Made by a program: the position numbers and the translations under genes. DNA of 64,000 nt from Candidatus Peregrinibacteria bacterium CG11_big_fil_rev_8_21_14_0_20_49_14 (GTDB lineage: Bacteria; Patescibacteriota; Gracilibacteria; Peribacterales; Peribacteraceae), in assembly GCA_002787035.1 (NCBI GenBank), contig PCVP01000014.1, positions 1 to 64,000 of the forward strand, given 5' to 3'. Below, one piece after another: positions 1 through 64,000 of the stretch; position 1 is the first letter of the stretch, and each line of letters starts with the position of its first letter. The notes below the pieces were generated by a model, which had not been told where the DNA came from, ran no database searches, and worked only from the letters and a program-made list of their open reading frames with translations.

Positions 1-45
1 CTTTGCGCCGAGGCTGTTTCTTACGATTTCACAAAAAGTGAAAAT

Positions 46-135
46 TGGCGGAGAGGGAGGGATTCGAACCCTCGGACCGGTAAACCGGTCAACACATTAG
101 CAGTGTGTCCCATTCGACCACTCTGGCACCTCTCC
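46..135 (-). tRNA. tRNA-Ser(GCT), CCA encoded
   Basis: Reverse complement GGAGAGGTGCCAGAGTGGTCGAATGGGACACACTGCTAATGTGTTGACC...GGTTCGAATCCCTCCCTCTCCGCCA; class II tRNA with long variable arm, loop CTGCTAA. Confidence 0.95.
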
Positions 136-172
136 GCGTAGGCGTAGTGTAGGAGAGAATGCGGTATTTGTG

Positions 173-745
173 CTAGTAGGTTTTCTCCTCTTTTTCCAAG
201 ATGCTCAGAGCAAAATTATCGGGAATTCCGTATTGGGTTATGACAGAAAGATTTCCGCTGCTCATTTCAAATGTTTGCTCTATGACATTCAGTATGTCTT
301 CCGAGACAATAATACAGCCCATACTTCTGTATCTGTCTTCTTCTTTCAGCATTTGCTCGGCATCTCTGTGGCCATGTATGCCGTATGCCGTTCTTTCGTC
401 TCCGTTTTTATAGAGTCGCAAAAATCTCCCGGTGGGCCCGAATGTCACTCTGTCTCCTTTAATGTGACGAGAGGCTGCAGACCACTCCCAAGTTGGAGTT
501 GTCGCATCGTAGTAGCGTCCTATGTAGTAGACATTTCTTCTCTGCCCCGTTACGACAGGAAACGATGTGTACTCACCGTTGCTGTGAATGAGATACCCCA
601 GATTCTCTTTGGTATCCACAAAAAACGTATCACCGACGTGCGGCCTCCAGTTTTCCTGGGGGATAGCAGTGAGAAGGGGAGTTCCGGACCCGTATGCCGA
701 GGCAGCAAGCAAGAAACTTGCAATGGTGGAAAGTACACCGGACAA
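173..745 (-). CDS. L,D-transpeptidase (YkuD-like) family protein, secreted
   Basis: 190 aa ORF with signal-like N-terminus and HGHRD...RSMGCIIV catalytic-type motif. Confidence 0.7.
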   Translation of the reverse strand: MSGVLSTIASFLLAASAYGSGTPLLTAIPQENWRPHVGDTFFVDTKENLGYLIHSNGEYTSFPVVTGQRRNVYYIGRYYDATTPTWEWSAASRHIKGDRVTFGPTGRFLRLYKNGDERTAYGIHGHRDAEQMLKEEDRYRSMGCIIVSEDILNVIEQTFEMSSGNLSVITQYGIPDNFALSILEKEEKTY

Positions 746-897
746 GTGAAATACTTTGACAGAGAAGCCGATTTAGTCAACATTTCGCATAGAAAAAACT
801 GGAGTATTAGCTTGTACAAAAAATGTATACAAAATACCAATAATCAGCTATAAATAGAGCTATTTGCCCACGCAAATATGACGGCTACACTGTGAGC

Positions 898-1794
898 ATG
901 ACACAGTTGCAACACACGCCTGTTCTTCTCTCAGAAACGACAGATCTCCTTCAGCTGGAACAGGGCCAAACAGTGCTGGATGTCACACTGGGACTTGGAG
1001 GCCATGCGCAAAAATTTGCCGAAATCATCGGTCCCACAGGGCTTCTCATTGGCATAGATGCTGATGCGGAGAATCTTCGTTTGGCGGAAAATCGACTCGA
1101 GAAAACCGGCCCTTCCAAACAATACTACCATGCAAACTTTGCAAATCTCTCTGCGCTGGATCTTCCGTTGTGTGACAGGATCTTCGCTGACCTCGGTGTC
1201 AGTTCTCCTCACTTCGATGACCCGGAAAGAGGATTTTCTTTTCGTACCGACGCACCGTTGGACCTTCGCTACGACAGATCTCAGGGGAGGAGCGCTGCAC
1301 AGTGGATTCGCAGTTCATCTCCCGAAGAGATAGTGAAAGCGTTGCGATTCTATGGAGAATTGCAGCAGGCGAGGAGAATAGGTGAAGCTGTCTCTGTTGC
1401 AGTTCCCGAAACGACATTCGCACTTCGTGACGTGGTTGAAAGTGTCGTGGGGTATCGCGTTAAGCAGGTATTACCTCAGGTATTTCAAGCATTTCGCATT
1501 ACAGTGAACGATGAATTGCATGCGCTTGAGTCGTTTTTGGATTTCAGTATCAATCATCTGTCTTCCGAGGGAATACTTGCTGTTATGAGTTACCATTCGT
1601 TGGAAGATAGAATGGTGAAGCGAAAATTTAAAGAGATAAGCACGCCGGAAATAGATTCTTATACGGGAGGAATTTCCAAAGAAGCTCCTTTTGAATTACT
1701 CACTAAAAAGCCGATTCGCCCCGGGGAAAAGGAGCAAGTTCAAAACCCTCGTTCGCGTAGCGCACTACTTCGTGCTGTGCGGAAAGCGCAGTAG
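898..1794 (+). CDS. rsmH: 16S rRNA (cytosine(1402)-N(4))-methyltransferase RsmH (MraW)
   Basis: HTPVLLSET, DVTLGLGGHA, DLGVSSPHFD, SYHSLEDRMVKRKF motifs; upstream in-frame GTG at 892 possible. Confidence 0.95.
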   Translation: MTQLQHTPVLLSETTDLLQLEQGQTVLDVTLGLGGHAQKFAEIIGPTGLLIGIDADAENLRLAENRLEKTGPSKQYYHANFANLSALDLPLCDRIFADLGVSSPHFDDPERGFSFRTDAPLDLRYDRSQGRSAAQWIRSSSPEEIVKALRFYGELQQARRIGEAVSVAVPETTFALRDVVESVVGYRVKQVLPQVFQAFRITVNDELHALESFLDFSINHLSSEGILAVMSYHSLEDRMVKRKFKEISTPEIDSYTGGISKEAPFELLTKKPIRPGEKEQVQNPRSRSALLRAVRKAQ

Positions 1795-1832
1795 TAAGCC
1801 TTGCTTGCGTTGTATGTTACACTATAGAAAGC

Positions 1833-2186
1833 GTGTTTAATCCCTTTACTCCTTCATCAGCGGTCCCTCACAGACTTTCTCTCGGAAGGTTGGTGAATCA
1901 GAGTACTATGTTGCTTATGGTATCCATAGGCTCTCTCATATTGCTCTTGGCACTTCTGATTTTATTTCATCAGAATGCAAATGCCACAAAGGGCTATCAG
2001 TTGCGCACTTTGGAACGAGAGAGATCCCGACTTCTCTTGGATGAGGAAGTCTTGAAAATGCAAATTGCGGAAGCACAAGCGTTGGAGCATTTGGAAAATG
2101 ACAACATTATTCAGTCCATGATTCCGAATAAGAAGACTCAATACACCCGTGATGACTCCACGGTGGCAACGATTGGTTGGGAATAG
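1833..2186 (+). CDS. FtsL-like cell-division/septum protein (one TM plus coiled coil)
   Basis: Small single-TM protein with coiled coil directly after rsmH, the usual ftsL position. Confidence 0.5.
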   Translation: MFNPFTPSSAVPHRLSLGRLVNQSTMLLMVSIGSLILLLALLILFHQNANATKGYQLRTLERERSRLLLDEEVLKMQIAEAQALEHLENDNIIQSMIPNKKTQYTRDDSTVATIGWE

Positions 2187-2264
2187 TTCGCATCATAAAA
2201 TACAGATATGGCAAGTCCTTCCGACATTACAGCGAATTGAAAAAATGATATAATAACAGGATTT

Positions 2265-4556
2265 ATGAATACAAAAACACATCGCCGAAGAGGCATCAGT
2301 GCCGCATTTCTGGCATTCGGTGCGGGGCTTATTACATGGCAAATGCAGACTCAGTCGACGCAGTTTGCTGCACAGGCGGTAACGTTGGAGGATTGTATCG
2401 GTCAGCCTTACGGGTATCCCGGCTGTCCTGTAAAGCCACAGTCGGCAGAAGAAGAATTGACGGTAGCCCCTCCCAACTGCGGAGACGGACGTATAGATGA
2501 AGATGATCCCGATACTCCTGTAAATGAAGGTGAAGAGTGCGATGAAGGTCGTTTTAACGGTCTGAGTGAGTGTACGAACATGTGTACGATTCTGTTTTGC
2601 GGAGACGGAGTATTGAGTACGTTTTTAAATGAAGAGTGTGAACCGGAGGTGGAAGAAATTTATGCCATAGATCCCAGTACGGGAAGACTGACGACAGAAA
2701 TCCGTTTTATTTCCGCACAGTGCGGTAAATTCTGTGAGCCACCTGTGTGTACGAAGACAGGAGAATGTACAGGCGGTTGTAAAGTGAAATTCTTACAAGA
2801 GTGCCAAGCGCCTGTACCTGTAACGCAGCAGACTACCCAGCCGGTACTCAATCCCATTCAAACGACAACTCAACAGACACAGTACCCACAGCAGTACCCA
2901 CAGCAGCAACAAACTGTGCCTCAGCAAAACACTGTGTATACACAGCAACCCGTACAACAGACAGTGCCTGTGTATATCAATCAACAAGGACAACCGGTGT
3001 ATGCGCCTACGTACGGTGCAGCCCCGACTACTACGCCAGTTACGGCACGTCCTGTCTGTGGTAACGGAGTATTGGAAGAAGGCGAAGCCTGTGATGATGG
3101 AAACAGGTATAATTTTGATGATTGTACAAATGCATGCACACAGCCGGAGTGTGGAGACGGCATTCGGGAAGGTGCGGAGGAATGTGATGATGGAAACAAG
3201 AATGACTTCGATGACTGTCCTAACGACTGTCGTGTGGCAGTCTGCGGAGACGGACTTCGTGAAGGGCGAGAAGAATGCGACGACGGAAATCAGAACAATT
3301 TCGACGAATGCCCTAGCGACTGCAGACTTGCCGTTTGTGGCGATGGTATCCGCGAAGGTCAGGAACAGTGTGATGACGGTAATTTCATCAGCAATGACAG
3401 CTGCCCCAATTCTTGTAAGCTCCCAGATTGCGGCAACGGAATTCGTGAAGGAAAAGAAGAATGCGATGACGGGAACCAGAATGATTTTGATGATTGCCCG
3501 AGTGACTGTCGTGTTGCGGTATGCGGAGACGGCATAAGAGAAAGTAAGGAAGAATGTGACGATGGAAACCGCATAGATTCGGACGGATGCGGGAACTACT
3601 GCAAGCTTGCACGTTGCGGAGACGGATTCATGCAATCGGGTGAGGAGTGCGATGATGGCAATCAAATCAATAATGATGCTTGTACAAATATCTGCAGACA
3701 CGCCGAATGCGGTGACGGAATCCTTCAGATGGGAGAATCTTGCGACGACGGAAATTTAGTGAATACGGACTCATGCACAAATTCATGTACCAGAGCAATT
3801 TGCGGAGACGGATTGGTTCAATCCGGAGAGGAGTGCGATGACGGCAACCGTGTGAACAGAGACAGATGTCCGAACGATTGTCTTCTTCCCGTATGCGGAG
3901 ATGGTCAGCTAGAAGGTACTGAACAGTGCGATGACGGAAATCGAAACAACAATGATAAATGTCCGAGTGACTGTATGCTCGAGGTTTGTGGAGATGGTGT
4001 TATGGAAGGAAAAGAAGAATGCGACGACGGAAATCAAGATGACAGTGACTCATGTCCGAACTATTGCAGACTCCCCGTGTGTGGTAACGGGGCAAAAGAA
4101 GGAAACGAGGCTTGCGATGACGGAAATCTTCTTCGAGGAGACGGATGCAGCGATTCCTGTACAAAGGAATCTGTCTGTGGAGATGGTAAGCAAGAAATGG
4201 ACGAAGAGTGTGATGCCGGTATCGCAAATTCCGACTCCGCACCGGACTCTTGCCGCCCAGACTGTAGAAATGCGTATTGTGGAGACGGTGTGAAAGATTC
4301 TACGGAAGAGTGTGACGGCGGAAAGAACTGTACTGCTTCCTGCATGAATGTTGCTCTTATGAGCAGATCCGAAACGCCACTGGTACTTGCGCTTCTTGCG
4401 ATAATTGCAGGAGGCGGAGGTTTGTTTTACTCCATTCGCAGAAGAGGCGGAGGAGAAGGTGGCAGTTCTTCTGCAGGTGAACCTGCATCCATAGACGATA
4501 TTCCTCTCGATGAATTGGAAATGCCATGGCACAAGTGGACCGGCGATAACCACTGA
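2265..4556 (+). CDS. Giant Cys-rich surface protein with about 16 DUF4215-type repeats, Q/P-rich linker, C-terminal TM
   Basis: Repeated CGDGxxEGxEECDDGNxxxxDxCPxxCxxxx (31 aa period); N-terminal signal; C-terminal TPLVLALLAIIAGGGGLFYSIRRR. Confidence 0.9.
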   Translation: MNTKTHRRRGISAAFLAFGAGLITWQMQTQSTQFAAQAVTLEDCIGQPYGYPGCPVKPQSAEEELTVAPPNCGDGRIDEDDPDTPVNEGEECDEGRFNGLSECTNMCTILFCGDGVLSTFLNEECEPEVEEIYAIDPSTGRLTTEIRFISAQCGKFCEPPVCTKTGECTGGCKVKFLQECQAPVPVTQQTTQPVLNPIQTTTQQTQYPQQYPQQQQTVPQQNTVYTQQPVQQTVPVYINQQGQPVYAPTYGAAPTTTPVTARPVCGNGVLEEGEACDDGNRYNFDDCTNACTQPECGDGIREGAEECDDGNKNDFDDCPNDCRVAVCGDGLREGREECDDGNQNNFDECPSDCRLAVCGDGIREGQEQCDDGNFISNDSCPNSCKLPDCGNGIREGKEECDDGNQNDFDDCPSDCRVAVCGDGIRESKEECDDGNRIDSDGCGNYCKLARCGDGFMQSGEECDDGNQINNDACTNICRHAECGDGILQMGESCDDGNLVNTDSCTNSCTRAICGDGLVQSGEECDDGNRVNRDRCPNDCLLPVCGDGQLEGTEQCDDGNRNNNDKCPSDCMLEVCGDGVMEGKEECDDGNQDDSDSCPNYCRLPVCGNGAKEGNEACDDGNLLRGDGCSDSCTKESVCGDGKQEMDEECDAGIANSDSAPDSCRPDCRNAYCGDGVKDSTEECDGGKNCTASCMNVALMSRSETPLVLALLAIIAGGGGLFYSIRRRGGGEGGSSSAGEPASIDDIPLDELEMPWHKWTGDNH

Positions 4557-4564
4557 TACCTTGC

Positions 4565-5998
4565 TTACTGAACGGTTCGCATTTGAATGCTTGTGACCGG
4601 TTTGTTTTGTGTTTGAATATCGGAAATAACAACAACTTGGTCTCCGCTATTAAGTAGCCCGGATTTTATTGCGGCCTCGAATCCTCGTACTACCGTTTCT
4701 TCTTCCTGAGAAAATTCGATACAGAGCGGATAAACGCCGTAGAGTAGCTGGATTTTTCTCTGTACTCCGTGTGAGTTTGTCAGGCTTATTATGGGTACTG
4801 CTGGTCGGAATTTGCTGACTCTTCTGGCTGTTTGACCGGAGTTAGTAATGACTACTATGGCTGCCGCATTCGAGGATTTTGCCAATGAGACCGCAGATTG
4901 TGCACGAGCATCTCCGTCTCCCTGAATTGCAATATTCTGATCTGCGGGAAATTTGGAAAGATGAGTCTCCGTTGCCCTGAGAATTTTATCCATCGCTCCG
5001 AGAGCCACGGGAGGATGTTTGCCACTTGCAGTCTCACCCGAAAGCATGGTCGCATCGGTATATTCCGTGGCCGCATGTGCAACGTCTGTTACCTCAGCAC
5101 GTGTGGGAATGGGGTGTTCTGTCATGCTTTCAAGCATGTGTGTTGCCACTATGACGGGTTTTCCCGCATCTCTGCATCGGTAAACGATATCGTCCTGAAT
5201 GACAGGCAAATGCTCATACGGAACTTCTGCGCCCAAATCTCCACGGGCAACCATGACGCCGTCGGACGCCTCTATGATTTCTGAAAGATTCTTTACTGCC
5301 TTCTGCGTTTCCACTTTGGTGATTATTTGCATACTGCTTTTCTTTTTATTCAGCAGTGCACGCACTTCTTCCACTTCACTTGCATTTCGAATAAATGAAA
5401 GAGCTACAAAATCCACATCATTTTCGGCTGCAAAGGCTATGTCGTCCCAGTCTTTATCTGTTATCGATGGCAAATCTATATCTGCACCCGGAAGATTAAT
5501 GTGCCTTCTGCTCCCTATGGAGCCGTCCTGAAGCGCTTGTCCCACCACACTTCCATTCTCTTCTATTCGCACGATATCAAATGACATTTCTCCGTTATCG
5601 ATAAGAATTTGATTCGTCTCACGAACATCGGAACTGAATCCGTCGTATCCCACATAAATAATCTGCCTGTCTGTCGGTAAATTCTTCAGTGTTGTCGGCG
5701 CAAATAGTACTTCCTCACCCTTTGTTACTTCGAGAGGATCCTGAACGTCCCCTGTGCGTATTTCTGCTCCTCGAGTGTCTATAAGGCTTGCAATGCAAAA
5801 TCCATGCTTCACATTGAGCTCTGTTATGGCGGCAAGAGTGCGAACATGGTCTTCTCTTGAGCCATGAGAAACGTTAATTCTGGCAACATTCATGCCCTTC
5901 TGAGCTAATTCAAGCATTTGCTCTTTGGAAGAGCACGAAGGTCCCAACGTACATACTATCTTCGTGAGTCTTCTCTGGTGTGATTCCATTAAGTTCAT
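4565..5998 (-). CDS. pyk: Pyruvate kinase
   Basis: RRLTKIVCTLGPSCSS, NVARINVSHGS, GVMVARGDLGAEVP, VIVATHMLESM motifs. Confidence 0.96.
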   Translation of the reverse strand: MNLMESHQRRLTKIVCTLGPSCSSKEQMLELAQKGMNVARINVSHGSREDHVRTLAAITELNVKHGFCIASLIDTRGAEIRTGDVQDPLEVTKGEEVLFAPTTLKNLPTDRQIIYVGYDGFSSDVRETNQILIDNGEMSFDIVRIEENGSVVGQALQDGSIGSRRHINLPGADIDLPSITDKDWDDIAFAAENDVDFVALSFIRNASEVEEVRALLNKKKSSMQIITKVETQKAVKNLSEIIEASDGVMVARGDLGAEVPYEHLPVIQDDIVYRCRDAGKPVIVATHMLESMTEHPIPTRAEVTDVAHAATEYTDATMLSGETASGKHPPVALGAMDKILRATETHLSKFPADQNIAIQGDGDARAQSAVSLAKSSNAAAIVVITNSGQTARRVSKFRPAVPIISLTNSHGVQRKIQLLYGVYPLCIEFSQEEETVVRGFEAAIKSGLLNSGDQVVVISDIQTQNKPVTSIQMRTVQ

Positions 5999-6109
5999 CC
6001 AAGCAAGTGTGCCATAAAGCTAATACTAAATTATAACATTTTTTAAATATTACATCAATTAGTCTATTCGCCATAGAAAGCCAAAAAGTGGTATAATGGT
6101 CTGATACCA

Positions 6110-9100
6110 ATGAACAAACACACATATCTTCGTGGAGCCGTAACAGCCGCACTCTGTGCGAGTCTTACATTTCTTGTTGTCGTACAGGCAAGAGTAGGTT
6201 TGCATCCGCTTTCATTGCGCATTTCCGCACCACGGTTAGCGCACGGATACTCCTCGTCTCTTACTGCCATTTGTTCGGATCTTGAAGCGTATTGGAAATT
6301 TGATGATCCCACTACGGGTGTTACAGCTTCGGATACTTCGGAAAACAGTCACGCCGGTACGCTGCAAAATAAAAGCGCTTCAAGTTGGAGTACCAGTGTG
6401 TCCAGTGCGCTTGGCTTCGCAAATACGAGATCATTGTCTTTGGACGGAAGCACTCAGTATGTTTCAGTACCTGCCAGTACTGCGCTCCGCATAACCGGGG
6501 ATATGACAATTTCACTGTGGGCAAACTACGATATGCTGTCATCCTCTGCGTCCGGAAACGTTCTTGTTTCTCATGGTGCTACGGGAGAAGACTCTGCTTC
6601 GAATATTCTGTATCAATTGAGTCTGAAAAGTACGAAGAAGTTACGCATGCAATGGGAAAACGGAGAAGGAGACGATGTCGCAATCGACTCATCCACAGCG
6701 GCGACAATGGCCGGATCGTCATGGAAGCATATTGCGGTTACCAGAAGTTCAACGGACGGTGAAGTGAAGTTTTATGTCAGTGGAGCTCTTTTGGGAGTGG
6801 CACAAACGTTCTTGTCGGATCCTTCCGGTGGTACGGATGGTTCGCTCTTCATCGGAAGAAGTGCGGATGCGACAAACTACTTTGATGGAAAAATCGACGA
6901 TGTTCGCATGTACACTGCGGTACTTACAGGAGGCCAAATTATGGCGTTGGCGGGAGGATCCGATGCCTTTGCAGGATGCAGTTGCGGGAACGAAGTCATT
7001 GAATCTCCGGAAACTTGCGACGATGGAGGAAGCAACTCAGATGCCACGGCAGATGCCTGCAGATCGACTTGTCGTGCTGCCAGTTGCGGAGACGGTGCGG
7101 TGGATTCCGGCGAAGAGTGTGATGACGGAGCATCCAATTCCGACTCTGACGCAGACGCGTGCAGAAGTAACTGTGTAAGCCCTGTGTGCGGAGACGGCAT
7201 TGTTGATACCGGGGAAACATGTGATGACGGAAACAACGTGAATTCGGACGCTTGTACGAATGCCTGCACGGAGTCTTCTTGCGGAGATGAAGTGATTCAG
7301 GACGGTGAAGAATGCGACGACGGAGATGCGAATTCGGATACTGTTTCCAACGCGTGCAGGTCTTCCTGCGCACTTCCCGCATGCGGAGATTCGGTCGTGG
7401 ACTTGGGTGAAGATTGCGATTCGGGGTCTGCCACTGCCACATGTGATGCCGACTGTACGGAGACTGTGTGCGGAGACGGTATTGCCAATACTGCGGCAGG
7501 AGAAGAATGTGATGACGGTGACTCCAACTCAGATTCGGAAACAGACGCTTGCAGAACAGATTGCAAATCCGCTTATTGCGGAGATGCCATAACGGACACA
7601 GGAGAAGATTGTGACGACGGTAATTCGGTCAATACGGATTCTTGTACCAATACATGCAAATCTCCTTCTTGCGGAGACGGATTCATTCAAGAGAGTAACA
7701 ACGAAACATGCGAACCTCCCAATACCGGAACATGCGCCTCTAACTGTACGGGAGTTACCGGCGGCGGAGGTTCCAGTAAGAGCAGATCCAGGCAACGTAC
7801 CACGACCGGCATCGTAGATTCACAGAAAAGCGATTCACTTCTTTCCGACGAGAAGGTGGAGAAGAAAGCACCTCCTCCGGAAGGGTGTGGCAACCGTATT
7901 TACGAGCCTGCAAAAGGAGAAGAATGTGACGAAGGGACGAAAAACGGCAGCAGCCCCTGTTCGTACGACTGCAAGCAACTCTACTGCGGAGACGGCGTAA
8001 CATCCCCGGAAATTCTGGAAGAATGCGAACCGGTGCCTGTTTCCATAAAAGACGGCATTCCGTTTTTTGATACGCCCATCTGCGGTTTGAATTCTTGTTC
8101 CATTCCCGTGATAGATGCTTCGAGCGGACGCATAACAGGAGGATGCAAACGACTCTTTCTGCCTGCGTGTCCCGGTGAAACTGCGAAGCAGAGTGCAACG
8201 ACATCGGAATCTGCAGCGGTATGTGGTAACGGAACGAAAGAAAAAGGAGAACAGTGTGACGATAAAAATACGAAAGACGGAGACGGTTGCAGCAGTACAT
8301 GTAAAAATGAAACTTGCGGTGATGGTGTGATACAAAGCACGGAATCCTGCGATAACGGAAGTGTTTGCAGTACCGATACAACAAGGTCATGCTCCTCGGA
8401 CTTAGACTGTGGTGTGACGAAGAAGTGCGAAAAGAATGAAAAAGACAAGCTCACGTGCAACGGAACCGCAGACGGAGAATCTTGTGAAAGCGATTTTGAC
8501 TGTTCGTTCTTTGGAAAATGCCACTATGATCTTGCAAAAGACACTGCGTGTTCCAAGGAGTGTTCTGTAATCAATCGTTGTGGAAACGGCAAAAAAGATA
8601 CGGGGGAACAATGTGATGACGGAAACAGGAAAGATGACGACGGTTGCAGTAAGGATTGTGTATTGGAGGAGGGGACTGTTCTCTCCTGCGGAGATGGCAT
8701 AGCATCCGAAGCCGAAGAGTGTGATGACGGAAATAATACAGGAGGAGACGGTTGCAGTGCGTTCTGTAAAGAAGAGCGATTTTGCGGAGACGGACAAACC
8801 GGCGACGATGAGGAGTGTGACGATGGCAATACGGAAGACGGAGACGGCTGTTCCGTACTTTGCACGGTTGAGAAAGTACAAAAGAAAGCCGAGACAGAGC
8901 AAGAACTTCCGAGTTTGTTGGCTACGAAAGACAACGATAATGCGGAACCTAAAAATTCACCTCTCAGAATGGAAGACAGAGTGAAGCAGAGTTTGTGCGG
9001 AAACAGGTTGGTTGAAGAAGGAGAGCAGTGTGACAACGGACTCCAAAATTCCGATACTATGCCGAATGCTTGTCGCAGCGATTGCTTGCTTCCCGTCTGC

Positions 9101-9904
9101 GGAGACGGAATTATGGATTTTTCGGAACAGTGCGACTTCGGGACTGGAAATACGAATACTGTTCCCGACAGGTGCCGCATGGATTGCACGTTGCCACGGT
9201 GTGGAGACGGTGTGTTGGATTCCGGAGAACAGTGCGACGGAGGGACGTTCTGTACACCTTCATGTCAGTTCAAAACACAGCAGCAAGCGCAGGTGCAGTG
9301 CGGAAACGGCATATTGGAACAAGGTGAACAGTGCGATGACGGTAATGTGACAGGCGGAGACGGATGTGGTCCTCGTTGCTTCAAAGAGCCTCAAATCAAA
9401 GGTCTTGCCATTTGTGGAAACGGAAACAGGGAGTGGGGAGAAGTGTGCGATGATGGTAACTTGATAAACGGAGACGGGTGCAGCTCGGTGTGTTCACGAG
9501 AGGCTGCCAAATCTGTCACGCAGTATCCGACACAGGTTGCGGGAGAGACTGCCGTGGTAACGCCACAGCCTGTCGTCGCTTTGCAGCAAACTCAAACGCC
9601 CCAGGTGCAGGCACAACGTATTGTGTTCGAGCAGCAGCAAAAGCCTGCCGCACCGGTGCAAGTAGCTCCTCAGCAACCACAGCAACCTCAGTGGCAGCAG
9701 CAGGCTCAGCAGAACCAGGTTCCGTATAATTACGGACAAGTTCCGGCAATGCCTCAACAGAATGTGGCATGGCCGTATGCGAGTGTCATACCAATCTCAA
9801 GTCACAGTACTCCCATTGGAGATACGGGACCTGCGGCACTCATCGTAGTCATCGCGGGAGCTGCGGGCGGACTGAGTATGAGCAAGAAGAGACGCAAGGC
9901 CTAA
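6110..9904 (+). CDS. Giant surface protein: LamG/ConA-like N-terminal domain, many DUF4215 repeats, Q/P-rich stalk, C-terminal TM with KKRRK tail
   Basis: LEAYWKFDD...HIAVTRSSTDGEVKFYVSG...IDDVRMYTAVLT LamG-like region; repeated CGDG...EECDDGN; terminal GPAALIVVIAGAAGGLSMSKKRRKA. Confidence 0.88.
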   Translation: MNKHTYLRGAVTAALCASLTFLVVVQARVGLHPLSLRISAPRLAHGYSSSLTAICSDLEAYWKFDDPTTGVTASDTSENSHAGTLQNKSASSWSTSVSSALGFANTRSLSLDGSTQYVSVPASTALRITGDMTISLWANYDMLSSSASGNVLVSHGATGEDSASNILYQLSLKSTKKLRMQWENGEGDDVAIDSSTAATMAGSSWKHIAVTRSSTDGEVKFYVSGALLGVAQTFLSDPSGGTDGSLFIGRSADATNYFDGKIDDVRMYTAVLTGGQIMALAGGSDAFAGCSCGNEVIESPETCDDGGSNSDATADACRSTCRAASCGDGAVDSGEECDDGASNSDSDADACRSNCVSPVCGDGIVDTGETCDDGNNVNSDACTNACTESSCGDEVIQDGEECDDGDANSDTVSNACRSSCALPACGDSVVDLGEDCDSGSATATCDADCTETVCGDGIANTAAGEECDDGDSNSDSETDACRTDCKSAYCGDAITDTGEDCDDGNSVNTDSCTNTCKSPSCGDGFIQESNNETCEPPNTGTCASNCTGVTGGGGSSKSRSRQRTTTGIVDSQKSDSLLSDEKVEKKAPPPEGCGNRIYEPAKGEECDEGTKNGSSPCSYDCKQLYCGDGVTSPEILEECEPVPVSIKDGIPFFDTPICGLNSCSIPVIDASSGRITGGCKRLFLPACPGETAKQSATTSESAAVCGNGTKEKGEQCDDKNTKDGDGCSSTCKNETCGDGVIQSTESCDNGSVCSTDTTRSCSSDLDCGVTKKCEKNEKDKLTCNGTADGESCESDFDCSFFGKCHYDLAKDTACSKECSVINRCGNGKKDTGEQCDDGNRKDDDGCSKDCVLEEGTVLSCGDGIASEAEECDDGNNTGGDGCSAFCKEERFCGDGQTGDDEECDDGNTEDGDGCSVLCTVEKVQKKAETEQELPSLLATKDNDNAEPKNSPLRMEDRVKQSLCGNRLVEEGEQCDNGLQNSDTMPNACRSDCLLPVCGDGIMDFSEQCDFGTGNTNTVPDRCRMDCTLPRCGDGVLDSGEQCDGGTFCTPSCQFKTQQQAQVQCGNGILEQGEQCDDGNVTGGDGCGPRCFKEPQIKGLAICGNGNREWGEVCDDGNLINGDGCSSVCSREAAKSVTQYPTQVAGETAVVTPQPVVALQQTQTPQVQAQRIVFEQQQKPAAPVQVAPQQPQQPQWQQQAQQNQVPYNYGQVPAMPQQNVAWPYASVIPISSHSTPIGDTGPAALIVVIAGAAGGLSMSKKRRKA

Positions 9905-11433
9905 AGACACTCCGTAGGAACCTCCATTGTTTTCATGGCTTTGTACGCTTCTGCATGTGAGTTTTGAGCGTTCCACATCGTAAATCCGCACAGTCCTGAG
10001 TCGAAGACCGCTTTCGCTTCGTCCGAGACGTTTTTGCTGCTTACGTAGTAGCCTTGTATCCACGGTCTGAGCTTCCAGTAGTCGTCGCCCAGTAGCTCCT
10101 TGTAGCCTTGGAGCGTACGGTACACCAAGTAGTACATTCGGCTTCCGGGGTGTTTGGCAGGGTTGTAATAACTTCCCACAGCGAATGTGGACGGGTAGGC
10201 CATGGGAGAAATAACGTCCACCAGGGGGGCAAATCGCGCTATGTCCTGCCCCAACGGTTCAAAGTTCACGGGAAAATTCCATCCGAGAATTGCGTACGTG
10301 GAAATGCCGAGTTTCGTATCCGTTCCCATTTCGTTCACCGTACTGCGGGCCATAAGAAGGAACGCTTCTATACGGTCCGCTTTTTCGTCTCCCGTAAGTC
10401 CGATGGATTTTTGTGCGTATTCCGTCGGGAAACGAATGTAGTCGAAATTCACTTCATCCACTCCCGATGCAATTACGTCTCGCAGGACTTCCTGGTTGTA
10501 CCGTAAGACAGTCTCGTGTGACGGGTTTACCCACACATCTCCTATGCCTTTTCCCGTAAATTTATTTTGTATTTGCGTTTCGGGTTTTCGCGAAGCGAGC
10601 GACGGGTCTTTGGCAACGATAAACCTTGCGATGGTATACAGCCCGTTATTCTTTGCTTCCTGTACGATTGCAGGAAGGTCATACACGGGACGTACCAATC
10701 CCATTTCGCTTGCGAGTTGCGCATCCGATTCAAAGTACACACTGGAGCCTTTCACGTCGAAAACCAATGCATTACCGTTGGATTCCTTCAGCTTCGTCGC
10801 CGCACTTTCCCGCACGGAGTCCGATTTGATTCCCGAGGTGTTTAAGTACACTCCGCGATGATTGTGAGGTTTTCTGCTCCCTGTGTACCGCTGGTTCGTT
10901 TGCACTTTGAATTTTTCGTATGTCTTCTCTGTTGTTTCTGTTGCAGTAGGTTCCTGCGGCGAAATGGAATACTCCTGCGTTTCGGTTTGGGGTATTGCAG
11001 ATTCGATTTGTACTTCATTTAACGGCAACAATTCTGCGGGAATTCCACACGCTTCGCTGCAGAACGTTCTTAGGAATTCAGTATCGTTTCTGTAGTCATT
11101 CACACAGACTTCCGTACAAAGAAATTCAAGAACTTCCGTATCGTCTATGTCTTTTTCGTCGTCGACGTATCCTTCGGGTGCAGCAGCGCGAAATTCTTCG
11201 GTCTGCGAAAACGCAGGAGGGGAGGGGACAAGTAGTATGCCACTGTCTCTCTGTTGCAACGCAACCAACGCCAACGGAGGCAGCACCAACGCGGCAATAA
11301 TATGCAGTGCTCTGAAATGTTTGTGAGGAAGAGTGGAAGCACGTAAAAGCTCGCTATGATATTCATGGCAGTACTCCGATACCGTCTCTGTTTGGTTTTG
11401 TGACATTTTGTGTGATATGGAGTGTATCTCCAT
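9901..11433 (-). CDS. Putative glycoside hydrolase, DUF4015-like
   Basis: HNHRGVYLNTSGIKSD..., VNPSHETVLRYNQEVLRDVIASGVDEVNFDYIRFP, ISPMAYPSTF motifs; membrane-anchored N-terminus. Confidence 0.75.
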   Translation of the reverse strand: MEIHSISHKMSQNQTETVSEYCHEYHSELLRASTLPHKHFRALHIIAALVLPPLALVALQQRDSGILLVPSPPAFSQTEEFRAAAPEGYVDDEKDIDDTEVLEFLCTEVCVNDYRNDTEFLRTFCSEACGIPAELLPLNEVQIESAIPQTETQEYSISPQEPTATETTEKTYEKFKVQTNQRYTGSRKPHNHRGVYLNTSGIKSDSVRESAATKLKESNGNALVFDVKGSSVYFESDAQLASEMGLVRPVYDLPAIVQEAKNNGLYTIARFIVAKDPSLASRKPETQIQNKFTGKGIGDVWVNPSHETVLRYNQEVLRDVIASGVDEVNFDYIRFPTEYAQKSIGLTGDEKADRIEAFLLMARSTVNEMGTDTKLGISTYAILGWNFPVNFEPLGQDIARFAPLVDVISPMAYPSTFAVGSYYNPAKHPGSRMYYLVYRTLQGYKELLGDDYWKLRPWIQGYYVSSKNVSDEAKAVFDSGLCGFTMWNAQNSHAEAYKAMKTMEVPTECL

Positions 11434-11490
11434 ATATTATTATACCATAAAATTGAAATATAGGAAACTACAGGCTACCTTTGACATGGT

Positions 11491-11645
11491 GAGGTCCTCG
11501 ACTGATCCTTCGAGGCTCTTTCCGCCTGCAGCGCTGTTCGCACCTCCAGCCTCCGCACCGCATTGGTTATGCTTCGGCCGGCACGCAGGATGACAGTCGA
11601 GCCTCGAATCATGTCCGCTCATCGCTAACCGCTACCTGCTCATCG
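11491..11645. repeat. Intergenic palindromic/REP-like island
   Basis: Nested perfect inverted repeats: CTCGACTG (11497-11504)/CAGTCGAG (11594-11601) and TTCGAGGCTC (11509-11518)/GAGCCTCGAA (11599-11608). Confidence 0.6.
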
Positions 11646-11710
11646 CTACCCACAGCTTGAGTTTTAAGCACAAATCTTGTATAATAGAATGATTTACAGA
11701 CCAAAATCTC

Positions 11711-12088
11711 ATGCCGAATCCTCAAAACGATACATCTCCCAGAAGGCACATAGACCCCGCACTTCTTGCCGTAATGCCTACGGGAACAGATGTGCACGAT
11801 GCGCTTATGGGACCGATAGAAGAAGATCTTCTTACGGGTAATTTACCGACTCTTTCTACCAAGTATATGTCGGAGACTGCGCAGGAGAGGGCACAGAGAA
11901 TAGAAAGATACAAAGCGGCGCTTCGGAAATACGACAAAGCGTACGCGGAGTGGGTGAGTGCGGTGAATGCGAAAGTGGATGGGTACAAAACAACGGTCCT
12001 TTCGTATGTGCAGGAAAAAAGTGCGAACGAAGATGAAGGTGAAATAAGCAGATTGGAAACAGAGTTTTCCGATCCTCAAAATTCATAA
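11711..12088 (+). CDS. Hypothetical protein
   Basis: 125 aa ORF overlapping and co-oriented with the following ORF (TAATG). Confidence 0.6.
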   Translation: MPNPQNDTSPRRHIDPALLAVMPTGTDVHDALMGPIEEDLLTGNLPTLSTKYMSETAQERAQRIERYKAALRKYDKAYAEWVSAVNAKVDGYKTTVLSYVQEKSANEDEGEISRLETEFSDPQNS

Positions 12089-12468
12089 TGGGATTTCAGC
12101 AAATAAACATGGGCCCGGGAGAGAATCCCAATGACGCACAAGAGCGCGCAAAGCTGCGAGACAACGCAGCAGATATGCTGGAAGAACGCGTAACCGAAGC
12201 GTTGGACAGAGCGGGAAAAATAGAAGCGTTCACCGACGCGGAAACTTCTGCGGATCTCGGAACAAAGGTGGCAGAAGTGGTGGAAATGGATGTTTCCAAG
12301 GCGCAGTCGAGGGTGCTGGAAATAGAGAACGATCTCACTTCCGTCGGACTGGTGGCAAATGTGGAACTGCCGGACGGCGGTAAAATGAACGTGCAGTTTC
12401 AAGATACGCGGCAACTCATTGAATTCCTGAGACAGTACAAACTTTCAAAACCGGAACAGACTGGGTAA
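12088..12468 (+). CDS. Hypothetical protein
   Basis: 126 aa ORF, start overlaps upstream stop. Confidence 0.6.
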   Translation: MGFQQINMGPGENPNDAQERAKLRDNAADMLEERVTEALDRAGKIEAFTDAETSADLGTKVAEVVEMDVSKAQSRVLEIENDLTSVGLVANVELPDGGKMNVQFQDTRQLIEFLRQYKLSKPEQTG

Positions 12469-12528
12469 GCGAATGTATACAATTGCTTAAAAAGTTGCAA
12501 CATCGCTGATTTAGTATATAAGCGTTCT

Positions 12529-12969
12529 ATGCTTAGAGATGAATCCGATGAAATTGTTCGCTGTACACTGGAAGATTTGGCAGCAATGAAAGCCGAGAGA
12601 ATAGACACTCTGCATCAGCGAATAAATGAAATGTGTCTGGATATTCTTCGGGTACTACATGAAGAGTTTGAAGGGAGAGACCTTACGTATCCTCAGAAAA
12701 AAGAAATTGCCTATCGTGTTCACTTACTTCTAGACGAGCAGGGTCTGCGACCCGCATGTTTGGAGTGCAGTGAACCTGCAATTCTTCGTGCGAATAGCAG
12801 GTTGGATTGCGGGAGTTTTCTGTTTGATCACTACGTTCCGGATTCCGACGACACCACGAAAAAAAGACGTACGAATCATGGGTGTTACATGGAGTTCCCG
12901 CTCATCACCGCTCTGGTGAATACACCGAGAAGAGGGCGTAACAATTCGACTTATTCTCAGAGAGCTTAA
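12529..12969 (+). CDS. Hypothetical protein with possible Cys/His metal site
   Basis: 146 aa ORF with PACLECSEPAIL...LDCGSFLFDHY...NHGCYM. Confidence 0.6.
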   Translation: MLRDESDEIVRCTLEDLAAMKAERIDTLHQRINEMCLDILRVLHEEFEGRDLTYPQKKEIAYRVHLLLDEQGLRPACLECSEPAILRANSRLDCGSFLFDHYVPDSDDTTKKRRTNHGCYMEFPLITALVNTPRRGRNNSTYSQRA

Positions 12970-13071
12970 GACAACATAGTACTCTGAAATATGGCTACCA
13001 AAAGCCAATAAATGTGTTTTGGCCACTTCACGATATTTACTGAATGCGGTTCTATTGTATAAGAGTATTTT

Positions 13072-13377
13072 ATGGTCATGTGGCCGCATGTACCACTGCA
13101 AATGGCTCAAGAAACAATGCTCGTTGATACGCAACGTATACAAGAAGCTGTAGCAAGAGAAGATTCGTTGAAAGATGTAGAAGTGTTAGTGCAGGTTGCT
13201 GCCAACGACCTTCGTCGCATTTTTGATATAGAAAGCATTCTCGAAATAGTGGACGACGGCACAGCCCCCGAAGAATTACTGGATCTCAAAGCAGCAGTAT
13301 TGGAACTGGAAGATGTGGATCCGAGAATATCTTTGTTCATGGAAGGGGAGCCCGACACTGGGCAAGATCATCTGTAA
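13072..13377 (+). CDS. Hypothetical protein
   Basis: 101 aa acidic ORF. Confidence 0.45.
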   Translation: MVMWPHVPLQMAQETMLVDTQRIQEAVAREDSLKDVEVLVQVAANDLRRIFDIESILEIVDDGTAPEELLDLKAAVLELEDVDPRISLFMEGEPDTGQDHL

Positions 13378-13457
13378 ATTCAAATACCGTTTGTTCCACA
13401 TACCCCTTTCATGGTTCGCTTTTTGTAAAACAGTTATACTGAGTCGCACCTTCTCCC

Positions 13458-14057
13458 ATGCCTCCAATGAACTACCGCGCATACGTTGCCGAACTTATCG
13501 GCACCGCCACACTTACGCTTTCTGTCTTGGTGACTCTCAGTTCAGGATTGGCACTGGCCACACCCGTTGCCGCAGGTCTTACTCTTGCGCTGTTTGTGTA
13601 CACCATCGGGCCTATCAGCGGATCCCATATAAACCCTGCAGTCACAGTAGGACTCTGGAGTATTGCAAAAATTAAAACCGACGAAGCAATCAAATATATT
13701 CTCTCGCAGGTCGTCGGAGCGTTTTTGGCATTGCAACTCGTGTCGCTACTCGGGCTGAACATCGCGAATGTATCCGCAGTCGATTCTCTTGCCGTCGGCG
13801 TGGCAGAAGCGTTGGGTGCGTTCTTTCTCGTGTTTGGAATTTGCAGCGTTGTGTACGGGAAAGTAAGTGATGTTGCCTCCGGCATAGTAATAGGAGGTTC
13901 GCTACTGCTCGGGATAACTGCAGCAGCCTCTTTTTCCAACGGCGTACTGAACCCGGCTGTTGCGATAGGAATAGGATCTGTATCGCTTACGTACCTTCTT
14001 GCTCCGCTTGTCGGAGGAGTGGCTGCGGCGAAACTCTACACGTGGCTGATAAAATAA
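13458..14057 (+). CDS. MIP/aquaporin family channel
   Basis: Six hydrophobic segments; two NPA motifs GSHINPAVTVG and NGVLNPAVAIG. Confidence 0.85.
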   Translation: MPPMNYRAYVAELIGTATLTLSVLVTLSSGLALATPVAAGLTLALFVYTIGPISGSHINPAVTVGLWSIAKIKTDEAIKYILSQVVGAFLALQLVSLLGLNIANVSAVDSLAVGVAEALGAFFLVFGICSVVYGKVSDVASGIVIGGSLLLGITAAASFSNGVLNPAVAIGIGSVSLTYLLAPLVGGVAAAKLYTWLIK

Positions 14058-14089
14058 TACTGCAGTAGCACGTTTTTTAAAGGGAAAGA

Positions 14090-14275
14090 GAGTCCGTGGG
14101 AGGAAATAAGCCTGTCCTGAGCTCGCCGAAGGGCAGGTTTCTTCGAACTCGAATTACGGAGGGCTCTTCGACTCGCTTCGCTTGTTCAGAGTCATTCGAT
14201 ACTCTCATTAGTACGAAAAATGAGTCCGTGGTTTACCATGAGCGAAGCGAACGAAGTGAGCGGAGTCGAATGGTA
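14090..14275. repeat. REP-like palindromic cluster abutting the 3' end of tRNA-Arg
   Basis: Contains CCTGTCCTGAGCTCGCCGAAGGGCAGG and GGTTTACCATGAGCGAAGCGAACGAAGTGAGCGGAGTCGAATGGTA; flanked by 10-bp direct repeat gagtccgtgg (14090-14099, 14222-14231). Confidence 0.8.
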
Positions 14276-14347
14276 CCCCGGACAGGGATCGAACCTGTGA
14301 CCTACAGCTTAGAAGGCTGCCGCTCTATCCAACTGAGCTACCGGGGC
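14271..14347 (-). tRNA. tRNA-Arg(TCT), CCA encoded
   Basis: GCCCCGGTAGCTCAGTTGGATAGAGCGGCAGCCTTCTAAGCTGTAGGTCACAGGTTCGATCCCTGTCCGGGGTACCA. Confidence 0.95.
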
Positions 14348-14519
14348 ATACGGGACAAGATACTAGACGAGTGATACGAACGAGCGAACTTTTTTATAAC
14401 GCCCCGCAAGCGGGACTGGGCCAACTGAGCTACCGGGGCATACGGGACAAGATACTAGACGAGTGATACGAACGAGCGAACTTTTTTATAACGCCCCGCA
14501 AGCGGGGCTAGGCCAACTG
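14331..14519. repeat. 92-bp tandem duplication spanning the 5' end of tRNA-Arg and its upstream region
   Basis: aactgagctaccggggcatacgggacaagatactagacgagtgatacgaacgagcgaacttttttataacgccccgcaagcggg occurs at 14331 and again at 14423. Confidence 0.92.
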
Positions 14520-14663
14520 CCTGCCCTGCACCGGAGCGGAGCGACTGGTGCGGGGAGCTACGAGGCTCTCACCTATTATATCAGGAAGGAATGGCTTATT
14601 CATGCAGAAATGAGAGCGAGTTGCTTGGCAGATGGCTCTGCGACCCCTATTATGCGAGCCGAT

Positions 14664-15371
14664 ATGAGCTACAGGCGAATAATGCTGAAACTCTCCGGCG
14701 AGGCACTCACCAAAGAAGGGGAGTCGGGCATAGATCATAAGACAGTGGTAAACATCGCAAGTGAAATTCAAATACTTGCCCAGAAAAAGGTGCAAATAGT
14801 GATTGTGGTGGGCGGAGGAAACATTTGGCGATACCGCGATACCACCGACAGCGGGATAGAGCGAACCGCCAGCGATGCAATAGGAATGCTTGCCACCATT
14901 ATGAACAGCGTCGCACTGCAGTCCGCACTGGAGTCCGTGGGAGTGGACACGCGTGTCTGTTCCGCCATAGACGTTCCGCAACTTGCAGAGCCCTTCATTC
15001 GCAGGCGCGCAGTGAGGCACCTGGAGAAAGGCCGCGTGGTTATATGTGCGGGAGGAACCGGTAATCCTTTCTTCACCACAGATTCCGCTGCTGCACTTCG
15101 TGCGTCCGAACTCTCATGTGAAATCTTACTGAAAGCAACGAATGTAAACGGCGTATACGACAAAGATCCGAACAAGCACAAGGATGCCAAAATGTACGAT
15201 GCTCTTACGTACGAACAGGCGATTGCCAAGAATCTGAAAGTGATGGATCAAGCTGCATTCAGCATTTGTATGGATCAAAAGCTCCCCATACGTGTCTTTA
15301 ACTTCGGACAGAACGGTGCTCTCATGAAAGCCGCAATGGGCAAAAACATCGGAACACTTGTTTCTGCGTAA
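14664..15371 (+). CDS. pyrH: UMP kinase
   Basis: MSYRRIMLKLSGEAL, VVGGGNIWR, CAGGTGNPFFTTDSAAALRA motifs; start refined from the longer ORF. Confidence 0.95.
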   Translation: MSYRRIMLKLSGEALTKEGESGIDHKTVVNIASEIQILAQKKVQIVIVVGGGNIWRYRDTTDSGIERTASDAIGMLATIMNSVALQSALESVGVDTRVCSAIDVPQLAEPFIRRRAVRHLEKGRVVICAGGTGNPFFTTDSAAALRASELSCEILLKATNVNGVYDKDPNKHKDAKMYDALTYEQAIAKNLKVMDQAAFSICMDQKLPIRVFNFGQNGALMKAAMGKNIGTLVSA

Positions 15372-15389
15372 TTATTTCCCATTATTCCC

Positions 15390-15938
15390 ATGTCCTCTGA
15401 CTCCCTCATAGCAACATTTGAACAGGAAGTAGAAAAAGTTTTGAATCACCTGCATTTGGAATATTCCAAATTGCAAACAGGCAGAGCGAGTGCGGCTCTG
15501 GTGGAGCATGCAATGGTGGATGCGTACGGCCAAAAGCAACCACTGCGTGAAGTCGCAGGTATTTCCATTTCGGATGCCCGCACAATCGTTATTCAGCCGT
15601 GGGATAAATCCATCATGGGTAACGTGGAGAAGGCTATTACCGTGTTGGATATCGGAACTTCTCCGGTAAATGACGGTATGGTCATCCGCATAAATCTGCC
15701 ACCTATGACAGAAGATCGCCGCAAAGATATGGTGAAAATTGTTCACCAAATTGCCGAGGAAAGCCGCATTTCCATTCGGCAGCAACGACAAACTGCTCAT
15801 GACGGCATAAAAGACGAAGAGAAGGACGAAGATCTCCGTTACTCACTCCTGGAGAAGTTGGATAAAGCAGTGAAGGCGGCAAACGACAAAGTGGAAGAGA
15901 GTATGAACAAGAAGGAAGAAGAGGTAATGACCGTATAA
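15390..15938 (+). CDS. frr: Ribosome recycling factor
   Basis: LQTGRASAALVEHAMVDAYGQKQPLREVAGISISDARTIVIQPWD; adjacent to pyrH. Confidence 0.96.
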   Translation: MSSDSLIATFEQEVEKVLNHLHLEYSKLQTGRASAALVEHAMVDAYGQKQPLREVAGISISDARTIVIQPWDKSIMGNVEKAITVLDIGTSPVNDGMVIRINLPPMTEDRRKDMVKIVHQIAEESRISIRQQRQTAHDGIKDEEKDEDLRYSLLEKLDKAVKAANDKVEESMNKKEEEVMTV

Positions 15939-15955
15939 TGTGCTAGCATTGCATT

Positions 15956-17188
15956 GTGACTCCTCGCATAGCCGTCCTCTCATTTCCGGGCAATAACTGT
16001 GAAGTTGAATCCATTCGATCCGTTCGAAGAGCGGGCATGCAGCCCGTGTTCTTCCGTTGGAACGACGACAGAGCCAAACTCAAAGATATCGACGGGTATT
16101 TCATTCCCGGGGGATTCAGTTATGAAGACAGAGGACGAGCGGGCATGGTAGCGGCAAGAGACCCCCTGATGAACTTCATTCGCAGCGAAGCCGCCGCCGG
16201 AAAACCTGTCATAGGAAACTGCAACGGCGCTCAGATTCTTGTGGAGAGCGGTCTTATTCCCTTGGCAGACAAGCTCCATATGTGTCTTGCCAGAAATGTG
16301 GTGAACGGTGATGCGGTGGGATTTTTAAGCGAGTGGGTTCACATTACTCCGACATGCGAAAGAGACCGTTGTGTCACTTCCGACTGGAGCGGTGTGATGG
16401 CCATGCCCATTGCTCACGGTGAAGGCCGTTTTACCACCAAAGATTCGGGACTTCTGGAGGAGCTTGGCAACAACGGTCAGATAGCATTTTCGTACTGCGA
16501 TGAGAACGGAAACGTTTCGGAAGCCGAAGAAGTCACACCCAACGGGTCCGCGCTTGGCATAGCGGGACTTTGTAATCCTGCGGGAAACGTTGTTGCACTT
16601 ATGCCTCACCCCGAACGTACCCATGGCGGAGATGAGTATTTCGCGTCCATGAAACGATGGATTGAGCAAAAAGAGAAGAAATCTTTCCGAGATGTGCAGG
16701 TACCTGGAATTGAGTTTGATCTTGCGGATAAGAATCAGTCCGCCGTAGAAATTTTCATAGACACACTCATCGTAAACAACGAAGAACGTACCGTCGAGCA
16801 GGCAGCCAAACGCATCGTTCCTTCCATTCAATTAAAGCAACTAAGTTACATTGCTCCTCCCGCAGGCAAAAAACCCGCAGACATACTTGGGAACATTTCG
16901 CTGTTTAACCCCAACAAAGAAGTGGCGTACATCCGTAAAAACGGAACGATGTACAAGTGGAACAGCGATACGAAAAAAGAGGAGTCTGTGTCGGATTCTC
17001 CGCTTACGCATGGCACGGTGCTCCTGCGCAGAGAAGAACCGGATACCGGAGCAAATGCACTCGGGAAGGGTAGTGAGACAGGTATTTGTTATGTGTGCGG
17101 CAATATATCTCTCGAAGATCTCTCGAGGCGTTCGGTGTTGGAAGTATTTGCAAACCCGCACTCCGCAACTTTGCAGAGACTCTCATAA
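15956..17188 (+). CDS. purQ: Phosphoribosylformylglycinamidine synthase glutaminase subunit PurQ with long C-terminal extension
   Basis: RIAVLSFPGNNCEVES, GYFIPGGFSYEDRGRAG, VIGNCNGAQILVESG, ALMPHPERTHGG; GTG start; about 160 extra C-terminal residues. Confidence 0.85.
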   Translation: MTPRIAVLSFPGNNCEVESIRSVRRAGMQPVFFRWNDDRAKLKDIDGYFIPGGFSYEDRGRAGMVAARDPLMNFIRSEAAAGKPVIGNCNGAQILVESGLIPLADKLHMCLARNVVNGDAVGFLSEWVHITPTCERDRCVTSDWSGVMAMPIAHGEGRFTTKDSGLLEELGNNGQIAFSYCDENGNVSEAEEVTPNGSALGIAGLCNPAGNVVALMPHPERTHGGDEYFASMKRWIEQKEKKSFRDVQVPGIEFDLADKNQSAVEIFIDTLIVNNEERTVEQAAKRIVPSIQLKQLSYIAPPAGKKPADILGNISLFNPNKEVAYIRKNGTMYKWNSDTKKEESVSDSPLTHGTVLLRREEPDTGANALGKGSETGICYVCGNISLEDLSRRSVLEVFANPHSATLQRLS

Positions 17189-17661
17189 TGGAACGTCGCA
17201 TAGTCCTCCTGGCTCACAACATTCGTTCTCTTTGGAACGTCGGTTCCTTTTTTCGTACGGCAGATGCATTTTCTGTGGAGAAGATTTTTCTCACGGGTTA
17301 CACAGGCACTCCTCCGAGACGGGAAATATCCAAAACGGCATTGGGGGCGGATGAGTGGGTGCCGTGGGAGTTCCAAAAAGACCCTGTTTCCGTCATAAAC
17401 TCCCTGAGAGAAGAAGGGTACTCGATTGTGGCGTTGGAACAGACGGAAAAAGCAACCGATGTCACTGTCTATCAAGGAAAAGAAAAGATCTGCCTGCTTG
17501 TAGGCCACGAAGTGACGGGAGTTCCAAAAGAGCTTCTTACCTTCAGTGACGATCACATTCACATTCCCATGTGTGGAAAAAAGGAGTCACTGAACGTCAG
17601 TGTCGCCGCAGGAATTGCTCTGCACTGCCTTACGAATCCTTATCCTTCCCCTGCAAAATAG
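17188..17661 (+). CDS. SpoU/TrmH-family RNA 2'-O-methyltransferase
   Basis: NIRSLWNVGSFFRTADAF, LLVGHEVTGVPKELL, HIPMCGKKESLNVSVAAGIAL. Confidence 0.9.
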   Translation: MERRIVLLAHNIRSLWNVGSFFRTADAFSVEKIFLTGYTGTPPRREISKTALGADEWVPWEFQKDPVSVINSLREEGYSIVALEQTEKATDVTVYQGKEKICLLVGHEVTGVPKELLTFSDDHIHIPMCGKKESLNVSVAAGIALHCLTNPYPSPAK

Positions 17662-17950
17662 CGTTCGCACTCGTAATAAATTCATCCAACAGACCTGCGA
17701 TGGCGGGATCTTTTGCGGCATCTGCGTATCGCTCCAGTCCCTGCTCCCATCTTTCACGCGCTCTGTCCATACCATCCAGTCGAGTACCTGATGGGTATAA
17801 TAAATTTGCAGCTTGCACAAAAAATGCACGCAGCGTTTCGTTTGAAGCTAACACTTCTCCCATAACAGATGCTCTTTGCTGCATCCTTTCTTTCAATGAC
17901 TGTGGCTGGGGTGTTTCGTCAGGAACAGTACTCACACTAACAACGTACAT
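17630..17950 (-). CDS. Hypothetical protein
   Basis: 106 aa ORF upstream of minus-strand space before clpB. Confidence 0.5.
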   Translation of the reverse strand: MYVVSVSTVPDETPQPQSLKERMQQRASVMGEVLASNETLRAFFVQAANLLYPSGTRLDGMDRARERWEQGLERYADAAKDPAIAGLLDEFITSANAILQGKDKDS

Positions 17951-17985
17951 TATATAGAAAGACTGTCAATATTCTTCAACAAGAA

Positions 17986-20583
17986 TTATGCCTTCGTTAC
18001 AATGGTCTTGCCGTCTATATAATCCACATTCACGGAAGAACCTTCCGGAATCTTTCCTTCGATGATTTGTAACGACAGATCATCGAGCAGTTCGTTTTGC
18101 AGTAGCCTTTTAAGAGGTCTCGCACCGAATGCGGGGTCGAATCCTTCGGCCGCAAAGTGATCTTTCGCCGCATCCGTAACTGTTATGCGAATATCTTTAT
18201 TTTGCAGTCTCTGCTCTATGTGCTTCAGTTGCAATTCCACGATGGTTCGAATGTCATCTTTTGTCAGAGCATCGAACAGAACGATGTCGTCTATTCTGTT
18301 TAAAAACTCAGGACGGAAATAACTCTTGAGTATTTTCTGCACTTCACCTTCCGGCGAAAATACCGATGAAAGTATGGCACTTTCATCTTTCTTTTTCTCT
18401 TCGGCAAATTGAAGCAGTACGTCGCTTCCAAGATTACTTGTCATAATGATGACCGTATTTGCGAAGTTCACGGTTCTACCCTTGGCATCGGTAAGTCTGC
18501 CGTCATCCAATACTTGGAGAAGAATATTAAATACTTCGGGGTGGGCTTTCTCTATTTCATCCAGCAGTATGACCGTATACGGATGTCTTCGTACCGCCTC
18601 GGTAAGCTGCCCTCCTTCCTCGTAACCTACGTAACCCGGAGGAGAACCCACCAGCCTTGCGACGGAATGTTTCTCCGAGTACTCGGACATATCTATCCGC
18701 GTTATCATTTTCTCGTCATTGAATAGGAACTGCGCGAGCGACTTTGCCAGTTCCGTTTTACCCACTCCTGTGGGCCCAAGAAAGAGGAAAGACCCTATGG
18801 GCTTTCCCTCCTCCTGTATGCCGGCTCTCGAGCGGCGCACAGCCTTGGAAACGGCTCCAATTGCTCGTTTTTGGCCAACCACTCGTTTTCCAAGCTCTTC
18901 TTCCATATGTGAGAGGCGCATTGTTTCTTCTGTCATGAGTCGTGACACAGGAATACCTGTCCAACGTGCGACAACCTGAGCAATGTGCTCTTCCGTTACC
19001 TCCTCATGCAATAGCGGGTTTCCTTTTTGAATCTTCGTAAGTTCTTTTTGCGCTTCCCCTATCTTTTTTTCCAAATCCGGAACGGATCCGTATCGTATTT
19101 CTGCAACTTTTTGCAGATCTCCGTTTCGCTCCGCCTGTTCCGCCTCCGCCTTCAGAGCATCTATTTCTTTTCCCGATTCTTTTATGACATCGATGACTTT
19201 CTTTTCGTTTCTCCAACGAATGTCTATCTCTTTCTGCTTTTCACTTAATTCTGCAAGTTCTTTCTCTATTTCTTTCAAACGTTTTTTTGAGGCATCGTCT
19301 TTCTCTTTTTTCAGGGCAGCTTTTTCCACTTCCAACTGACGAATGTGCCTGTCGAGTCTGTCGAGCTCAGTCGGTTTACTGTGTAATTCGATTCGCAATA
19401 CGGATGCCGCTTCATCCATAAGGTCAATGGCTTTGTCAGGCAAAAAACGATCTGAAATGTAGCGATCCGACAGATGCACCGCAGCTACGACGGCGTTATC
19501 TTGAATGCGTACTCCATGGTGAACTTCATACTTCTCTTTGATTCCTCGCAGAATGGAAACAGCATCCTTGAGAGACGGAGGTTCCACCATCACAGGCTGA
19601 AATCGCCTCTCTAAAGCGGCGTCTTTTTCAATATATTTTCTGTATTCGGAAAGAGTCGTTGCTCCGACAGTGCGTATCGCACCTCTTGCCAATGCTGGCT
19701 TAAGCAAATTACCGGCGTCCATGGAGCCTTCCGCCGCTCCCGCACCCACAATGGTGTGCAATTCATCTATGAATAAAATCACGTCACCCTTGGATTCTTC
19801 CACCTCTTTCAACAGTGCTTTGAGTCGGTCTTCGAATTCTCCTCTGTATTTCGTTCCTGCCACCAGTGCACCGAGATCCAATGCCAAAACTTTTTTCTGC
19901 AGCAACGGGTCGGGGACGTCTTTGTCCACAATTTTCTTCGCCAATCCTTCTACGATTGCCGTTTTACCCGTGCCGGGCTCACCGACCAGGACGGGATTGT
20001 TTTTCGTTCGCCTCGAAAGAATTTGCATCACCCTGCGAATTTCTTCATCTCTGCCTATGACGGGATCTATTTTTCCGTCGCGTGCGAGCTGTGTGAAATC
20101 TTGTGTGTATTTTTCCAATACTTGATATTTGGATTCCGGGTCTTTGTCCGTCACGCGGGCACTGCCTCGCAATTCTTTCAGAACATTCAGAATATCTTTC
20201 TTTTGCAGCGAAACAATTCGTTCCAATTCTTTCGAGTCTACGAGAGCAAGAAAAAGATGCTCGGTGGAGATATACTCGTCTTTCAATTTTCCCGCCTCTG
20301 TCTCGGCTGCGTCCATGACCTTTTTGAGCTCCGGAGATATGTACGGTTGTGTTCCTCCCGAAACGGTCGGAAAAGCTGCCACTTCTTTCTTCAGTTTTTC
20401 TGTAAGCACCTCCACGTCCACTTCAATTTTTCGCAGCAAAGTGGGAATAAGACCCTCACTTTGTTGGAGGAGTACAAGCAGCAAATGCTGAGGCATGAGC
20501 GCCTGTTGCTTCATTTTTCCTGCAAGTTCAATTGTCCCTTGCACTGCTTCTGTGGCCTTTGTTGTGTAATTTTCCAAATTCAT
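17986..20583 (-). CDS. clpB: ATP-dependent chaperone ClpB
   Basis: 865 aa; two Walker A motifs GEPGTGKT and GPTGVGKT; ClpB middle domain; C-terminal [14 protein letters not shown]. Confidence 0.97.
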
Positions 20584-20593
20584 AGTATAAAAA

Positions 20594-20620
20594 TTAGCAC
20601 TCCATATTATAGAGTGCTAA
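20594..20620. promoter_or_regulatory. CIRCE operator (HrcA site) upstream of clpB
   Basis: TTAGCACTC-N9-GAGTGCTAA, perfect match. Confidence 0.95.
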
Positions 20621-20655
20621 TTGGTTCAGTCAATACTTCCGAAGGAGAAAATATC

Positions 20656-21855
20656 TTACCGGACCTTCTTAAATTTCTGATATTCGGTGTATCCGACAGA
20701 TCCGAACATCATCAGAGTTACTATTAGAGAAAGAAGATGACCGATGAAAGGAATAAGATCTACGATACGTATAAGAAGGTACATACCTACGCTCAGTACG
20801 TAGAAAATTCCCGTGTTCCATTTCTTGTCGTAATGAATTTGTAGCCACTTGGTAAGAAGTATTGCAGTAAAAGCTCTTGCAAACACCATGCTAAATACGT
20901 ACAGCACTCCAATAAACAGTGCGATAGGAATTCCAATGACACTCAACAGGAAAAAGAACGCTATGAAAGGTGTGACTATAATGTAGAGCAGTCCGTACCA
21001 AAAACTCACTCCCGGTGCCCGCTGCAGTCTTTTTGCCGCATCGGTGAAGTACGTTTTTGTCAGGAGAATAAGTAGCAGTATAACCAGTGATGCGGAGAGC
21101 AATGCGTAACCGGCAATTGCCATGACACCTGCTGCAAAAACTTGTGCGGCTCCTTTCTTCAGGTCATCCATTGCCTGAAAAGAAAGAGATTCGTCGTACT
21201 CAGCTTTGCCTTGGACGGAAGCTCCTGCGAAGTAGTACTGACCTTGGGGCTGCCAGTAGTGCACATCTTGCTGGAATTGTGCGGTATTGCTGATATGGAG
21301 ATCTTTTGACGAGAGAATGGAATTTCCGCCCACCTCTGCGGAGAAGCGCAGAGAGTCAGCCCGAATATCCACATTCCCGCCTATTGTGCCACTGACTTTT
21401 ACGGATCCTGCGCGAACGTAGAGGTCTCCTTCTATAGTTCCATCCAATACGATGTCTCCTCCGAGTACGTACACGTCTCCTCCTATTGTCGAAGACTCAG
21501 ACACAGTCACTTCTCCTCCGAGTACAATAAGGTCGTCTCCCACATCGGAAGTGATAATGATCTTTCCACCCGCAATACGTGCATCATCTCCCACTGTTTC
21601 ACCGACGGTGATATCTCCTCCTACGAGTGTGAGATCTTCATCCACATTTGCTTTCATCGCCACTTCTCCTCCTGCCAAGTACAAATCTCCGTCTACGGTT
21701 TCTTGCATACTTACCATTCCTCCTGCGGCATAGGTATCGTCATTCAGAGGAATAACGACTGTCAGCTCATCCTCAGTCATAAAAAATGCGGCGTGTGCCG
21801 GCATCGTTACGGAAAATAGAAGAAGCGATAATGAGAGGAGAGAGTACTTTTTCAT
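20656..21855 (-). CDS. Bactofilin/polymer-forming-type beta-helix protein with signal peptide and C-terminal membrane domain
   Basis: Repeated GGDVYVLGGDIVLDGTIEGDLYVRAGSVKVSGTIGGNV pattern; start refined to MKKYSLLSLSLLLFSVTMPAHA. Confidence 0.75.
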   Translation of the reverse strand: MKKYSLLSLSLLLFSVTMPAHAAFFMTEDELTVVIPLNDDTYAAGGMVSMQETVDGDLYLAGGEVAMKANVDEDLTLVGGDITVGETVGDDARIAGGKIIITSDVGDDLIVLGGEVTVSESSTIGGDVYVLGGDIVLDGTIEGDLYVRAGSVKVSGTIGGNVDIRADSLRFSAEVGGNSILSSKDLHISNTAQFQQDVHYWQPQGQYYFAGASVQGKAEYDESLSFQAMDDLKKGAAQVFAAGVMAIAGYALLSASLVILLLILLTKTYFTDAAKRLQRAPGVSFWYGLLYIIVTPFIAFFFLLSVIGIPIALFIGVLYVFSMVFARAFTAILLTKWLQIHYDKKWNTGIFYVLSVGMYLLIRIVDLIPFIGHLLSLIVTLMMFGSVGYTEYQKFKKVR

Positions 21856-21911
21856 GGAAAATTTGGAATGAGTAGTAAGTACTCTACGAGCAGCGTGTCT
21901 TGTGTGCAAAT

Positions 21912-24035
21912 TCAGATGCACTCCATCGGGTCTATATCTATGACCGCATAGGTTACATCCAGCTTGTCGAGTACACTCTGCGGGTTTGCTCCTCGTAAAA
22001 GAACGTGCCAAATTCTGCCTCCACCAAACAACGTGGGAGCACAGCTTACAGAAACGTTTGCTTTCATAGATTCACTGATTTTTTTTGCAGACTCCGCAAT
22101 ATCTCTCGCATGACTGATTGCATTCATATCTCTACAGATGAGCCTGATCATATGCGTACTTGGTGGGTAGCCGGCGTACTGTCGCAATTTTAATTCGTTA
22201 TCCAAATATTCTTCGGTACGGTGCTCTGCTGCCAGCAGCACTTCGGGTGCTTGCGGGCGAAATGTCTGAATAATCACTTCTCCGTCTTTTGCCCTGCCAC
22301 TTCTGCCCGTGAGCTGAACAAGAAGTTGGAATATCCTTTCACCCGCGCGAAAATGAGGAAGAGAGAGACCCACGTCTGCCAGAAGAACAGCCGCCAACGT
22401 GACATTCGGCAAGTCCAGACCTTTCGCAACCGATTGCGTTCCAAGGAGTATGTCCGCCTGATTCTCTCTCATTTTTTTGAGCAGTAATCGCATTTCTTCG
22501 GGATGCATGAGTGTGTCTTTATCTGCTCGCAAAACTCTGGCCGAAGGAAAACGAGCTGCCAGAATATCTTCTATCCGTTGCGTGCCTGCACCCACTTCTC
22601 GCAGATTTGCGGAGCCGCACTGCGGACAGGTTTCTGGTGCATCTACCACAAGGTTTGTCGTATGGTCTACAAGGCGAGTCTTGCCTCCCGAAGTTCTGTG
22701 CACGGTAAAAGGGAGTTTCGAGTCGGGCGAGACAACTCGTCTCCTGCAATCCATACACAGAAGTGCACTTGCCACTCCTCTTCTGTTTAAAAAAAGTACG
22801 GATTGTTCACCGCGATTGAGCCGTTCTTCTATTGCCATTATGAGCGGCAGGGAAAAAGGATATGAGTTGCCGAATTCTACGGTTGCAAGGTCTATGACTT
22901 TTACATCCGGGAGTTTTTGTTCCAAATACCGCTCGGGCAGTCTGGCGAGGTGATATGCGCCTGTCTTCGCTTTGGACCATGCTTCCAAAGACGGTGTTGC
23001 CGTTCCCATCACAAGTTTTGCGGACGCAAAACCTGCGAGTACTTCCGCCGTTTCTCTCGCATGGTACCTCGGAGTTTGCTCGTTTTTGTACGTCCATTCG
23101 TGTTCTTCATCTATGATAATAAGTCCTAAATTCGGCAGCGGAGAGAACAACGCAGAACGAGATCCTATGACCAAATCTATTACTCCTTCACTTATGGCAC
23201 GCCTTGCTTCTCTTCGTTGGGAAGGAGTCAGTCTGCTGTGCAGGACCGCAATTCGCTCCGTATTCAACAGATCCTGAAATCTGTGAATGGAGTGTTCCGT
23301 CAATAAAATTTCAGGAACGAGAAGTATCGCCGATTGTTGCTTCTCTACAACATCTGCAATGAGTGACGCATAAATTTCCGTTTTTCCGCTTCCGGTTACT
23401 CCGAACAGAAGAGAGGGTCTTTTCTCATGTTGAATGTCATCGCATACTTCCTGCTGAACCCCCGTGAGCGTCGGTCTGTGTACTGTTGCAGCCGGGAACA
23501 CTGTCTCATTTGCTTCGGGCGTAAACTCTTCCACAATGCCTTTCGCTTTGAGAGAAAGAAGTGTCGCATTGGTGCACTGAGATGTTTTCTTCAGTTCTTC
23601 GGCTTCCACCCAATCTTTTCCTGCCAAGCACTCCAACACAGCTAGTTGCCTGGCTCCTCGTACGGATGCGGTTTTGCTCGCAATCGCTCTGTATGCACGT
23701 ATTTCTTTCGGCAGGAATTCTTTCCAGCTTGTCCCGGGCAAAAATACCCGCATAGCCTGCCGCATACTGCAGCGATAGTACCGGGACATCCATCGCAAGG
23801 TATGCACCTGATACGCAGGAAGCAGCGGTTTTTCGCTAAGTGTTTTTACGATACTTTTTACATCAAAATCTTTCTCCGTGTCTTCGATTTTACCCAGGAC
23901 TATTCCTTCCGTTATGGAATTTCGCAGTGGTACCAAAACGGGAGAGCCAATGGGGATATCGCGATCCGTAGAGCCGTACGTCAGTCCACCGCCTATTCCT
24001 GCGGATTTCGACGCTGTGAGGACCGTATACTCCAT
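21912..24035 (-). CDS. priA: Primosomal protein N' (PriA helicase)
   Basis: LLFGVTGSGKTEIYASLI, IIDEEHEWTYKNEQTPRYHARE, Zn Cys motifs CMDCRRR...CPQCGSANL, GTQSVAKGLDLPNVTL. Confidence 0.93.
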   Translation of the reverse strand: MEYTVLTASKSAGIGGGLTYGSTDRDIPIGSPVLVPLRNSITEGIVLGKIEDTEKDFDVKSIVKTLSEKPLLPAYQVHTLRWMSRYYRCSMRQAMRVFLPGTSWKEFLPKEIRAYRAIASKTASVRGARQLAVLECLAGKDWVEAEELKKTSQCTNATLLSLKAKGIVEEFTPEANETVFPAATVHRPTLTGVQQEVCDDIQHEKRPSLLFGVTGSGKTEIYASLIADVVEKQQSAILLVPEILLTEHSIHRFQDLLNTERIAVLHSRLTPSQRREARRAISEGVIDLVIGSRSALFSPLPNLGLIIIDEEHEWTYKNEQTPRYHARETAEVLAGFASAKLVMGTATPSLEAWSKAKTGAYHLARLPERYLEQKLPDVKVIDLATVEFGNSYPFSLPLIMAIEERLNRGEQSVLFLNRRGVASALLCMDCRRRVVSPDSKLPFTVHRTSGGKTRLVDHTTNLVVDAPETCPQCGSANLREVGAGTQRIEDILAARFPSARVLRADKDTLMHPEEMRLLLKKMRENQADILLGTQSVAKGLDLPNVTLAAVLLADVGLSLPHFRAGERIFQLLVQLTGRSGRAKDGEVIIQTFRPQAPEVLLAAEHRTEEYLDNELKLRQYAGYPPSTHMIRLICRDMNAISHARDIAESAKKISESMKANVSVSCAPTLFGGGRIWHVLLRGANPQSVLDKLDVTYAVIDIDPMECI

Positions 24036-24114
24036 AGAACTCCATCATGCGGTATTCCAAGAAGAAGAGCCAGATACACTAGCCAGAAATTCAGACTCGT
24101 GTATTATCGGGTGC

Positions 24115-24198
24115 GTCGGGGTGTAGCTCAGTTGGGTCGAGCGAGAGCGAGCAATATTAAAAAAGTGCGTTGCACTCTAGCCAACGGCGTTTTTTTTA
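24115..24198 (+). pseudogene. Truncated duplicate of tRNA-Pro 5' end with inverted D-arm copy and T8 tract
   Basis: tcggggtgtagctcagttgg identical to the tRNA-Pro 5' end, then gcactctagccaac (reverse complement of tRNA-Pro gttggctagagtgc), then ggcgtttttttt. Confidence 0.75.
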
Positions 24199-24214
24199 CA
24201 TACTATCTCGCAGT

Positions 24215-24291
24215 CGGGGTGTAGCTCAGTTGGCTAGAGTGCGCGGTTTGGGACCGTGAGGTCGGAGGTTCGAGTCCTCTCACCCCGACCA
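24215..24291 (+). tRNA. tRNA-Pro(TGG), CCA encoded
   Basis: CGGGGTGTAGCTCAGTTGGCTAGAGTGCGCGGTTTGGGACCGTGAGGTCGGAGGTTCGAGTCCTCTCACCCCGACCA. Confidence 0.95.
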
Positions 24292-24327
24292 TACAAGAAA
24301 AGAGCTGTTGTCTGCTATAATAGGGGC

Positions 24328-24537
24328 ATGATTCTTCGTTTTGCCGCAAAGCTGTTTGGAGGAGTATTGCTGTTTTTACTCGGCCTCACTCTTGTTTTTT
24401 TGGCCTGCAGCACAGACGGATGCAACGGTGTTTCTTCCATCTATAAGTATCTCCTGCATTCTATGATTGCAACAGAGGAGCAGGGGAGTGGCACGACGAT
24501 TCCCCTGGAAACTGAGAAGGACGGTACTGTAAAGTGA
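24328..24537 (+). CDS. Small membrane protein
   Basis: MILRFAAKLFGGVLLFLLGLTLVFLACSTDGC..., start refined from an ORF that began inside the tRNA. Confidence 0.5.
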   Translation: MILRFAAKLFGGVLLFLLGLTLVFLACSTDGCNGVSSIYKYLLHSMIATEEQGSGTTIPLETEKDGTVK

Positions 24538-24544
24538 GCGATCT

Positions 24545-24805
24545 ATGAACGAGTACTGGTTTAAGCCAAAGCGGTACGGATACGGGTTTTACCCGACTTC
24601 ATGGCAGGGGTGGGTAGCAACGTTTATTTTGCTCATCTTAGTATTGTTGGCCGGTGCGGTGGATGGCGTGTTTGAGGAAGGGGCGACTCTCAAGCAGGTG
24701 GCAAGGTTCATGCTCGATACGTTTTTCATCACATCCATTGCAACCATTATTTTTGAGCGAAAATTAAAAGAGCGCCTCGGCTGGCGTTGGGGGTATAAGC
24801 AATAG
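24545..24805 (+). CDS. Small membrane protein
   Basis: 86 aa, two hydrophobic segments. Confidence 0.55.
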   Translation: MNEYWFKPKRYGYGFYPTSWQGWVATFILLILVLLAGAVDGVFEEGATLKQVARFMLDTFFITSIATIIFERKLKERLGWRWGYKQ

Positions 24806-24810
24806 CTGCG

Positions 24811-26799
24811 TTACTCTTTCGGAAGTACTTTCTGTTCCACCCATAGCAGCTCGCCATCATTCTTTGTAAGGTAACGTACTTTTGTTTCGTTTTCATTGAA
24901 CTGTATTTCTCCGATTATTTCGTCATACAACGGGCCTTCGTGTCCGTTCACCACTGCCAACGCTTTTTTACTGCCAGATTCGGCGTCTAATTTTATAGCC
25001 GTATACGCAACGGACACCCCGCTTGGAGCAAACACGGGAGAAGATACTGTGCTATAAGCAGCTTGACGTGTTCCATCCACTACCATCGTTTGCATGGAAC
25101 TTTCTCCATCGATTATCAGCAACGGGTAGGCACTGTGCTTCGCGTCTTCGCTGAATATCAGATTTGTTTTCCCCGTTAAAGATATGAGTGACTGTACGAT
25201 ATTTTCATACGGGTTGTGGAGAGTTTCTTTTCCGGTTTCCGTGTCGTATAGGACAACTCTCGCTCTGGATCCTCCGGCCTGTCGCAGTAGCGCAACGGTT
25301 GTGTTATCCGGACCTACCTGTAAAAAGAATCCCGGAATAGGCTTGGAAATACCCTGCGTATTTCCGATAGTAAATCTTCCGGATGGATCTGCGTATCCGT
25401 ACGTATTGCTTTGGAAGCGAAACAGTAGAACAGAACCAACAGCACTTGGAATAGGTGTGATTTCTGATTGTAAGCCCCCTCTCACCAACTGCCAATTTGA
25501 GCCTTTTCTTGCCGCGTACACATACTCTGTTCCGTCCTCGCTAAATTGCAGTGCTTTGCTTTCTTCGTATGCGCTTCCCTCGACGCCGTTGATGACAGCA
25601 AACCACTGGCTTGCTCTCCGTCCCAAAAATCCGATGTTCTTTCCGTTGCCGCTGAATGTCAGCTCGCGTACTTCATCGTATGGCGTACTTTGTGAACCGT
25701 CTGTAATTACATAGTACGTATATTTTCTGTTTCCCGGAGTTCTGCCGGCCATGTTTCTGAAAATTTCTATGCACTCGGCAGTATTGCACCCTCCGGGTGT
25801 CGTAACTTCTATGGTGGTATCGGAAGCTTGTCCCACAACGTATGAAACCCTTTCTCCGTCCGGAGAAATGACAGGTTTTTGAATGACGTCATATTGTTTT
25901 CCTTCTTCACCATCGATGACTACGAGTGGTTTTTTACTCTTCCAAGCCGTAAATACCAATTTGCCGGACTTCGTAAACTGCAAAGCATCTTCCGTGACAT
26001 TACGTAAGTAGTTTTGAGGGATCTTTTCTTCGAGCGTTCTTGTTCCCTCCAGAGGTGAACCCCTGAGTAATACTGACGGTCCGAAGTCCTTGTATTCCGC
26101 CATCTCCACTCCGTTTAAAACTACTTTCATAATTGCCCCGTCTTTTGCCAAATATGCCATATCTCCTTGTTGGCTTAAGACAGGTACTCCCACTTGGTCA
26201 TAGAGTTTTCCCGCGATTTCATTTGCCACAATAAATTCTCCGTACCGCTTCGCAGTTTGCTTCGCAGCAATAATGACGGAAGAACCCTGTATTTTTGTGG
26301 AAACGGATTCTATCACTTTGTCCTTGTTTGAGAGCCCCTGTATTACTCTTGTTATGGTCATGAGAGTGCTTTCTTCCTGTGGCATTGCCGCACTTTTCAT
26401 CTTGATTCCGGAAAGATCTTCGGCTCCGTCTTGCACTTCCTGAATAATATCTCCGATAGACATGGACGTATCTGTTTTCGGAGATTCCGTATCGCTGTTC
26501 AGTGCTATTTCAGAAAACTGTTGTGACTGCGGTTCGTCAGGAAGTATGAGGTGCTCTCTTTGCACTTTTTGCAGCAGTGTCCTCACGGGAGTGAGAAATG
26601 TGGAAATCTTCCCGCTGTCGCCACCCACTGCAAACTGCGTCTCGGTGTTTATCCAACTGGCCAATACCAGATTCAGTCCTGCCAATCCCGCAACACAACC
26701 AAGTACAATGCCCCATTTGGACCAATTCTTTTTCGGAGCTTCCATCAGTTCACTTGGAAGTTCTTGCCTTGAATCTTCTTTTTGTTGTGCGAGTAACAT
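24811..26799 (-). CDS. Membrane-anchored WD40/TolB-like beta-propeller protein
   Basis: N-terminal TM; repeated LxFSxDGxxxxYxxRxGxxWxxVxxG blades. Confidence 0.6.
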   Translation of the reverse strand: MLLAQQKEDSRQELPSELMEAPKKNWSKWGIVLGCVAGLAGLNLVLASWINTETQFAVGGDSGKISTFLTPVRTLLQKVQREHLILPDEPQSQQFSEIALNSDTESPKTDTSMSIGDIIQEVQDGAEDLSGIKMKSAAMPQEESTLMTITRVIQGLSNKDKVIESVSTKIQGSSVIIAAKQTAKRYGEFIVANEIAGKLYDQVGVPVLSQQGDMAYLAKDGAIMKVVLNGVEMAEYKDFGPSVLLRGSPLEGTRTLEEKIPQNYLRNVTEDALQFTKSGKLVFTAWKSKKPLVVIDGEEGKQYDVIQKPVISPDGERVSYVVGQASDTTIEVTTPGGCNTAECIEIFRNMAGRTPGNRKYTYYVITDGSQSTPYDEVRELTFSGNGKNIGFLGRRASQWFAVINGVEGSAYEESKALQFSEDGTEYVYAARKGSNWQLVRGGLQSEITPIPSAVGSVLLFRFQSNTYGYADPSGRFTIGNTQGISKPIPGFFLQVGPDNTTVALLRQAGGSRARVVLYDTETGKETLHNPYENIVQSLISLTGKTNLIFSEDAKHSAYPLLIIDGESSMQTMVVDGTRQAAYSTVSSPVFAPSGVSVAYTAIKLDAESGSKKALAVVNGHEGPLYDEIIGEIQFNENETKVRYLTKNDGELLWVEQKVLPKE

Positions 26800-26872
26800 T
26801 TATTTAATTATAACATATTATCGATATATAGGCAATATTTTGATTTATCAGACATTTCTGTACTATTTTCGC

Positions 26873-27427
26873 ATGAATACCGTACGGAAGTTTGTGAGTT
26901 TCTGCGGATATACTCTGTTGTTATCCGCATGTCAAAATACAAGGCAAAATGGAGATCTGTGGACACTTGAACGCTGTATTCAGGAAAATGGTTTGTACAT
27001 AGAATCTCCTGAGCCGAAATGTAAAATTCAAGAACTCGAATATCCGATACAAATAGAACCTCAGCCGAAAAACCAACATGAGGAATCTGCCGATGTCGGC
27101 AAAAAGACCGATGGTATCATTGCCGCTTTGCACGATCAGCACATTTCTTTTGAACCTTTGGTGGAAATAGAAGATCCTCTGCTGGGAGATGCCGGAATAT
27201 CTGTTGGCATACAGAACGAAATCGTACTCGTGTTTTCCTACCCGTCCGATGCGCTTGCCCTGGAAGAGGTGCAAAGACTGAGGTCGGATGGTACGACTCT
27301 GAGCGGACTTCGTATCACATGGGGTGAAAACGTACATTACGCGCAGCGAGGCAATGAAATAGCTGTCTATGCGGGTCTCAATGACCGTATGTATTCCGTA
27401 TTGGAAATGGCAGAACAAGAGAGGTAA
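26873..27427 (+). CDS. Hypothetical lipoprotein
   Basis: MNTVRKFVSFCGYTLLLSACQN lipobox-like N-terminus; stop overlaps recG start. Confidence 0.6.
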   Translation: MNTVRKFVSFCGYTLLLSACQNTRQNGDLWTLERCIQENGLYIESPEPKCKIQELEYPIQIEPQPKNQHEESADVGKKTDGIIAALHDQHISFEPLVEIEDPLLGDAGISVGIQNEIVLVFSYPSDALALEEVQRLRSDGTTLSGLRITWGENVHYAQRGNEIAVYAGLNDRMYSVLEMAEQER

Positions 27428-29478
27428 TGCAGTATACTGCGCAGGTGCAATTATTCACGCCACTTGCAGGGGTACTGAAAACAAAAACGGAGTATATAGA
27501 TGCTCTGGCCAAGATGAACATTACGACAGTCGAGGACATGCTTCTGTATGTGCCAAGAACTCATGAAGACCTGAGTGAAATGAACTCACTTCGCACCGCT
27601 CCGCTTGAAACGAAAGTCTCTGTTCGTGGAACCGTGGAATCTCTGAAATTGGTGAGAACGCGTACAGGCAAAAAATTGGTGACGGCACAATTTACCGATT
27701 CGGAAGGTTCTGTTGCCGAAGTGATCTGGTTTAACCAAACGCACATTAAACGGATGCTCAGCGACGGTGAAGAAGTGGTTCTTACCGGTAAAATTGTATT
27801 GAAAGGGTCGAAGATTCAGTTGCTCAGTCCGCAAATTGAAACTGTTCGAGGTACGGCAAATGATGCGCTGGTGCACGCGGGCAGACTTGTGGCTGTGTAT
27901 CCGCAGCACGAAATAATTACGAGCAAGTGGCTCAGGGAAAAAATGGTTCTTCTAAAGCCTGCAATTTCTCTGCTGCCAGAAACACTTCCCGAAGACGTTT
28001 TACAAGAAGAAGAGCTCATCTCAAAGTCAGATGCGGTTCGTGCGTTGCACTTCCCGGAAGATACTTCTCAAGTGGCGGCGGCACGTAAGCGCATACAATT
28101 CGAAGAAATGTTCCATGTACAGCGCGTCGCTTTGGAGCAGAAAAAAGAGTGGCAAGGTGCCAGGCAAGAACGACTGAAAGTTCCCATGGATACGAAGCTC
28201 ATTCGCGCGTTGTTTCAGTCTTTGCAGTTCACGCCAACAAACAGTCAGAAGATAGCCATCTACGAAATTTTGAAAGATATGGAGCAGGACAAGCCGATGT
28301 CCCGTTTGCTGGAAGGAGATGTGGGCTCCGGTAAAACACTTGTGGCAACGGCAGTGATGGCAAATACCATACGCCACGGTGGCCAGTGCGCTCTTATGGT
28401 TCCTACAGAAGTGTTGGCAAGGCAGCATGTGCAGAGCATAGGAAAAACATTGATTTCCTTTTATACGTACTTGAAGTCGCAAGATGTTCCGGTTCCCATG
28501 CGTCATCCTACGGTGGCTCTCTTAAGCGGTTCGGTACCCAAAAAAGAAGCGGACGAAATTCGCATGCGGTTGGCTGCAGGAACGGTGGATCTGGTAATCG
28601 GTACACATGCTCTTATTCAGGATTCGGTACAGTTTAAAGATTTGAAACTTGTTATCGTGGACGAGCAGCATCGTTTTGGTGTGGTACAAAGGCAGCGTCT
28701 TACGGAAAAAGGGAGTCCTCACTTTCTTGCGATGACTGCAACTCCCATACCAAGAACGCTGGCACTCACTGCACACGGACATCATGACCTTTCGGTTCTT
28801 CTGGAAAAACCCGGAAACAGAAAACCCATTCAAACAAAGGTTGTTTCACCTTCGGGAAGAAAAACAGTGGAGCTGTTTATAGACCAGCAGATTCAGGAAG
28901 GAAGACAGGTGTTTGTTATTTGTCCTCTCATTTCGGAATCTGCCAATGAAGAATTTGCGGACATGAAAAGTGTTAAACAGGAAACAGAGAGGCTGAAAGA
29001 AAGTTTTGCACACCGAAACATTGCCATGTTGCACGGCAAAATGTCTGCCGAAGAAAAAGAGAAAACCATGAAAGATTTCAAAGACAAGAAGTCCGATATT
29101 CTTGTGTCCACTTCGGTGATTGAAGTGGGAATAGATGTACCGAATGCTTCTATTATTATCATAGAAGGATCCGAGAGGTTCGGACTGGCACAGTTGCACC
29201 AATTCCGCGGGCGTGTGGGAAGAGGAGAGCATAAAAGTCACTGCTTTCTGTTCACCACTACGCCCGAACAAGCACACTCTCAAAGACTGAAAGCTATGGA
29301 GACGTATCATGACGGATTCCAACTGGCGGAAATAGATCTGCAAATACGCGGTCCCGGCGAACTGTACGGAACGCGGCAGAGCGGCATACCCGAATTTTCG
29401 CTCTCCAGCTTGTTAAATCCCGAATTGGTTGTTCGTGCGCGCAGAGCAGCAGAGAAGTATCTCAGTACTGTTTCCTAG
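27427..29478 (+). CDS. recG: ATP-dependent DNA helicase RecG
   Basis: LLEGDVGSGKTLVA, VDEQHRFGVVQR, MTATPIPRTLALT, STSVIEVGIDVPNA, QFRGRVGRG motifs. Confidence 0.96.
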   Translation: MQYTAQVQLFTPLAGVLKTKTEYIDALAKMNITTVEDMLLYVPRTHEDLSEMNSLRTAPLETKVSVRGTVESLKLVRTRTGKKLVTAQFTDSEGSVAEVIWFNQTHIKRMLSDGEEVVLTGKIVLKGSKIQLLSPQIETVRGTANDALVHAGRLVAVYPQHEIITSKWLREKMVLLKPAISLLPETLPEDVLQEEELISKSDAVRALHFPEDTSQVAAARKRIQFEEMFHVQRVALEQKKEWQGARQERLKVPMDTKLIRALFQSLQFTPTNSQKIAIYEILKDMEQDKPMSRLLEGDVGSGKTLVATAVMANTIRHGGQCALMVPTEVLARQHVQSIGKTLISFYTYLKSQDVPVPMRHPTVALLSGSVPKKEADEIRMRLAAGTVDLVIGTHALIQDSVQFKDLKLVIVDEQHRFGVVQRQRLTEKGSPHFLAMTATPIPRTLALTAHGHHDLSVLLEKPGNRKPIQTKVVSPSGRKTVELFIDQQIQEGRQVFVICPLISESANEEFADMKSVKQETERLKESFAHRNIAMLHGKMSAEEKEKTMKDFKDKKSDILVSTSVIEVGIDVPNASIIIIEGSERFGLAQLHQFRGRVGRGEHKSHCFLFTTTPEQAHSQRLKAMETYHDGFQLAEIDLQIRGPGELYGTRQSGIPEFSLSSLLNPELVVRARRAAEKYLSTVS

Positions 29479-29481
29479 TAC

Positions 29482-29510
29482 TTGACAAGCACTCCAAGAC
29501 CCCTCAAGAT
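29482..29510 (+). promoter_or_regulatory. Candidate sigma70-type promoter
   Basis: TTGACA (29482-29487), 17-nt spacer, CAAGAT (29505-29510); -10 is weak. Confidence 0.4.
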
Positions 29511-29514
29511 ACGC

Positions 29515-29650
29515 GCAATGCAAAAGTATCCCTCGTTCGTAGGCACAATGATGATGCTTATGATGATGCTCTCTGAGCCGGGGTCTGTTGCATAAGCAAT
29601 TGCGAAATTCCAAGACCCTCGCTCAGAAAGCGGGGATTTTTTTTATAACT
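29515..29650 (+). ncRNA. Candidate structured small RNA
   Basis: No ORF; nested stems CGCAAT/ATTGCG and GCTTATG/CATAAGC; ends in a GC hairpin plus T8. Confidence 0.4.
29616..29645 (+). terminator. Rho-independent terminator
   Basis: CCCTCGCTcagaAAGCGGGGATTTTTTTT. Confidence 0.65.
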
Positions 29651-29666
29651 TTCACTTCTCGTTATC

Positions 29667-30656
29667 ATGAAAAGGCCGACATTGAATTATTTTGTATCAG
29701 AAACGTATGGTGGTAACTCACCTGATCCTACCAGAGCTACGGTAGATGCAGATGTTCATCTGGAAACAGATCTTTCTGTTATGGAGGAAGCACTTCGTCA
29801 CGGAGATTCTCAGGAGATTTCTTTGTTGGGAGGAGGGTTTCCTACAAAAATTAATTCACGAGGCAGAGAAATAGCTCTTCCTCATCACTTGGCAGGCTTA
29901 ATGGAGAGCTGGCATGACGAGTATTCAGAAGAATTAAAAAGGCACGGTATATTTAACGGTCTCTTTATCAATTATGCACCAAGGGACAAACGTTTTGACA
30001 ACGGCCCTCCTTTTTATGAAGTGGAAACAGACAGCGGACTGAGAATTGTCACAACTTTTCCTGCAGATATGCTCGCAGGAATAAGGGATCATATTCGTAC
30101 AATTGCAGAAATTCCAAATAAAAATAACCCTTTGTATGGAGATCAGGCTCAGTTTCGCTCTCGAGATGCGCACAGATATCTGCGTAAAGAACATGGATAT
30201 CCTGTACATGAATTGAAGGATGAACAGGCACAAGACGTACTCACTAAGCGATACTATGGCAATGGAGTAGACGGATTACGGATTAAATTCGTCGATATCT
30301 ACGGAAATATCATTGGGGAAGGAGATGATGCCGTAGCCGAAAAATTGGCCGAAACAGCTAGGAGTGAGAACAAAAGTGTACAACTTTCAATAAATGAGCA
30401 CACGACGGATGCGGAAGCCGCTCTTTCGTTGAATCAAGGATCCGACGGGGCAGTTCTCGTGTATCCGAACGGACGAAACATAGATGTTGCAAGAAAGTGG
30501 AGGGAAGGTGAGGATTCGACATTTACTACCGATAATTCAGCGTATCGAAGATTTGAAAAACCGATCGAATTGGAATCTGGTATTGTTATTACTTTTCCCG
30601 ATGGTACAAGTTCTGAGGACATACGTTGCAAATTAAAGGTTGCAGCTGTCATTTGA
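29667..30656 (+). CDS. Hypothetical protein; C-terminal half vaguely resembles SAM hydroxide adenosyltransferase C-domain
   Basis: 329 aa ORF; IKFVDIYGNIIG...GSDGAVLVYPNGRNIDVARKW. Confidence 0.55.
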   Translation: MKRPTLNYFVSETYGGNSPDPTRATVDADVHLETDLSVMEEALRHGDSQEISLLGGGFPTKINSRGREIALPHHLAGLMESWHDEYSEELKRHGIFNGLFINYAPRDKRFDNGPPFYEVETDSGLRIVTTFPADMLAGIRDHIRTIAEIPNKNNPLYGDQAQFRSRDAHRYLRKEHGYPVHELKDEQAQDVLTKRYYGNGVDGLRIKFVDIYGNIIGEGDDAVAEKLAETARSENKSVQLSINEHTTDAEAALSLNQGSDGAVLVYPNGRNIDVARKWREGEDSTFTTDNSAYRRFEKPIELESGIVITFPDGTSSEDIRCKLKVAAVI

Positions 30657-30722
30657 TAAAGAATTTGGCTTTATTTGGATCTATTCACTGATACAATACG
30701 TTAGAATTTTCTCCCCAAGAGT

Positions 30723-31442
30723 ATGACAGACGGACAACAGCCTCCTGCAGGAGGTACGCCACCACCGCCACCACCCGGCGGCGGAACACCTCCACCACCT
30801 CCACCTCCTCCGCCGCCACCCCCACCTCCGTCACCGGAAGTGAAACCCGTGCGCCCCGGAGACTCTGTTCCCGACGGAGGACTGGACCCCACACAAGTAT
30901 TTTCTTCTCCTCCTCCACCACCACCACCGCAATCAGGTGGTGCACAAGGAGGTGCGCAGCCACCGCAAGATCAAGGTCCGCCACCACCGCCCCCCGGGCA
31001 AGCAGCGACGAAAGAAATGGGATATGACGATGAAGATATTCGTGTTCTCGGAGAAGTGGGAAACTACAGATTCGGTTCGGTTAGTTCACAACTCACCAAC
31101 GATAACATTGCGGTGCCTGTTCATCCTGAAACACAGTTCGATGAGCAGTTGTTTCTCACTCTGCTGCGTGGAAGTATTTCTCTCACACGTGATGAAAAGT
31201 GGAGAATAATTCAGGCAATTCCAAAGCTCAGTCAGTTCCAAATAGATGAGCTCCAAAAAATTCTGGAAGAAGAACGGAAAAAGTTCTCAGAATTATCTCC
31301 GAAGCATTTATTGCAGCTTATGAAGCTGGAACAGAAGCACTCGGATGACTGGAGAGACTTGCAAACCGTCACGGTTCAGCAAAGTGCACAGGCGCAGGAA
31401 CAACAGGAAGCTGACGAAATACGGAAGCAGTTGGGACTCTAG
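30723..31442 (+). CDS. Polyproline-rich hypothetical protein
   Basis: N-terminal PPPPPPGGGTPPPPPPPPPPPPPP followed by alpha-helical C-terminal region. Confidence 0.6.
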   Translation: MTDGQQPPAGGTPPPPPPGGGTPPPPPPPPPPPPPPSPEVKPVRPGDSVPDGGLDPTQVFSSPPPPPPPQSGGAQGGAQPPQDQGPPPPPPGQAATKEMGYDDEDIRVLGEVGNYRFGSVSSQLTNDNIAVPVHPETQFDEQLFLTLLRGSISLTRDEKWRIIQAIPKLSQFQIDELQKILEEERKKFSELSPKHLLQLMKLEQKHSDDWRDLQTVTVQQSAQAQEQQEADEIRKQLGL

Positions 31443-31448
31443 TACCGC

Positions 31449-32096
31449 CTATACATTCAGCCGATACAGCGAAAATGCCGCTATCCCGACGAGGGATAGC
31501 ACGAACGCTTTCGGCTTTCCGCCTCCGATAGCTCTGTGTACTGCACAAAGCATAAGAAAAAGGAATGCAGCCAGAGTGAATGTAAGTACCACAGGAGAAA
31601 ATGGCGGGAGCAATGCTTCCACAAAAGGAATGTGAAAGGATACGTCTCTTATGTATTGGTACGCGCCAAGCGCGTACACAATGCAATACCATGCAAGCAA
31701 CCAACCGGCGTACAACTGCAGTGTTTCTGTAAACGGGTAGTACACTTTCTTTTTCGTACGTTGCTTTTTTTCTTTCTTTTTTATAGGAGGAGATTTCATT
31801 TCTTCAATGGCATTTTCTTCGTTTGTGTCTGGTGGGAAATGCAAAAGGGATTCATCGCTATCACTTGATTCAGGAACTTCTTCTTCCAGCACGATATTCG
31901 GAGTCTGATATGAACTTTGTACATTCTCCTCTCCTTCTGCAATTAACTTCTTCTCTTGCAGCGTAGCTTCATGAAGCTCTTCTGCCACCAAATCCAGACT
32001 GGCAAGGGCTTGTCTGGCAGCCTGTGCACTTATGGACTCAACAGTGCCCCGTATTAACTGCCCTTGGTTATTGCGAGCTGTGTAAAAGAAAAGCAT
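31449..32096 (-). CDS. Membrane protein with GspF/PilC-type N-terminal segment
   Basis: MLFFYTARNNQGQLIRGTVESISAQAARQALASLDLVAEEL N-terminus, then acidic linker and four hydrophobic segments. Confidence 0.5.
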   Translation of the reverse strand: MLFFYTARNNQGQLIRGTVESISAQAARQALASLDLVAEELHEATLQEKKLIAEGEENVQSSYQTPNIVLEEEVPESSDSDESLLHFPPDTNEENAIEEMKSPPIKKKEKKQRTKKKVYYPFTETLQLYAGWLLAWYCIVYALGAYQYIRDVSFHIPFVEALLPPFSPVVLTFTLAAFLFLMLCAVHRAIGGGKPKAFVLSLVGIAAFSLYRLNV

Positions 32097-32120
32097 AAGG
32101 GCATTGTACCAGACAGAGAA

Positions 32121-33086
32121 CTATTCTTGCGCTTGCAGATTTACAGTGATGTACTCGACGGCAGAACGGAGAGAAGAATCAGCTCTTACTTCAAAATGTC
32201 TGCCATTTGTCCAACTTCTGTACCCGACAACCGAAGAGCCCTCCGTGTGTATTGATCCGTCTTGTATTTGGAGAGCCTGCAGACTTTCGCCGTTCAGTAC
32301 AACAATTATGGGCCCGTCTCCAAGGTTCTCTATACTTTCGGAGTTCATTTCTACATGCCAGTAACTTGTGGAAGTCGCACCGAAGGATTTATACCACCAA
32401 TTCTTATGAACAGGGATACAGAAACCTATGTGAGCCGTACAGTATTGCTGGGACCAATTCGACGATCCGAAATCTTCGGAAGCCATTTTCTTTGCGCGAC
32501 CAAGGAAAGCGGGAGAGGCCTCTGCGACTTCGGGAGTGGATGGCAAAACAGGCGGAGTATTTTCTGAAACCTCTTCATTTGCGTCTGTGGTTTCAGGAGT
32601 AGTTTCGGCTTCGGGTTCTTCCGTAGATGTTTCCCGTTCTGCAATGTCCGTGCTCTGCTGCATAGTGTTATCGGTCTGAGTTTCTTCGACTGTCTCTTCC
32701 TCTTTCGGCTGCAGTAACTCTATGCCCTCAACCCTCATGATCATGGCATCTGTTTCGGTTGTGGGGCGAATGGCTCCGAGTACTTTTACTTCTTCGTTAA
32801 CGTATCCGTTCAAGTCCTTCGTATTACTTTCGAGTAATATGAATTTGCCGTCCTCCATAACCAGTCTGTGAGTTCCTTCCGAATATATACTCACGCCGGC
32901 AGGCTTTACAATACCCGTATATGTTACATTCTTTGTCTCTCGAATTACTTCTTCCTGCGTTACTTCTTGCCTGTCATTCAAATCATCCGTGTTTCCATCA
33001 TCCGATTGCGAATCACCGGGAGATGAGCACGCCGAGAGTGTAACAAGCAGTGTGGAACTAAGAATAAGATTGAATGATTTCTTCAT
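32121..33086 (-). CDS. Hypothetical lipoprotein
   Basis: MKKSFNLILSSTLLVTLSACSSPG lipobox; low-complexity Glu/Thr linker; start refined. Confidence 0.6.
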   Translation of the reverse strand: MKKSFNLILSSTLLVTLSACSSPGDSQSDDGNTDDLNDRQEVTQEEVIRETKNVTYTGIVKPAGVSIYSEGTHRLVMEDGKFILLESNTKDLNGYVNEEVKVLGAIRPTTETDAMIMRVEGIELLQPKEEETVEETQTDNTMQQSTDIAERETSTEEPEAETTPETTDANEEVSENTPPVLPSTPEVAEASPAFLGRAKKMASEDFGSSNWSQQYCTAHIGFCIPVHKNWWYKSFGATSTSYWHVEMNSESIENLGDGPIIVVLNGESLQALQIQDGSIHTEGSSVVGYRSWTNGRHFEVRADSSLRSAVEYITVNLQAQE

Positions 33087-33164
33087 AAAATTATATGGCA
33101 AAGATGCCCAATTATAGCTTTTCCTCCCTACATTCATAGAGAATTCAGACATTTTGTGCACCCG

Positions 33165-33190
33165 TAAAAAAAGGGCAGCTTTCGCTGCCC
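33165..33190 (-). terminator. Rho-independent terminator of the DsbA-like gene
   Basis: Minus strand GGGCAGCgaaaGCTGCCC then TTTTTTT. Confidence 0.85.
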
Positions 33191-33205
33191 ATTTACCAGA
33201 CTTAT

Positions 33206-33931
33206 TTACAGTATTTCGTCGATGGCTGCTTTGATGTTTGCGTATGGCTGCGCACCGGAGATGTAGCGAGATTCCTTTGTTTTGTTGTTGTACACAATTG
33301 TTCCGGGAGTTCCACGTACGCCTGAGTTTGAACCTTCTGCCAACTGTGCATTCACTTTGTCTTCGTACTTACCGCTGGTCAGACAACTTTGGAATGCAGT
33401 CGCATCCAAACCGATTTCTGAGATGTATGCAGGGTAATTGGAAGGGTCTGATCCTTTGGTAAAGACAAGATCTGAAAAAGACCAGAAAGAATCGTTCCCG
33501 CCAATTTCAGCAGCACATTCAGATGCCAGGGCCGCTGGCATCGCGTTCGGATGGAAGTTCAACGGGTAATGTCTGTATACCCAGTTTACCGTTCCGTCGT
33601 ATTCATCCAATGCTTGTTGCATTGTCGGGTGGTGACGCTGGCAGAACGGACACTCGAAGTCCGAGTACTCAATAAGTGAAATCTCTGCTTTCAGACTGCC
33701 CTTAATGTGGTCGTTTTTAGAGTCCGGAGCTACGACACTTTGAGCTGTCGGAGCTTCAGGAGTTGGCTGAGCAGCTTGTGGCGCAGCCTGTGGAGTGGGG
33801 GCGGCAGCAGGAAGAGGTTTTGCGGATGATCCGCCTGCCGTTGCGACTCCGTAGCCAACGATTATTCCGACGAGTGCCATAGACACTCCAAACCATGGAT
33901 TATTGGTCGATAGTGAATTTGTTACGGTCAT
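33206..33931 (-). CDS. DsbA-family thioredoxin-fold protein (membrane-anchored/exported)
   Basis: YSDFECPFCQRHHPTMQQAL with CPFC active site; VRGTPGTIVYNN cis-Pro motif. Confidence 0.88.
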   Translation of the reverse strand: MTVTNSLSTNNPWFGVSMALVGIIVGYGVATAGGSSAKPLPAAAPTPQAAPQAAQPTPEAPTAQSVVAPDSKNDHIKGSLKAEISLIEYSDFECPFCQRHHPTMQQALDEYDGTVNWVYRHYPLNFHPNAMPAALASECAAEIGGNDSFWSFSDLVFTKGSDPSNYPAYISEIGLDATAFQSCLTSGKYEDKVNAQLAEGSNSGVRGTPGTIVYNNKTKESRYISGAQPYANIKAAIDEIL

Positions 33932-34006
33932 GATAAAGAGAATGTAAAGAATGAAAAGTGCATGTTACAAATCAATGCTAACACGAAAAGAGAGTTTGAA
34001 CAGTTC

Positions 34007-34438
34007 TCACTCTCTTTTCAGAAGTGTCATGGCAAGCATTCTTGGCATTTCGTGCAAAGGGCCTGCTCTGGCAAGCTCATAATGCCTAATCGTTGTTACA
34101 GAAAACGGCAATTGCACCGAAAAGTCAGCAATAGTTTGAGGAACAGTTTCAGTTGCAGTGAAGAAATTGTGCAGGACTTGCCTGTCTGCATGTGCGAGAC
34201 TCTGCAAGCAAGACTCTGTGTCCTGGCAGCCTGAAGTATGAGTTTGAGTACTTCGAATGTCTTCAGCCACAGACATCATTATACAGCTGGGCTCTGAGGG
34301 GGCAGGTGACATATTTGGTGCCGTTGCCGATGCAGATACGGGCGACATGAGAGCAGCTGCCAGAATCATTCCGCTGCATGCAGACATGTTAATGGATGTA
34401 GAAACTACTCCTACCAACAGTGACCGAAACGTAATCAT
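34007..34438 (-). CDS. Hypothetical secreted protein
   Basis: 143 aa ORF with signal-like N-terminus and several Cys. Confidence 0.4.
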   Translation of the reverse strand: MITFRSLLVGVVSTSINMSACSGMILAAALMSPVSASATAPNMSPAPSEPSCIMMSVAEDIRSTQTHTSGCQDTESCLQSLAHADRQVLHNFFTATETVPQTIADFSVQLPFSVTTIRHYELARAGPLHEMPRMLAMTLLKRE

Positions 34439-34481
34439 TCGGCTCCAATGATACTTCTATTCTTTGCTTTTGCGAATAGCA

Positions 34482-35843
34482 CTACTCTGCCAGTGCAAAT
34501 TCTGTTCGTACGTACGACGGAAGTTCATGGTACCGAGATACAATGATGCTTTCTTCGGTTCTGCCATTCGGATATTGCACTGTTTGCGTCCAAGCCACCT
34601 CGTTTCTGGCCACCCTCCTGCCATCTATGAATAACGAATCCGGGTAATTGGAGCTGAAATAGGGCCCCTGCAGATCCACTGTGCGTCCATCGGAAGTGCC
34701 ATAAACGTTCACGTACGCTTCATTGCCGTCGTTGTATGCCTGGATGATAACCGGATAACCGGTATCGTTTACAAACGTTAAATCTTGTACTCCAGGGAAA
34801 ATTGTTGCATCTATACCCACGCCATATTTCTTGTAGTACGAAACGTACAAACTGTGACTTCTGCGTTCCAAAACGGGAAATCCTGCGAGAACGGCAGCTC
34901 TGTAGACTGTTGTAGAAGCTTGGCATATGCCACCGCCGGGTGCAGGACGCAACTCTGTTCCTCCAAAAATAACCTTTGCCATTTTCCATCCTCTCCTTTC
35001 GGATACCGGACCCCCCAATGTGCTATTGAAAGAAAAAGTTTCGCCCGGTGCGACGTACATGTTGTTCACATGTTCATTCAGCGCTTTTCTCACGTTGTAA
35101 GCGCGTGCATATGTGGATCCTGTGAAATCTGATTTTCCGGAAGCAAGGAGTTCCAGTTTACCCAAGTCTATTTCCGATACGTTTCGCAGTTGTCCGTTTT
35201 TTTCCAGTAACTGAATTTCTATTCCGGACACATCTTCAACCAATGCTTTTTTCAAATCGGATGAGGCGGAAGCAATGTCTATGGCTTGTCCTTTCTTTGC
35301 CACACCGGACGTAGAAACTCTCGTAATATTTTTTTGTAGAGTAATTCCCGTCACCTCCACATCTACAGGCGCCTGAATGCTCGGTTCAATTTCCGCTTCA
35401 ATTGTTTTTGCTATTTCAGAAGTATCCACTGTGTACACGGCATCCGTCAGAGAAAACTCTGGGTGAATCCACAGAGGATATGCATGGAGCGATACGTCCC
35501 AAACTTTATGTTGATCGCCGTTACTGGAACGAATATCAGCTCGCACTTTGTGACTCAGTAACGACTGCCGCTGTGTAATTGCCTGTGCAAGCTTATCCAG
35601 AGGAGGGGATTGCTTCCCCTGGCTGTAGAGCCTTTTCTGCAATCGGCCCGCCACTCTCTCCTGCAATGTATCTGAATGATAGTCGAGCATAGTAGCCAGT
35701 ACCGAAGGAACACCAATGCTCGACCGCAAAGACAGCAGTTGCACATTGGATCCGTCATGAGCGGATGGTGCAAAAATCACGAGCGTCAGAACGCTTAAGA
35801 GTGAAAAGTACGTTGCAAGTATGTGTCTACACGAGTATTTCAT
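34482..35843 (-). CDS. VanW-family protein with N-terminal TM
   Basis: APGETFSFNSTLGGPVSERRGWKMAKVIFGGTELRPAPGGGICQASTTVYRAAVLAGFPVLERRSHS. Confidence 0.9.
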   Translation of the reverse strand: MKYSCRHILATYFSLLSVLTLVIFAPSAHDGSNVQLLSLRSSIGVPSVLATMLDYHSDTLQERVAGRLQKRLYSQGKQSPPLDKLAQAITQRQSLLSHKVRADIRSSNGDQHKVWDVSLHAYPLWIHPEFSLTDAVYTVDTSEIAKTIEAEIEPSIQAPVDVEVTGITLQKNITRVSTSGVAKKGQAIDIASASSDLKKALVEDVSGIEIQLLEKNGQLRNVSEIDLGKLELLASGKSDFTGSTYARAYNVRKALNEHVNNMYVAPGETFSFNSTLGGPVSERRGWKMAKVIFGGTELRPAPGGGICQASTTVYRAAVLAGFPVLERRSHSLYVSYYKKYGVGIDATIFPGVQDLTFVNDTGYPVIIQAYNDGNEAYVNVYGTSDGRTVDLQGPYFSSNYPDSLFIDGRRVARNEVAWTQTVQYPNGRTEESIIVSRYHELPSYVRTEFALAE

Positions 35844-35962
35844 GAAATTTGTATTTTTTTATGACCTAATTAACAATGTTATTATACAATGAATTACAAC
35901 TCTTAGCAAATATTAGAGTGTGCACTTGGTAAGATGTGCTTGAAGCACGTACACTTACGAGC

Positions 35963-37042
35963 ATGCAAAAAGATGTCATTACATACCTCTCTACATTTGT
36001 TTCGTTTCAATCGGTTCACGGAAACGAGGCAGAGAAAAAAAGGTGTTTGGACTGGATTGTAGAGACATTTCTTTCGGATAGTGAGCATGTCATACATACG
36101 GGAAACTGCGAGAACTCTCCCTACGTGTATCTCCATCATCCTGAGGCTGAACTTTGCTGGTTTGCTCATACGGATGTTGTTCCGGGAACAGAAGATCAGT
36201 TCACCGTACAGATTGAGGGAGAGAAGGCATTTGGCAGAGGCGTGAAAGATATGAAAGGTGCTGCCCTTTCATTTTTACTGGCGTACAAACACACATTGGA
36301 GAAAGGCGAAAAACCAAAGGTGAGCGTACTGCTAACGAGTGACGAAGAGACAGCCGGCAGAAGTATTCCGCAGCTTATCTCCGAGGGACTCCTGCATGCT
36401 CCTGTAGCATTTACTCCGGATACGAGCAGTCATCCCGGAATTGTCGTGGAACACAAAGGAGTCGTATGGGCCGACTTAACTGTGGGTGGAAAAGGAGGAC
36501 ACGGAGCTATGCCATGGGAATGTGAAAATCCGCTGTGGAAACTGGGAGAAGTATTGCAATTGCTGCGGGAGAAATTTCCGCCTGGTACGTACGATGATTG
36601 GCAGATAACAGTGACTCCCACAACCCTGAACGGAAGCAGTGCAAAAAATCAGGTTCCGGACACGGCGCGATGCGGTCTGGATATACGGTATCCTGCCTCT
36701 CTCTGTTCCAATGCTTCCGAAGCTATTGCAATCGTATCTTCCGTGCTTCCGGAAGGTTGCGAACTGAAAGAGATTATCAGCGCCAGTCCGTTACAAACGG
36801 ACTCCGATCATGAGATGGTGCGAAGAGTGCAATCCATTGCGCAACAGGTGGAAGGGAGGAATGTGGAGCTTATTCGTGAACATGGAGGAACAGATGCGCG
36901 CTACTTCAGTGAAGTTGGAATTCCCGCATTTCTGTACGGACCTGTGGGAGGAGATTTACACGGAAAGAATGAATGGGTTTCCATCCCATCTCTTCTGCAA
37001 CAGTACGAGATAAATATGAAACTCTTACAATCCCTTCTTTAA
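35963..37042 (+). CDS. M20-family metallopeptidase (DapE/ArgE-like)
   Basis: WFAHTDVVPGTEDQF, GRGVKDMKG, LTSDEETAG, VEHKGVVWADLTVGGKGGHGAMPWECENP. Confidence 0.88.
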   Translation: MQKDVITYLSTFVSFQSVHGNEAEKKRCLDWIVETFLSDSEHVIHTGNCENSPYVYLHHPEAELCWFAHTDVVPGTEDQFTVQIEGEKAFGRGVKDMKGAALSFLLAYKHTLEKGEKPKVSVLLTSDEETAGRSIPQLISEGLLHAPVAFTPDTSSHPGIVVEHKGVVWADLTVGGKGGHGAMPWECENPLWKLGEVLQLLREKFPPGTYDDWQITVTPTTLNGSSAKNQVPDTARCGLDIRYPASLCSNASEAIAIVSSVLPEGCELKEIISASPLQTDSDHEMVRRVQSIAQQVEGRNVELIREHGGTDARYFSEVGIPAFLYGPVGGDLHGKNEWVSIPSLLQQYEINMKLLQSLL

Positions 37043-37044
37043 AT

Positions 37045-37698
37045 CTACCTAAGAAAAGGAATATTGGCTTCAAGCTCCACTTCGTTATCCACTCCGCCGG
37101 GCACTCCTATATTAAAGTCACTGCGCAGCAACGTATGTTTCATGGTGAGACCTGCATCCGAAATATCGGCAGTGATGGTAAGAGGTTTGGATACGCCATG
37201 CATAGTCAAGTTACCTGTAATGTCATAGCGAGTTCCTCCTTTGCTTTCGATGTTTGTGGAGAGAAACGTTGCTTGCGGGTATGTCTCTGCATCGAAGAAA
37301 TCTTCGGACAGTAAATGATCTGTCAGCATCTGTTTTCCTGTTTTCAGACTGTTTATGGGTATGGAGAGAGCAATTTGAGATGCTTCCAGTCTTATAGGAT
37401 CTTCCGCATTCGGAACCATTTGGAAGTTGATGTCGTAGAACGCTCCTTCCTCTTTTACCAAGTTTCCTTTTGTTCCGATAAACGTAAGAATGCTGTCATT
37501 TCTGTTCCCGTTGATTCCTGTTTTTGAAAGATTGGCCATGGAATCGGACTGCAGAGGAGAAGTAACGCGCACATTCGCAGTGGCTTCATTTCCTTCCGCA
37601 TCCATTCTTTCGTATGAACGGATGGCTTCGGTTTTAAAACCGGAACCAAAACTGCAGCCGACTAGTGTAAGCGTAAGCAACAGAACAGATTTTCTCAT
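37045..37698 (-). CDS. YceI-family lipoprotein
   Basis: MRKSVLLLTLTLVGCSFGSG lipobox; FFDAETYPQATFLSTNIESKGGTRYDITGNLTMHGVSKPLTI. Confidence 0.85.
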   Translation of the reverse strand: MRKSVLLLTLTLVGCSFGSGFKTEAIRSYERMDAEGNEATANVRVTSPLQSDSMANLSKTGINGNRNDSILTFIGTKGNLVKEEGAFYDINFQMVPNAEDPIRLEASQIALSIPINSLKTGKQMLTDHLLSEDFFDAETYPQATFLSTNIESKGGTRYDITGNLTMHGVSKPLTITADISDAGLTMKHTLLRSDFNIGVPGGVDNEVELEANIPFLR

Positions 37699-37715
37699 AA
37701 GCAATGGAATGACAG

Positions 37716-37791
37716 TGGTGGCCCAGATCAGATTTGAACTGATGACACCTCGCTCTTCAGGCGAGTGCTCTACCAACTGAGCTACCGGGCC
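37716..37791 (-). tRNA. tRNA-Phe(GAA), CCA encoded
   Basis: GGCCCGGTAGCTCAGTTGGTAGAGCACTCGCCTGAAGAGCGAGGTGTCATCAGTTCAAATCTGATCTGGGCCACCA. Confidence 0.93.
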
Positions 37792-38029
37792 AAAATGATT
37801 CTTAACAAAGTCGTTGATCTAAGGGATCGAGCAGAATAAATCTGCGATATGCTTCTATCGTACGTGAATCAAAGCTGGGTGAGTGTAGCAACTCCTCGTT
37901 CGTTCGAGAAGGCAAAGATAGAAGTTTCCTTCTGAGCGATAATTGACTAGCATATACTAGTGTTGTATAGTTATACACCCGTTCTTTTACTAAAAAGGCT
38001 CAAATACTTCAACCAGAATCGAGGTTCTC

Positions 38030-38473
38030 ATGAATTGGACTGCAATTTTTCTTGCACTTGCATCTATGGCACTCGGCGCAGTTCTTATGCGCCAGTACCT
38101 GCAAAACCGCAAGATTTCACTGCAAAGCGTATGGGCCGGCCTTCAACGTGAAGGGTCACCTGTTCCGTGTGCAGATTCTCTAAGCTTCAGTGCAAGAACG
38201 TTGCCGAAGAAGGGTCTTTTAACTCCGGCACACTCGCCGTCGCTATCGTTTCTGTACGTCAACATTCCTCGTGAAGGAGAAACCCCGGAAGAAGAATTTC
38301 TCCTCGTCAGCCAAAGCGGTTTTGTCGGTCAGTTGAAACTGACATATCGAAACGGTGAGCTGCTTGAGGCCAAAGTTGTTGTGGGTACTGAGAAACCACA
38401 AAAACTGAAAATTGCACTCTACGCATCCATCGCGGTGCGAGTTCTAAGCAGTGTTCGAGGTCGACAACATTAA
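38030..38473 (+). CDS. Hypothetical protein
   Basis: 147 aa ORF with N-terminal TM, followed by terminator. Confidence 0.55.
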   Translation: MNWTAIFLALASMALGAVLMRQYLQNRKISLQSVWAGLQREGSPVPCADSLSFSARTLPKKGLLTPAHSPSLSFLYVNIPREGETPEEEFLLVSQSGFVGQLKLTYRNGELLEAKVVVGTEKPQKLKIALYASIAVRVLSSVRGRQH

Positions 38474-38490
38474 CCATTGCAGAGCGGGAT

Positions 38491-38523
38491 AAACTGCGAT
38501 CTCCTTGAGCCGGGATCGCAGTT

Positions 38524-38526
<3 letters not shown>
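38491..38526. terminator. Bidirectional terminator
   Basis: AACTGCGAT...ATCGCAGTTTT between convergent genes. Confidence 0.75.
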
Positions 38527-42090
<3,564 letters not shown>

Positions 42091-42106
42091 CACTGTGATA
42101 TGATTG

Positions 42107-42130
42107 GCGAGCCTCCTGGGAGGCTCGCTT
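42107..42130 (+). terminator. Terminator downstream of dnaK
   Basis: GCGAGCCTcctgggAGGCTCGCTTCTTC. Confidence 0.65.
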
Positions 42131-42148
42131 CTTCAACTAATTGCCAAT

Positions 42149-42634
42149 ATGACCATATTAAGGTATAATGATCATGTGAAAAACGAACAACAAGAACCTG
42201 CCAATGGTGCAGAGGCTCCTGAAAACCTTTCTGTTACGGAGCAAATACTGAGCCTTCAGGTCGATTTGAAAGGTCGTATGAAAGGATTGGCTGACCCCGG
42301 TACAGTATGGCAAATGGCACAAATTGAAATGTCGAATGAAGCAAATAATCAGAAACAACGAACATTCGTTCGAGCTATTTTGGCAGGATTGGCGCTAGGA
42401 AAGCCGCATACAGAGTTGATTTCTGTAGTGGAAAAATGGCAACGTGCGGGAGTGGGAGACCAGAAACTTGCTGTGAGTGTTTCTCGCATACTGGAAGACG
42501 CCACTCATGAAAATGGTGAGTATCATTCCAAGAGTATTGCTGCAGCCGTAGAAAAAGAGGTGAACAGAGGTCATGTTCCGGGTATACAACCTCCCGGAGC
42601 CGGGAGTCAACCTGTACGAAGAAGAGCAGCGTAG
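42149..42634 (+). CDS. Hypothetical protein
   Basis: About 160 aa ORF; start uncertain (42104/42149/42174). Confidence 0.5.
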   Translation: MTILRYNDHVKNEQQEPANGAEAPENLSVTEQILSLQVDLKGRMKGLADPGTVWQMAQIEMSNEANNQKQRTFVRAILAGLALGKPHTELISVVEKWQRAGVGDQKLAVSVSRILEDATHENGEYHSKSIAAAVEKEVNRGHVPGIQPPGAGSQPVRRRAA

Positions 42635-42635
42635 T

Positions 42636-43652
42636 TTAGAGCTGCTTTCCAACCAACTCTGCCAGTTCCACAAGGCGGTTGCTGTAGCCCCATTCATTGT
42701 CGTACCAAGAGAGTGTTTTTACGACAGTAACACCGTCTTGAGTATGCACTTTCGTACTCTGTGCATCGATGATGGAACTTCTGGAATCGCCCACATAGTC
42801 TTGCAGAACAAGAGGACGCTCTTCGTACCCGAGTATTCCTTTCATCGAGCCTTTTGCTGCAGCCTTAAATGCCGCATTTACTTCTTCTGCAGTGACTTGT
42901 TTGGACACGACGGTTGTAAGGTCGGTTAGACTTCCCGTAGGCGTGGGAACACGAATGGACATACCATCCAGCTTTCCCGCAAGCTCCGGCAGCACAAGAC
43001 CTACTGCAATGGCGGCCCCTGTGGTGGTAGGAATCATATTTATGGCTGCGGCACGAGCTCTTCGCATGTCTTTATGTGGCAAATCCAGCAGTCGCTGGTC
43101 GTTTGTGTAGCTGTGAATGGTTGTCATAAATCCTTGCTGAATGCCGAAGTTTTCATGAATAACCTTTGCCATGGGAGCGAGGCAGTTAGTGGTACACGAT
43201 GCGTTCGAAATAACATCCATTGTCTTGGGATCATAGGTTTCCTCGTTTACACCGAGACAAAATGTTCCGTCCGCCTTGTCTTTACATGGTGCGGAAAGAA
43301 TCACCTTCTTGGCACCCGCTTGAAGGTGAGCGGCAGCGGCATCTCGGTGGTTAAACACTCCCGTACACTCAAGTACGACGTCCACTTTCAGCTCTTTGTG
43401 AGCGAGAGTCGAAGGATCTTTACAGGCTGAAATTCGAATTTTACCGTGCTTGTTACACAGCATCCCGTCTTTGTAGCATGTATCTCCACAATCGTAATGA
43501 CCATACGTGGAATCAAATTCAAAGAGATGTGCGAGAGTAGCGGCATCCGTAAGATCGTTGATGAGCACAACGTTGATACTTGGGTGCTTCTCCTGAATAA
43601 TACGCAGTGCCTGACGGCCGATGCGTCCGAATCCGTTTATGGCTATGTTCAT
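42636..43652 (-). CDS. gap: Glyceraldehyde-3-phosphate dehydrogenase, type I
   Basis: MNIAINGFGRIGRQALR; SNASCTTNCLAPMAKV; SWYDNEWGYSNRLVEL. Confidence 0.97.
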   Translation of the reverse strand: MNIAINGFGRIGRQALRIIQEKHPSINVVLINDLTDAATLAHLFEFDSTYGHYDCGDTCYKDGMLCNKHGKIRISACKDPSTLAHKELKVDVVLECTGVFNHRDAAAAHLQAGAKKVILSAPCKDKADGTFCLGVNEETYDPKTMDVISNASCTTNCLAPMAKVIHENFGIQQGFMTTIHSYTNDQRLLDLPHKDMRRARAAAINMIPTTTGAAIAVGLVLPELAGKLDGMSIRVPTPTGSLTDLTTVVSKQVTAEEVNAAFKAAAKGSMKGILGYEERPLVLQDYVGDSRSSIIDAQSTKVHTQDGVTVVKTLSWYDNEWGYSNRLVELAELVGKQL

Positions 43653-43714
43653 ACTGAAAGAGGGAAAGTACGAGAAGTGTACCAATTCATTTTGTAGTGG
43701 TCGAGATGTTGTCT

Positions 43715-44863
43715 CTACGAGAGTACAGCTCGTATCTTTTTGGCGTTAGGAAGAATGTCTATTCCGGAAGCATCATACAGAGTATTCATGAGTGCGTCTC
43801 CCTTTACCATGTCTTGTGTAATTTCGCCGTATGAATCTATGTCGCCATAGGTTTTCCCCTGTGCAATGCCGGGCCCTGCCAGCACCGCATAGCCCACATT
43901 GTGATGGTCTCTGCCTCCCGAAGCATTAATACGTGGAGTACGACCGTGTTCGCTTGTGACCAGAAGAAGAAATCCGTGATGATGTGCATCATCTATAAGC
44001 GCTGCAATCGCCTGATCTGTCGGAGGAATGAGCTCGTCACTTCTGTCTTTGATACTAGTATGCATGTCCCATCCTTTTCCCTGTTCGTTATACACAAAAC
44101 TGATTCCTGCCCCTTGTTGTGCGAAACTGGAAGCGAGCGCTGCGGATCTTCCTATTTGATTATCTCCGAACCTATTCAGTTGTTTTTCGGCGTCCGAGAA
44201 GGGGCGAGTGAGTTTATCTCCACCAAGGAGCAGTGAAAAGGCAAGTTCTCTGTTCTCCTGCATAAGGGTGATAGCGGGAGAAGAGAGTTGTTGCCCTCTT
44301 GTTTCAAGAACATGAAGTAACTCCAACCTTTTTCTCAGTCCGGGGTCCGCCTGAATAGGCGGCGGTGCAAAACGATTTTCTTCTTTATTCCATTGCACAT
44401 GAAATCCGATATTTGGGTCCAATTGTGCTCTGTCTGTAAATATACTGGGAAGTTCTATGAAAGGATGCGGTATACCTCCATGCGAGAATTTCCCGGAGCC
44501 TTTTTGCATGGAATCACCCACAACATACTTTGCATTATGGGAGGTATTGCCGCAGTCGAGAGACTTTACGACGGATGCTTTATGCAAAACTTCGCAAGTT
44601 TTCTGCCATCTTGAATCTATGAGTGATCCGTTTTTTGCACGCGTACTCGTTACATCTCCCCGGTATTCATTGGGTCCTGCAATTGGACTTACAAACTCAT
44701 ACGGAGATTGTGCACCACCCTGAAAGAATATGACAATCGGCATGATTTTGTTTTTGGTACTAGCTTGCACGCTCTGCACCCCGGCAAGACCCGCGGCAGA
44801 TATGGCAAGAAAAGACCTTCTACTCATTCTTTCCAGTTGCCTGGTTTCGTTAGAAGCTCTCAT
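43715..44863 (-). CDS. DUF1501-family protein with TAT-like signal
   Basis: MSRRSFLAISAAGLAGVQ; TSEHGRTPRINASGGRDHHNVGYAVLAGPGI. Confidence 0.8.
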   Translation of the reverse strand: MRASNETRQLERMSRRSFLAISAAGLAGVQSVQASTKNKIMPIVIFFQGGAQSPYEFVSPIAGPNEYRGDVTSTRAKNGSLIDSRWQKTCEVLHKASVVKSLDCGNTSHNAKYVVGDSMQKGSGKFSHGGIPHPFIELPSIFTDRAQLDPNIGFHVQWNKEENRFAPPPIQADPGLRKRLELLHVLETRGQQLSSPAITLMQENRELAFSLLLGGDKLTRPFSDAEKQLNRFGDNQIGRSAALASSFAQQGAGISFVYNEQGKGWDMHTSIKDRSDELIPPTDQAIAALIDDAHHHGFLLLVTSEHGRTPRINASGGRDHHNVGYAVLAGPGIAQGKTYGDIDSYGEITQDMVKGDALMNTLYDASGIDILPNAKKIRAVLS

Positions 44864-45266
44864 GCTTTATATATGTACTCCTCGTACTTAAATTGTCCAA
44901 TTACGAGGACTTGCGAAGTCACTTCTGCACCTGAAAATGGCTTAGTATAGCCATATATTATCTTGAAACTAACTGCTTGAATGCGTATCCCATGCCCATA
45001 GCTGTAGCATTAGATATGACTCTAGACAAAAAATGGGTTTGTTTGGTAATTTTTACATTCAAAAAAACTCCATGTCTGCTACAGTAATTTCGATACCATC
45101 GTTTTAGGTGTTTGCACTTGCAATTCTTTAAACCCGTAATTCAGAGCAAAAAGGGGCATCCGGCCTCTGGTCATCGCTCTGATAAGCGGGATACCGCTTA
45201 CAACATGGGATCATCATGCAGGTTGTCCCTTCTAGGGCAATCTGCAAAGACTACTCATCTTCTGCG

Positions 45267-46679
45267 ATGATTTCATTGAATCGAGCCAAAGAGTACATAA
45301 CTCTTCATTGGAAAATGATTGGACTACTACAGAGAATTCAAATAATTCTTTCGCTTGTTCTATTTCTAATATTATTACCTTTCGTATATTCGAATTTTTC
45401 AGCCTCCAATATTGAAAAGATATTTTCAACATTTGTCTTCGCAATCGCCTTCACATTCATTTGCACATGGTACTATCCCTACTTTAAAAGTAGAAAACAT
45501 GGAGCAATGTTTAACATTATAGTTATTTTGTTATTGCCTCTTTGGTTTGTGTTTATAACTTCTACATTACCTAATGTACTACGCATCTATTTACTCAAGA
45601 AAATAATTGGATTTTTGTTATCAGTTTCCGCTGTCACCTTCATTCTTACGTATTTGTTGAAACCAAATACAGATACAAAGCCAAAATATAAGGCTCTATT
45701 ATTAATGCCCGTTCTAATTTTGATTACTGAGATAGTGGGTAACACTAGCTATCATCTAGCCGTTGGAAAGTTCCTATGGGAACCGCTTGGTGAATTTTAC
45801 AATATTCGTCCCTACACAGAAAGGGTTGGCGATGCCAGAATATTTACTTCCAAAAAAAACTACTCAGATGAATCATATTCTTTTGATGAAAATGGCTTTA
45901 GAGAAGGTAAAAATCACTATTCTTCTGAAGGGAAAAACATAGTTATTATTGGTGATTCTGTTCCATTCGGCATGGGTGTAAAAAATGATGAAACAATATC
46001 CTCATATCTTTCTGTAAAACTTCCATCATTCGGAATTATTAATGCGGCATTACCTTCATATTCATTACATCAAGCAATAGCAAGATTTAAGACTGAAATA
46101 TTAGGAAAGTTTAGTACAGATATACTTGTTCTTCAAATTTATGATCCCGCCTCTCAGTTTGCTATTTGGGGTAGGGAATGGAGTCCAGAAATTAGTTGGG
46201 CTTCAGGCGATAGGAAGTATAATGAAAAACATGATTGGATTAGGAATAACCAAATATTGAAATATTCATTTATTTTTTATTTTCTTTTTCCTAGAGATGA
46301 TCAACGTGTACATGATAATTTAAAATTAGACAAAAACGACGCAATAGCATTTGCAAGATTCGAAGATATTAATCTGACAGAACTCGAGAATCTTCGAAAG
46401 ATTACAGACGCAAAAATCATTATTTTACCAATCAATAATTCACCATCTGCGCGTAACAATTATCCCACAGAGCATCTTTTAGCAGTTGAAACACTAAATA
46501 ACATTCTCAAAAAATTCTCCGACAAGCATGACGATCAGTATTTTTTGGATATACGCGAATACTTTAATTCATTAAAAAAAGATAATTTATTTTTAGATTC
46601 CTGTTGTCATTTGACCCCAGAAGGTAATAAAGCTCAGGCAGATGCGTTATATGAAGAAATTGTTATGCTGCAAAATTAG
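45267..46679 (+). CDS. Membrane protein with SGNH/GDSL-hydrolase-like domain
   Basis: N-terminal TM helices; IVIIGDSVPFGMGVKNDET and DSCCHLTPEGNKAQADALY; start refined. Confidence 0.7.
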   Translation: MISLNRAKEYITLHWKMIGLLQRIQIILSLVLFLILLPFVYSNFSASNIEKIFSTFVFAIAFTFICTWYYPYFKSRKHGAMFNIIVILLLPLWFVFITSTLPNVLRIYLLKKIIGFLLSVSAVTFILTYLLKPNTDTKPKYKALLLMPVLILITEIVGNTSYHLAVGKFLWEPLGEFYNIRPYTERVGDARIFTSKKNYSDESYSFDENGFREGKNHYSSEGKNIVIIGDSVPFGMGVKNDETISSYLSVKLPSFGIINAALPSYSLHQAIARFKTEILGKFSTDILVLQIYDPASQFAIWGREWSPEISWASGDRKYNEKHDWIRNNQILKYSFIFYFLFPRDDQRVHDNLKLDKNDAIAFARFEDINLTELENLRKITDAKIIILPINNSPSARNNYPTEHLLAVETLNNILKKFSDKHDDQYFLDIREYFNSLKKDNLFLDSCCHLTPEGNKAQADALYEEIVMLQN

Positions 46680-46693
46680 CGTTCCGCACCTTT

Positions 46694-47518
46694 TTAAAAC
46701 TTGGAATACTCGCGTTGCATTCGCAACGTATCTTCTTCCAAAAGAGGGGATTCACAGACAACAGTACCTTCCACTCCTCTTTCATGAAGGACAGTAAGAA
46801 AGTCCTTCCACTTCGCATCGCTCTGCAAAAGAGGCAGATGCTTCTTCTCTCCTTTCTCAGTGTATTCGATACCCGAATAGTGCATATGAACAGAGGAAAG
46901 TGCTTTCTTACCCAGGTATTTTACGTACAAATCAAACATGTCATTCCATTCTTGTTTGGTGTTCCACGCCCCGTTGGAGCGCGCGTGCATGTGCGCGGGG
47001 TCTACTGTCGGGTATATGTGAAATTCCTTACTGAGTTTTAAGACCTCTTCCAGCGTGCCAAACTGTGTGGGTTTGCCCATTGTTTCGAATCCCAGATTCA
47101 CATGCGAGAACAGCGTGTCTTTCTGTTTCATAATATCGGCTGTTGCCTGTCGGACATTCTCGTAAGCATCCGAAGGGTCCATACCCAAATAAAATGCAGG
47201 ATGAACGCAGACAGAATGCGCACCGCACCTCTCTGCCATACTCAGAGCATCCAATATCCGTTTTTTACTGGCAGCGAGCTTTTCTTTCTCCTTCGCATTG
47301 AGATTGATGAAGTAAGGAGCATGTACCGTGAGGTACATGTTGCACTGTTGCGCCGCCTCTCGTATTTCATCCATTCGCTCAGGATTTTTGGGCACTTGCT
47401 GCACCCACTCCATTTCCATGGCAGTAATGCCGAGCGAATGGGCATGTTCAATTCCTTTTACGGTTCCTCCGGAACCGGGAGTGGAAAGCGGAACGCCGGC
47501 TACAGCAAAGTGCAACAT
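46694..47518 (-). CDS. Endonuclease IV-like (AP endonuclease family 2 TIM barrel)
   Basis: LTVHAPYFINLNAKEKEKLAASKKRILDAL, SVCVHPAFYLG, LGFETMGKPTQFGTLEEVL, PTVDPAHMHAR, VCESPLLEEDTL. Confidence 0.85.
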   Translation of the reverse strand: MLHFAVAGVPLSTPGSGGTVKGIEHAHSLGITAMEMEWVQQVPKNPERMDEIREAAQQCNMYLTVHAPYFINLNAKEKEKLAASKKRILDALSMAERCGAHSVCVHPAFYLGMDPSDAYENVRQATADIMKQKDTLFSHVNLGFETMGKPTQFGTLEEVLKLSKEFHIYPTVDPAHMHARSNGAWNTKQEWNDMFDLYVKYLGKKALSSVHMHYSGIEYTEKGEKKHLPLLQSDAKWKDFLTVLHERGVEGTVVCESPLLEEDTLRMQREYSKF

Positions 47519-47535
47519 AGTGGTAGTGTACAGGT

Positions 47536-48888
47536 GTGCCACTTACGCAGGAAATTATCGACCGCACTTTGCACACCTCACTCGGTGATGGCGGATACAG
47601 GGTGGTGGAGATATTGCTCGACGCAGGATACGAAGCATGGTGGGTCGGTGGGTGTATTCGCGACATGTTACTGGGCGACGTACCCGACGATATAGACATA
47701 GCAACAGACGCGACTCCGCAGGACATCGTTCAGTTATTTCGAAAGTGTGACGACACTGCGGCTAAATTCGGAGCGGTGCTGGTTTCCCATGCGGGACATA
47801 CATATGAATTCACCACATTCCGAGAAGAGCACGAAATAAGTGACGGACGATTTCCGGAATCAGTACGATTTACCACACGTGAGAACGATGCTTCTCGCAG
47901 AGACATCACCATAAATGCCATGTACTGGCATCCGATATCCGGTGAATTGTACGACCCATTCGGAGGAGAATCAGATCTGCATGCACTGCTGATTCGATTC
48001 ATCGGGGACCCCAAAACACGCATTGAGCATGACGCACTCAGGCTGCTTCGCGTCATTCGATTTCGCGCACTCATAGGAGGGCAATACCACCCGGATACAT
48101 TTGCAGCGTTACACAGTCTCTCGAAAAATATTTCTGTTCTCTCGGGTGAAAGAAGGCTCAAAGAAATGGAGAAAATGCTGCTCGGCCCGAACCCGGAAAG
48201 AGCATTCGAAGACCTGTGGGAAACAGACGTGTTGGAGCATCTGATTCCCGAACTGCACAAGTGCAAAGGCGTAGCCCAGCCCGCAGATTTTCACGAAGAG
48301 GGAGATGTGTGGGACCACACGATGCTCTGCATTGCTTCCTGTACGGAAGACCACGGAGCGGATGTTCGATGGTCCGCACTGTTTCATGACATCGGAAAAG
48401 CAGAGACATTCTCTGTGAAAGAACGCATAAGATTTGATGGTCACGCAACGGTTTCTGCCGATATTTCAGATACCGTTCTTCAGCGATTGCAGTGCCCTAA
48501 ACGAAGGATAGAGAAGATTCACTGGCTCATAGAGCACCACATGATGATGGGAAACTTTGCAGATATGAATACCGAAAGAAAGTCTCACTGGTACTACCAC
48601 CCGTGGTTCATAGAACTTTTACAGCTCTTTTGGTTGGATATTGCTGGTACAAAACCACAAAATTACGATTTGTATGATTCCATCATTTCAGATTACAACG
48701 AGTTTTTGAATGCAAATCCTCTTCCTCCAAAACCACTGCTCAGCGGAGAGAACGTTATGAAAATTCTTGGCATACAACCCGGAGCGAAAGTCGGTGAAAT
48801 TATGAAGAAGCTCTACAAAGCGCAGGTGCAGAAAAAGATTTCTTCCAAGTCTGAAGCAATAGATTTCATAACATCACATTTTTCGTAG
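47536..48888 (+). CDS. CCA tRNA nucleotidyltransferase / poly(A) polymerase family with HD domain
   Basis: AWWVGGCIRDMLLGDVPDDIDIATDATP; FHDIGKAETFSVKERIRFDGHA. Confidence 0.92.
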   Translation: MPLTQEIIDRTLHTSLGDGGYRVVEILLDAGYEAWWVGGCIRDMLLGDVPDDIDIATDATPQDIVQLFRKCDDTAAKFGAVLVSHAGHTYEFTTFREEHEISDGRFPESVRFTTRENDASRRDITINAMYWHPISGELYDPFGGESDLHALLIRFIGDPKTRIEHDALRLLRVIRFRALIGGQYHPDTFAALHSLSKNISVLSGERRLKEMEKMLLGPNPERAFEDLWETDVLEHLIPELHKCKGVAQPADFHEEGDVWDHTMLCIASCTEDHGADVRWSALFHDIGKAETFSVKERIRFDGHATVSADISDTVLQRLQCPKRRIEKIHWLIEHHMMMGNFADMNTERKSHWYYHPWFIELLQLFWLDIAGTKPQNYDLYDSIISDYNEFLNANPLPPKPLLSGENVMKILGIQPGAKVGEIMKKLYKAQVQKKISSKSEAIDFITSHFS

Positions 48889-48919
48889 TATGTAGCTGTT
48901 TCCCATTCATACGGACTTC

Positions 48920-49762
48920 ATGACTTCTGTTCGTTGCGGTCCGCATAGAAAGGCGTACCCTTATGAAATGGAAAATGAAACGCAATGGAGCAGAGGATAC
49001 GGAGAAACTGAAAGTGTTGGAGTGGTTCTTCACGGCTTAAATATGAAACCGGAAAGCATGAACGACATGGTTGAATTACTTCAAAATACGAACGCAGAAG
49101 TGCTAAGATTAGCCATTACGGGTCACAGCGACTCTCAGTCTTCTTGGAACTTCGTTCAGAGAAAACATTGGATAAGCGATGTTTCACGTGGTATTGAAGA
49201 GGCAGCCAAAAGAGCAACAACGTTAGGCGTGCCGCTTCACGGAGTCGGGTATTCCATGGGAGGACAATTACTGGTAGATGCTCTGCAAGAAACGGGGATT
49301 CGCACAGATAAAAACATTCTTCTGGCTCCAAGTATCGCGTTACGGCCCGTAGCACAGAGCCAACTACACTGGGCGAAATGGCTGGGACCTCTCCCGACTC
49401 CCAGCACTCTGAGCGAAGAATACAGATCTAATTCCACTATTCCCGGTTCTGCATACGGTGCCATGTCCAACTCTCAGAAAGCCATATATGAAACAAAGAA
49501 TCCGCAAAATTTAAATGTTCCCACAATGATTATTTTAGATCCCGATGACGAATGGATTAGTGAGGACGGATTGCGGCTATTTATGCAAAAATTCAAATTA
49601 ACGAACTGGGCATTTCGTTTGTTGAAAAGGAGCAAAGAAAAAATAGCGGGTCGTTGGCATCACTTGATTCACGACAAAAAGTCACTTGCGGAACACTGGG
49701 ACAATATTTCATTGCATATCAAAGAATTCCTCTCCGTACGTGGCACTATGCGAAGTGGCTAA
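48920..49762 (+). CDS. Alpha/beta hydrolase
   Basis: GVVLHGLNMKPESM; GVGYSMGGQLLVDAL nucleophile elbow; LDPDDEWIS; WHHLIHD. Confidence 0.75.
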   Translation: MTSVRCGPHRKAYPYEMENETQWSRGYGETESVGVVLHGLNMKPESMNDMVELLQNTNAEVLRLAITGHSDSQSSWNFVQRKHWISDVSRGIEEAAKRATTLGVPLHGVGYSMGGQLLVDALQETGIRTDKNILLAPSIALRPVAQSQLHWAKWLGPLPTPSTLSEEYRSNSTIPGSAYGAMSNSQKAIYETKNPQNLNVPTMIILDPDDEWISEDGLRLFMQKFKLTNWAFRLLKRSKEKIAGRWHHLIHDKKSLAEHWDNISLHIKEFLSVRGTMRSG

Positions 49763-49777
49763 TTTGCTGTATAATAT

Positions 49778-50275
49778 ATGGAAACATACAAATTTATGGA
49801 ACAGTTTCTCTTGTCACAAGACGTCATAGGCAGAATTCTTCTAGCAGCATTTTTAGGATCTATAGCAGGCATAGAAAGGGATATTCACAACAGACCTGCC
49901 GGTTTGCGTACAAATATGGTTATCTCTGTAAGTTCGTGCCTTATGACCATATTATCCATAGATGTGTTTCTTCCTATGAGCCCCGAAGTGGACTTTACGC
50001 GCATGACTGCAGCGATTGTTTCGGGAGTCGGCTTTCTGGGTGCCGGAGTAATTATGCACCAAGGCAATGGCATTCAAGGAATGACAACCGCGGCACAAAT
50101 TTGGCTTGTGTCCGGCATTGGTATGGCCGTAGGAGTGGGAGCCTACTCATTGGCTATCTTCACATGCATATTTACAGTCACAGCGCTTATTATTCTGGCT
50201 CCGCTCAGTCATAAGTTTTCTGAAATTGGGAACAATAACAATCAAGAATGGAGTATGAAGAACGGCAAGCACTAA
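49778..50275 (+). CDS. MgtC/SapB-family membrane protein
   Basis: RILLAAFLGSIAGIERDIHNRPAGLRTNMVISVSSCLMTILS; GFLGAGVIMHQGNGIQGMTTAAQIW. Confidence 0.92.
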   Translation: METYKFMEQFLLSQDVIGRILLAAFLGSIAGIERDIHNRPAGLRTNMVISVSSCLMTILSIDVFLPMSPEVDFTRMTAAIVSGVGFLGAGVIMHQGNGIQGMTTAAQIWLVSGIGMAVGVGAYSLAIFTCIFTVTALIILAPLSHKFSEIGNNNNQEWSMKNGKH

Positions 50276-50316
50276 AATTGTTGTAATTCAGTGACACAGT
50301 AGTAGAATGCAAAGTT

Positions 50317-50880
50317 GTGGTCACTCAAGAAGGAAACATACGGGAGCAAAAGAAAACTTCTCAGTTTTGGTACGATATTGCCGAGTGGGAAGAAGGAGGG
50401 ACAGTAGTAGATATATTGGAGACAAGATGGCGCCACCTCTGGGAGAGTGTTCCGGATCACATACTTGAAATAGATACGCAAGGAACTATTTTGCTTATCA
50501 ATAAAGTTCTTCCACAGTACGAAATAAAGAATGTAATAGGTTCCAGTGTGTTTAGTTATGTGCCGGATCACCATCATGAAGCACTACGAAAAGCAATAAC
50601 AGACGCATTGGAGACACGTGAAATGCATCAGTATGAAATTCCGACGTTTGCAGGCGGGGCTACCACATGGTGGACGAATCGCATTGTTCCTCTCATTCAT
50701 AACAACGCGATAGTGACACTTCTTATTATTGCTACAAATGTGACTTCCATAAAAGAGAAAGAGCAGGAGCTTTCGAAACAAAATTTACAACTGAAGGCGT
50801 TGAATAAAGAGCTGAAGACACAGGCGAAAAAGCTGCGGTTTCTGGAGGAAGAGAACACGAGACTGAAGGCTAAATTTTAG
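50317..50880 (+). CDS. PAS-domain protein with C-terminal coiled coil, no kinase or output domain
   Basis: LWESVPDHILEIDTQGTILLINKV...; SIKEKEQELSKQNLQLKALNKELKTQ. Confidence 0.75.
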   Translation: MVTQEGNIREQKKTSQFWYDIAEWEEGGTVVDILETRWRHLWESVPDHILEIDTQGTILLINKVLPQYEIKNVIGSSVFSYVPDHHHEALRKAITDALETREMHQYEIPTFAGGATTWWTNRIVPLIHNNAIVTLLIIATNVTSIKEKEQELSKQNLQLKALNKELKTQAKKLRFLEEENTRLKAKF

Positions 50881-51027
50881 TGGTTTATCATGAGCGAGGG
50901 TAAGGAGGGGCAGTTCGACTCACTTTGCTACGCTTCGTTCGCTCACTGTCATTAGACTTTTTTGGAGATTTTAATGGTTTACCATGAGCGAGGAGTTCGC
51001 TGAAAGCGAACGACGAGTCGAATGGTG
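50880..51027. repeat. REP-like palindromic cluster abutting the 3' end of tRNA-Ile
   Basis: aatggtttaccatgagcgaggagttcgctgaaagcgaacgacgagtcgaatggt plus a second inverted unit tggtttatcatgagcgaggg. Confidence 0.85.
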
Positions 51028-51099
51028 GGCCAGGGTGGACTTGAACCACCGACCTCCGGTTTATAAGTCCGGGGCTCTAACCAGCTGAGCTACTGGCCC
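51023..51099 (-). tRNA. tRNA-Ile(TAT), CCA encoded
   Basis: GGGCCAGTAGCTCAGCTGGTTAGAGCCCCGGACTTATAAACCGGAGGTCGGTGGTTCAAGTCCACCCTGGCCCACCA; anticodon loop CTTATAA. Confidence 0.85.
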
Positions 51100-51244
51100 T
51101 TACTGAATAATACAAAGATCTGAAGGAAAAGTAACGGCAGTTAAGAACGCGCAGTAAGTGGCTGCCGAGCTTTACCACAAGGCAGTCTACAGAAAATGCA
51201 CGCCGTGAAAAGCGTGTTATTCGTAAGAATAATGATCAGGGGAA

Positions 51245-51691
51245 TTACTTCTCCTGAATCACTTCTATGGTCATAGGAACATCTGTTCCTACGAGGTTCA
51301 CTGTAATTTCGTGAACACCGAGTGACTTAATAGGCTCTGAAACCTTGATTGCTTCATCTTTCACATCAAGCTTCAGCTGTGACTTGATTTCTTCTGCAAT
51401 AACCTTTTCTGCAATGGCTGCGTACAATTTGCCTGTCTTGGTAGCCTTTCGTGCAAACTTGATGGTCTTACCTTTCAGCTCGGAAGCACCGGCCTGCTGA
51501 GCAGACATTTCAGCAACCTTTTCCTCTGCCCTACGGCGAATCTGCTCGGCGTAGCGACGTCGAACGGTTGGGGTGGCAACAAGAGCTTTGCGATGTGGCA
51601 ACAGATTGTTCATTGCGTATCCGTCTCCCACTATAAGCAGGTCGTTCTTTTTGCCGATGCCGGGTAGGTCTTCGAGGAGTAAAACTTCCAT
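51245..51691 (-). CDS. rplI: 50S ribosomal protein L9
   Basis: MEVLLLEDLPGIGKKNDLLIVGDGYAMNNLLPHRKA. Confidence 0.93.
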   Translation of the reverse strand: MEVLLLEDLPGIGKKNDLLIVGDGYAMNNLLPHRKALVATPTVRRRYAEQIRRRAEEKVAEMSAQQAGASELKGKTIKFARKATKTGKLYAAIAEKVIAEEIKSQLKLDVKDEAIKVSEPIKSLGVHEITVNLVGTDVPMTIEVIQEK

Positions 51692-51765
51692 AGAATTGTT
51701 TCTAAAGCCGACCCACTCTACTCGGGTCAAGAAGCCTTGTCAACGGTTTTATATGAAATGCGAAT

Positions 51766-53967
51766 TTACTCCAAAGCATTTGGCGAAAAAAGCCAAGAAA
51801 AGAGCGAGAGCCAACTTTTTCCCCTTTGGAACACTCTTTCTTCCTGCAGGTACCAACGGTGCAATGTAAGGAATCTATCTGAGTGGAGGGACGGTTTTCC
51901 GAGTCGGACTCCATTCAGACGGGTGTTGTATGCAAAAGTATACATAGGGGAGTAGAGGAAGACTGCGGGAACATCTTGCCGTAAGACTTCTTTCAAATCT
52001 TGTAATGCTTCGGCTTGCTCTCCTGCATCACCGGTTTCTCGAATAGTTTCCAAAAGAGAATCTGCATCGAACGAAGAGTACTGAGACAAATTATAGGCAT
52101 CTATGCGCAAATCTGACCTCTTGCCCGTAAACTGCTGAATGCCACTGCTGTGCCAGTAGGGGTAGCTATCCAGGTTATCCAATAGTGACTGGCCGAAAAG
52201 AAGAACATCGTAATCTCTGTTTATCAGCTTTTCTTCAAATTGACTTCTGGTTTCGGGAATTTCTATGCCCACATGCACACCCAGTTCTGCCCATTGCTTT
52301 TTCACTTCTTCTGCAATTGTTTTGTACTGAGGAGGAGTATTACTGGTGAGAAGGCGCAGAGAGAGTTTTTCTCCCTGAGTATTTATACGTATGTCTGTGG
52401 GATCTGTGGAAAGACGCCTCCTGAGAAAGTTCTTTTCCAAATACATATCTGCCACGGTGATTCTCTCATTTTCAGGTAACTTTTCATCTCGTGAGTCTAT
52501 AAACTGATGCAGAATTTTCTGCTCCAAAGAAGCGGCTTTGTATTCCTGAGCCTTCACTGTTCGCCAAAGATAGAAAGAATCGAGAATATTTCCGCGTTTA
52601 TCCTGCAACTGAAGAAGATTATTTCCCAGTGCAATGCTACCGGTTCCGCCATGAGTCGGCAGTGCTATGTGCCACGATCCTGTTTGAGTGGATTGCTCCA
52701 GAGGAATGTTGTTGAGCATGTATGCACTTTGAGACTCCAAAAATGAACCCGTTATGAGCAGAGAGGCACCTGTATCCAAATACACTATGGATTCCGTGTG
52801 CAGCGGACCTCTTTTGTTTGCTTCCCAGCGTTCAAGTAAGCGTTGTAATCTGACTTTTTCAGGTAAATGCCAATCGGAAGAGAAAAAAGCACCTTGTGCA
52901 AGATTGGGGTCGAACTGATACCTCCAATCAGAATCATTGATTTCCATGAGGGGAGTATCGATGATTATCAGTTCGTTCATCTTCTTCACTATCGCTTGTT
53001 TGTTCGTACCCAATTGTAATCCCAGACGTAGTTTCTGATCCGCCAAAATATCTTTATCCAAATTAAAGAAGAGTGCCACATACTGTGGAAGAGAATAGTT
53101 GGAAGCTCTGAAACTGCTTGGAATAATCGGGTCTCCAACGTCATTTCTTGGTACCAATCTCACTCCGTCAAGATTTCTGATATCCGAAAGCAAGGTGTTG
53201 TAATCCGGGAACATGCGAAAGACAATTCTCTCAAGATGATAAAATGGCTCCAATGGTCTGGAGAAACGCTCCAGCGTGATTTCCACGCTGAGATCTGTTT
53301 GTACAAGACGTTTAAAGGCGTATGGCCCTGCTCCGACGGGTTCGAAACCGAAGTCCAATACCTGGTCAAACTTACTCACAGGAACACCCTCGAACGACCG
53401 TTCAGGAATAAGTCCCAACGTTAAGTTGCTCGCAAAGAATCTGTAGGGCTTTGCCAAAGTAAATTTTACAGTCCTTTGATCCACTTTCTCTATTTCCACA
53501 CCCAAAAAGTTTTGTCGCAACAGTGTGTTTGGAAACTCATCGCTTTGAACGGAGCGGAATGTAAAAATCACATCATCTGCGGTAACCGGGTGCGGAATCT
53601 CTTGAGTGGAATCGTGCCAGAACAGGTTCTCGCGTAGTCGTACGGTATACACTTTGTTATCGGGAGTGACAGTAAGAACCCCTAAGTCATCTTCTATCTT
53701 CTGCGTTTCGGGATTGTATTTTTGGAGTCCCGCAAAGACGAGAGAAACGATATCTCTGTTCACATCATTGGTAATAATAAACCACGGAAGTAAGGGTTGC
53801 AGTTCACCGACAGACCCTTCTATATAGGTACCGCCCTGGTCCGGTACCAAGACAGTGCTGTCTATGTAAAACCTTCGCAGTAAAATGGTGGCACTTATAA
53901 GAAAGAGGAGCACCAGAGCGACGAGAACGGTGCGCTCAAATTTTGCGAAAATGCGAAGAGCTCGAAT
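51766..53967 (-). CDS. ABC transporter substrate-binding protein, family 5 (peptide/nickel type), N-terminal TM anchor
   Basis: YIEGSVGELQPLLPWFIITNDVNRDIVSLVFAGLQKYNPE; TPDNKVYTVRLRENLFWHDST; PHPVTADDVIFTF. Confidence 0.88.
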   Translation of the reverse strand: MRALRIFAKFERTVLVALVLLFLISATILLRRFYIDSTVLVPDQGGTYIEGSVGELQPLLPWFIITNDVNRDIVSLVFAGLQKYNPETQKIEDDLGVLTVTPDNKVYTVRLRENLFWHDSTQEIPHPVTADDVIFTFRSVQSDEFPNTLLRQNFLGVEIEKVDQRTVKFTLAKPYRFFASNLTLGLIPERSFEGVPVSKFDQVLDFGFEPVGAGPYAFKRLVQTDLSVEITLERFSRPLEPFYHLERIVFRMFPDYNTLLSDIRNLDGVRLVPRNDVGDPIIPSSFRASNYSLPQYVALFFNLDKDILADQKLRLGLQLGTNKQAIVKKMNELIIIDTPLMEINDSDWRYQFDPNLAQGAFFSSDWHLPEKVRLQRLLERWEANKRGPLHTESIVYLDTGASLLITGSFLESQSAYMLNNIPLEQSTQTGSWHIALPTHGGTGSIALGNNLLQLQDKRGNILDSFYLWRTVKAQEYKAASLEQKILHQFIDSRDEKLPENERITVADMYLEKNFLRRRLSTDPTDIRINTQGEKLSLRLLTSNTPPQYKTIAEEVKKQWAELGVHVGIEIPETRSQFEEKLINRDYDVLLFGQSLLDNLDSYPYWHSSGIQQFTGKRSDLRIDAYNLSQYSSFDADSLLETIRETGDAGEQAEALQDLKEVLRQDVPAVFLYSPMYTFAYNTRLNGVRLGKPSLHSDRFLTLHRWYLQEERVFQRGKSWLSLFSWLFSPNALE

Positions 53968-54014
53968 CATGTGCACCGGAGTATACCGCAAAATTTAGGA
54001 CGTCGCAGTGCGCA

Positions 54015-54233
54015 CTAGTAGACGTACCATTGGAGTATGGCGAGTGCGAAGAATGCGACACTCAACCATATACTTGCTTTGTAGATCACTTTTTCAGCGC
54101 CACGACGTTGAACGAAGTTGGTGGCACCGCTTCCTCCGAATGTTGCAGAAAGCCCTGAAGCTCTGTGCTGAAGAAGAATACTGAATACAAGCAGAACACT
54201 GACGATGATTTGTAGAACCATAAGCATGAACAA
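54015..54233 (-). CDS. secG: Preprotein translocase subunit SecG
   Basis: QIIVSVLLVFSILLQHRASGLSATFGGSGATNFVQRRGAEKVIYKASIWLSVAFFALA. Confidence 0.9.
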   Translation of the reverse strand: MFMLMVLQIIVSVLLVFSILLQHRASGLSATFGGSGATNFVQRRGAEKVIYKASIWLSVAFFALAILQWYVY

Positions 54234-54292
54234 AGTGTAGAGATGCTCTCGATTCTCGGCAATAGTATGCTACACTTTTGCGGCTTTAAATT

Positions 54293-54370
54293 GGGTGGTT
54301 AGCTCAGTTGGTCTAGAGCGTCTGGTTTACACCCAGAAGGTCACTGGTTCGACTCCAGTACCACCCACCA
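54293..54370 (+). tRNA. tRNA-Val(TAC), CCA encoded
   Basis: GGGTGGTTAGCTCAGTTGGTCTAGAGCGTCTGGTTTACACCCAGAAGGTCACTGGTTCGACTCCAGTACCACCCACCA. Confidence 0.95.
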
Positions 54371-54545
54371 TTCTACTCGTCGTTCCTTTCAGCGAACTCC
54401 TCGCTCATGGTAAACCATTCAATTCGTTCCTCACTTCGCTCTTCGCTCACATGGTAAACCACGATTCTCTTTTTGATCGAATCGAATGAGTCTGTTTACC
54501 ATGAACGAAGTTGAATGGAGCGAACGGAGCGTATCGGAGTGATTC
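54367..54545. repeat. REP-like palindromic cluster abutting the 3' end of tRNA-Val
   Basis: ACCATTCTACTCGTCGTTCCTTTCAGCGAACTCCTCGCTCATGGTAAACCATTC...CACATGGTAAACCACG then inverted gtttaccatgaacgaagttgaatgg. Confidence 0.85.
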
Positions 54546-54608
54546 GAAGACCCTACAAAACACATATCCGATAATTGACAAGAGTAATTTATAGGTTACT
54601 TTGTCTTT

Positions 54609-55496
54609 ATGAAAGCTGTTGAAATCCAAGGAGTGACCAAAAGACCCATTCAGCCTTTTGGGGAAGAGTGGATACCCGATGAAGCAGTAGATATACAAAC
54701 ATTTGTCACACGACATTTGAATGCGGTGCAGGAAACAGCGAGAGAGAAGCTGATCATAGTCGTGCAAAATACGACGTCTTTGCCGGATCAAGAATGGTTA
54801 CCGATTCCTCCCGCATCTGACAAAAAAAGTACGTACGCCTTACATGCGGAATTCCTGGGTAAGGTGGACATGCTCATTTGGAAGCTGCAAGGCAAAGAAA
54901 GAGCCCCCACAAGGTTTATATCGAGTTCCGTTGCTTCAGAGGTCATGCACAGAAACGCAGAAATGCTACGCACCGATGCCGATGACATCTCTATCGAAAC
55001 AGGGAAGTTTGCGATTCTACTCAATGCGATTGCTACGGATCTTGCATCGGAGAACCCGTTTCGAGACGTCAATGGTCCCCACACACTGCTGTGGGAAATC
55101 GTGAAGGACTGCAACTTGGAAAGCGCATCGAAATTCATAAGCAGCGGAGTATCACTGACAGATCGGATAATTCACTATTGTTTCGGCGATAAGAAAGGAG
55201 ACATGATGAAAGAATTTTCCAGAGTTCGAGAACTCTGCAGACAGAAAATATCCAATTTCAATGATACGTGCGTAGAAGAGCTTATTCCCGATACCTACGC
55301 ACACGACTGGTGCTCTCAACCCGACTCCAGTGTCATAGCGTGGAACAGGCTTCCTGAGTCCGATTCGGAAATTCAGGGACCTTGTGCCATGCACTTTGCG
55401 CTTCCGGATAGCGAGATGAATCAGCAAGATGATCTGCTGCGAGCAGAAGTCCTGGCAGGAAAGATAACGGCAAGAAGGCCAAAAAGAGCGCCGTGA
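54609..55496 (+). CDS. Hypothetical protein
   Basis: 295 aa ORF. Confidence 0.55.
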   Translation: MKAVEIQGVTKRPIQPFGEEWIPDEAVDIQTFVTRHLNAVQETAREKLIIVVQNTTSLPDQEWLPIPPASDKKSTYALHAEFLGKVDMLIWKLQGKERAPTRFISSSVASEVMHRNAEMLRTDADDISIETGKFAILLNAIATDLASENPFRDVNGPHTLLWEIVKDCNLESASKFISSGVSLTDRIIHYCFGDKKGDMMKEFSRVRELCRQKISNFNDTCVEELIPDTYAHDWCSQPDSSVIAWNRLPESDSEIQGPCAMHFALPDSEMNQQDDLLRAEVLAGKITARRPKRAP

Positions 55497-55582
55497 TCTT
55501 TGGCGAAATATACCAGACAAGACTCTTGACAATAAATCTATATTTATTCATACTCACAACCTTTTGATTACCCCTACTTCGC

Positions 55583-57400
55583 ATGTTTTGCACATGTCGC
55601 CGCATTCAGACCGTTGCAGTCCTCTCAGGAACTGCACTACTTCTCACCCTCTTTCACACAGTTCTTGTGTCACCGATTGGCACAGAGGCGATTGCAGCTT
55701 CCACAGAATGTGCGGACGGAATAGATAACGATTTCGACGGAAAAATAGACTACCCACAAGATCCACAGTGTCTCTCTCTTCACGACCAGTCCGAAGGTCC
55801 TACGGGAAGAGGCCTGTTTTTGGATATTACGGACGGACTGAAGACTGTGGCTGCCAACGGACACATGACCTATACTATCAGTCTCAACAGCGACAGAGAC
55901 GCTATTCAAAACGTGGACGTACAATTCTTCATTCCGCATCAGACAAATCTTCTTTCTTCCACGAACGGTGGGAGAACAGCAGGGGACTATGTCGTATGGA
56001 GAAACGTATCGGTTAACCCGGGAACAACGAAGAAACTCTACGTAGACGTCGGTATAAAGCCTCGTGCGCAGCAAGATCTCCTCGTTGTGGGTAAAGTCTA
56101 TGCCGCAGGAGAAGAAGCAACGGACATTACGCGCATAGAAGGAAAAGAAGGAGACCCAAATTTCCAAAATGTTCCTGCATTGCGACTTTCAGTGAGTGAT
56201 GGAAAAGCCTACGCACAGCCAAATGAGAAACTTACATACCGCATAGTGGTAGACAATACGCACGGTCCGAGCAGAACGTACAGACTTCGTACGGATCTCT
56301 CCACATTCCTTTCGTACGTTAATGCCAGCGGAGACCCGCGTGTGGATAAAAGCATCGTAGAATGGACAAGTCAGCAAATTGAAGCCGGAGAAGTACAAGA
56401 ATTTTATCTCACTGCTCTAGTGGAACGTGAAACACCAGATAATATGGCAGTACAATTTAAAGTCGCATCGGGACCTTCGGTTGCGAAAGATACGACAGGA
56501 ATTTACAAAGGAACGATGAACTCATCTATCAGCACGTCTATTTCAGACGGTTTGGACAGTGCGACAATCGGAGAGAATGTGACGTATACTCTCGTTATTC
56601 GAAATGATACGAACAAACTGGCAACGGAAGTAGATGCGAATGTTGCACTTCCTCGATACATGGAATTCGTATCTGCGGAAGAAGGAGGACAATGGACAGG
56701 AAAGAACGTTCACTGGACAGGTCTTACCGTCAGTCCTCATGGCTCAAGATCCATTCGTGTCACAGGTAGAATTCGCAGCGATGCGCCCATAGGCACAAAG
56801 TTGCGTGCCAGCGGAGAGGTAAAAGGACACGTTGCCGTAGATCTTACGAATGTCGATACCGTTCGACGCGGAGGAGGAGGTGGAATTGCACTCGGGTTCG
56901 GCCCGGTGGCAACATCTTCACGTGCTCCAATCATACTGCGAAAGAACGCAGACAGAGGAGAAGTACGCCCCGGCGATACGGTGCGCTACACCCTCTACAT
57001 GAAGAACAACACGAACCAAGCCTTCGGAAACCTTGTTGTACAAGACCGCATGGATACGAATTACATGCAAATTCTTGGCGGACAAGGTGGTCAGCAAAGT
57101 GACGGCCGTCTATCATGGCGTGTACCGCAGCTTGCTGCGGGCCAGGAATGGACAACTTCGTACAGTGTGAGGATCGCCCCGTACGTCCCACATGGAGCAA
57201 CACTGAATAACGTTGTATCCGTGAGCGGAGACGGAATAGAAACATTCTCACTCACTGAGCGTGTCATGACTTCCAATACGAACGTTATTACGGATCTTCC
57301 ACCTACCGGCGTTAGCTTCGGAGGAATATTTGCGACACTCTCAGGACTCCTTGGAATGCTTCCTACATTCCTGCAGAGGAAGAGAAAATTCGTTCTCTAG
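55583..57400 (+). CDS. Surface protein with DUF11-type repeats, CxDGIDNDxDGxIDYPxDPxC motif and LPPTG-TM-RKRK C-terminus
   Basis: ECADGIDNDFDGKIDYPQDPQC; repeated VTYTLVIRNDTN.../VRYTLYMKNNTN...; LPPTGVSFGGIFATLSGLLGMLPTFLQRKRK. Confidence 0.8.
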   Translation: MFCTCRRIQTVAVLSGTALLLTLFHTVLVSPIGTEAIAASTECADGIDNDFDGKIDYPQDPQCLSLHDQSEGPTGRGLFLDITDGLKTVAANGHMTYTISLNSDRDAIQNVDVQFFIPHQTNLLSSTNGGRTAGDYVVWRNVSVNPGTTKKLYVDVGIKPRAQQDLLVVGKVYAAGEEATDITRIEGKEGDPNFQNVPALRLSVSDGKAYAQPNEKLTYRIVVDNTHGPSRTYRLRTDLSTFLSYVNASGDPRVDKSIVEWTSQQIEAGEVQEFYLTALVERETPDNMAVQFKVASGPSVAKDTTGIYKGTMNSSISTSISDGLDSATIGENVTYTLVIRNDTNKLATEVDANVALPRYMEFVSAEEGGQWTGKNVHWTGLTVSPHGSRSIRVTGRIRSDAPIGTKLRASGEVKGHVAVDLTNVDTVRRGGGGGIALGFGPVATSSRAPIILRKNADRGEVRPGDTVRYTLYMKNNTNQAFGNLVVQDRMDTNYMQILGGQGGQQSDGRLSWRVPQLAAGQEWTTSYSVRIAPYVPHGATLNNVVSVSGDGIETFSLTERVMTSNTNVITDLPPTGVSFGGIFATLSGLLGMLPTFLQRKRKFVL

Positions 57401-57413
57401 ACAACTATGCATA

Positions 57414-57440
57414 AAAAGCCCGGTGTAATCCGGGCTTTTA
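57414..57440. terminator. Rho-independent terminator
   Basis: AAAAGCCCGGtgtaatCCGGGCTTTT. Confidence 0.85.
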
Positions 57441-57461
57441 TAATAACGAGCGGAAGAGACT

Positions 57462-57779
57462 TTATTGCAGAGAAGTAAATATCTCCTGCATAAGATCTAC
57501 AATACTGGAGAACGTGAGCTCGAAAGGGATATCGAGCAGGTTGGCTATAAAACGGACTATAAAAAAAGCGATGAACGACACAAACAGTCCGATGATGGAA
57601 AAACGTATAGTATGAACTGCACGCTTAATTTTCTCTTCATTTCCCGCAGAGAGAATGAATGAGATGCCTCCGAAGATGATGTACACAAGGCAGAGGATGG
57701 TAGCAATGATGAGTCCGAGAGCTACGAAGGTAGCAATGATCTCTATAACGCTAGCGTTCTCAAGCAAATCTCTGAGCAT
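57462..57779 (-). CDS. Two/three-TM small membrane protein, pilin/TrbC-like
   Basis: FVALGLIIATILCLVYIIFGGISFILSAGNEEKIKRAVHTIRFSIIGLFVSFIAFFIVRFI. Confidence 0.5.
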   Translation of the reverse strand: MLRDLLENASVIEIIATFVALGLIIATILCLVYIIFGGISFILSAGNEEKIKRAVHTIRFSIIGLFVSFIAFFIVRFIANLLDIPFELTFSSIVDLMQEIFTSLQ

Positions 57780-57797
57780 ACGCTGAGGGGGGAGAAA

Positions 57798-58070
57798 TTA
57801 GGAAGTTGTACCTGAACCGGGCTCAAGTACCTTAAGGTTAATACGCTTGGATGTATTGCCTCCCACGATTCGCAGGAGAGTACGGAGTGCCTTAATGGTT
57901 TGGCCTCCTTTTCCTATCAGTTTTCCCATATCGCGCTCGCTTACCTGGATGGTATGCAAAATTCCAAGATCGTCTTCATGAGACTCTATGCGAAGTTCTT
58001 CCTTATCTTCCACCAATGATTCTAAGACGTACTGAAGGAAGCCTGCGCCTGGAAATTCAGTTGTGCTCAT
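57798..58070 (-). CDS. khpA: KH-domain RNA-binding protein (KhpA-like)
   Basis: MGKLIGKGGQTIKALRTLLRI GxxG-type KH motif; adjacent to rpsP. Confidence 0.85.
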   Translation of the reverse strand: MSTTEFPGAGFLQYVLESLVEDKEELRIESHEDDLGILHTIQVSERDMGKLIGKGGQTIKALRTLLRIVGGNTSKRINLKVLEPGSGTTS

Positions 58071-58084
58071 ACGATGGAAGTGTA

Positions 58085-58600
58085 TTACTCTTTGGTCTCG
58101 CTGTCACCTTCTTCCGGTGGCTTATCGGAAGTTTCTTCCACGTCGGGTGCAGCAGGCTCGCTTGGTGCTTCTTCTGTTGCTGCAGGCTCTTTAGCCTCTG
58201 CAGGAGAAGTTTGCGCTTCCGGAGGCTCTTCCTGCACGGGTTCAGCGGGAGTCTCTGGTGTGGCAGGTGCTTCTGCGGGAGGCGGTGGCGGAGGTGGGGG
58301 TGCTTCTTCCACGGCATTTTTGGACTTCTTCTTCGTGTATTTCTCCGCAAACTTCTCCATGTCCGCCATGCCATGACGAACCAGAAGACGAGCTACCGTA
58401 TCACTTGGAATTGCTCCCATGGATACCCAGTGTCGAATTCTGTCTTCTTTTACGTCGAGTTCAAACGGATCTCGAGTCGGCAAATAGTGACCAAATACCT
58501 CAATGAACTTGCCTTTTACAGGCGCAGAATGCTCTGCAAGCACCATACGGAATGTCGGTGAGTTCTTTCGGCCGGTGCGTTGCAATCGAATGACGAGCAT
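58085..58600 (-). CDS. rpsP: 30S ribosomal protein S16 with long acidic/Pro-rich C-terminal extension
   Basis: MLVIRLQRTGRKNSPTFRMVLAEHSAPVKGKFIEVFGHYLPTRDP then EEAPPPPPPPPAEAPATPETPAEPVQEEPPEAQ... Confidence 0.92.
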   Translation of the reverse strand: MLVIRLQRTGRKNSPTFRMVLAEHSAPVKGKFIEVFGHYLPTRDPFELDVKEDRIRHWVSMGAIPSDTVARLLVRHGMADMEKFAEKYTKKKSKNAVEEAPPPPPPPPAEAPATPETPAEPVQEEPPEAQTSPAEAKEPAATEEAPSEPAAPDVEETSDKPPEEGDSETKE

Positions 58601-58676
58601 ACAATGGTAGCGGACTCTCATTGAGTCAGCCCGCAGAGTGTAGGTAAGCAAAAAGCGCTATGCAACCTAAAAATGC

Positions 58677-58994
58677 TTAATTTGCGCTCTGAACATCCGA
58701 CTGACCCTCTCTGCTGAGACGAATATCGGTAACCATTTCTGTTTCTGTCATCGTTCGAAGGTATGTGAGTAGGTCTTGCGCCTTCTGTTGGCATTCTTGT
58801 GAGGCTATGGAATGCGTACAGAGAATCGTTAAAACACCGTTAGTAAATGTGGTGGGACGCAAGTCGGCCTGGAACAGCTGTAAATGTTCGCTTATCCAAT
58901 TCTCCGCATGGTGAATAACGAGCGATGCCTCACAATGGGAGGTTAAACCTCGCTTTTTTAGCACCCGAGACAGCAAAGAACCCACGTGATCCAT
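58677..58994 (-). CDS. DUF721/DciA-like protein
   Basis: 105 aa; size and RVLKKRGL...ENWISEHLQLFQADLRPTTFTNGVLTILCTHSIASQE pattern. Confidence 0.55.
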   Translation of the reverse strand: MDHVGSLLSRVLKKRGLTSHCEASLVIHHAENWISEHLQLFQADLRPTTFTNGVLTILCTHSIASQECQQKAQDLLTYLRTMTETEMVTDIRLSREGQSDVQSAN

Positions 58995-59000
58995 AGGGAA

Positions 59001-60053
59001 TCATGATACCCGCAAGGCACTGAGAAAAACAGTCAGTGTTTCCGCCGCCGCCTGCTCCCATGTTGGAAGCCCCAGGGAAATATCCGGAGCGGAAGGCGGA
59101 TTTCGAAAGGCGGCTATGTACGCTTCTTCGTCCGGTTTCAAAAGTAACGAACCTGGGAGAGCCACTTCCGAAATTGCGGAGCAGTCGGTTGCAATAACAG
59201 GGCAGCCGCAAGCGGCGGCCTCGAGAACGGGAAAGCAGTAGCCTTCGTAGAGTGACGCCGTCACGAACGCAGTCGCACCCGAATACAACGCGGGGAGATC
59301 TTCCTCCGACACATCGGAGATGACAGAAACACCGGAGGGAAGAGACAGTTTTAGAACTTCCGGACCCGAGGAAACCAAAATGAGCTTCGTATTTTTTTCA
59401 TTCGATTTTTCGTATGCGTTCAGAAGGAACTGTACGTTTTTATGCTCTTTCGCATTGCCCACATACAGGAAGTACTCACCCGAAACGCCGCATCGCTGCA
59501 GCGTTTCAGATACTGATTGATGCGAAACAGGTGAGAAGTTCAGACCGATACCTTCGTGAACCGTATGAATCTTTTTTTCGATAAGACTGCCGTACGTGTC
59601 ACACAACTCGTGCTTCGTGTTATGACTGACTGCAATAATGCTTTTCGCTTTTCGTACCGCACGCTGCATGATTATTTTGTATGCGCATCTCTTGGTGAAA
59701 GCGGCGGTATTTGGAAACCGATGTAAAATAAGATCGTGAATGGTAACCACAAAAGGGACAGGACAATTAAACGGGACATTGAAATGCGGAGAGAAGAGCA
59801 GGTCTATGTTCGACCGACGAAGGATGGCGGGAAAACGTAGTTGCTCGGAAACAGAATAATGGGGAATATCTGCCTGAATAATTCGTATGCTCTTATCGAA
59901 ATTTTTAAGCCAAGGCTCCGAATCTGAACGGACAAACAACACCCATTTTATATCAGCCGAGGAGCGGACAAGGTGAGAGGCAATCTCTCTTGCATACCTT
60001 CCGATACCGAAGTTCCCGGAAGCAAAACGACAATCGATTCCAATAGTTGGCAT
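59001..60053 (-). CDS. Glycosyltransferase family 4/1
   Basis: GIGRYAREIASHLV; FLYVGNAKEHKNVQFLLNAY; ASLYEGYCFPVLEAAACGCPVIATDCSAISEV. Confidence 0.92.
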   Translation of the reverse strand: MPTIGIDCRFASGNFGIGRYAREIASHLVRSSADIKWVLFVRSDSEPWLKNFDKSIRIIQADIPHYSVSEQLRFPAILRRSNIDLLFSPHFNVPFNCPVPFVVTIHDLILHRFPNTAAFTKRCAYKIIMQRAVRKAKSIIAVSHNTKHELCDTYGSLIEKKIHTVHEGIGLNFSPVSHQSVSETLQRCGVSGEYFLYVGNAKEHKNVQFLLNAYEKSNEKNTKLILVSSGPEVLKLSLPSGVSVISDVSEEDLPALYSGATAFVTASLYEGYCFPVLEAAACGCPVIATDCSAISEVALPGSLLLKPDEEAYIAAFRNPPSAPDISLGLPTWEQAAAETLTVFLSALRVS

Positions 60054-60076
60054 ATTTTCAGTACCATAGTACTCGT

Positions 60077-60874
60077 ATGAATATCAGAAATGCACTGAAA
60101 GAGTCAGGTTTGCCATCTCTCGAAGCGGAAGTACTTCTTTCTAAGGTACTGGGGACAGATAGAACGATGCTGCTAACTCATGGCGATACGATGTTACGGA
60201 ACGAGGATGAAGCCCTGTTCACATTTTTTACGGATCGCAGAAAGAAGAATGAGCCGATATCGTACATTGTGGGATACAAAGAATTTTACGGCAGACAATT
60301 TGACGTCAATAGCGACGTACTCATCCCAAGGCCTGCGACAGAAGGTCTGGTGGACACTGTGCTTCAATTTTTCCAAGAAGGAGAGGGAGGGTGCACGGAA
60401 ATTGATACGGATATCTCCGCTCTCGTTCTCCCTTTTGAAGGGAGGGGGGAACCGAAGCTGCTCGCAGACATCGGAACCGGTAGCGGGTGCATAGCAACAA
60501 CCCTTGCTCTCCATACTCCGTATGAAATTCTTGCGACAGACATATCCGACGGAGCCCTATTTGTAGCCAAAAAGAACGCAATAAACCACGGAGTTTCACA
60601 CAAGATTTCTTTTACGAAAGGATCAATGCTGGGTCCGCTTGTGAATATGAGTACATACTTCTTCGTGGTCACCAATCCTCCGTATATTCCGACCACAGAA
60701 TCTCTCATGCCAGATGTTGCGGACTATGAACCACATGGAGCTCTCTTTGCGGGACAAGACGGTATGAGCGTACTGCTCCCGCTCTTCTTGGAAGCAAAGT
60801 CGCATCCTTTCTGTTCTGGCATTGCATTGGAGTGCCGTAATTTTCAGGCGGAAGAGCTTCTCAAGATTCTCTAG
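60077..60874 (+). CDS. prmC: Peptide chain release factor N5-glutamine methyltransferase PrmC
   Basis: YKEFYGRQFDVNSDVLIPRPATEGLVD; ADIGTGSGCIATTLA; VTNPPYIPTTE. Confidence 0.92.
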   Translation: MNIRNALKESGLPSLEAEVLLSKVLGTDRTMLLTHGDTMLRNEDEALFTFFTDRRKKNEPISYIVGYKEFYGRQFDVNSDVLIPRPATEGLVDTVLQFFQEGEGGCTEIDTDISALVLPFEGRGEPKLLADIGTGSGCIATTLALHTPYEILATDISDGALFVAKKNAINHGVSHKISFTKGSMLGPLVNMSTYFFVVTNPPYIPTTESLMPDVADYEPHGALFAGQDGMSVLLPLFLEAKSHPFCSGIALECRNFQAEELLKIL

Positions 60875-60906
60875 AGAGCAAGAGAGATTCGTGCTACTTT
60901 GCAGTC

Positions 60907-62148
60907 GTGCAGAAGCTGCTTTCATCGCTCGGCCCCGTCGCCGCCGTCATAGGTGCGCAGTGGGGTGATGAAGGAAAAGGAAAAGTCACGGACATTCTGG
61001 CAGAGCATTACGATATTATTGCCAGAGCGTGCGGAGGAGCAAACGCAGGACACACCATAGTAATCAACGGTACGAAACACGTTTTCCATCTGCTTCCCTC
61101 CGGGTGTTTGCATGAAAAAAAAGATATCGTGCTGGGTGCGGGAATGGTGCTACATCTGCCGACACTTCTGGAAGAAATAGAAACGCTGAAAGAGAGTGGC
61201 ATAGATATCGTGAACAGACTGTATATATCGCCTGAATCACATATTCTTTTCGATTTTCACAAAGAGATCGACGGCGCCTTGGAAGAACTGAGAAGCAGAG
61301 AAAAGGGGCAGGGGATAGGGACGACAAAAAGAGGAATAGGACCCGCATATATGGATAAAGCGGAACGTGTCGGCATACGAATGGAAATGCTCGGAAAGAA
61401 TATAGAGGGCGAGCTGAAAGAAAGAGCAAAACGCGTACTGCAGTGCTACGGAGTGACCATAGATACCGACAAAGAAATGGCAAATATGTCTGCTGCTCAT
61501 GCGGTACTGAAAGGCAGAGTGATTGATACCATAGAGCACATGCATAGCGGACTTTCAAACGGGAAAACTATTCTCATAGAGGGCGCACAAGCCACACTGT
61601 TGGATATAGACCATGGAACCTACCCGTACGTGACAAGCAGTTCCACCACCATCGCAGGCGCATTGCAGGGACTCGGCCTGCCGCCCAACGCTCTGACATC
61701 GTGCATAGGAGTAGCCAAGGCGTACTGTACAAGAGTGGGGTCAGGACCATTCCTGACCGAAATGGATGAAGAGCATGCCGATAGAATTCGTACGAAAGGA
61801 GGAGAATTTGGGGCGACAACAGGTCGACCGAGAAGGTGCGGCTGGCTTCATATTCCGGATTTGAAACGAACAGCGCAGATCAACGGATTCACACACTGGA
61901 ATATTACAAAGCTGGATGTGCTGGATACCGAGTCCGAAGTGAGCGTCGGCATAGACTCCAAAAGCGATGCGGAAGCCATATACGATGCGATTCCGGGATG
62001 GATGGAACCTACGGTAGGTATGACTTCGTTTGCAGATCTTCCGGAGAATGCACAAAAGTACATCTACTTCTTAGAGCAGAAGACAGGTGTCCCCGCAGCG
62101 TTAATAGGAACGGGGCAGGGAAGGGAAGAGATGATTATAAAGAGCTGA
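60907..62148 (+). CDS. purA: Adenylosuccinate synthase
   Basis: VIGAQWGDEGKGKVTDIL; GANAGHTIVINGTKHVFHLLPSG; IEGAQATLLDIDHGTYPYVTSS. Confidence 0.97.
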   Translation: MQKLLSSLGPVAAVIGAQWGDEGKGKVTDILAEHYDIIARACGGANAGHTIVINGTKHVFHLLPSGCLHEKKDIVLGAGMVLHLPTLLEEIETLKESGIDIVNRLYISPESHILFDFHKEIDGALEELRSREKGQGIGTTKRGIGPAYMDKAERVGIRMEMLGKNIEGELKERAKRVLQCYGVTIDTDKEMANMSAAHAVLKGRVIDTIEHMHSGLSNGKTILIEGAQATLLDIDHGTYPYVTSSSTTIAGALQGLGLPPNALTSCIGVAKAYCTRVGSGPFLTEMDEEHADRIRTKGGEFGATTGRPRRCGWLHIPDLKRTAQINGFTHWNITKLDVLDTESEVSVGIDSKSDAEAIYDAIPGWMEPTVGMTSFADLPENAQKYIYFLEQKTGVPAALIGTGQGREEMIIKS

Positions 62149-62189
62149 CATATTGCCAAAGAACAAAATTGGCTATAGTAAGTCACTTT

Positions 62190-62546
62190 ATGGATAGAAG
62201 CAGAGAAAGCAATTGGCTGCTTGAAAAATTGCGATGTGAAGTTTCGCAGGTCGATGCGGCCTTTATAGTGGAACCTGAAAGGGTGTTACCGTTACCCGAC
62301 AGAACAATCGTATCTGCCTGGATACAAAAAAGATGCCAAACAGTCATCAGGCTTGGTGATGAAATCCTTCATGAAAGTACACCGAAGGTAATACAGGTTT
62401 GCAAAATAACTCTGAATACCGGCAAAGGAGTTCCAAGACCCATAGATGTATCGGATGTGCACGACGAAGCAGCGATCGTCGTTATGCAGCTTATGAATTC
62501 CTTACAAAACAGGCAGTGGGAACTGCTGCGAAAAGAAGAGGGCTAG
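62190..62546 (+). CDS. Hypothetical protein
   Basis: About 118 aa; MDRSRESNWLLEKLRCEVSQVDAAFIVEPERVL; start refined. Confidence 0.45.
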   Translation: MDRSRESNWLLEKLRCEVSQVDAAFIVEPERVLPLPDRTIVSAWIQKRCQTVIRLGDEILHESTPKVIQVCKITLNTGKGVPRPIDVSDVHDEAAIVVMQLMNSLQNRQWELLRKEEG

Positions 62547-63427
62547 TCCACTCGTTCGCCCCACTTCAATTTTTCTCGAAGAGTGTGAAAAAACGTATCT
62601 TGTTTTAAGCGCAGAAACTTTACGGTGTCACCGCAAGCACATGCTGTTACTTTATCTCCGTTTTCAAGCGGTACGTACACTTGTCCGTCGACGGTAAGTA
62701 CGACCTCCGTATCTTTAAACTTGTTCGATTTTGTCATCACTTCAACCGTCACTTTCTGGTTGCTGGGTATGACCACAGGTTTCTGGCTGAAGCTGTGCGG
62801 ATTGATTGGCGTGAGGATGGTTGCAGCCAATGTAGGGTGGACTATGGGACCTCCGGCAGCAAGAGAATAGGCGGTTGAGCCCGTGGGTGTGGCTATTATA
62901 AGCCCATCCGCATGGTACGACGTAAGATCTTCCCCGTTGACCATCGTGCGCAAATCCACGAGTCTTGCGATAGTTCCCTGCGCGATAACAGCTTCATTGA
63001 GCGCGAATCCTTCAAAAACATTTTTTGTACCTCTCGTGGCAACAACGGAAAGAATACTGCGATTTTCAAGTACGCCTTCACCGGTAAGAAGCCTAGGGAT
63101 AATGGTGTCCGCATCGGCGATCTCCGTCTCAGCCAAGAATCCGACTGTCCCTCTGTTCACACTCAGAATTGGTGTTTTGAATGTTCTCAGCTCTCGTATT
63201 GCACGAAGGATTGTGCCGTCACCCCCTATGACAACCAATAAATCTATGTCATCTTCGCTATGAAATTGAGCAAAATCTTTTGAACAGTCAACATCACTCA
63301 ACCTGGTTGGGTCTGTATAAATTACCGCTCCCAGATCCGTAAGTATTGTAAGCACTTTCGAGACGGATTCATTTTTATACGTCAGGCCCGATTTCACCGT
63401 CACGCCGATGCGCTTGTATTGCAACAT
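62543..63427 (-). CDS. nadK: NAD(+)/NADH kinase
   Basis: LLVVIGGDGTILRAIRELR; LSVNRGTVGFLAE; ADGLIIATPTGSTAYSLAAGGPIVHP. Confidence 0.95.
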   Translation of the reverse strand: MLQYKRIGVTVKSGLTYKNESVSKVLTILTDLGAVIYTDPTRLSDVDCSKDFAQFHSEDDIDLLVVIGGDGTILRAIRELRTFKTPILSVNRGTVGFLAETEIADADTIIPRLLTGEGVLENRSILSVVATRGTKNVFEGFALNEAVIAQGTIARLVDLRTMVNGEDLTSYHADGLIIATPTGSTAYSLAAGGPIVHPTLAATILTPINPHSFSQKPVVIPSNQKVTVEVMTKSNKFKDTEVVLTVDGQVYVPLENGDKVTACACGDTVKFLRLKQDTFFHTLREKLKWGERVD

Positions 63428-63431
63428 GCCG

Positions 63432-64000
63432 CTATTGTAACACTTTCACAATATTGAGAAAGAGATCTGCCGTTCGTTTCCAGGAAAAAGTACCTGCCTG
63501 AACGGGTCCTTGCGTACGAAGACGGGAACGAACCGACTCATTTGTGAGAATGGTACTCAAACCCGAAGCAATGCTGCGTACGTCTTCGGGGTCCACCAGT
63601 AGCGCCGAATCTCCTGCAACCTCCGACAAACTGCCACGGTCTGACGTGAGAACAGGTACCCCGCGTTGCAAGGCATCCAGAACCTGCATGCCGAACCCCT
63701 CGTAGAGAGAAGGCAATGCCAATACGGCACATGAATGAAGAAGATCCCTGTACTGTTGCTCATCTATGTATCCTATAAAATCGGCACCGTCTGTCTCTTG
63801 TGCCAAACGTACGATATTGTTGTCGTTCCATCCTCGACCTCCTGCAAGAACCAACTTATATTTTTTTCGCAGATTTTCAGGGAGTGAGGCGTATGCCTGA
63901 AGAAGTCGGTACTGATTTTTACGAGGTGACAATGTTGCGACGCACAGAATCATGTTTTCATTCGACTCAGATACGGCAGCACTTTCACGCACAGGACCCG
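63432..64000 (-). CDS. Glycosyltransferase family 1 (partial, runs off window end)
   Basis: CVATLSPRKNQYRLLQAYASLP; LALPSLYEGFGMQVLDALQRGVPVLTSDRGSLSEVAGDSALLVDP. Confidence 0.9.
   Translation of the reverse strand, partial: GPVRESAAVSESNENMILCVATLSPRKNQYRLLQAYASLPENLRKKYKLVLAGGRGWNDNNIVRLAQETDGADFIGYIDEQQYRDLLHSCAVLALPSLYEGFGMQVLDALQRGVPVLTSDRGSLSEVAGDSALLVDPEDVRSIASGLSTILTNESVRSRLRTQGPVQAGTFSWKRTADLFLNIVKVLQ

Follow-up and report, generated by a model that had tools for sequence, protein, structure and literature searches.

The locus analyzed here raises a specific question: why does a hairpin repeat of about 45 bases begin exactly at the CCA of tRNA genes that are otherwise unrelated? The initial annotation had offered two answers, a REP-type element that targets tRNA 3' CCA ends, or a conserved trailer that affects 3' processing. 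We compared the copies in the window (the whole 64,000-nt stretch of DNA) with those in its source genome, designated G000, and in other genomes, where further G numbers denote relatives and L numbers denote individual loci. The repeat, carried by small Peribacteria-like bacteria, looks like a minute mobile DNA for which the universal tRNA tail serves as a harmless landing site. Judged from the sequences, it is probably a REP-like, non-autonomous mobile element that inserts 3' of ACCA, with the great majority of its surviving copies at tRNA or tmRNA tails.

Repeat units in the window and its source genome

Units of 42-48 nt, TTCNACTC...GCTCATGGTAAACCA, abut the CCA of tRNA-Val, tRNA-Ile and tRNA-Arg in the window. 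The two head-to-tail units claimed to start from the tRNA-Val CCA were confirmed at 54371-54417 and 54418-54461, and the nearly identical trailer reported at tRNA-Ile and the variant reported at tRNA-Arg were both found, each abutting the CCA; the remaining three tRNAs of the window are without a unit. The features are as follows:

54293..54370, + strand: tRNA-Val(tac), the target, with encoded CCA at 54368-54370 (ARAGORN; Rfam tRNA, 72.7 bits)
54371..54417, + strand: unit 1, TTCTACTCG, stem, CTCGCTCATGGTAAACCA; abuts the CCA and ends in ACCA
54418..54461, + strand: unit 2, TTCAATTCG...CATGGTAAACCA, head to tail after the ACCA of unit 1
54462..54482, + strand: spacer separating unit 2 from the inverted part
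54483..54553, - strand: inverted second half, BIME/REPIN-like (inverted repeats I1 and I2)
51023..51099, - strand: tRNA-Ile(tat), the second occupied tRNA (ARAGORN)
50975..51022, - strand: unit of tRNA-Ile, 48 nt, abuts the CCA; identical to a non-tRNA copy (G000:C3:41549)
50908..50974, - strand: spacer and inverted half of tRNA-Ile, terminal GTCGAACTGCCC, a right end common to long units elsewhere
14271..14347, - strand: tRNA-Arg(tct), the third occupied tRNA (ARAGORN)
14229..14270, - strand: variant unit of tRNA-Arg, 42 nt, abuts the CCA; identical to the unit at tRNA-Val(gac) of the source genome
14161..14228, - strand: spacer and inverted half of tRNA-Arg, terminal GTCGAAGAGCCC

Unit 1 reads TTCTACTCG...CATGGTAAACCA and is 74% identical to unit 2 across the 38 nt compared, and positions 54494-54518 are the reverse complement of a third copy (CCATTCAACTTCGTTCATGGTAAAC).

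Across 161 distinct copies, the conserved TTCGACTC and GCTCATGG enclose 141 different inner segments, which fold more stably than their shuffles (mean of -7.2 versus -2.3 kcal/mol); this inner stem is varied yet mostly paired, a pattern compatible also with selection on the hairpin. A second small hairpin, TGG..CCA with at least 4 bp, is present in 148 of the 161 copies against about 33 expected from shuffles, most commonly as TGGTAAACCA and with compensated forms that include TGGCAAGCCA and TGGTCTTCGACCA. In most copies, TGG(T) is complementary to the CCA on both sides, that is, to the tRNA CCA or to the unit's own terminal CCA. The ACCAT/ATGGT inverted repeat noted initially is therefore present, but the accompanying suggestion that a trailer hairpin holds the tRNA CCA did not stand for the tRNA-Val copy of the window, in whose predicted RNA and DNA folds TGGT pairs with the downstream ACCA and the tRNA CCA is left free; for two other copies, the predicted RNA fold prefers pairing of TGG with the tRNA CCA. 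Copying of the right arm from the target was considered and mostly rejected, ATGGT remaining the usual arm at serine tRNAs with G73.

The source genome (1.44 Mb) has 43 tRNA matches, and CCA is encoded by all 42 tRNAs with readable trailers. Six of these 42 carry the unit at offset 0, namely Arg-tct, Ile-tat, Met-cat, Val-cac, Val-gac and Val-tac. At Arg-tcg and Leu-cag, the gene's own 3' end of about 20 nt is recopied 115-120 nt downstream and the unit lies behind the second copy. Three clear copies lie away from tRNAs, and ACCA itself occurs about 9,000 times on both strands. As a separate observation, recopied tRNA 3' ends of about 20 nt (Arg-tcg, Leu-cag, Arg-gcg) are located 100-170 nt downstream of their genes at L036 and L076 of the source genome and at L309; at a tRNA-Val (L196), about five tandem units of roughly 61 nt each carry the 3' end again, and 3' fragments also lie downstream of Thr-ggt and Trp.

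Junctions, targets and unit ends across genomes

The junction of a T-arm with CCATTCGAC was found in 73 cases, in 22 of 40 relatives and at many isotypes, while the reversed control gave 0; in an even draw across the phylum, 11 of 118 genomes contained it. The junction thus recurs at other tRNAs in relatives, as expected if the first reading of the initial annotation holds. Against these 73 cases at offset 0, a search for T-arm plus TTCGACT gave about six further cases at 1-30 nt past the CCA, a number that leaves out the other rows, which are offset-0 cases read through CCACCA. With a junction pattern that did not require A before the CCA, the preceding base was A in 64 and G in nine of the 73 junctions, versus 25:18 in the tRNAs of the source genome (p=0.0005), and all nine G cases are serine-type tails. 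For any given tRNA, as identified by its anticodon, at most about 5 of 24 family genomes are occupied, and most tRNAs are unoccupied.

Searches that were blind to tRNAs led to the same sites. A pattern without tRNA content retrieved 65 hairpins in 24 relatives, about 50 of them exactly at a tRNA CCA as identified by T-arm pattern or ARAGORN, whereas random use of ACCA would place 0.4% at tRNA ends, or 4% if a tenth of the sites is assumed to be tolerated. Since ACCA alone predicts so little, the preference would require an added tRNA/tmRNA feature or much better tolerance at these sites. A scan of GTDB species genomes with ACCATTCGACTN{12,40}GCTCATGGT, which needs an A before the CCA, yielded at least 115 stretches with at least 121 distinct copies. 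Among the matches listed, a tRNA or tmRNA 3' CCA is the exact start of 97 of 121 copies: 81 at tRNA ends called by ARAGORN, 10 at tmRNA ends (most by ARAGORN or Rfam; L201 by sequence only), and 6 with a T-arm at truncated or unrecognised tRNAs. Six more, some assigned by eye, start at 3'-terminal pieces of tRNAs or at a tandem copy, and 18 copies lie elsewhere. tRNA and tmRNA ends therefore dominate over other sites, a comparison that the initial annotation had proposed as a check. The ~9,000 ACCA sites, the exact-junction counts, the tRNA-blind scans and the offset test together rule out chance placement.

By record title, the carriers among the matches listed include Peribacteria/Peregrinibacteria, Komeili-, Falkow-, Uhr-, Doudna-, Buchanan-, Berkel- and Saccharibacteria, together with MAGs labelled Omnitrophota, Armatimonadetes, Acidobacteria and Actinomycetota, although MAG misbinning could affect these outlying phyla. 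The idea that the non-tRNA copies mark unannotated RNAs was rejected: several proved to be at tmRNA, and others either drew no local Rfam match or are located at coding genes. The non-tRNA copies at L003, L144, L154, L263 and L264 adjoin look-alike short frames on the opposite strand (MVDILRKSLHRLEQLILG, MVETLKKSLNRLMEQVFG, MVEMIRNSWNQIIEYV).

The TTCGAC..GCTCA core also occurs with other complementary arms (CCC/GGG, CAG/CTG and CTC/GAG). For the CCC/GGG type, with about 90 copies in 15 relatives, 2 of 30 inspected copies are at a tRNA end, both in G027, exactly behind the CCA and with partial CA/TG pairing; since such copies are rarely found there, it is the CCA/TGG arm to which the tRNA address belongs. 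A second family (CCACGTAAA..TTACGTGG) was considered as another tRNA-end repeat and set aside, 2 of 4 strict copies being adjacent, which is too few. Several further trailers were observed. Unrelated palindromes use the tRNA CCA as hairpin foot at L022 (tRNA-Asp, GCCACGCCTCACATGTGAGGCGTGGC), L075 (Leu-gag), L021 (Gly-tcc) and L069 (Gln-ttg), and the tRNA-Ser genes gga and tga (L073, L074) share a trailer, CCCGTCTTCGTTCGCC..GGTGGCTCATAAACTATTACAGG, that abuts the CCA and is near-identical over about 55 nt. A third trailer family, CGTGAAAGGAAACC..GGTTTCC..CACGG (L017, L033, L039, L042), lies a few nt past the CCA of Thr-tgt, Arg-gcg and Cys; a diverged version follows Arg-cct.

The ends of the unit were read from pairs of copies at different sites. 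Identical units of 45-51 nt at different loci stop at or just after ...ACCA and have no more than 4-7 upstream nt in common: a tmRNA copy in G014 and a non-tRNA copy in G012 share an identical 51 nt from after the ACCA to the terminal AAACCA, and the tRNA-Ile unit and C3:41549 of the source genome likewise share 48 nt, with an upstream identity of 6-7 nt in both pairs. For most pairs compared between different genes, the flanks stop matching 3-8 nt upstream of the junction; where unrelated tRNAs, tmRNA and protein genes carry identical units, almost nothing is shared beyond (A)CCA, and two pairs at related tRNAs have longer upstream identity, as expected. Long pairs extend over about 113-130 nt, several of them stopping at GTCGAACTGCCC or GAAGAGCC, and include the inverted second repeat, so that both these inverted-doublet units and the 45-51 nt single units are shared between loci.

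Protein genes provide a view of the target. The MetRS genes of G005 (L327) and of L282 contain the element in antisense orientation and in frame, encoding the peptide HERGPKGRVE / HERGPQGRVE before WWDDA. Because most of the element-free MetRS relatives compared carry a native TGGTGG (CCACCA on the element strand), the ACCA belongs to the target there; this occupied/empty comparison concerns MetRS only, and its right side is partly resolved. In a Komeilibacterium (L277), the element is located at a duplicated GAPDH-like gene end, behind a native ACCA (TGGTAC of WYDNEWGY); the 3' end of this gene (WYDNEWGYANRLVDMIGQ) is present on both sides of the inserted repeat-bearing stretch. The observed pattern is that of insertion at a short target without target duplication, with ACCA in most copies and upstream identity stopping there. 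Taken at the sequence level, these comparisons show an exact junction, defined unit ends and a pre-existing ACCA at one non-tRNA target, and they place the same unit at tRNAs unrelated to each other, at tmRNA and at protein genes, with TGG-CCA complementarity on both sides.

Proposed mechanism and alternative explanations

In the mechanism that we propose, the mobile unit would span about 35-51 nt, arranged as TTCGACTC, a variable self-complementary stem, GCTCATGGT, a short loop and ACCA, or about 113-130 nt when the inverted second repeat is included. Insertion would take place directly 3' of ACCA, less often of GCCA and once of TCCA; as the unit itself would terminate in ACCA, this would explain the head-to-tail arrays in the window and at L258 and L239. 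The unit may transit in single-stranded form, each of its ends being cut 3' of an ACCA, with TGG(T) as the putative guide for both cuts, resembling the guide-target pairing of IS200/IS605. In the closest mechanistic model, the single-strand transposition of IS200/IS605 and TnpA-REP, cutting is directed by bases close to the hairpin, and altered guides shift the cut sites (PMC6006769, PMC8266576). The tRNA preference could arise from target structure combined with tolerance of insertions there, and an insertion at a tRNA or tmRNA tail would leave the RNA intact, with its CCA kept.

The unit is too short to code and has no Y1 transposase gene of its own. The only Y1 transposase of the source genome is an ordinary IS200-type one that no repeats flank; the richest genome, G014 with 13 junctions, contains none, and PF01797 is absent from the repeat-rich genomes G014, G002, G009, G001 and G006. 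Among the 12 Y1 loci examined, no repeat-flanked Y1 gene and no cognate RAYT were found. Nor was a GTAG/CGTC tag found at the hairpin foot, where the conserved bases are instead TTCGACTC and GCTCATGGT. Replication strands, between which single-strand transposition might produce a bias, did not differ in an underpowered comparison based on 8 kb GC skew. It is conceivable, if doubtful, that the repeats represent CCA-tail-addressed, TGG-guided mobile DNA moved by an enzyme other than Y1/RAYT and spread across Patescibacteria and several other phyla.

A cis-acting tRNA trailer, with a hairpin that governs 3' maturation or terminates transcription and copies selected at tRNA genes, seems unlikely. 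Such a role would fit the exact CCA junction, the possible CCA-TGG pairing, the inner stems that vary in sequence while mostly keeping their pairing, and the several unrelated hairpin families that likewise begin at a tRNA CCA elsewhere in the source genome (arms of at least 6 bp at 12% of tRNAs versus 2% of random CCA). It is at odds with the element's presence within MetRS and other genes, with the lack of a long T-run after the hairpin, and with the window copy, whose TGG is predicted to pair with its own downstream ACCA and not with the tRNA CCA. Because no tRNA is occupied in more than about 5 of 24 related genomes and most tRNAs are empty, a general trailer function is argued against, as it is by units at unrelated tRNAs and non-tRNA sites; a local side effect on pre-tRNA processing may occur where a unit is present. 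Of the two initial answers, the REP-type element targeting CCA ends is thus strongly supported by the tRNA-blind searches, the offset test and the relatives, and the conserved trailer is disfavoured as a general function.

Spread at the RNA level, in which a released CCA-ending trailer RNA is joined to the 3' end of a mature tRNA or tmRNA and copied back to DNA, would accommodate the use of both kinds of tail and a unit that spans one CCA to the next, but the antisense copies in MetRS and other coding genes, at ACCA matching no known RNA 3' end, make it highly improbable. Tyrosine integrases commonly attach at tRNA 3' ends, and a minority of loci, where some 20 nt from the tRNA 3' end recur 90-225 nt downstream and the second copy is the one that precedes the unit (Arg-tcg and Leu-cag of the source genome, L309, and the L196 tandem), recall remnants of their integration. 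This origin for the repeats is nevertheless extremely unlikely: one tiny unit recurs across many isotypes, and the 3-8 nt of upstream identity in most compared pairs is far below an att core.

Comparison with known systems

Integrases and eukaryotic retrotransposons classically use tRNA genes as safe places to land. In the literature searched, we found neither a description of a bacterial REP-like element whose landing site is the CCA tail as such, of tRNA and of tmRNA, nor any mention of REP-like repeats located at the CCA ends of tRNAs. Target choice in the REP class becomes directly testable here, with ACCA as target, TGG as proposed guide and both ends of the unit readable from sequence. 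In the rtT repeats of E. coli tyrT, tRNA 3' ends are repeated in tandem downstream of the gene; the L196 tRNA-Val tandem resembles them, the difference being that few loci are of this kind and that the main element has no tRNA sequence beyond CCA. In the T-box antiterminator, UGGN of the RNA pairs with NCCA of the tRNA, which is an analogy only, as TGG here lies in cis behind the tRNA gene, with no aptamer or leader gene.

The element resembles REP, BIME and REPIN sequences (RAYT, TnpA-REP) in being a short imperfect palindrome that is mostly intergenic and multi-copy (at least 121 GTDB copies, up to a low ~10 per family genome), occurring as singlets and as tandem and inverted pairs, the long units being inverted-doublet-like. 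It departs from REP/RAYT in its address to the tRNA/tmRNA CCA, in having neither the GTAG/CGTC tag nor a flanked RAYT, and in its ~10 copies per genome; because two defining features were tested and found to be absent, we do not class it as RAYT-REP. The searched portions of the REPIN, TnpA-REP and HuH survey texts do not mention tRNA, and those of the GTAG/CGTC paper mention tRNA-related protein genes only (PMC3116915, PMC8266576, PMC6006769, PMC3733652). Rickettsia palindromic elements (RPE) and small MITE-like repeats are likewise tiny palindromes that sometimes lie in frame within genes, as the MetRS copies do. Occurrences of RPEs within tmRNA and RNase P RNA genes have been reported (PMC2229807), unlike the element described here, which leaves the RNA gene uninterrupted and is placed exactly behind the CCA. 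Compared with IS200/IS605, the repeat is transposase-free and directed to tRNA tails, and a single TGG, 3' of the first hairpin, seemingly serves both sides; with the ends of IS608 and ISDra2 it nevertheless shares insertion 3' of a fixed short target outside the element and hairpin ends, and its TGG may correspond to their guide bases, which are complementary to the site of cutting (PMC6006769, PMC8266576).
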